Positions 1 to 23,110 of a DNA stretch of 23,110 bases are shown here, one piece after another. This DNA comes from a virus. The stretch is taken from the IMG/VR virus record IMGVR_UViG_3300029267_004588, positions 1-23,110 of that record. One strand, given 5' to 3'. How positions within the stretch are numbered: the stretch's first letter is position 1; the number at the start of each line of letters is the position of its first letter. The notes beneath the pieces were generated by a model. That model had not been told where the DNA came from. It did no database searches and was given only the letters and a program-made list of their open reading frames with translations. The translations under genes and the position numbers were made by a program.

Positions 1-315
1 CTTTTTATTAAAAAACTCTGTTATCTTTTCTTCTTGTATTTCTCCAGTTGCTAATTTCACTAAATCATCCAAATGAGAATATCGCTTAGACTTGTAAAAT
101 TGCCTGGTTGATGCCCTTTTTTCTGAAATATATGCTTTTATGTTGTGTTTTGTTAAGTTTTTAGATGCATAAAATCTAGCACTTTTTGGTGAATATCCAG
201 CATTTATGGCACTTTGAGTAGCATTACCACTATTAACATATTCTTCACAGAATTTGATTTGTCTTAAAGTCAGAGGTCTAGGTTTTTTTTCTTTAATTTC
301 AGATATGTAGTCCAC
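1..315 (-). CDS. terS: Phage terminase small subunit, C-terminally cut by window edge
   Basis: This is the DNA-recognition subunit of the packaging motor (Terminase_2-like family), which selects phage DNA and hands it to the large subunit. The minus strand is open for 105 codons to position 1. Near the N-terminus it reads LTLRQIKFCEEYVNSGNATQ and then AINAGYSPKSARFYASKNL, the helix-turn-helix signature of this family, followed by a Lys-rich helical region. No ATG is in frame. The gene could start at GTG (313-315), but that codon lies inside the purine-rich AAGAAGAGGTGG. An ATA codon at 304-306, 5 nt after AGGTGG, has the better ribosome-binding spacing. The gene follows the beta-clamp terminator and has its own candidate promoter at 357-385. 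The large subunit is expected just beyond the left edge. Confidence 0.88.
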   Translation of the reverse strand, partial: MDYISEIKEKKPRPLTLRQIKFCEEYVNSGNATQSAINAGYSPKSARFYASKNLTKHNIKAYISEKRASTRQFYKSKRYSHLDDLVKLATGEIQEEKITEFFNKK

Positions 316-334
316 CTCTTCTTATTTTTTTTAT

Positions 335-367
335 ATTATACACTAATTATATACTAATTATACACTA
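335..367. repeat. Three phased 11-bp tandem repeats upstream of terS
   Basis: ATTATACACTA, ATTATATACTA and ATTATACACTA follow one another without spacing. On the minus strand each reads TAGTRTATAAT, so three -10-like hexamers are presented one helical turn apart directly upstream of terS. This could be a multi-start promoter or an operator array. Confidence 0.75.
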
Positions 368-385
368 ATTTCAATCAAAAAGCAA
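357..385 (-). promoter_or_regulatory. Candidate terS promoter (TTGCTT-17-TATAAT)
   Basis: On the minus strand TTGCTT (380-385) is followed by a 17-nt spacer and a perfect TATAAT (357-362). The -35 box is weak beside the other promoters of the window, which would fit activator dependence of late genes. A second TTGCTT and the octamer TGTCGATA lie just upstream (393-406). Confidence 0.45.
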
Positions 386-480
386 TTTTTTTTATCGACA
401 AGCAACTTTTTTTATAATTTGCATATATTGAATTATAAATACAAAAAAGGAGGCAAAAAATGAAAAATATAAAAATAAAA

Positions 481-525
481 GAACTTGAAATAAAAATAGA
501 AATAAATCTATTAATATTCAAGTTC
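481..525 (-). terminator. Intrinsic terminator after the beta-clamp gene
   Basis: An outer stem (481-489 with 517-525, GAACTTGAA with its complement) encloses an inner stem (AATAGA at 495-500 with 507-512). On the minus strand it is followed by TTTTATTTTTATATTTTT. It lies about 18 bp beyond the beta-clamp stop and ends the recombination operon before terS. Confidence 0.7.
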
Positions 526-542
526 CTTATAATCATAAAATT

Positions 543-1667
543 TTAATTTAATTTTAAAGGCAAAATATAATATAATTCCGTTTTATTAATATCTTTTTTA
601 ATTATACAATAATCTAATTTATCTTTGAATAATAATTCTACTTCATCGCCTGTAATAGAATTTAAAGCATCAATAAGATATTTGGGATTAAAATATATTT
701 TTAACCATTCCCCTACATTTTCAAATTCATTTTTAGATGGAACATTTATTTCAAATTCCCCTATTTCAATATTAGAAGAAATGATAATTTTATCTTCTAC
801 AATATTTAATTTTATCATTTTCTTTTTTTCTTTTTTTATAACTGAATTTATTTTCTTTATTGCATCAAGAATTGTTTTTTTGTTAACTCGTGCCACTATT
901 TTATAATCTTCTCGAAAAATCGCATCATATTTAATATAGTCTCCTTTAATTAAACGAGAAGTGATAAAAAATTTTGAAGTTTCAAAAAGAATGTTTTTGT
1001 CTGTAAAATGAAAAAAAACATCTTCATTTGTCATAGAAATAATTTTACTTAATTCAGACATAGTTTTTGCTGGAACAATAACTTTAAAATTTTCATCTGA
1101 ATATTCAGTTTCTGTTTGTCTATAAGAAATTCTAAAACCATCAATAGCAACAATATTTAAAAAACCGTTTTTTATTTCTAACAATTCCCCTGTGAGCATT
1201 GGTTTTGTTTCTTCATTTGAAACAGAAAAAACAGTTTGTCTAATCATATTACCTAAAGTGTTTGAATTAATTTTAAATTTTTTCCTTTCTTCCACTTCAA
1301 GTTGAGACGGAAAATCGATATAATTATAAATTTTCATTTTAAATTTGTAATTATCAAAAGAAATTTCAACTAAATTTTTATCAACACTTTTTATAATTAT
1401 ATTCGCTTCTTTTGGAAAATGTTTAATAATATCATAAAAAGATTTAGAATTAATAGCAATTGAACCTCGTTCGATAACTTCACATTCTATCGGTTTAGTT
1501 TCAATACCCATTTCTAAATCTGTAGCAAGAAGTTTAAAATTTTTAGAAGAAAAAGTAGCATCAACAAGTACACATTCTAAAATAGGAACAATTGCTCTAG
1601 TACTAGTAAATTTAGTAACAACATTTAAATTTTCAATAAGAGATTGTTTGGAACAAATAATATGCAT
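543..1667 (-). CDS. dnaN: DNA polymerase III sliding clamp (beta subunit), phage-encoded
   Basis: This is the ring-shaped processivity clamp that tethers the replicative polymerase to DNA. The protein has about 374 residues, the full length of bacterial beta clamps, with three repeated clamp domains. Family landmarks include the N-terminal HIICSKQSLIENLNVV, VPILECVLVDA, LATDLEMGIE, the central EETKPMLTGELLEI with AIDGFRISYRQ, and the C-terminal YYILPLKL. An upstream ATG at 1682 has no ribosome binding site. The ATG at 1667 has GGAGAATTTAATT before it, matching the GGAGAATTTTATG pattern of neighbours at 2921 and 3246, so 1667 is preferred. It is the last gene of the recombination operon, with hairpin terminators on both sides. 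No polymerase gene is visible, so it probably serves the host enzyme. A host-derived origin is possible. Confidence 0.95.
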   Translation of the reverse strand: MHIICSKQSLIENLNVVTKFTSTRAIVPILECVLVDATFSSKNFKLLATDLEMGIETKPIECEVIERGSIAINSKSFYDIIKHFPKEANIIIKSVDKNLVEISFDNYKFKMKIYNYIDFPSQLEVEERKKFKINSNTLGNMIRQTVFSVSNEETKPMLTGELLEIKNGFLNIVAIDGFRISYRQTETEYSDENFKVIVPAKTMSELSKIISMTNEDVFFHFTDKNILFETSKFFITSRLIKGDYIKYDAIFREDYKIVARVNKKTILDAIKKINSVIKKEKKKMIKLNIVEDKIIISSNIEIGEFEINVPSKNEFENVGEWLKIYFNPKYLIDALNSITGDEVELLFKDKLDYCIIKKDINKTELYYILPLKLN

Positions 1668-1699
1668 AATTAAATTCTCCATCCATTTTTAAGATAAAA

Positions 1700-1725
1700 A
1701 GGAGTGTTTCAAATGACACACTCCT
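1700..1725 (-). terminator. Intrinsic terminator or attenuator before the beta clamp
   Basis: AGGAGTGT (1700-1707) and ACACTCCT (1718-1725) form an 8-bp stem with a 10-nt loop. On the minus strand it is followed by TTTTTATCTT. It sits about 33 bp upstream of the preferred clamp start, so it would lower clamp expression relative to the upstream genes unless bypassed. Confidence 0.65.
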
Positions 1726-1740
1726 GGTGGGGTTATATTT

Positions 1741-1858
1741 TTTTTAACTTCTTTTTCTTTTTCTTTTTCTTTTTTTGCTTTTGATTTTCTGTTTTTTTAA
1801 GTTTTTAAAAAATATCGACATCTTTTTTTGAAAACTTTAGTTTTTTTTAAAAAAAAAT
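1741..1858. repeat. Polypyrimidine tract with CTTTTT microrepeat
   Basis: The plus strand is almost entirely T with spaced C, including several copies of CTTTTT at about 1751-1780. The minus strand is therefore an A/G run. It also carries TGTCGATA (1813-1820), which recurs upstream of terS. The only minus-strand reading frame (1821 leftward, 25 codons, Lys/Arg-rich) lacks a ribosome binding site. This is probably untranslated leader or spacer. Confidence 0.5.
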
Positions 1859-2692
1859 TTATAATTTATAACTTGTAATTAATATTTCTAATTCTTCTAT
1901 TGCTTTTTTATAATTTAAATTTATTGTATTTTTTATTATATTAAAAATTAATTGCTTCTGATTTGATTTTATTTTAAGTTGTTCTATAAGATTTAATAAT
2001 ATAGTATTTGTTTTTGTTTTCAATCTATTTGGCATATATTGTTTTTTTCTATTTTCTTCTAATTTCTCCAAATAAAATTTCGCTTTAAGTAAGTCTTGTA
2101 ATCCATTTTTTTGTGGAAAACGAAGCAAATATTTAATAACATTACCTTTTGAAAATGATGATGCATAACCAGTAGAATATATCAAATCAAAAACTTCAAA
2201 TTCGCCTAATTTATAATGACTTCCACCAACCTCATCATCTGCAACAAGTTTAATTATTCTATTTTTATAATAATCCGTTTTCAATTCTCCCACTACCTCC
2301 CTAAAAATTATATTATCATCCAATAGATTATTTATTATAATTTTTCGTTTAATTACATAGTCTTTTGCTTTTGCTGTTATTTCTGATTTTAAATCTTCAA
2401 TAACATATTTTTGTATGCCACAATCATAGTAATAGAAATCCGCCTTGTATGTTATTTTATCTTTTTTTATTGTTTCCTTAATAGTTTTATTTAATTTAAT
2501 AGTGCTTATTATTTTTTTTGCTTCAAACTCTTGTATTGTAAATTTTTTTTGAAATTCTAAACTTTTAATTTTTCCTTCTTTTTCTAATTCATTTAAATAA
2601 ATTGCTCTATTACTTTCAGCGATAGAATCAAATTTAATTGTTTCACCATTAATTTTTTTTTCTATTTTTATATTGCCAAATTTATTTTTCAT
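1859..2692 (-). CDS. DUF1064 nuclease-like domain fused to DUF3310 domain
   Basis: This 277-residue protein joins two phage domains that are usually separate. Residues 1-140 look like DUF1064, a PD-(D/E)XK nuclease-like family: KFDSIAESNRAIYL near 20-33, SLEFQKKF near 44-51, YKADFYYY near 82-89, VIEDLKSE near 97-104 and YVIKRK near 112-117. The D85/E99/K102 pattern fits the nuclease core. Residues 158-212 look like DUF3310: HYKLGEFEVFDLI, then GNVIKYLLRF and KNGLQDLLKAKFYLEKL. The C-terminal 65 residues are helical and unassigned. The start overlaps the preceding gene by 11 bp, suggesting coupled translation. A role in DNA processing during recombination is inferred from position; the biochemical activity is unknown. 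Confidence 0.75.
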   Translation of the reverse strand: MKNKFGNIKIEKKINGETIKFDSIAESNRAIYLNELEKEGKIKSLEFQKKFTIQEFEAKKIISTIKLNKTIKETIKKDKITYKADFYYYDCGIQKYVIEDLKSEITAKAKDYVIKRKIIINNLLDDNIIFREVVGELKTDYYKNRIIKLVADDEVGGSHYKLGEFEVFDLIYSTGYASSFSKGNVIKYLLRFPQKNGLQDLLKAKFYLEKLEENRKKQYMPNRLKTKTNTILLNLIEQLKIKSNQKQLIFNIIKNTINLNYKKAIEELEILITSYKL

Positions 2693-2921
2693 CTAATAAA
2701 TCTCTTTCTTTATTCATACTAATAATAATTTTTTTTATGTTATCCAAAATATTACTATAATTATAAATTATTTTCTTTTGATTTTTTAAAAATGCATCTT
2801 TTAAAATTCTATCTATAAAAATTATTTCAGAAATTAATTCATTTTTTTTACTTTGCCCACAATTTCCCTGATTAATTTTTTTTATTATAAAATCCGCTAT
2901 ACCATTTTTAATAAATAACAT
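2682..2921 (-). CDS. Hypothetical small helical protein
   Basis: This 79-residue protein is not recognised. It is Lys/Ile-rich and predicted mainly helical, with motifs such as GNCGQSKKNELISEI near 19-33. No membrane segment is evident. A clear AAGGAGAATTTT ribosome binding site precedes the ATG at 2921, directly after the stop codon of the upstream small gene. Its end overlaps the DUF1064-DUF3310 gene by 11 bp. It belongs to the leftward recombination operon; its function is unknown. Confidence 0.7.
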   Translation of the reverse strand: MLFIKNGIADFIIKKINQGNCGQSKKNELISEIIFIDRILKDAFLKNQKKIIYNYSNILDNIKKIIISMNKERDLLDEK

Positions 2922-2931
2922 AAAATTCTCC

Positions 2932-3090
2932 TTATTTTTTTACTTTTCTTAGTATATAATTTATATCATTAGGATTTTCTTTTTTTTCAATAAAAAATCT
3001 TAATTCTTCAGTAGTCGCCTTGCTTATTATTTCAAAAGCAACAATAAAACAGAAAATAGCAATAGTAATTAAGATTATATATTTTAAAAT
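2932..3090 (-). CDS. Small membrane protein with probable ATT start
   Basis: An open frame of 52 codons encodes LKYIILITIAIFCFIVAFEI, a single N-terminal membrane segment, then a charged tail ending YILRKVKK. It contains no ATG, GTG or TTG. A stop codon lies immediately before an ATT codon (3088-3090), and GAAGGTGA sits 5 nt upstream of that ATT, so initiation at ATT is the simplest reading. The stop runs straight into the AAGGAG of the next gene, as in the rest of the operon. The upstream gene ends at 3103, so the spacing is tight. Function unknown. A possible link to the equally small membrane protein just upstream is inference from adjacency. Confidence 0.6.
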   Translation of the reverse strand: MLKYIILITIAIFCFIVAFEIISKATTEELRFFIEKKENPNDINYILRKVKK

Positions 3091-3102
3091 TTAAATCACC
3101 TT

Positions 3103-3246
3103 CTAAACTATTAAATAAAATAAGAACATAGTTAATGCAAATATAATTAAAATAATAGAAAAAGCAACTTGTTTACCCCTCTTAATCTTTTCCTGTCTTC
3201 TATCTTCAAAAATAAATTCCATTGCTTTTTTATCATATTCCGTCAT
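3103..3246 (-). CDS. Small single-pass membrane protein
   Basis: This 47-residue protein starts at an ATG preceded by AAGGAGAATTTT, the ribosome binding pattern typical of this operon. The N-terminal 27 residues are charged (MTEYDKKAMEF then EDRRQEKIKRGK). A C-terminal hydrophobic helix, VAFSIILIIFALTMFLFYLI, runs to the end, suggesting a tail-anchored protein with a cytoplasmic head. It is followed directly by the ATT-started membrane protein. Not recognised; function unknown. Confidence 0.72.
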   Translation of the reverse strand: MTEYDKKAMEFIFEDRRQEKIKRGKQVAFSIILIIFALTMFLFYLIV

Positions 3247-3306
3247 AAAATTCTCCTTAAATTATTTTTTATATATTATTTATAGATTTTAAAGAAAATA
3301 TACCTC

Positions 3307-3714
3307 TTAAAAAGGCATATCTTCATCTTTAATATCTTCTTCAATTATTCCACTTAATTCATTTCCATTTGATTGACTTCTAGCATCAAAACTTGCTTTA
3401 CTTTCTGTAAATTCTTGTTTCTCAATAAAAACTTCAGTTGACCATTGTCTTCCTTTTTCCTCATCTTCCCAACTTCTAATTTGTAATTCTCCAGTGACTA
3501 GAATTTGCATACCCTGTCTTAAATATTGTGCAGTGAATTCTGCTTGTTTTCCGATTGCTACACATCTTATAAAATTTGCTTCTGGTTCGCCTTCTCTTAT
3601 ATAATTTTTTCTAACCGCTAGTGTGTAATTGCAAATTGCCATTGGATTATCGCTTTTTGTATATTTAACTTCTGGATTTTTTACAAGTCGTCCCATTAAA
3701 ATAACTTTATTCAT
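3307..3714 (-). CDS. ssb: Single-stranded DNA-binding protein
   Basis: This 135-residue SSB coats single-stranded DNA during replication and recombination. The OB-fold spans about residues 1-105. It opens MNKVILMGRLVKNPEVKYT, continues with FIRCVAIGKQAEFTAQYL and GMQILVTGELQIRSW, and matches the length and order of bacterial and phage SSBs. The tail is acidic and ends EDMPF, the interaction tip used to recruit partner proteins. The start has AGGAGAAAAAAACAA upstream. It lies directly downstream of a 48-codon gene and recT, consistent with a SSB-RecT-exonuclease recombination unit. The hairpin at 3751-3774 precedes it in the transcript. Confidence 0.96.
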   Translation of the reverse strand: MNKVILMGRLVKNPEVKYTKSDNPMAICNYTLAVRKNYIREGEPEANFIRCVAIGKQAEFTAQYLRQGMQILVTGELQIRSWEDEEKGRQWSTEVFIEKQEFTESKASFDARSQSNGNELSGIIEEDIKDEDMPF

Positions 3715-3727
3715 TTGTTTTTTTCTC

Positions 3728-3874
3728 CTAAATTTTATATTTTTTATTAAGACTAGAGGATTTTGCCCCTAGTCCATACAATCTTCTTCTAACCAGTCTA
3801 AAAAAATCTAAAATATCGTCATCATCTAAACCATAAATTTCTTTTGTAATTTCCCAGTCTGCTTGTTCGCCCAT
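3728..3874 (-). CDS. Hypothetical 48-residue acidic/basic protein
   Basis: The start ATG overlaps the recT stop as TAATG, with GAGGTGA upstream, a classic coupled arrangement. The product begins MGEQADWEITKEIYGLDDDD, then an aromatic and Arg-rich stretch (DFFRLVRRRLYG) and a Lys-rich end. The stop lies just before the SSB ribosome binding site. The last third of the gene coincides with a near-perfect inverted repeat (3751-3774). Not recognised. Position between recT and ssb suggests an accessory role in recombination, which is inference only. Confidence 0.65.
   Translation of the reverse strand: MGEQADWEITKEIYGLDDDDILDFFRLVRRRLYGLGAKSSSLNKKYKI
3751..3774 (-). other. Inverted repeat upstream of ssb
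   Basis: GACTAGAGG (3751-3759) pairs with CCCCTAGTC (3766-3774) around a 6-nt loop, with one non-canonical position. Neither strand has a T-rich tail, so it is not a typical terminator. It could be an RNA processing, stability or translational control element between recT and ssb. Confidence 0.5.
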
Positions 3875-4743
3875 TATTTCACCTCATCTTCTTTTTTTTC
3901 TTCCAAATCATCAATTTCAATAACTTCTTCTTCTGTTTCAAAAATACTTTCTGGTTCAACATTAATCATATTTCCAGAAATTTCTGCTTTAACTTGATTA
4001 TCTTGCTCAAAAACTTTTGCCAATTCAGTTGAAACTGGTGCAAATTTCAAAAGTTTTTTAAGAACTGTTTTGTGTGCCATCGCTTCAAAATGTTCTTTCC
4101 AAACTGATGTTTTATAATTATAAGATTGTGAATATTTTTCTCCGTGTTTTCCAACATCTTCTTTGCTCATTACTACAAAACCTTCGCCACCGTTAACTAA
4201 CTTATACATTGCATAGAAATGTGTTATTTCACCTCTGTTTGAATCTGCTGGTTTGTGTTTTAATTTTGGGTCAAGTCCTAATTCATAATCAAATAAATCA
4301 TTTTCATAAACAGAATGTGCTTGTATTGTTTTAAATTCTCCACTTCTTTGTGCAAGTGTTAACATTCCACGATATCCTAGTTGAAATTGTGCTTCGGTTT
4401 TTTCTACAACCCATTTGTCGCCTTGCTTTTTCTTTTTGTCATATGGTATTAAATATGCCTGTCCCAAAACTGTATTAGGTTCTAATCCTAATTGAGCAGA
4501 AGTTAACATTGCTCCAATTAAAGATACTGGTGTACATTCTCCTAATTTTGGATTTTTTGCTATTGCTGTTGTTACAATACTTAAAAATCTTTCAGGGGTC
4601 ATAATTTTAGGTAATGCTTGTTCTATTTGTGGCAAATATGCTTCAATAAGTTGTTTGGTAGTTCTTTTTTTATTTACTTTTTTTTCTGCAACCTTTGTCT
4701 CTTTTACAGTTTCCATTAATCCATTCATATTTAAATCTTTCAT
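3874..4743 (-). CDS. recT: RecT family single-strand annealing protein
   Basis: RecT-type recombinases bind single-stranded DNA left by the partner exonuclease and anneal homologous strands. The 289-residue product shows the family core: PERFLSIVTTAIAKNPKLGE, then SLIGAMLTSAQLGLEPN, GQAYLIPY, FQLGYRGMLTLAQRSG, and near the C-terminus SVWKEHFEAMAHKTVLKKLL. The last 40 residues are strongly acidic. AGGAGGATAAATAT precedes the ATG. The exonuclease (YqaJ type) and a small unknown protein lie upstream in the same operon and SSB downstream, which is the standard phage recombination gene order. Confidence 0.96.
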   Translation of the reverse strand: MKDLNMNGLMETVKETKVAEKKVNKKRTTKQLIEAYLPQIEQALPKIMTPERFLSIVTTAIAKNPKLGECTPVSLIGAMLTSAQLGLEPNTVLGQAYLIPYDKKKKQGDKWVVEKTEAQFQLGYRGMLTLAQRSGEFKTIQAHSVYENDLFDYELGLDPKLKHKPADSNRGEITHFYAMYKLVNGGEGFVVMSKEDVGKHGEKYSQSYNYKTSVWKEHFEAMAHKTVLKKLLKFAPVSTELAKVFEQDNQVKAEISGNMINVEPESIFETEEEVIEIDDLEEKKEDEVK

Positions 4744-4755
4744 ATATTTATCCTC

Positions 4756-5112
4756 CTAATTTTTAATTAATTTCATTTCAACTACTTCTCTTATTTTCTC
4801 ATCATTGGTTTTTCTATATTTAATTTCTAAACTAAAAAATCTTGCTTTTTTATATTCTAATTTTTGTAATTGTTCTGCTAATTTTTTGAAGTAATAACAG
4901 GAATTTCTTTCGTCGAATTTAAAGTTAATATCAAAATCAATTTTTTTATATTTAAATCCAGTTTTATAATTTAAAAACTCTCTTTTGAAATCAACTTTAT
5001 TAATCAAATTAGTGTTAATAATCAATTCATCTTTCAATTTTTCTGGTAATAATTCGTCCAGATTAAATTTAATAGTTCTTGAAGGTCTTCTTCTTATTTT
5101 TTCTTTAACCAT
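4756..5112 (-). CDS. Hypothetical protein between exonuclease and RecT
   Basis: This 118-residue basic protein is not recognised. It opens with an Arg/Lys-rich segment (KEKIRRRPSRTIKFNLDELL) and alternates predicted helices and strands rich in Lys, Phe and Tyr. AAGAGGATAAATAG precedes the ATG. It is separated by 12 bp from both the exonuclease gene upstream and recT downstream, so it is firmly in the recombination operon. A recombination accessory protein is plausible from position; no domain can be named. Confidence 0.75.
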   Translation of the reverse strand: MVKEKIRRRPSRTIKFNLDELLPEKLKDELIINTNLINKVDFKREFLNYKTGFKYKKIDFDINFKFDERNSCYYFKKLAEQLQKLEYKKARFFSLEIKYRKTNDEKIREVVEMKLIKN

Positions 5113-5124
5113 CTATTTATCCTC

Positions 5125-6396
5125 TTATATTTTCTTAATTTTTAAAGTTTTAGAAGTACTTGTTTTGTTACATTTTTCTTTTATTTCTTCAGAAATTTCA
5201 ACTAACTCAAATAATTTTTTCTTGTCAAAAGTATTTCTTGTAGTTTCCTTGATTTCTATCTTATAATTTTCTGAAGTTGCCTTTGAATTTCCTTCCATAT
5301 CTTTCAAAATCTGCTGTTTCAACTTCTCTTTTTGTTTTTCTAAATCCTTTATTTGTTCATCTAAACTGTCCAGTAGTTTAAAGTTAGTTTCATCAAAAAT
5401 TACAATTTCATCATCATTTTTTAAGTTTAATCCCATTAATCTTTTAGTTGTTTCAGAATCTCCATCAATTGAAATTTCAGGTTCAATTTTGTTTTCAACC
5501 AAATCCCAAAATGTTTTTTCTTTCTCAATAATCATCTCAATCAATTCTTCGTTTCTGTCGATTTTAAAGGTGTAAAGTTTAAGAGAAATCATATCTAAAA
5601 TTGAAATATACCAGCAATCAGCACCAGTAACCGCCATATAGTGTAAACATTGAAGTTGATATTGTAATGGAACTACTCCTTTTTCTAAATCCTTTTTCAG
5701 ATTAAAATTTCTAGTTGTTTTACATTCAAGTCCAGCATTTTCTCCAACTATCCACCTATCAATATTTGCTAACATAAATGGATATTTTTTATTTTGTAAT
5801 GTGCAAGGTTCAATTTTAACTTTTTTATTTTCATCTTCAGAAAAATATTTTGCTACAAGTTCCTCATTATGATTTCCAATGTCAAACATTCGCTCTTTGG
5901 ATTTATCTTCTATGATTTCAGAGTTTCCAGTCTTTTCTAACCACAATTTGTATGGATTGGACCATTTAGATAATCCTAAAATTGCTCCTAAATCTGAACC
6001 ACCAATACCTAATTTTCTTTGTTGTAACCATTCTTCACGATTATTTGTTTTACTTAATTTTATATATTGTAAATTTTCTTCAACTTTATTTAATTTCTTT
6101 TCTAAAAAATCTTTTAATTCAGCAATTTCTTTTTTGGTTAAACGGTCACCATTATCAATTTCAAAATAAAATTTTCCATCAATAATTTTTCCAACTTTTC
6201 TAATTCTTTTTTCACCGTTCAAGATTTGCCAATGTGCATAAATATGATTTAACATATTTTGTGTAAATGTGTAATTTCTATATTTATTGCTGAATCTAAT
6301 ATTTTTTAATTCAGGTTTTGAATTATCATCAAATGTAATTGGAATGTATAATTTACTGTATGGTTTGAAATTCGGTATAGCAAATTTTAGTTTCAC
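5125..6396 (-). CDS. yqaJ: YqaJ-type (lambda exonuclease-like) viral recombinase
   Basis: This is a 5'-3' DNA exonuclease of the PD-(D/E)XK fold that makes single-stranded substrate for RecT. Counting from a GTG start at 6396 (423 residues), the family motifs are EEWLQQRKLGIGGSDLGAIL near 121-140, GNHNEE near 174-179, catalytic Asp in LANIDRW near 213, ECK near 224-226 and LQYQLQ near 244-249. A C-terminal coiled coil follows. The first 115 residues form an extra domain not needed for the catalytic core. A longer frame from ATG 6447 lacks a ribosome binding site. The GTG has AAGGGG 9 nt upstream, and a TATAAT sequence at 6418-6423 could be a promoter element lying downstream of that ATG. Confidence 0.92.
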   Translation of the reverse strand: MKLKFAIPNFKPYSKLYIPITFDDNSKPELKNIRFSNKYRNYTFTQNMLNHIYAHWQILNGEKRIRKVGKIIDGKFYFEIDNGDRLTKKEIAELKDFLEKKLNKVEENLQYIKLSKTNNREEWLQQRKLGIGGSDLGAILGLSKWSNPYKLWLEKTGNSEIIEDKSKERMFDIGNHNEELVAKYFSEDENKKVKIEPCTLQNKKYPFMLANIDRWIVGENAGLECKTTRNFNLKKDLEKGVVPLQYQLQCLHYMAVTGADCWYISILDMISLKLYTFKIDRNEELIEMIIEKEKTFWDLVENKIEPEISIDGDSETTKRLMGLNLKNDDEIVIFDETNFKLLDSLDEQIKDLEKQKEKLKQQILKDMEGNSKATSENYKIEIKETTRNTFDKKKLFELVEISEEIKEKCNKTSTSKTLKIKKI

Positions 6397-6459
6397 TATT
6401 GACAACCCCTTTTTTTTATTATAGAATATATTAAAATATTTTTTCATTTGTAAAAGTCC

Positions 6460-6488
6460 AAACCATCAAAATAGGTTTTTGATGGTTT
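6460..6488. terminator. Strong inverted repeat, terminator-like
   Basis: AAACCATCAAAA (6460-6471) pairs with TTTTGATGGTTT (6477-6488) around a 5-nt loop. The plus strand has a clear T tail. On the minus strand, the direction of the surrounding genes, the run is shorter and interrupted (TTTGGACTTTT). It separates the 6491-6967 gene from the exonuclease gene and may attenuate or block antisense transcription. Confidence 0.6.
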
Positions 6489-6490
6489 TT

Positions 6491-6967
6491 TTATTTAAAA
6501 CTTCTTTTTATTTTCATTATATTTAATATTTGTATATAATCTTCCAAAATTCTTTCCAATGAAGTTAATTCTTCTGTTTTTTTATTACCCAATATAAATT
6601 TGTTATACATATCAAAAACATAATTACAATGTAAATTAAATTCCAAATCGGTTAATTGTTTTAATTTTTTGGTAGGTTCTAATTTTTCATAATTATTAAA
6701 TTTGTACATTTCTTTCAGTTCATCTAAAACAAATTTGTCTAAAATTTTATTTCTGTTAAATATTATGAAATCTTTTATTATTCCAATTTTTTCTTCTTTG
6801 CATAAATTACAACAAAAACCAATGTAAATACTATTATCTTCTGTTCGTTCAGAAACAATTAAAGAATTTTTATGAAAATTATAGAATAGTTTATTTTCTA
6901 AATTTTCAGAACAAAATTTTGCAAGTTTTTTTCTATCAAAATTTAAATTATTATCCAATTCAATCAT
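6491..6967 (-). CDS. Hypothetical protein with CxxC motif
   Basis: This product of about 158 residues is not recognised. It contains YIGFCCNLCKEEKIG near 48-62, a CxxC-like cluster that could bind metal, followed by Lys-rich helices to the end. An earlier ATG at 6976 overlaps the purine-rich AAGGATG. The ATG at 6967 has AAAAAAGGA at 8 nt and is preferred. It is the second gene after the leftward promoter at 7235-7263, so it is probably an early gene. Takeover or regulatory roles are possible but unsupported by any named domain. Confidence 0.72.
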   Translation of the reverse strand: MIELDNNLNFDRKKLAKFCSENLENKLFYNFHKNSLIVSERTEDNSIYIGFCCNLCKEEKIGIIKDFIIFNRNKILDKFVLDELKEMYKFNNYEKLEPTKKLKQLTDLEFNLHCNYVFDMYNKFILGNKKTEELTSLERILEDYIQILNIMKIKRSFK

Positions 6968-6988
6968 TTTAAACATCCTTTTTTATAT

Positions 6989-7168
6989 TTATTTTTTATT
7001 TAATTCTTTAATTACTTTTTCTAAAAAATTATCATCATAAGATATTTTTTCTAAAAATTTATTAAAGAAATCTGTTATGGTGAACTCATTTCTCATTAAT
7101 TTTTTTTTCATATTTTCCCAATTTTCGGAATTGCAATATAACATTTTTTTTATATTATTTTTTTTCAT
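6989..7168 (-). CDS. Small RHH-like protein, first gene of leftward operon
   Basis: This 59-residue protein has AGGGGG upstream of its ATG. It reads KKMLYCNSENWENMKKKL, then NEFTITDFFNKFLEKI and a charged helical end. One short beta-like segment followed by two helices of this kind resembles ribbon-helix-helix repressors, although the strand is not typical. It is the first gene behind the consensus promoter at 7235-7263 and is followed 22 bp later by an unknown gene. If it binds DNA it may autoregulate this operon. Function is inferred from shape only. Confidence 0.65.
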   Translation of the reverse strand: MKKNNIKKMLYCNSENWENMKKKLMRNEFTITDFFNKFLEKISYDDNFLEKVIKELNKK

Positions 7169-7195
7169 TATATAACCCCCTATCCATTTTTATTT

Positions 7196-7226
7196 GTTTT
7201 GTTTTGTTTTGTTTTGTTTTGTTTTG
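7196..7226. repeat. Pentanucleotide repeat (GTTTT)6 in promoter leader
   Basis: Six perfect GTTTT units occupy 7196-7225 and are followed by a seventh G. On the minus strand they are AAAAC units starting only a few bases after the predicted transcription start of the 7235-7263 promoter. The 5' leader of the recombination operon is thus almost pure A with regularly spaced C. Confidence 0.9.
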
Positions 7227-7234
7227 ATAAATAT

Positions 7235-7263
7235 ATAATAACATTACTTTTTTGGTTTGTCAA
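7235..7263 (-). promoter_or_regulatory. Consensus leftward promoter of recombination operon
   Basis: TTGACA (7258-7263, minus strand), a 17-nt spacer and TATTAT (7235-7240) match a vegetative sigma promoter with one mismatch in the -10 box. Transcription would begin near 7228 and read into the small RHH-like gene and the recombination genes. Confidence 0.82.
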
Positions 7264-7342
7264 TACTTTTTTTAATTTTTTTTTATTTTTTAAAAAAGTA
7301 TAAAAAAAACAGCATAAACATTAGGTTGTATATACTGTTTTT

Positions 7343-7422
7343 AACGAAAGACAAAAACACAATTTAAAAATTTGTGCAACATAGAAGAAATAAACAACGA
7401 AAGACAAAAACACAATTTAAAA
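7343..7422 (+). repeat. 27-bp direct repeat, 53 bp apart
   Basis: The sequence beginning AACGAAAGACAAAAACACAA occurs perfectly at 7343-7369 and 7396-7422. The second copy lies inside the rightward reading frame, where it encodes NERQKHNLK. The first copy would encode the same peptide in its own frame but soon meets a stop. The offset of 53 bp is not a multiple of three. It looks like a tandem duplication around a gene start or a paired binding site. Confidence 0.85.
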
Positions 7423-7596
7423 GTTTCTTTAACTTCTTTAAATTGGATTTGTCAGAGTTTAAAAATTGAAGAAGCAGAAAAAAAATTATTAATTTTTGAA
7501 TTAATTCAATTTTTTAAGCAAAATAAAACAACCGACCACAAAATAAAATTTGATAACACACTTGAAGCGATTAATATTTTATTTAGCAAGGAGTAA
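7372..7596 (+). CDS. Hypothetical 74-residue protein, start uncertain
   Basis: A rightward frame of 74 codons has protein-like composition: LNWICQSLKIEEAEKKLLIF, then ELIQFFKQ and a C-terminal DNTLEAINILFSKE, probably all helical. The start is doubtful. The only early candidate is TTG at 7372 without a ribosome binding site, and the first codons cover the second copy of the 27-bp repeat. No strong plus-strand promoter is seen, only TATACT at 7331. It faces away from the leftward early operon, where phages often keep a regulator, but no helix-turn-helix motif is recognised. It could be a gene whose 5' end was damaged by the duplication. Confidence 0.42.
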   Translation: MCNIEEINNERQKHNLKVSLTSLNWICQSLKIEEAEKKLLIFELIQFFKQNKTTDHKIKFDNTLEAINILFSKE

Positions 7597-7602
7597 AAAA
7601 AT

Positions 7603-7623
7603 TAAGTGGTATTAAACCACTTA
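7603..7623 (-). terminator. Strong minus-strand intrinsic terminator
   Basis: TAAGTGGT (7603-7610) and ACCACTTA (7616-7623) form an 8-bp stem with a 5-nt loop. On the minus strand it is followed by ATTTTTTTAC. No leftward gene precedes it, so it probably ends the leftward non-coding transcript from the 7896-7924 promoter. It may also stop rightward reading from the 74-codon gene. Confidence 0.72.
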
Positions 7624-7772
7624 CAGAATAACACAATTTTTTTGTACATTCTTACAGGAGGGAATAATTTTTTATTATTTTAAAATTAGAGGTAAAATAC
7701 AAAAATTAAAAATACACTATATTCAAATTGAGTTATTCTATGAGCGATTTAAAACCATTTCTTAAAAATATA

Positions 7773-7792
7773 GTAACCGCCGAAACGGTTAC
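7773..7792 (-). terminator. Short GC-rich hairpin, probable minus-strand terminator
   Basis: GTAACCG (7773-7779) pairs with CGGTTAC (7786-7792). It is the most GC-rich spot in the intergenic region. On the minus strand it is followed by TATATTTTT, and on the plus strand by an A-rich run, so it works leftward if at all. Confidence 0.5.
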
Positions 7793-7895
7793 AAATAAAA
7801 AAGGACTTTTTAAAGTTTGTTAAAAATGTAAATATTAAATTCTTTTTTTTAGCAAACACAAAAAAATTAAAACTAAATTTATATTGTAAGATATC

Positions 7896-7924
7896 ATTAT
7901 AAATAATTTTTTCTAAATTGTCAA
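7896..7924 (-). promoter_or_regulatory. Perfect consensus leftward promoter
   Basis: On the minus strand TTGACA (7919-7924), a 17-nt spacer and TATAAT (7896-7901) equal the full vegetative consensus. It points into non-coding sequence and is divergent from the rightward promoter at 7934-7962, with only 9 bp between the two -35 boxes. Confidence 0.8.
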
Positions 7925-7933
7925 ATAATAAAA

Positions 7934-7962
7934 TTGACTTTATTATAATTTTATTATATAAT
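7934..7962 (+). promoter_or_regulatory. Near-consensus rightward promoter
   Basis: TTGACT (7934-7939), a 17-nt spacer and TATAAT (7957-7962) differ from the consensus by one base. Transcription would begin near 7969 and soon meet the long hairpin terminator at 8005-8044, giving a transcript of about 80 nt. Confidence 0.72.
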
Positions 7963-7968
7963 TAAATT

Positions 7969-8050
7969 CTAATCCATTAAAATTCCATTATCTTGTGATT
8001 TTTTGGTATAAAGTTAATATCCAAATTTATATTAACTTTATACCTTTTTC
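7969..8050 (+). ncRNA. Putative ~80-nt RNA antisense to the dnaB 3' end
   Basis: This is bounded by the promoter at 7934-7962 and a perfect 16-bp hairpin followed by TTTTTC. No ORF fits inside. The last part (8027-8050) overlaps the 3' end of the dnaB coding sequence on the other strand, so it could pair with the dnaB message. Inferred from signals only. Confidence 0.42.
8005..8044 (+). terminator. Perfect 16-bp stem terminator at dnaB 3' end
   Basis: 8005-8020 (GGTATAAAGTTAATAT) pairs perfectly with 8029-8044 around an 8-nt loop. The T-rich tail (TTTTTCTAAATTT) is on the plus strand. The minus-strand tail is A-rich, so this does not look like a terminator for dnaB itself, although it may protect the end of its message. 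Confidence 0.72.
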
Positions 8051-9343
8051 TAAATTTACGAATCTAGATTTCCCACCGTCAAATCCCAAATAAATTTTCC
8101 CAATTTCTCCATTTCTATTTTTTCCAACTATTATCTCTGCTATATTTTGCTTTTCTGTTTCAGGGTTATAATATGCATCACGATATAAAAACATAACAAC
8201 ATCGGCATCTTGTTCAATTGCACCAGATTCTCTTATATCAGAAAGCATAGGTCTTTTATCTTGCCTTTGCTCACAACCCCTAGAAAGTTGCACAGCAACC
8301 ATTATAGGAATATTTAATTCTTTCGCCAATAACTTTAAATTTCTTGAAATTTCAGAAATTTCTTGTTGACGATTTTCTGTTCTTCTTGTCCCTTCCATAA
8401 GTTGCAAGTAATCTATAACAATAAAATCTATTTTTTCTTCACTTTTCATTCTCAAACATTGTTCACGGATTTTATTTATAGTTATATTATTTGGGTCAGA
8501 ATTTATAAATAATTTTAAATTCGAAGTATAAGTAAATGCATCAACTATTTGTAACCAATCCTCATCTTGCAAGTGTCCATTTTTAATTTTTTTTAAATCT
8601 AAATTTGAATTTTTCGCTAAAATACGAAACATTAATTCATCGTTTGACATTTCCAATGAGAAAAAAGCAACATTTTTTTTTCTAGATATTTTTTCCGCAA
8701 TATTTGACAAAAAGACACTTTTTCCCATAGAAGGTCTCGCACCAACAACAATTAAATTTCCACCATTAAAACCATTAACCATATCATCTAATTCTATAAA
8801 ACCTGTTTCTAATCCATTTATTTTATTTCCACTTTGAAAATTTTTGTAGTTTTGTTCTATTTTATTTAATGCTTCATTAACCGCTTCTTTGGCATTAATA
8901 AATGAAATCGTTTTATTTTCTTTTATTGTTTCAATTGCATCTATTTTTTCTCTAATTTCATTTAAATCAATAATTTGTCCTTTTTCAGTTTTAACAGAAA
9001 TTTCTTTTTGTAGTTTTTTAGTTTCATTTTCTATTTTATTTTCTAAAATAAAATTTATGTTTTGTTTTATATTTGCCGATGTAATATGATTTAAACATAT
9101 TTTATATATATAATCAGAACCACCAATAGAATCTAAATCATTATTTTTGTTTAGTGTTTTAATTAGTGATATTGTATCTAATTTTAATTTTTCAGAATTT
9201 ACTTGCAAAATATTTTTATAAATTATTTTGTGCCTATTGTCTATGAAATCATCAATTTTTATTTTATTAATAGTATTTTCTAATGCTTCGTTATCAGAAA
9301 TAACTGCTCCAAGTACAGCAACTTCACATTCTAAGTTTATCAT
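8027..9343 (-). CDS. dnaB: Replicative DNA helicase, DnaB family
   Basis: This hexameric helicase unwinds the phage replication fork. The 438-residue product is full length. The N-terminal domain spans about 1-105. The RecA-like domain holds Walker A GARPSMGKS (201-209), the catalytic Glu motif FFSLEMS (227-233), Walker B FIVIDYLQLMEG (307-318), VQLSRGCEQR (351-360), LSDIRESGAIEQDADVVMFL (368-387) and KNRNG (408-412) with the likely arginine finger. GGAGGTTTTATAAA precedes the ATG. It follows the DnaC-like loader by 98 bp, which fits a phage initiator-loader-helicase set. A rightward antisense RNA may overlap its 3' end. Confidence 0.97.
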   Translation of the reverse strand: MINLECEVAVLGAVISDNEALENTINKIKIDDFIDNRHKIIYKNILQVNSEKLKLDTISLIKTLNKNNDLDSIGGSDYIYKICLNHITSANIKQNINFILENKIENETKKLQKEISVKTEKGQIIDLNEIREKIDAIETIKENKTISFINAKEAVNEALNKIEQNYKNFQSGNKINGLETGFIELDDMVNGFNGGNLIVVGARPSMGKSVFLSNIAEKISRKKNVAFFSLEMSNDELMFRILAKNSNLDLKKIKNGHLQDEDWLQIVDAFTYTSNLKLFINSDPNNITINKIREQCLRMKSEEKIDFIVIDYLQLMEGTRRTENRQQEISEISRNLKLLAKELNIPIMVAVQLSRGCEQRQDKRPMLSDIRESGAIEQDADVVMFLYRDAYYNPETEKQNIAEIIVGKNRNGEIGKIYLGFDGGKSRFVNLEKGIKLI

Positions 9344-9441
9344 TTTATAAAACCTCCAAAATCATTATAATTTCTTTTTATTTTTTTTTATATTATAAAT
9401 TTTACACAAATAACATTAGAAAGAAAATTTACCACGATTTT

Positions 9442-10221
9442 TTAATCGAAAAGTATATTTTTTAATTCTTGCTCATATATATTTTTAAAATTATCACGAA
9501 CTGAAACTTCTGGAAATTCAAATGTATAAAAATAATTTTCTAATCTATTTTTTAGTGTTTCATCGATTTGTAAATATTTGGGTTTAATATTAGTTGTTAT
9601 TATTGTTGGTTTTTTATTTTGCTTTCTGTATTCTATGATGTCATAAAATATATTTTCTTTGTATTCCGTAAATTTAATCATATTTAATTCATCTAAAACT
9701 AAAAAACTATATTCTTTATATTTATAAATTAAATCTTGCGAATTTTCTTTAGATTGCATAATTTCAGAAATCATATTGTATGCGGTTGTAAATTTCGCCA
9801 TTTTGTAATTGTTTAAAAAATAATTACAAATAATTTTCGCCATAAATGTTTTGCCACTTCCTCTAGTTTCAGAAAAAAATATCAATCCATTTATTTTCTC
9901 GATTACTTCTTGATTTTTTTCACAGAATCCAATACAACCTTTTTTTATTTTTTCAGCAATATGTTTATTTCCCAAATACACTTCAGTTTCAAAATCAACG
10001 AATTCCAAAACAATATCATTTTCTTTTTGTTTGAATTTACTCAAATGATTTTTAACATTTTTATAATAATTTTCCGCACTCAAAATAGTTTCAACCTCTG
10101 TACAACTTTTTTCTTTCTTTGTTTTTGTTGAATCGTATTTGTCTTTTATTTTTTCCCTAATTTGTGAAGGTAATTTATTTATAAAACTATCAACTTCCTG
10201 ATTTATTCTATTCAATGACAT
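9442..10221 (-). CDS. dnaC: DnaC/IstB-like AAA+ helicase loader
   Basis: This 259-residue ATPase probably loads the phage DnaB helicase at the origin. The N-terminal 100 residues are helical and divergent. The AAA+ core has Walker A SETRGSGKTF (117-126, the first Gly of the usual motif replaced by Ser), Walker B YSFLVLDELNM (171-181), sensor 1 PTIITTN near 205-211 and a box VII-like NRLENYFYTFEFP near 223-235. AGAGGAGAATAAT precedes the ATG. It lies between the winged-helix initiator and DnaB. The short symmetric CGATTTTTTAATCG sequence at its stop is probably incidental. Confidence 0.9.
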   Translation of the reverse strand: MSLNRINQEVDSFINKLPSQIREKIKDKYDSTKTKKEKSCTEVETILSAENYYKNVKNHLSKFKQKENDIVLEFVDFETEVYLGNKHIAEKIKKGCIGFCEKNQEVIEKINGLIFFSETRGSGKTFMAKIICNYFLNNYKMAKFTTAYNMISEIMQSKENSQDLIYKYKEYSFLVLDELNMIKFTEYKENIFYDIIEYRKQNKKPTIITTNIKPKYLQIDETLKNRLENYFYTFEFPEVSVRDNFKNIYEQELKNILFD

Positions 10222-10238
10222 ATTATTCTCCTCTTAAA

Positions 10239-11216
10239 TTAATTTATTAATTCTTGTTCTTGTCTTCGTTTTTCTAATTTTAATTTGCGATTTTCATAAA
10301 ATTTTTTAAAAATTTCAATTTCTTCTTTCGTCCTAACCGATTGACTTGAAATTCTAATCATATTTTCAGGTAACTCTTCTTCGGTTTTAATATTTGCTGT
10401 TTTTGCTTTATCTAATCGCTCCTCAATTTTTGTTATTCTAGTAAGTCCCTCAAATGTTGTGTATTTATTTTTAATCATAAATTCATCATTTTTATAAAAT
10501 TCTAATATTAATTTAATATCATTTAGCGAATAACCTTTTTTAATTATATTTTTAATTATTTTTTTTCGTTGTTCTGTAAAAACTTTTACTGGCACATAAC
10601 CATATTTTTTTGCATATTGATTATAAGTTTCAAAAAAATCCAAAAATAATTTTTCTTCGTTAGAAGAAAATATTGGGTTTTCTTTTTTATTTATTTTTTC
10701 TTTTTTATTATTTATATCTTTTTCTTTAACTTCTTTAACTTCTTTAACTTCTTTAGTAGTTCCTAAATCGTGTCCTAAATCGTGTCCTAAATCGTGTCCT
10801 AAATTTTGAACATTATTATTTTGTGTAGTCTCTAAATTAATGATTAAATCTGAATTTGTAGTGCCTTGAATGTGTCCTAAATGTGTCCTATCTTCTGTCT
10901 TATCTTCTGTCCTATTTTCTGTCCTATTTTTTATGATAAATTTAGTATAAGTTTTCGTAGTTTCTTTTTCAATTAAATCATATTTAATTAAATTCTTAAT
11001 CGCTGTTTCAACTTGTATTTTTGGCATTTTTAGTTCTTCAACTAGATTTCTAATACTTGTAATCAATTCGCCTTCCTTAACATCAATTTCTCCCCATTTT
11101 TTATCTTCCCAGTTTGATTTTAATAATAAATGTATATATAATTCCTTTGCATTTTTATTTAAATATATTGGACTATCTAAAATATCTCTGTATAGTTTCA
11201 CGAAACCGCAATTCAT
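10239..11216 (-). CDS. Winged-helix replication initiator with internal iteron-like repeats
   Basis: This 325-residue protein resembles phage replisome organisers. Residues 1-96 look like the N-terminal winged helix of that group (GFVKLYRDIL, LYIHLLLKSNW, GELITSIRNLVEELKM, ETAIKNLIKYDLIEKE). Residues 97-165 are low complexity and made of DNA tandem repeats: a 4-residue repeat around NRTENRTEDKTEDRT, LGHD three times, and KEV three times. Residues 180-325 are charged and helical, with EKLFLDFFETYNQYAKKYGY, and may contact the loader or helicase. AAAGGGGGGAATAAG precedes the ATG. The repeats suggest that the origin lies inside the gene, as in lambda O. DnaD-family membership is likely but the C-terminal domain is not clearly recognised. 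Confidence 0.82.
   Translation of the reverse strand: MNCGFVKLYRDILDSPIYLNKNAKELYIHLLLKSNWEDKKWGEIDVKEGELITSIRNLVEELKMPKIQVETAIKNLIKYDLIEKETTKTYTKFIIKNRTENRTEDKTEDRTHLGHIQGTTNSDLIINLETTQNNNVQNLGHDLGHDLGHDLGTTKEVKEVKEVKEKDINNKKEKINKKENPIFSSNEEKLFLDFFETYNQYAKKYGYVPVKVFTEQRKKIIKNIIKKGYSLNDIKLILEFYKNDEFMIKNKYTTFEGLTRITKIEERLDKAKTANIKTEEELPENMIRISSQSVRTKEEIEIFKKFYENRKLKLEKRRQEQELIN
10722..10803. repeat. 9-bp and 12-bp tandem repeats inside initiator gene
   Basis: TTCTTTAAC occurs three times (10722-10748) plus a degenerate fourth copy. TCCTAAATCGTG occurs three times (10761-10796) with a partial fourth. All keep the reading frame. The GTGTCCTAAAT core recurs at 10872-10890. Such ordered short repeats inside an initiator gene resemble initiator-binding iterons. 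Confidence 0.88.
10870..10924. repeat. Second repeat cluster in initiator gene
   Basis: Two GTGTCCTA elements (10872-10890) are followed by three 12-bp units of TATCTTCTGTCC type (10889-10924). Together with the cluster at 10722-10803 they flank about 70 bp of repeat-free AT-rich DNA, a layout that could contain the unwinding region. Confidence 0.82.
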
Positions 11217-11231
11217 CTTATTCCCCCCTTT

Positions 11232-11408
11232 CTAATCCAACAATCCTTGTTCTTTTAGAAAATCAAGTATCAATTTTCTAAAATTTATGTTTTTTTCTTT
11301 TAGATTCTTTTGTAAAATTTCATAATCATCTTTTTTAACACAGATTGATTTTGTGATATATGTTTTTTTTCTATATTCTATTTGATATTTATACGGGTCT
11401 TTTTTCAT
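11232..11408 (-). CDS. Small basic RHH-like protein, first gene of replication operon
   Basis: This 58-residue protein has AAGGAGAGATTAAA before its ATG. It reads KKTYITKSICVKKDDYEILQ, then NLKEKNINFRKLILDFLKEQ. A beta-like segment followed by two helices, with the pattern of CopG/Arc proteins, suggests a DNA-binding dimer. It is the first gene after the consensus promoter at 11437-11465, where two CGATAT elements flank the -10 box and could be its operator. The initiator gene begins 15 bp after its stop. Autoregulation of replication genes is inferred, not shown. Confidence 0.72.
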   Translation of the reverse strand: MKKDPYKYQIEYRKKTYITKSICVKKDDYEILQKNLKEKNINFRKLILDFLKEQGLLD

Positions 11409-11436
11409 TTTAATCTCTCCTTTTTGTTATATCGTT

Positions 11437-11465
11437 ATTATAATATCGAGATTACTAAAAGTCAA
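11437..11465 (-). promoter_or_regulatory. Consensus leftward promoter of replication operon
   Basis: On the minus strand TTGACT (11460-11465), a 17-nt spacer and TATAAT (11437-11442) form a near-perfect promoter. CGATAT occurs on both sides of the -10 box, 14 bp apart, as a possible repressor site. The first gene starts about 22 bp after the predicted transcription start. Confidence 0.82.
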
Positions 11466-11483
11466 GTATAAATTTTTTTGAAA

Positions 11484-11741
11484 TAAAAAAAACGACTTTT
11501 AAAGTCGCTTTAATTTAATCATTAAATTATATTGAACCATATTAAAAATTTAGCAATGAAAATAATATTACAAAAATAACAAAACTCTGTATTTTTTAGT
11601 GAATATATTAAAAACAAAACAAACTATAACTAAATAAAGTTTTTTATAATTTTTCTTTTTTTAGAATTTATATACCAACCAAACGAAAGAGAAAAAAAGA
11701 AAGCCGACTTCATTTAATTTTTTATATATATATTTTTGAAT
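11484..11741 (-). ncRNA. Putative ~255-nt leftward non-coding RNA
   Basis: A near-consensus promoter (11748-11776) and a symmetric terminator (11493-11507 followed by eight Ts on the minus strand) bracket about 255 nt without a supported gene. The only early ATG frame, 27 codons, lacks a ribosome binding site. Near its 5' end the transcript contains AAGTCGGCTTT, which could pair with the terminator arm AAAGCGACTTT, so alternative folding may control termination. It lies between the replication operon and the rightward PspA operon. Inferred from signals only. Confidence 0.5.
11493..11507. terminator. Bidirectional terminator (CGACTTT palindrome)
   Basis: CGACTTT and AAAGTCG are separated by a single T, so a few inner pairs must open to form the loop. 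On the minus strand TTTTTTTT follows, on the plus strand CTTTAATTT. It lies 28 bp upstream of the replication promoter and insulates it from the upstream leftward transcript. Confidence 0.7.
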
Positions 11742-11747
11742 AAATAT

Positions 11748-11776
11748 ATTATAACTTATTTTTACCTAAAAGTCAA
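11748..11776 (-). promoter_or_regulatory. Near-consensus leftward promoter of the putative RNA
   Basis: On the minus strand TTGACT (11771-11776), a 17-nt spacer and TATAAT (11748-11753). It diverges from the rightward promoter at 11808-11836. The two -35 regions form an inverted repeat (AAGTCAAA and TTTGACTT) about 30 bp apart that could serve a shared regulator. Confidence 0.75.
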
Positions 11777-11807
11777 ATATTTTTTTTTAGAAATTTTATT
11801 TTTGCTT

Positions 11808-11836
11808 TTGACTTTATTATATTATTATATTATTAT
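11808..11836 (+). promoter_or_regulatory. Rightward promoter of PspA operon, -10 inside tandem repeat
   Basis: TTGACT (11808-11813) is followed 17 nt later by TATTAT (11831-11836). The -10 hexamer is the beginning of the third copy of the 8-bp repeat, and the spacer is made of the first two copies. Transcription would start near 11843, still inside the repeat. Confidence 0.65.
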
Positions 11837-11899
11837 ATTATTATATTATTATATTATTATATTATTATATTATTATATTATTATATTATTATATTATTA
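11815..11899 (+). repeat. Ten perfect copies of 8-bp repeat TATTATAT
   Basis: Ten uninterrupted TATTATAT units run from 11815 to 11894 with a partial eleventh to 11899. They form the spacer, -10 box and leader of the rightward operon and stop about 20 bp before its first start codon. Copy number is likely to vary by slippage. Confidence 0.95.
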
Positions 11900-11919
11900 A
11901 GATAAGGGAGTATATTTAT

Positions 11920-12321
11920 ATGCTGAGTTTATTAATGTCGATAATTTTCTTATATTTGCAAAAATATTTAATATCTACAGTTTTTTTATTATTTTTTGCA
12001 TTTGGAAGGTTATATAAATCTTATTGGAATAAAAAACACATTATCTATTATTTTCTTGGTGATGATAATTATAAAAATTATAAAATAAGAAGAAATATAA
12101 AAGAAAAAATAAGCAATTTGATATTTAATATAATAATCGATATATTGATTATATTAAATCCAATAGTATGTAAAATATTTTTAATATTAAGCATATTTTT
12201 TACAATATCAAGTTTTATAGTTAATATATATTTTGAAAATCAATTAGAAGAATTAAATTGCACTAAAGAAGAACAAAAAGAAATATTGGCAAAATTAAAA
12301 AAGGCAAATAAAAATAAATGA
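11920..12321 (+). CDS. Membrane protein, first gene of PspA operon
   Basis: This 133-residue protein has about four hydrophobic segments: two near 4-28 (LSLLMSIIFLYL and LISTVFLLFFAF) and two near 68-105 (IIIDILIILNPIV and LILSIFFTISSFIV). A basic Lys/Tyr-rich loop lies between them. The C-terminal 28 residues are charged and helical (ENQLEELNCTKEEQKEILAK). AAGGGAG lies 9 nt upstream of the ATG. Layout resembles the next gene, so the two may be distant paralogues. No family is recognised. It is encoded against the direction of all neighbouring phage modules, typical of an acquired accessory cassette. Confidence 0.75.
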   Translation: MLSLLMSIIFLYLQKYLISTVFLLFFAFGRLYKSYWNKKHIIYYFLGDDNYKNYKIRRNIKEKISNLIFNIIIDILIILNPIVCKIFLILSIFFTISSFIVNIYFENQLEELNCTKEEQKEILAKLKKANKNK

Positions 12322-12351
12322 AAAATATGAAAATTAAGAAAGGAGTTCTAT

Positions 12352-12873
12352 ATGAAATTTATTAGAAAAAATTTTTATTTTATAATAGGTATTATATTAG
12401 GGTTAACTGGTTTTAAGATGATAGGATTATTATTAATTCTAATATCACTAAATAGATTAATGATGACGGCAGTAAAAATTCCTAAACTTGTATTTGATTA
12501 TTTCGAAGATAAAACTGAAGAACTTGTATTTGATTTTTTTGAAAATAAAACTAAAATTGATAGAATAAAAGCAGAAAAAAGTAATAGTATTAACATTTAT
12601 AGATTTATTTCTCTTTCACTTCTTCTTATTATTTGCAACATATTTAAATTTATTGGAATTATATTAATAATTATATGTATAATAAGCATAATATCATTAA
12701 CTGTGGAATGGTCTAATAATTTGATATTACTTAGAAAAAAATATGAATTTGAGTTACCTACTGATTGCGATTTAGAAGAAATAAGAAAAAAATGTGAGAT
12801 TAAAAAAATGTCTATTAATATTAATTCTGCAGATGAGGAATTTGCGGTAAAATATAAAAAGTTTTTTAAGTAA
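12352..12873 (+). CDS. Membrane protein, second gene of PspA operon
   Basis: This 173-residue protein is not recognised. A hydrophobic hairpin near 8-35 (FYFIIGIILGLTGF, MIGLLLILISL) is followed by a charged stretch with an internal repeat (KLVFDYFEDKTEELVFDFFE near 45-64), then a second hydrophobic hairpin near 84-118 and a charged C-terminal domain of about 50 residues. AAGAAAGGAG precedes the ATG. The order, hydrophobic hairpin, loop, hydrophobic hairpin, charged tail, is that of the upstream gene. It directly precedes the PspA homologue, so a membrane-bound partner or sensor for PspA is a reasonable guess. Confidence 0.75.
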   Translation: MKFIRKNFYFIIGIILGLTGFKMIGLLLILISLNRLMMTAVKIPKLVFDYFEDKTEELVFDFFENKTKIDRIKAEKSNSINIYRFISLSLLLIICNIFKFIGIILIIICIISIISLTVEWSNNLILLRKKYEFELPTDCDLEEIRKKCEIKKMSININSADEEFAVKYKKFFK

Positions 12874-12889
12874 AAAGAAAAGGATGATA

Positions 12890-13546
12890 ATGAAGATGGG
12901 CATAATAAAAAGAATGACTAATATTTTTAGAGCAAAAGCAAATAAAATAATGAACGAATTAGAAGATCCAATTGAACTTTTAGACCAAAAAATAATTGAT
13001 ATGGAAGATAATTTAAGAGATTCTGTTGTTTCTACAGCACAAGTTTTAGGAAATATTCACGAAATGAAAACTAAAATGGACGAAACAAAAAAGGAAATTG
13101 AAGATTTAGAAAATAAAATTACATTTGCTTTATCTAAAAATAATGAAGAATTAGCGAGAAAAGTTTTACAGAAAAAAATGGAACTAGATACAAAATATGA
13201 AAATTTAAAGAAAAATTATGAAGAAGCAAAAGAAAGAGGAGAAACATTAAAATCAAGTTTAGAAAAACTAGAAAAAGAATTAGAAAGAACTAAATCGTAT
13301 AGAGACGAAGCAAAGGCAAGAATGTACAATACTACAATTTCATCAGCAATTAATGAAATTATTTCTGATGTTAGTTCAAAAGTAAATAAAATTAATATCG
13401 ACGAAATAGAAAGAAAAATTCAAAAAAAAGAAGCATATTCAAAAGGTTTGGAAGAATTGAAAGGCAAATCCATTGATGAGGAATTCGAAGAATTAAATAA
13501 ACTTGATTTAAATTCTGAACTTGAAAAATATAAAAATAAACAATAA
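12890..13546 (+). CDS. pspA: PspA/IM30 family membrane-stress protein
   Basis: PspA proteins coat damaged inner membrane, limit proton leakage and can form scaffolds related to ESCRT-III. The product of about 218 residues begins MGIIKRMTNIFRAKANKIMN, the amphipathic membrane-binding helix of the family. It then has NELEDPIELLDQKIIDMEDN, the characteristic EDP..LLDQ..DM motif, followed by a long coiled coil to residue 150 and shorter helices to the end. Three ATGs compete: 12884 abuts the AAAAGG site, 12890 has 6-nt spacing and is preferred, and 12896 matches the family's usual MGI start. Two membrane-protein genes precede it. Phage PspA might counter membrane damage from phage proteins or rival phages; this is inference. 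Confidence 0.9.
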   Translation: MKMGIIKRMTNIFRAKANKIMNELEDPIELLDQKIIDMEDNLRDSVVSTAQVLGNIHEMKTKMDETKKEIEDLENKITFALSKNNEELARKVLQKKMELDTKYENLKKNYEEAKERGETLKSSLEKLEKELERTKSYRDEAKARMYNTTISSAINEIISDVSSKVNKINIDEIERKIQKKEAYSKGLEELKGKSIDEEFEELNKLDLNSELEKYKNKQ

Positions 13547-13549
13547 TAA

Positions 13550-13620
13550 AAGGCAAATGAAAATAAATGAAAAAGATGAAAATTAAAAAAGGGAAGTGAA
13601 AATAAATGAAAAATATGAAA
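13550..13620 (+). repeat. Duplicated 45-bp gene junction in PspA operon
   Basis: 13550-13594 repeats, with a few mismatches, the junction at 12301-12345 that joins the first and second genes (both begin AAGGCAAAT and include GAAAATTAA). A third partial copy (AAATAAATGAAAAATATGAAA core, 13600-13620) contains the start codon of the last gene. The junctions look like products of local duplication. Confidence 0.75.
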
Positions 13621-13812
13621 TTATTTATTGCTATAACTGTAATTTTGCTTTATCGCTTATATCATAAATACAAAGTTTTGGAAGAAAAAACTAATGATAT
13701 AATTTATAAGCATAATAAATTGGTTGATAAATATGAAAAAATATTTGATGTAGTTAAGATGCACGATATAGAAATTAAATACATTAGTAAAGAAATTAAA
13801 TACCTTAATTAA
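13606..13812 (+). CDS. Membrane-anchored coiled-coil protein, last gene of PspA operon
   Basis: This 68-residue protein has an N-terminal hydrophobic helix (LFIAITVILLYRLY) and then a heptad-like coiled coil to the end (LEEKTNDIIYKHNKLVDKYE, then IEIKYISKEIKYL). The purine-rich GGGAAGTGA precedes the ATG at 13606; an in-frame ATG at 13615 is an alternative. It ends about 65 bp before a bidirectional terminator. The single helix plus coiled coil resembles small partners of PspA such as PspB or PspC in outline only, with no sequence match claimed. Confidence 0.7.
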   Translation: MKNMKLFIAITVILLYRLYHKYKVLEEKTNDIIYKHNKLVDKYEKIFDVVKMHDIEIKYISKEIKYLN

Positions 13813-13875
13813 GAAGAAATTTAAAGAGATGTATAATATGCTGAAATGAAATTCGAAAAAAGACTACAAAAAAAT

Positions 13876-13903
13876 AAAAGATAGGATTTAAATTCTATCT
13901 TTT
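13876..13903. terminator. Bidirectional terminator between converging operons
   Basis: AAAAGATAG (13876-13884) pairs with CTATCTTTT (13895-13903), and the loop contains the palindrome ATTTAAAT, so the stem can extend to the centre. A run on the 5' side and T run on the 3' side allow function in both directions, for the rightward PspA operon and for the leftward genes ending at 13902. Confidence 0.75.
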
Positions 13904-14255
13904 ACATATTTATATAAATTCCATTATTGTTTATTTTGATTTTAATTTTACTGTTTTTTATACATCTTTTATTAATTACTTTCGAACTTATTTGAAAAAA
14001 ATTCACGGATAGACAATTCATAAAAGTTAAAATTTGAGAATTAGTTCTATAATTATTTGTTATTTGATTAACAGATAACGGATTAAATAAAAAACTCAGA
14101 AAATGTTTGAAATTTGATTTTAAATTAGCACCAAAATCTGAACTATTAACAAATTTTATAGAGTTAATAAAATTAGAAAATGGGACATAAGCATCCCATT
14201 TTTTTTGTGTGGAAGGGTCAAAAATTGTTAATTTTAAAAAATAAACTTCACACAT
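13902..14255 (-). CDS. Hypothetical late protein, paralogue of the upstream gene
   Basis: This 117-residue protein starts at an ATG with AAGGAGGGGTTTT upstream. Residues about 45-100 align with the neighbouring 14296-14724 product: FLSFLFNPL against FLSFLQLLF, then YRTNSQILTFMNCLSVNFFQ against YTTPTQMLTFMDYIAPEFDK. The N-terminus also shares an LTIFDP/LTLNVVDP pattern. This copy is more basic and Asn/Lys-rich, with a positively charged tail, and looks faster evolving. It is the last gene of the leftward late block, ending in the shared terminator. Function unknown; a structural or spike-associated role is possible from context. Confidence 0.72.
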   Translation of the reverse strand: MCEVYFLKLTIFDPSTQKKWDAYVPFSNFINSIKFVNSSDFGANLKSNFKHFLSFLFNPLSVNQITNNYRTNSQILTFMNCLSVNFFQISSKVINKRCIKNSKIKIKINNNGIYINM

Positions 14256-14295
14256 AAAACCCCTCCTTAATTTATAACTATTGTAATTTTATTTA

Positions 14296-14724
14296 TTATC
14301 CAATAAAATCCACATACATATTTTGTGCATTGTTTAAACCTAAAATTGAGCCAGTAGAATTGAATTGTTGTTCATATGAATAAATAGATTCTGCTGTTAA
14401 TTGAGCATATTTATCAAATTCAGGTGCAATATAGTCCATAAATGTTAACATTTGTGTTGGAGTAGTGTAAACTCCAGAAATTGCTGTTGCATCTCCCTCT
14501 GAAAATAATAATTGAAGGAATGAAAGGAAATTTGCTTGTTGAGTAGCAACCGCTGTGTTTTCATCCCCTAAAACATTTTTAAGAGAAGTATTTGCATAAG
14601 TAACTGCAGTATCAACAGAAGCAGTTGAAGGTGTAGCAGTCCAAGTTGTTGCTAAAATTGGGTCTACAACATTTAAAGTTATAGTTAAAACAGATGGTAT
14701 ATTTACTGTGCTAGAATATGCCAT
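14296..14724 (-). CDS. Hypothetical late protein, Ala/Thr-rich
   Basis: This 142-residue acidic protein has TTTAGGAGGTTTTTT before its ATG. It is rich in Ala, Thr, Ser and Gln, opens with a beta-like segment (SVLTITLNVVDPILATTW) and continues with predicted helices (NFLSFLQLLFSEGDAT, PTQMLTFMDYIAPEFDKYAQ). The composition is typical of secreted or virion proteins and differs from the Lys/Asn/Ile-rich replication proteins. It follows the probable spike gene, separated by a terminator, and has a diverged paralogue immediately downstream. No family recognised. Confidence 0.75.
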   Translation of the reverse strand: MAYSSTVNIPSVLTITLNVVDPILATTWTATPSTASVDTAVTYANTSLKNVLGDENTAVATQQANFLSFLQLLFSEGDATAISGVYTTPTQMLTFMDYIAPEFDKYAQLTAESIYSYEQQFNSTGSILGLNNAQNMYVDFIG

Positions 14725-14776
14725 AAAAAACCTCCTAAAGTTTATATTATTATTAATATTTTTAATAAAAAGTATT

Positions 14777-14806
14777 CTTGCTCAAAATTCAGCAATTAAG
14801 AGCAAG
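14777..14806 (-). terminator. Possible terminator at end of spike gene
   Basis: CTTGCTC (14777-14783) and GAGCAAG (14800-14806) form a 7-bp stem around a 16-nt loop, overlapping the spike stop codon. On the minus strand AATACTTTTTATT follows. The long loop makes it a moderate candidate. Confidence 0.45.
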
Positions 14807-16079
14807 TACAACATAATTTTCCTAAAAATTCAAAACAATTTGTTTGATTTAAAGTAAAAAGGGGATTTGTTCCTTGAAGTTCGTCCCAACCAGCATAAAT
14901 ACTTGTAGGATTTGTAGCAGAAATCCAACCGCTAGTAAATGTTTGATTTGTTATGCCATTATTTTGTTCAAAAATAGTAGTAGTTCCAGTAGTTGCTCCA
15001 AATTCTGTATAAACTCCAATAACACCTTTTCCAGCGGTATTTTGAAAAGTATTATTAGTAATAACAATAAATTCAAAAATAGAATTGTCAGGCGAACTAA
15101 ACAGAATCGGCATATTACCTTCCAAATTAGTTGAATTTCCAATTATAAATAATTTGAAATCATTTCCCTTGAATTCTTCAATACCTAGAAAATGTCTTAA
15201 AGTAAAAGTTCCAGCGAGTTGTGTGTTATTTTGCAAGAGTAAAGTTCCAGATAAATCCCAAGAAGGAACTGTTATATTGCTAATACTCACGAACCAACAA
15301 CGACTGTCTCCACTACCAGTTGTGAAAGTATTATTCGCTATTATATAATCATTTTTTATATTTTTAATAAAAATATATCTAAAAGAATTATTTAATTGAG
15401 GAGAAGCATAATAAAATTCACAATTTGTTACTTGAAGTCCAGCAGAATTTGAAGAAATTCCAAATTCATTAACTCCAATTTTGCAATTGTCAATATACAC
15501 ATCCGTTAATAGTGCATTTCCAATAACAATACAAGTCTCAATAGACAATGTTTGTTGATAAGTCATTCTAATTTCAAAATCTCTAAAAACAAAAGTTCCG
15601 CTTGATGGACTTACATTAAAAATATATGGAACTCCACTAACAGGAGGAGCGGTCATTTCAATAACAGTTCCTACTTGCCCTCTAATAGTTACAGGGGTAA
15701 ACATACTTAGAGATTGTGTGACAGTAAAAGTTTCATTAGCATTTAATAAAAGTTCATCACCAGCAGATGCCACAGCATAAGCAGAAGCAATTGTAGTGTA
15801 AGTTTGTCCAGTTCCAACTAAAATAGTATTTCCAGTTGGTTGTGGAATTTCTTTTATATTTGGAGCGGTTGGAAAAACTGTTCCAGTATTAGCAACTTTT
15901 TTATAAAGACTACAAGTGCTAATTTCTAAAACAGTATCACCAATATTTCCTATAGAGCAATCTAAAGTTTCGCTAGTTGCCAAGAAACTTGCTCCATCTT
16001 TACCATTTTTCCCATCTTTACCATTTCTACCAATACTAAAATTATTATTAGTAGTTTTTGCAATTATATTAGTATTCAT
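14796..16079 (-). CDS. Probable receptor-binding spike: collagen-like linker plus beta-helix
   Basis: This 427-residue protein has a short N-terminal segment, then five Gly-X-Y triplets (GRNGKDGKNGKDG, residues 17-29) able to form a collagen-like trimer. After that come about 350 residues with the Asn-, Thr- and Val-rich periodic strands of a right-handed parallel beta-helix: QTYTTIASAYAVASAGDELL resembles the start of pectate-lyase-like spikes, and NCKIG, NCEFY, NNTFT and NNTFQ are probable turn positions. The C-terminus ends in a Cys cluster (CCTCS). Beta-helix trimers of this type bind or cut host surface glycans. There is no ribosome binding site; the ATG lies 3 nt after the previous stop, suggesting reinitiation. 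A head fibre or decoration protein is an alternative to a tail spike. Confidence 0.72.
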   Translation of the reverse strand: MNTNIIAKTTNNNFSIGRNGKDGKNGKDGASFLATSETLDCSIGNIGDTVLEISTCSLYKKVANTGTVFPTAPNIKEIPQPTGNTILVGTGQTYTTIASAYAVASAGDELLLNANETFTVTQSLSMFTPVTIRGQVGTVIEMTAPPVSGVPYIFNVSPSSGTFVFRDFEIRMTYQQTLSIETCIVIGNALLTDVYIDNCKIGVNEFGISSNSAGLQVTNCEFYYASPQLNNSFRYIFIKNIKNDYIIANNTFTTGSGDSRCWFVSISNITVPSWDLSGTLLLQNNTQLAGTFTLRHFLGIEEFKGNDFKLFIIGNSTNLEGNMPILFSSPDNSIFEFIVITNNTFQNTAGKGVIGVYTEFGATTGTTTIFEQNNGITNQTFTSGWISATNPTSIYAGWDELQGTNPLFTLNQTNCFEFLGKLCCTCS

Positions 16080-16082
16080 ATA

Positions 16083-16631
16083 CTAAATGTTATTTATTTT
16101 AGTAACAGTAATAGAGGCATTTGGAACATTTGGAATAGCAGGTAAAGTGATTGGATTTTCTGATACATTAACAAAAGTTATTTGGTCACCAATTGCTAAA
16201 TTTAATAATGTTGCTGGAATAACAACTTCACCAGTTACTGGGTCAGCGGTTGTTATTGTTTGTGAATTAACAACACCATTAACAGCAATTGCAACTTTTA
16301 ATTCGCCTTGTTGTTCAACAGGAATTGTAATTTTTCCTTTTACATTTGCAGTATAAGAACCAGCACATTTTATAACAACAGCAGTAATTGCTTCAAGTTG
16401 ATTGTTGAAAGGTGGTAAAGTTTCAAAAACTTTAGGGCAAGATGGTTCTAACCCAATAAAAGCAGGTGCTGGATATACCAAATTACTAAATGTTATTGCA
16501 CCATTTACTGGTACAGTTAATTCTAAATTATTTTGTAAATTAATAGAAAATGGGCAACCGCCATCATTTTGTCCTTTATTTGCTAAAATTGTTATACCGT
16601 TAGGTGTTTGTTTAACTATAACTCTACTCAT
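16083..16631 (-). CDS. Hypothetical beta-rich late protein upstream of the spike
   Basis: This 182-residue protein has AAAAGGAGAGATAATTT before its ATG. It is rich in Val, Ile, Thr, Asn and Pro and predicted mostly beta: ITFSNLVYPAPAFIG, GSYTANVKGKITIPVEQQGE, LKVAIAVNGVVNSQTITTAD, GDQITFVNVSENPI. This fits a secreted, exposed or virion protein of jelly-roll or Ig-like kind. Near the N-terminus it shares the pattern ILANKGQNDGG with the 31-residue protein upstream (IIANNGSNCG). The spike gene starts 3 nt after its stop, so the two are translationally coupled and may form one assembly. No family is recognised. Confidence 0.75.
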   Translation of the reverse strand: MSRVIVKQTPNGITILANKGQNDGGCPFSINLQNNLELTVPVNGAITFSNLVYPAPAFIGLEPSCPKVFETLPPFNNQLEAITAVVIKCAGSYTANVKGKITIPVEQQGELKVAIAVNGVVNSQTITTADPVTGEVVIPATLLNLAIGDQITFVNVSENPITLPAIPNVPNASITVTKINNI

Positions 16632-16646
16632 AAATTATCTCTCCTT

Positions 16647-16742
16647 TTAGTTATTAGCAATTATTTTTAAATCATCACTTTTTATTATAATTTCTTTATT
16701 ACTACCGCAATTTGAACCGTTATTAGCAATTATTTTTGTCAT
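16647..16742 (-). CDS. 31-residue micro-protein with terminal repeat
   Basis: The ATG overlaps the upstream stop as ATGA, with GGAGG at the expected distance inside the upstream gene. The stop lies just before AAAAGGAG of the next gene. The peptide starts MTKIIANNGSNCGSNKEIII and ends DDLKIIANN, so KIIANN stands at both ends. This comes from a 19-bp DNA direct repeat. The N-terminal pattern resembles the starts of the next two proteins. It could be a small virion peptide or a detached anchoring tag. Spacing and coupling argue that it is translated. Confidence 0.6.
   Translation of the reverse strand: MTKIIANNGSNCGSNKEIIIKSDDLKIIANN
16650..16737. repeat. 19-bp direct repeat flanking micro-protein
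   Basis: GTTATTAGCAATTATTTTT occurs at 16650-16668 and again at 16719-16737, 69 bp apart, a multiple of three. It encodes the KIIANN motif at both ends of the 31-residue protein. Recombination between the copies would delete 69 bp in frame. Confidence 0.85.
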
Positions 16743-17236
16743 ATCAATTCTACCTCCTCTACCGATTCTTGTGTTGATGTATTCAAAGCGATTTCTAACT
16801 TTTTTTTAAGTTCTTCATTCTCTTTCTTTAATTCATCAATTTTTTTTAAAGCATCTTCTAAATTTGTTATACCCATTATTTCCACTAAAACTCCAGTAGG
16901 TTGCCCCAATTGTTTTGTATTGAAAAATTGTCCTCCAATTACATAACTTTCAGGATTAGACAAATTTAAATCAAATCCATTAACATTGTTATATCCAGTT
17001 GGCAATAGATTTTTTTCTTTATGAATCTTCAGAACTTCTTCAAAAATTTTATCATCTAAATTAGAAATAACTATTACATTGTAACCTTTTTCTAATTTTG
17101 CTTTCATTTCCTCTAAAACTTTTTCATTTAACATTACAGATTTTTCATCGTATTTAATTACAATTCCATTTTCTGCGACTATATAAAAGTTAGGTTTTTC
17201 AGGATTTACATTTGATAAATCTTTATAATTTCCCAT
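16739..17236 (-). CDS. Hypothetical protein with C-terminal coiled coil
   Basis: This 165-residue protein has TTTAGGAGGTGTAAAT before its ATG. The first 125 residues mix helix and strand with no recognised domain (NFYIVAENGIVIKYDEKSVM, NVIVISNLDDKIFEEVLKIH, ESYVIGGQFFNT, TGVLVEIMGI). Residues 128-152 form a clear coiled coil (LEDALKKIDELKKENEELKK), followed by an acidic tail. It precedes the micro-protein and the spike pair with a 4-bp stop-start overlap. An adaptor or assembly factor for the spike is possible by position only. Confidence 0.75.
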   Translation of the reverse strand: MGNYKDLSNVNPEKPNFYIVAENGIVIKYDEKSVMLNEKVLEEMKAKLEKGYNVIVISNLDDKIFEEVLKIHKEKNLLPTGYNNVNGFDLNLSNPESYVIGGQFFNTKQLGQPTGVLVEIMGITNLEDALKKIDELKKENEELKKKLEIALNTSTQESVEEVELI

Positions 17237-17247
17237 ATTTACACCTC

Positions 17248-17823
17248 CTAAATTATTTTATAAATTTCACTTCTTATTTCTTTTACTTCATCATAAATTA
17301 AGTGTAAATGTTCGTGGATTTTATGGTCAATTTCCCAATTCAAGTGACTTGTAGAATAATCATCAAGACATAAAATATTGTTAATTTTACATAACATTCT
17401 TTTTTGTTTCATAATACAGTCAATTAACCATTCAATTTTTTTAAATATAATTGGACAATTCATAAACTCTTGTTTTTTATCCAAAATACCTTTTATAGTT
17501 TGTTCAAACATTTTATTTGATAATTCAAAGAAATCTTTAATATCTTTTGGAGTAACTAATTTTTCATCTACATATTCTAAATCACAAACTAAGCAAACAT
17601 CATAATAATCAATAGTTTTTTTAGATAATTTATTCATAAATTTTAAGAAATCATATGAAATGTTTTCTGTTAATCTTGCTAAACCCCTAAAAAAACCTCT
17701 TCTAAATTCTAAATTACTTTTACTTCGCAAAAGATTAGGCAAATTAGAATAGAAATGAAAATTTAAATTTAAAATATTATATATTTTTTGTAATGAACTA
17801 ATTTGTTCCTTCGTCATTTCCAT
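17248..17823 (-). CDS. Hypothetical helical protein
   Basis: This 191-residue protein is almost entirely helical, with no recognised domain. It contains EQISSLQKIYNILNLNFHFY, FRRGFFRGLARLTENISYDF, and a C-terminal His-rich helix (WEIDHKIHEHLHLIYDEVKE). It also holds six Cys, including CLVCDLEY near 108-115. Its start lies inside the end of the preceding gene (26-bp overlap), with AAGGAAG 7 nt upstream, so translation is probably coupled. The His and Cys content could bind metal, but no motif is diagnostic. It belongs to the leftward late block. Confidence 0.75.
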   Translation of the reverse strand: MEMTKEQISSLQKIYNILNLNFHFYSNLPNLLRSKSNLEFRRGFFRGLARLTENISYDFLKFMNKLSKKTIDYYDVCLVCDLEYVDEKLVTPKDIKDFFELSNKMFEQTIKGILDKKQEFMNCPIIFKKIEWLIDCIMKQKRMLCKINNILCLDDYSTSHLNWEIDHKIHEHLHLIYDEVKEIRSEIYKII

Positions 17824-18169
17824 CTTCTGTCTTCCTTTCCGTTACTTCATATTTTTTTACAAAATATAATTCTAATTCTTTTTCGTTTTTAAATTCCTGT
17901 CGTCCTATTTTATCAAACAACTCTGAATATTTTTCTCCAAATTCGTATTTAAAAATCAATTCCATTGCCACGGATTGCTGAAATGTCCAATTAAATAATG
18001 TTATGTATTCATCAATTTGTGGGTTTTTTAAAACATTATCCGCTATGACATCTTTATTTTCTGTAAAAATTTTTTTAAAAGTAGGAACAAGTTCTTTCCA
18101 ATTATTTTGTAAATAATTAGCAAGATTATTTTTTATAAAATCGCCTATCATTTTATCTCCAAATGCCAT
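17798..18169 (-). CDS. Hypothetical helical protein
   Basis: This 123-residue protein has AAGAGGTAG upstream of the ATG, the ribosome binding site sharing bases with the end of the previous gene. It is predicted mainly helical: KMIGDFIKNNLANYLQNNWK, then FNWTFQQSVAMELIFKYEFG, and a charged C-terminus. No membrane segment or domain is recognised. It is tightly packed between the Pro/Gln-rich gene upstream (3-bp gap) and the next gene (26-bp overlap), so the three products are probably made in similar amounts. Confidence 0.73.
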   Translation of the reverse strand: MAFGDKMIGDFIKNNLANYLQNNWKELVPTFKKIFTENKDVIADNVLKNPQIDEYITLFNWTFQQSVAMELIFKYEFGEKYSELFDKIGRQEFKNEKELELYFVKKYEVTERKTEDGNDEGTN

Positions 18170-18172
18170 AAA

Positions 18173-18712
18173 CTACCTCTTGTTTCCTTTATTTTCATTA
18201 GGACTAGAATTAGATGTTAATTGAATTAACATTTCTTTTATGGAATTAATATCTTGCGATAAATTTTTAACTTCGCCCTCTAATTTTTTTACAGGTGCAA
18301 TAGGATTATTTTTATTTTTAACGAATTCTTGGAAATCTTTTTGTTGTTCAGCGAGTTTTTGGTTGTATAAATTAAAAATTTCTGTAATTTCTTTATGCCT
18401 CTCAATATAAATTGGGTCAGAATTCACAAACTCTTCCTCCAACTCCCTCTGTTTTTTTATTTCTTCTTCTGTAGGTTGCTGTGGTTGAGGGTGTTCTTTA
18501 ACCAATTCTGGATTATTAGGAATACCTAAATTATTTTTAGGTGTTCGTAAAGTTTGTATTATATCCCTTCCAGCAGTAGCAATTTCCGTCCAATTTATTG
18601 TTTGCCAAAAACTTGTTGGTTGTTGCTTAATAGGTTCAGGATTTGGTACATTTTCTTGAATTATATTTTCTTCTTGATTTTGTTTTTCTCTGTTTATTTT
18701 TGGTACTGGCAA
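18173..18712 (-). CDS. Pro/Gln-rich coiled-coil protein with TTG start
   Basis: This 179-residue protein starts at TTG with AGGGGG 8 nt upstream. Residues 1-90 are Pro, Gln, Asn and Glu-rich and probably unstructured (VPNPEPIKQQPTSFWQ, KEHPQPQQPTEEEIKK). Residues 95-165 are helical with coiled-coil pattern (EITEIFNLYNQKLAEQQKDF, KKLEGEVKNLSQDINSIKEM). It follows the terminator after the 96-residue gene. Flexible Pro-rich proteins with coiled coils can be scaffolds or linkers in virions. Nothing here identifies a family. Confidence 0.72.
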   Translation of the reverse strand: MPVPKINREKQNQEENIIQENVPNPEPIKQQPTSFWQTINWTEIATAGRDIIQTLRTPKNNLGIPNNPELVKEHPQPQQPTEEEIKKQRELEEEFVNSDPIYIERHKEITEIFNLYNQKLAEQQKDFQEFVKNKNNPIAPVKKLEGEVKNLSQDINSIKEMLIQLTSNSSPNENKGNKR

Positions 18713-18747
18713 TTTAAAACCCCCTAATTATTTTTAACTAAAAAAAT

Positions 18748-18780
18748 AAGTAGGTTAGGCAATAATTGCCGTGCCTACTT
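18748..18780 (-). terminator. Strong intrinsic terminator after the 96-residue gene
   Basis: AAGTAGG (18748-18754) pairs with CCTACTT (18774-18780), and inside it GGCAA pairs with TTGCC. On the minus strand ATTTTTTTAG follows. It separates the first gene of the late block from the rest and would make the 96-residue gene the most abundant message. Confidence 0.8.
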
Positions 18781-18814
18781 GATTATAAATATTTATATGG
18801 ATAATATAAATTAA

Positions 18815-19105
18815 TTAAACTAAATTTCCGTCTCCTTGGTTTATATTAACATCAAATGGTTTTCTCATACTATATCCTGTATTATATGCCATATCTTTTT
18901 GAGTTTGTGCATTTTGTGCGAATAGTGTTAATTCAGATTTTTTAGTTGTTAATTCAGCATTTTTAACTAATCCAACAACAGCACCACCGATTAATAAACC
19001 ACCTATTGTTAATATTGAAGCAACAGCAGTTTTAGATGCTCCATCTCCTCCATTTTGTACAACTAATACTTTACCATCTGGACTTACAGATTGTGTTTCC
19101 AACAT
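18815..19105 (-). CDS. Small single-pass membrane or virion protein
   Basis: This 96-residue protein has GGGAGGTTATCATT before its ATG. A Gly-rich hydrophobic helix lies near 26-46 (TAVASILTIGGLLIGGAVVG). The flanks are polar: a beta-like start (MLETQSVSPDGKVLVVQNGG) and a C-terminal DVNINQGDGNLV. The size, single helix, Gly/Ala-rich membrane segment and isolation by a strong terminator recall small coat or membrane-associated virion proteins, but no match is claimed. No clear -35 box is seen upstream; a TATAAT lies in the leader near 19170. An exported signalling or holin-like role cannot be excluded. Confidence 0.7.
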   Translation of the reverse strand: MLETQSVSPDGKVLVVQNGGDGASKTAVASILTIGGLLIGGAVVGLVKNAELTTKKSELTLFAQNAQTQKDMAYNTGYSMRKPFDVNINQGDGNLV

Positions 19106-19381
19106 AATGATAACCTCCCTAAAATTTTAATTAAGATTTTAGACTTGTTTTTTGTCTATGGTTTAATTATAAAATATAAATTTAGTTTCATTTTGTATGG
19201 TTTTTGTACTAATTATGTATTGATTTTGGATTGTGGGGTAGTTTATAAAAGCGACTTCTAGAGGTTTATTTTTTAAACTAATAGAAGTTGATAAAAACAA
19301 AACATAATAATGTAAGATAAGATAAATTATAAAAAGCAAAAAATATAAAATTTACTCTTTACACTTTTTCACTAAAAGAAC
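19106..19381. other. Gene-free spacer with long imperfect hairpin (19252-19290)
   Basis: No coding frame is supported here. CGACTTCTA (19252-19260) pairs with TAGAAGTTG (19282-19290) using a G-U pair that is valid only in plus-strand RNA, and inside it GTTTA pairs with TAAAC. Neither strand has a good T tail. The hairpin lies between the divergent 96-residue gene and the rightward island. Confidence 0.45.
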
Positions 19382-19410
19382 TTAACAAACTGAAAAAACT
19401 ATGATATTAT
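19382..19410 (+). promoter_or_regulatory. Rightward promoter of small island
   Basis: TTAACA (19382-19387), a 17-nt spacer and TATTAT (19405-19410), with TG one base before the -10 box (extended -10). It drives the ribbon-helix-helix gene starting at 19454. Confidence 0.75.
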
Positions 19411-19453
19411 ATATATAAACAAATATAAAAAACACTTAAAGGAGTAATAGGAT

Positions 19454-19621
19454 ATGAAATATATAAGTTTTACAACAAATGATGATTTTCACCGTGAATT
19501 AAAAATTTTGGCACTACAAAATAATAAAAGTTTAAAAAATTATATACTTGATTGTATGGAAAAAGAATTATTTAGACAAACAGGAAAAGATATTAGTTAT
19601 GAACTGAAAAAATGTGAATAA
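19454..19621 (+). CDS. Ribbon-helix-helix (CopG/Arc-like) DNA-binding protein
   Basis: This 55-residue protein has AAAGGAGTAATAGGAT before the ATG. It has the RHH layout: a strand YISFTTNDDF, helix 1 HRELKILALQNN and helix 2 SLKNYILDCMEKELF, then a polar tail. The pattern of a Thr-rich strand, Leu/Ala helix 1 and Ser-Leu before helix 2 is typical of CopG, Arc and antitoxin DNA-binding dimers. It is the first gene of the rightward island and may autoregulate the promoter 44 bp upstream. The downstream genes are decayed, so its regulon may be lost. Confidence 0.8.
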   Translation: MKYISFTTNDDFHRELKILALQNNKSLKNYILDCMEKELFRQTGKDISYELKKCE

Positions 19622-19645
19622 AAAAACATTAGGAGCAAATTTGAT

Positions 19646-19979
19646 ATGACTAAAAAAGAATTAAATCAATATCATAAGGAATATCAAAAAAAATATTATG
19701 AAGAAAATAAAGAAAAGATTAAAGAAAAGAGAAAAATGTATTATGAGAAAAATAAGGAAAAAATAAAAAAGTATTCTAAAAAATATTATAAGAAAAACAA
19801 AAAAAAACTAGATAAATATAATAAAAAATTATAGAATTAAAAATAAAGAAAATTTGAAAGAATATTGGATTAAATATGGAACAGAAAACCGTACTTTAAT
19901 AAAGAAAAAAAGAATTGAAAGAGAGATGAGAAATAATGATAATGTCAAAAAAAAGAAGATAAAAAAGATAAAGAGGTAG
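19646..19979 (+). pseudogene. Lys/Tyr-rich repeat protein interrupted by a frameshift
   Basis: AGGAG precedes the ATG. The first 62 codons encode repeats of about 15 residues (KKYYEENKEKIKEKRKMYY, then KNKEKIKKYSKKYYKKNK) and stop at 19834. Moving to the +1 frame in the A6 run at about 19823-19828 continues the repeat directly (NYRIKNKENLKEYW, then ENRTLIKKKRIEREMRNN) up to the stop at 19979. A single extra A would explain the break. Such repeats occur in phage proteins next to endonuclease domains, but no HNH motif is visible here. A sequencing error or programmed shift is possible. Confidence 0.65.
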
Positions 19980-20042
19980 TGAAATACGACCAACTCAGCA
20001 AACGGAAAATAACAGTAATAAATGAAAGTTGACTATAAGTAG

Positions 20043-20285
20043 CAAATTAGAAAAAATGAGATATTAAAGAATTTAGGCATACAATATAAAAACAATGAAC
20101 AATGGATTTTGAAAGCAAAATATAAAGATAAAGGGTATGCAGTTTCTAAAACTTTTACAATAGATTCTGAACCACCAATAGTTAAGATTAATACTAGGTG
20201 GACACAAAGGGGTAGGGAATTTTTATACTACAAATTAAAAGAAAATGGTATTTTGCCTATAATAGAAAAAGCACCCCAAATTTAA
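20043..20285 (+). pseudogene. C-terminal remnant of a phage antirepressor
   Basis: An open frame of 80 codons without a plausible start encodes ILKNLGIQYKNNEQWILKAK, then YKDKGYAVSKTFTID, INTRWTQRGREFLYYKLKEN and GILPIIE. The order W-(I/V)-L..KYKDKGY, then WTQ.GR.F.Y..L...GILP is that of the C-terminal domain of KilAC-type phage antirepressors, which normally inactivate the prophage repressor. The N-terminal DNA-binding part is missing and upstream frames are closed. It overlaps the converging gene at 20282 by 4 bp. This suggests descent from a temperate phage. Confidence 0.72.
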
Positions 20286-20974
20286 TTAGAGTACCTATCT
20301 AGAATTTTTAACATATTATTTTTTTTATTAACTATACCATCGTAAGAATATCCCAATTTAGTTGCAATTAAATTTAAGGGATATTTTTTTTTGTAATACA
20401 TTTCACATATATTTTTGTATGTTGGATACATATCAAATATACTTTCTAAAATTCCAGCGAAATCATTTTTTTGTTTTAAAATATAATATTTTATTATTTT
20501 ACTTTCTATTTGTGAATATTTATTTTTTCTACCAAGTAATCCGTTTGGAGAGTTTGTATTAATATTATAAAATTCAATTGTATTCAAGGCAATAATGATA
20601 GAAAAAATAATTTCTAAAAATAGATTATTAAATGTATGTGCAAATATTAGAAAGTTTAAAACATATAAAAAACTTAAAGAGAAGCAACCTAAAACGGTTG
20701 AGTGTATTACTTTATACGAAACATTCGCCTCATTTTGAAGATTTTCAAATCTATCCCTAATTGATGTGAATAAAAATATAAATAGTAAAAAATTTGAAAA
20801 TAAATTAAATTTAAAAGCAATATAACCATAAATGGCAATCCACATAAAAAACTGAATAGAATTGTAAATATTTAAAAGAATAGAATCTTGTTCTATTCTA
20901 AATATTTTATATATTATTTTAGTTATAAACATTGGTATTTCATCTAAAATAAACAAAACGGATTTTTTAAACAA
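20282..20974 (-). CDS. Membrane protein with C-terminal helix-turn-helix-like domain
   Basis: This 230-residue protein starts at TTG with AGGA upstream. About four membrane helices occupy 37-140 (FFMWIAIYGYIAFKF, FLLFIFLFTSI, VLGCFSLSFLYVLNFLIFA, LEIIFSIIIALNTI). After a linker, residues 185-228 read YKNICEMYYKKKYPLNLIAT then KLGYSYDGIVNKKNNMLKIL, which resembles sigma-region-4-like or RinA/ArpU-type helix-turn-helix sequences (YY.KK..L..IA..LGYS....). A membrane-tethered regulator is possible. The pairing of H and C in VIHSTVLGC recalls AgrB-type peptidases only superficially. It follows a 27-residue peptide gene and the holin-like genes. Confidence 0.68.
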   Translation of the reverse strand: MFKKSVLFILDEIPMFITKIIYKIFRIEQDSILLNIYNSIQFFMWIAIYGYIAFKFNLFSNFLLFIFLFTSIRDRFENLQNEANVSYKVIHSTVLGCFSLSFLYVLNFLIFAHTFNNLFLEIIFSIIIALNTIEFYNINTNSPNGLLGRKNKYSQIESKIIKYYILKQKNDFAGILESIFDMYPTYKNICEMYYKKKYPLNLIATKLGYSYDGIVNKKNNMLKILDRYSN

Positions 20975-20989
20975 AATAAATTCCTGCCT

Positions 20990-21073
20990 TTACCCTTTTA
21001 TTTTGTTGATTATTTCTGAATTCATATTTAAATCATTTCCTTTTAATAAACCAGTCGCTAATTCTCTTTTCAT
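20990..21073 (-). CDS. Possible 27-residue peptide gene
   Basis: The ATG has AAAGGTGGTGAG upstream. The peptide starts MKRELATGLLKGNDLNMNSE and ends INKIKG. It fits exactly between the 173-residue membrane protein and the TTG-started membrane/HTH gene, whose ribosome binding site follows its stop. It has no signal peptide or Cys. A leader peptide or small regulator is possible. The evidence is limited to spacing and the ribosome binding site. Confidence 0.45.
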   Translation of the reverse strand: MKRELATGLLKGNDLNMNSEIINKIKG

Positions 21074-21087
21074 ATTTCTCACCACCT

Positions 21088-21609
21088 TTAATAAAAATTT
21101 TTAAGAATAAAATAATATGCATACACCAAAAATAATGTACTCATTGTTGTGGATGCTATTTTTATGAAATTCATATCTTTTTTTTGTAAATTTTCAGTAT
21201 ATTCTTTGTCTAATACTGCCCCAATTAAAATTAAAGGCAACCAAGAATATATTATTGAATAAAAACCTTGGTATCCAATATTTAAATTATTAAAAATTAT
21301 TTTTTCGAAGAAAAGTTTTAAAATAATTATAATATTTATCCTAAACAAAACATAATCTATTCTTATTTCAGGATGATTTCTCTTATAAACCATACTGGCA
21401 AAAAAAGTCCAAATAAGCATTCTAGCAAAAATAATATAACCGAAATATTCAAAATCGCTTATCATTTCATATAGAATGTAACTTGCATTGCCAACTAAAC
21501 CAGCAACTAAAAAATCTCTTGTTTTTAGTTTAAAATGGCAAATTGAAAGAAAAAATATAATTCCATTTAAAAAACTAATTATGAAAGAAATTAATATCAT
21601 TTTATCCAT
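21088..21609 (-). CDS. Polytopic membrane protein in lysis region
   Basis: This 173-residue protein has about five hydrophobic segments: near 4-24 (ILISFIISFLNGIIFFLSI), 33-47, 56-75 (FGYIIFARMLIWTFFASMVY), 113-133 (GFYSIIYSWLPLILIGAVL) and 148-170 (IASTTMSTLFLVYAYYFIL). GAGGAGGAAAAATAA precedes the ATG, which directly follows the stop of the holin-like gene. No family is recognised. Co-transcription with the holin candidates suggests a role in lysis timing or membrane remodelling, but position is the only evidence. Confidence 0.72.
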   Translation of the reverse strand: MDKMILISFIISFLNGIIFFLSICHFKLKTRDFLVAGLVGNASYILYEMISDFEYFGYIIFARMLIWTFFASMVYKRNHPEIRIDYVLFRINIIIILKLFFEKIIFNNLNIGYQGFYSIIYSWLPLILIGAVLDKEYTENLQKKDMNFIKIASTTMSTLFLVYAYYFILKNFY

Positions 21610-22020
21610 TTATTTTTCCTCCTCTACCTTGTTTTTCTTTTCAGAATTCTTTTTAAATTCTTTTGTAATTTTAAATAGTGTAGGTATATAAAGGAGGGTC
21701 AATAAAATGGAAAGTGTAGTTTCAGTATTAATTTCTAGTTCAAACCCAACAGTTTTAAATAAATCACCAACTGGGATAGAACTGTTTTTAATAAAAATAT
21801 TGATACATAAAACTAGCAAAGCAGATAAAATTATTTGTTTATATTGCAAAATCAGAATTTGTTTATTTTTCGCATCTTTCGATTTTAGATTAAAATCCCT
21901 AGTTATAGTCAAAAATAATACAGTGTCTATTATACACCAAAGCACGAAAAAAAGCAAATCCTTTGCTGAAATTATGTGTATGAAAAAATTTTCTATTAAT
22001 TCTTTAAAAAAGACCAACAT
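21610..22020 (-). CDS. Holin-like membrane protein (three helices)
   Basis: This 136-residue protein has AGGAGGGCGAA before its ATG. Three hydrophobic segments are visible: near 22-40 (LLFFVLWCIIDTVLFLTI), 60-79 (YKQIILSALLVLCINIFI) and 103-118 (TTLSILLTLLYIPTLF). It ends in a highly charged tail (KKNSEKKNKVEEEK), the usual build of class I phage holins of 120-150 residues. Holins collect in the membrane and release the endolysin at a set time. It lies two genes after the endolysin in the transcript. Assignment rests on topology and location, not a family motif. Confidence 0.62.
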   Translation of the reverse strand: MLVFFKELIENFFIHIISAKDLLFFVLWCIIDTVLFLTITRDFNLKSKDAKNKQILILQYKQIILSALLVLCINIFIKNSSIPVGDLFKTVGFELEINTETTLSILLTLLYIPTLFKITKEFKKNSEKKNKVEEEK

Positions 22021-22042
22021 TTCGCCCTCCTAGTATTTTATA

Positions 22043-22243
22043 TCAAAAACCGATGCGATTAGTAGGATTATTAAGTGTTGCAAATAGCGAAATAAAACCC
22101 AATAAAAAAATAATAGTTTTTTTATTTTTTAGAATAAAATCAGGCAATTCCTCATCATTTTTAGCAGAAAACCAACCCAAAACAATTGCTGAAAAAGTTC
22201 CTAACCAAACAACCCAACTCTGAAAACGGATTAAAATGTCCAT
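22043..22243 (-). CDS. Small holin candidate, phiLC3-like
   Basis: The start ATG at 22243 has AAAGGAGGTGGTTTT upstream; a longer frame to 22297 would overlap the previous gene and lacks a site. The 66-residue protein has a hydrophobic segment near 9-25 (WVVWLGTFSAIVLGWFSA) and a second near 43-57 (TIIFLLGFISLFATL), ending NNPTNRIGF. Two helices with a C-terminal segment like the DPTTKG motif of phiLC3-type holins make a small holin likely. Presence of another holin-like gene next to it suggests a holin/antiholin pair. Confidence 0.62.
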   Translation of the reverse strand: MDILIRFQSWVVWLGTFSAIVLGWFSAKNDEELPDFILKNKKTIIFLLGFISLFATLNNPTNRIGF

Positions 22244-22257
22244 AAAACCACCTCCTT

Positions 22258-22386
22258 TTATTTTAAAATTTTTAATACTAACCAAATTAAAAAGCAAATT
22301 AAATACAATACAATTAAAAATTTAATAAATTTATAGAGCATATAACACAGCACAAAAACAATTGCTAAAAATACCAAAACTCCCAT
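22258..22386 (-). CDS. 42-residue hydrophobic protein between endolysin and holin
   Basis: The peptide MGVLVFLAIVFVLCYMLYKF is followed by IKFLIVLYLICFLIWLVLKI and LK: two hydrophobic segments and almost nothing else. It starts 8 bp after the endolysin stop and ends just before the GGAGG of the holin gene. The ribosome binding site is weak (AAAG), so it may be translated by coupling to the endolysin. It could be a small pinholin or a membrane-active accessory; size and location are the evidence. Confidence 0.6.
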   Translation of the reverse strand: MGVLVFLAIVFVLCYMLYKFIKFLIVLYLICFLIWLVLKILK

Positions 22387-22393
22387 TTATTCT

Positions 22394-23110
22394 TTACTTT
22401 TCTATGACTGGCATTCTGTTTGTTTCATCCCAAGAAACTTTAAAACCTAATTTTTCTAAATCACGAAGTTTAATATAATTTGTACCAGCATCTAAAATTG
22501 AAGAAACTGTTTTTTCTTCTCCATCAAATAAAACTTTAGTATCTTTTGGTGAATTTAATTTTTCAATTACAGGCATTTTTTTATTTTCATCATAAGAAAT
22601 TTTTAATTCCATTTTATCTAAATCTCTTAATCTTACATAATTTTCTTCCTTTTCTAAAATAGCAGAAACAGTTTGTTCCTTATTTTCCATTAAAACTTTT
22701 AAATCTCTTAACATATATTTTTTCTCCTCTTTATTTGTCGTGGTTGAATTTCCAGTAGACATCTCCCATTTCATTTTCACATCATTTGGCATAACATATT
22801 TTTTACTTGATATATCACTAACTGTTCTGCCATTTGTAAATTGGCAATGGGGTCTGTCCACAGGGTTTGTCCAATGTCCTCCCCATTCTCCTCCCATTTC
22901 AGTCCATATTTTGCCTACTGCTTCAAAAAAAGCAATATCCTTGAATTCTTGTCCTTTAATATTTTTGCAAAAATCGAAAGCGAGGCGATGGTTGTGCAAT
23001 GATTGTCCACCTCTTAATTTCGTAACTATTGGTCTTTGATTAAACAACATATTTTGGTACTCATTATCGCGATAAGTTGAAGTTATTAATACTGGCAAAC
23101 CTTTTTCTTT
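22394..23110 (-). CDS. Endolysin: M15 peptidase with two wall-binding repeats (5' end outside window)
   Basis: The visible 239 codons run off the right edge. TTG at 23098 is probably internal, since the frame continues as KEKG before LPVLITSTYRDNEYQNML, as expected for the family. The M15A-type L-Ala-D-Glu peptidase core has the zinc motif SLHNHRLAFDF (usual SxHxxGxAxD, with Gly replaced by Arg), EMGGEWGGHW and DRPHCQF, giving ligands His, Asp and His. Two repeats of about 45 residues follow (TVSAILEKEENYVRLRDLDK and TVSSILDAGTNYIKLRDLEK), like the stalk repeats of Cu-amine-oxidase N-terminal type found in surface proteins of clostridia and relatives, and may bind the wall. It cleaves peptidoglycan peptides at lysis. 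Holin candidates follow. Confidence 0.92.
   Translation of the reverse strand, partial: KEKGLPVLITSTYRDNEYQNMLFNQRPIVTKLRGGQSLHNHRLAFDFCKNIKGQEFKDIAFFEAVGKIWTEMGGEWGGHWTNPVDRPHCQFTNGRTVSDISSKKYVMPNDVKMKWEMSTGNSTTTNKEEKKYMLRDLKVLMENKEQTVSAILEKEENYVRLRDLDKMELKISYDENKKMPVIEKLNSPKDTKVLFDGEEKTVSSILDAGTNYIKLRDLEKLGFKVSWDETNRMPVIEK

Follow-up and report, generated by a model that had tools for sequence, protein, structure and literature searches.

A phage gene cassette around a Clostridiaceae-like PspA homologue and orphan membrane proteins

PspA systems in bacteria and phages

The known function of PspA in bacteria is membrane maintenance. The proteins of this family polymerise, and their N-terminal helix binds stressed membranes. 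In the Escherichia coli PspABC system, PspA occurs with membrane proteins. In the chromosomal operons of clostridia, a membrane-protein gene lies directly upstream of pspA. In Bacillus subtilis LiaIH, likewise, one operon carries small membrane protein(s) immediately ahead of the PspA homologue, and LiaI is the membrane anchor for LiaH (PMC9239133). The main text of two surveys of PSP systems (PMC11237479, PMC9239133) contains no mention of prophage, virus(es) or Clostridi. Among phages, a PspA homologue (phrog_1203) has been described in Salmonella Kuttervirus SeF3a, together with an anti-Abi hypothesis (PMC9409062), and the pspA gene of the Jug phages is located beside terD and is transcribed (PMC12363816).

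The window, which is the whole stretch of DNA analysed here and comprises the entire IMG/VR record IMGVR_UViG_3300029267_004588 (23,110 bases), carries a further PspA homologue in a cassette of four ORFs at 11.8-13.9 kb. As in Kuttervirus SeF3a and the Jug phages, the protein is encoded on a phage genome, but the hosts and the partner genes differ, and phrog_1203 is absent among the PHROG matches of the present PspA. The order of genes, with two small membrane proteins (ORF1 and ORF2) directly before pspA, is that of LiaIH. However, ORF2 reaches the LiaI-LiaF-TM_PspC model (PF22571) only below threshold (16.2 of 27 bits, E=0.0089), LiaRS and LiaF are unrecognised among the ORFs of the window, and the phage PspA falls far below the cut-off of the LiaH model (46.8 of 380 bits). 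The last gene, ORF4, has a PspB-like layout in which an N-terminal hydrophobic segment is followed by a helix, but ORF1, ORF2 and ORF4 have no threshold match to PspB or PspC models, PspF is not seen in the window, and PspA scores 75 of 243 bits on the E. coli-type PspA equivalog model. No recognised PSP partner domain (PspB, PspC, LiaF) reaches threshold in the cassette, and no regulator or LiaRS two-component system was recognised among the ORFs of the window as read, the contig being a fragment.

The closest described arrangement is the chromosomal clostridial operon, whose PspA belongs to the same clade (46-56% identical). At 31 such loci, a Ser-rich membrane protein is encoded upstream in 24 and a protein of about 217 residues downstream in 23, with both present in 21. 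Neither has a phage counterpart, and no partner at these loci resembles ORF1, ORF2 or ORF4. The original prediction, whose observations largely stand and whose interpretation is partly supported, had named the cassette as its strongest candidate for an undescribed system. Since PspA in phages has already been reported (PMC9409062, PMC12363816), what is new here is its orphan partners, ORF1, ORF2 and ORF4, and an arrangement not found elsewhere.

Phage context and borders of the cassette

The genes in the left part of the window run almost all leftward and belong to phage replication and recombination. A RecE-like exonuclease, DnaB and a beta clamp were recognised among them, and SSB- and RecT-type genes were read from the sequence; relatives of RecT, at 43-47% identity, occur in 11 of 205 Clostridiaceae genomes. 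The sliding clamp gene (dnaN, 543-1682) is full length and lies near the terminase genes. The right flank is also phage-like, with a weak tail-fibre match and an endolysin at the right end (22394-23098; phrog_2649, E=1.6e-16). A sibling contig (L002) extends about 760 bases beyond the left end, where a terminase large subunit begins (Terminase_6N, E=4.6e-5, under the family cut-off and truncated by the contig end). Because of the replication and recombination genes, the endolysin and this terminase start, the window represents an incomplete tailed-phage genome, without most of the morphogenesis genes.

The sibling is over 99% identical to the window up to 11.52 kb, with a few differences per kilobase and more only near the left end of the window. 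It then accumulates 95 differences inside the 11.5-kb block, directly after an intrinsic terminator for leftward transcripts (11489-11511, minus strand; AAAGCGACTTTAAAAGTCGTTTT followed by a T-run). This terminator, which sits just upstream of the promoter of the early (replication) operon, forms the left border of the cassette region, and the cassette begins 300 bases beyond the point of divergence. The sibling stops about 60-130 bp into the divergent region, short of the cassette. The cassette is carried by one contig only, and searches with two right-hand genes and with the endolysin found no siblings of the right-hand part. A sharp divergence just upstream is as expected for a mosaic accessory (moron) site. 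As regards such a designation, strand and hairpin mark the cassette as a separate unit, its pspA is of host ancestry, and the sibling diverges at the site and ends before the cassette.

The rightward four-gene unit opposite to its neighbours was recovered as predicted: all four ORFs are on the plus strand, and minus-strand genes lie on both sides (11232-11408 and 13902-14255). Each ORF is preceded by a Shine-Dalgarno-like sequence, as read from the DNA. When 11900-13900 was shuffled 500 times with dinucleotides preserved, no plus-strand ORF reached 133 residues, so that ORF1, ORF2 and pspA are beyond chance; ORFs of at least 68 residues arose in 17 of the 500, and the case for ORF4 is therefore its ribosome site and position. 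The GC content of the cassette is low, in line with the remainder of the contig.

The repeat-controlled promoter that had been proposed for the cassette was not confirmed as such. An 8-bp tandem repeat (TTATTATA, 10.8 copies, 100% identical, 11814-11899, plus strand) does lie in the leader, ahead of the ribosome site of ORF1, and could possibly vary in length. The putative promoter (TTGACT-17-TATTAT, 11808-11836, plus strand), with its -10 element inside the repeat, is assigned from position, and promoter-like sites are about as numerous as chance predicts (34 observed against 32.3). The leader gave no Rfam match, and its repeat forms less stable folds than shuffled versions of itself, so that a riboswitch or other RNA family was rejected. 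Divergent from the cassette is a leftward promoter-like site, again of a kind found at chance frequency overall (TTGACT-17-TATAAT, 11 of 12 matches, 11748-11776, minus strand). It lies about 240 bases upstream of the terminator at 11489-11511, with no clear gene in between, and the minus strand of 11489-11776 may specify a short RNA read leftward, a stretch that is little conserved in the sibling contig.

At the other end, the predicted terminator is present as a hairpin (13875-13904, -11.6 kcal/mol) between the cassette and the convergent gene at 13902-14255. Its z-score is -5.85 on the plus and -4.38 on the minus strand, and the U-run is placed best for leftward transcripts. Within the cassette, direct repeat copies of about 50 bp, about 90% identical, flank ORF2 and pspA: the first (12293-12343, plus strand) spans the end of ORF1 to the ribosome site of ORF2, the second (13542-13592, plus strand) lies at the end of pspA, and a partial third is found at 13579-13620. 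These copies are a hint of modular assembly. Beyond the hairpin, the leftward neighbours at 13902-14255 and 14296-14724 appear by eye to be diverged paralogues with a common ILTFMNC/MLTFMDY stretch, and are adjoined by a collagen-like, tail-fibre-type protein (14796-16079).

The PspA protein and its neighbours

The third gene of the cassette (pspA, 12896-13546, plus strand; 216 residues) encodes the full PspA/IM30 protein of the ESCRT-III superfamily that had been predicted, here of the clostridial type. The frame is open from 12884, and homology supports the ATG at 12896 (MGIIKRM...) as the likely start. Residues 6-215 align to positions 1-211 of the 220 in Pfam PF04012 (E=9.4e-33, 114 bits against a cut-off of 33.9), and the DNA-level match reaches 113.1 bits. 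The only solved relatives found by sequence are Vipp1/PspA chains (E about 1e-15), and the best PDB matches of a structural model are likewise all Vipp1/PspA, with E=4.6e-08 to Vipp1 6zvr; the hairpin core superposes well and the global superposition is loose. Helices are modelled at residues 2-22, 25-80, 84-160, 168-188, 193-202 and 206-213. The first, at low pLDDT, is basic and amphipathic (residues 1-22, moment 0.46, net charge +4), above the values of two clostridial relatives. The protein retains 53 of the 64 columns that are invariant among 17 clostridial PspAs, as well as the C-terminal DLxxELEKYK tail. The phage PspA is complete and, by the model, has the Vipp1/PspA fold. In some chromosomal clostridial PspAs the LDxELEKYK tail is duplicated (L013 6001-6699, L107 1501-2205, L034 4362-5072), which suggests a short docking motif.

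When 84,980 genomes were scanned, the top 31 matches came nearly all from Clostridium (46-54% identity), and the next group, from Bacilli and others, followed at about 31%. Of 226 Clostridiales genomes, 119 have a PspA of this type, as against 11 of 391 genomes sampled class-wide. In a tree, the phage protein groups with 48 Clostridiaceae-type PspAs (SH-aLRT 98, stem of 3.1 changes per column) to the exclusion of other Bacillota, although its own branch is long (1.23) and its position inside the clade unsure. This placement among chromosomal proteins points to capture of pspA from a Clostridium-like, that is, Clostridiaceae-like, host, and the host of the phage is probably Clostridium-like as well. 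The 17 clostridial PspAs are 57-85% identical among themselves and the phage copy 46-56% identical to them, from which we infer that the capture was not very recent.

ORF1 (11920-12321, plus strand, 133 residues) and ORF2 (12352-12873, plus strand, 173 residues) are polytopic membrane proteins by hydropathy, and ORF2 has a polar C-terminal tail. They had been described as two similar membrane proteins. The likeness is one of layout, in that each carries two long hydrophobic stretches; no similarity of sequence is detectable between them (best E=0.075 over nine residues), and homology was rejected. ORF4 (13606-13812, plus strand, 68 residues), predicted to be a membrane-anchored coiled-coil protein, looks coiled-coil-like by eye in its charged remainder, while its short N-terminal hydrophobic segment is borderline as a membrane segment (peak hydropathy 1.2), so that the anchor is putative. 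A predicted structure of ORF2, made with no alignment, was set aside as uninformative (pLDDT 67). An anchor or sensor role for ORF1 and ORF2 may be inferred, the evidence for it being hydropathy and gene order.

Conservation of the four genes together, whose absence had been named beforehand as refuting the prediction, was not found in any collection searched, and the set was seen once. There is no credible relative of ORF2 in phages, plasmids, IMG/VR, GTDB contigs or 207 Clostridiaceae genomes, nor of the orphans ORF1 and ORF4 in phages and 205 Clostridiaceae genomes. Matches of ORF2 in 34 Clostridiaceae genomes were rejected, since they are hydrophobic stretches that lie, with few exceptions, inside unrelated long frames; those of ORF1 and ORF4 were rejected as weak, some of them running across stop codons.

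Possible functions

The reading that we prefer, at a probability of about one half, is that the cassette is a phage moron around a captured Clostridiaceae-like PspA, and that this module would keep the membrane sealed during infection or lysogeny. Judged from sequence, membrane protection is the likeliest job of the cassette because PspA is full length and has kept 53 of 64 invariant columns. The cassette would have a promoter of its own that is active in infected or lysogenic cells, and PspA would polymerise on the cytoplasmic side of the cell membrane. There ORF1 and ORF2, and perhaps ORF4, might take over from the chromosomal partners in recruiting or regulating it; by analogy with LiaI-LiaH, the part of ORF1 and ORF2 would be to bring in PspA or set it free, with its polymer limiting leakage. 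By sealing leaks, the polymer could maintain the proton-motive force when that force is put at risk by entry or lysis proteins of the phage itself, by abortive-infection defences that damage membranes or by a rival phage, and a cell sealed in this way may stay alive until progeny are made. Among the conceivable benefits, maintaining the energy state of the infected cell, also in the face of depolarising Abi systems, would rank higher than either rival exclusion or a scaffold role, because the function of bacterial PspA is membrane maintenance and the cassette has no match to a known exclusion protein. If the proposal works, phages carry a phage-shock response of their own, beyond triggering that of the host, and orphan membrane proteins beside clostridial PspA become new candidate PspA partners.

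A more elaborate version can be offered only tentatively. It may be that the phage has built a dedicated PSP system in which pspA alone comes from the host, ORF1 and ORF2 are its own anchors or sensors, ORF4 is a PspB-like adaptor, and the length-variable repeat leader acts as a switch, the whole being directed against depolarising defences or rival phages. A reading as a defence system was rejected, since PADLOC yields only weak coiled-coil matches, for PspA.

It is unlikely that ORF1 and/or ORF2 instead exclude superinfecting phages, blocking DNA entry of related phages while PspA repairs the damage that results or that failed infections leave. As small polytopic membrane proteins, the orphans ORF1 and ORF2 resemble known exclusion proteins in size and layout, and a unit of its own, opposite to its neighbours and at a mosaic site, is usual for lysogenic-conversion genes. 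However, PADLOC models have no match for ORF1, ORF2 or ORF4, and a repair polymer is not the usual companion of exclusion proteins. Lysogeny itself is conjectural, as no integrase or repressor was recognised within the 23 kb.

Two further readings are somewhat less likely still, and about equally so. The PspA polymer could serve as a membrane scaffold or in the timing of lysis, organising a site for replication, assembly or controlled holin triggering and not protecting against stress; the phage does lyse its host, to judge from the endolysin. Yet the cassette is distant from the lysis genes, of opposite polarity and closed by its own hairpin, and it borders a variable region and has no close relative found among other IMG/VR phages, unlike core lysis or assembly genes. 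Alternatively, a captured host stress gene could be a passenger with no selected role. The clear clostridial ancestry of PspA would fit, as would its being a singleton of the clostridial type among IMG/VR phages, but the frame is intact, most invariant positions are kept despite the long branch, and pspA sits among four genes that have ribosome sites and are closed by a terminator, whereas unselected AT-rich genes would soon acquire stops. Very improbable is an assembly artefact, in which the phage was wrongly joined, at the 86-bp perfect repeat, to the cassette or to all of the sequence right of it: assemblies can err at such low-complexity sequence, and the sole independent contig diverges and ends there, but the repeat is shorter than common short reads, the right flank is phage-like too and the low GC of the cassette matches the rest of the contig.

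Four other contigs were found in a PspA scan of IMG/VR: L092 (187 kb) and L093-L095 (49-120 kb). Their PspAs are all above the PF04012 cut-off and are distant from the present one (26-27% identity; a separate branch with support of 98). No terminase was found in them with PF03237; they are identified as large phages by their presence in IMG/VR and by the tail-fibre and RNA-ligase genes of L095 and the primase and SbcC genes of L092. An HTH-like gene adjoins pspA in L092. The surroundings of pspA are the same in L093-L095, with a Band_7/SPFH lipoprotein-like gene upstream (in L093, region 8338-10696) and a PspA that has its own N-terminal hydrophobic segment, and may represent another phage-borne PSP-like set. 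PspA thus occurs with different partners in unrelated phages, namely Kuttervirus, Jug, these two large IMG/VR groups and the clostridial phage, which suggests that it has been captured repeatedly. If the proposal is true, such repeated capture offers a testable path to counter-defence by held membrane potential. A protein named as PspA of Acinetobacter phage ME3 in BFVD was rejected, its record being below the PF04012 cut-off. Two records from human faeces labelled 'Bacteriophage sp.' (MT835668 and MT839532) were likewise rejected as phage: their other genes, including a tRNA synthetase, UvrD/PcrA and tgt-yajC, mark them as bacterial contigs, which would mislead counts of phage PspA.
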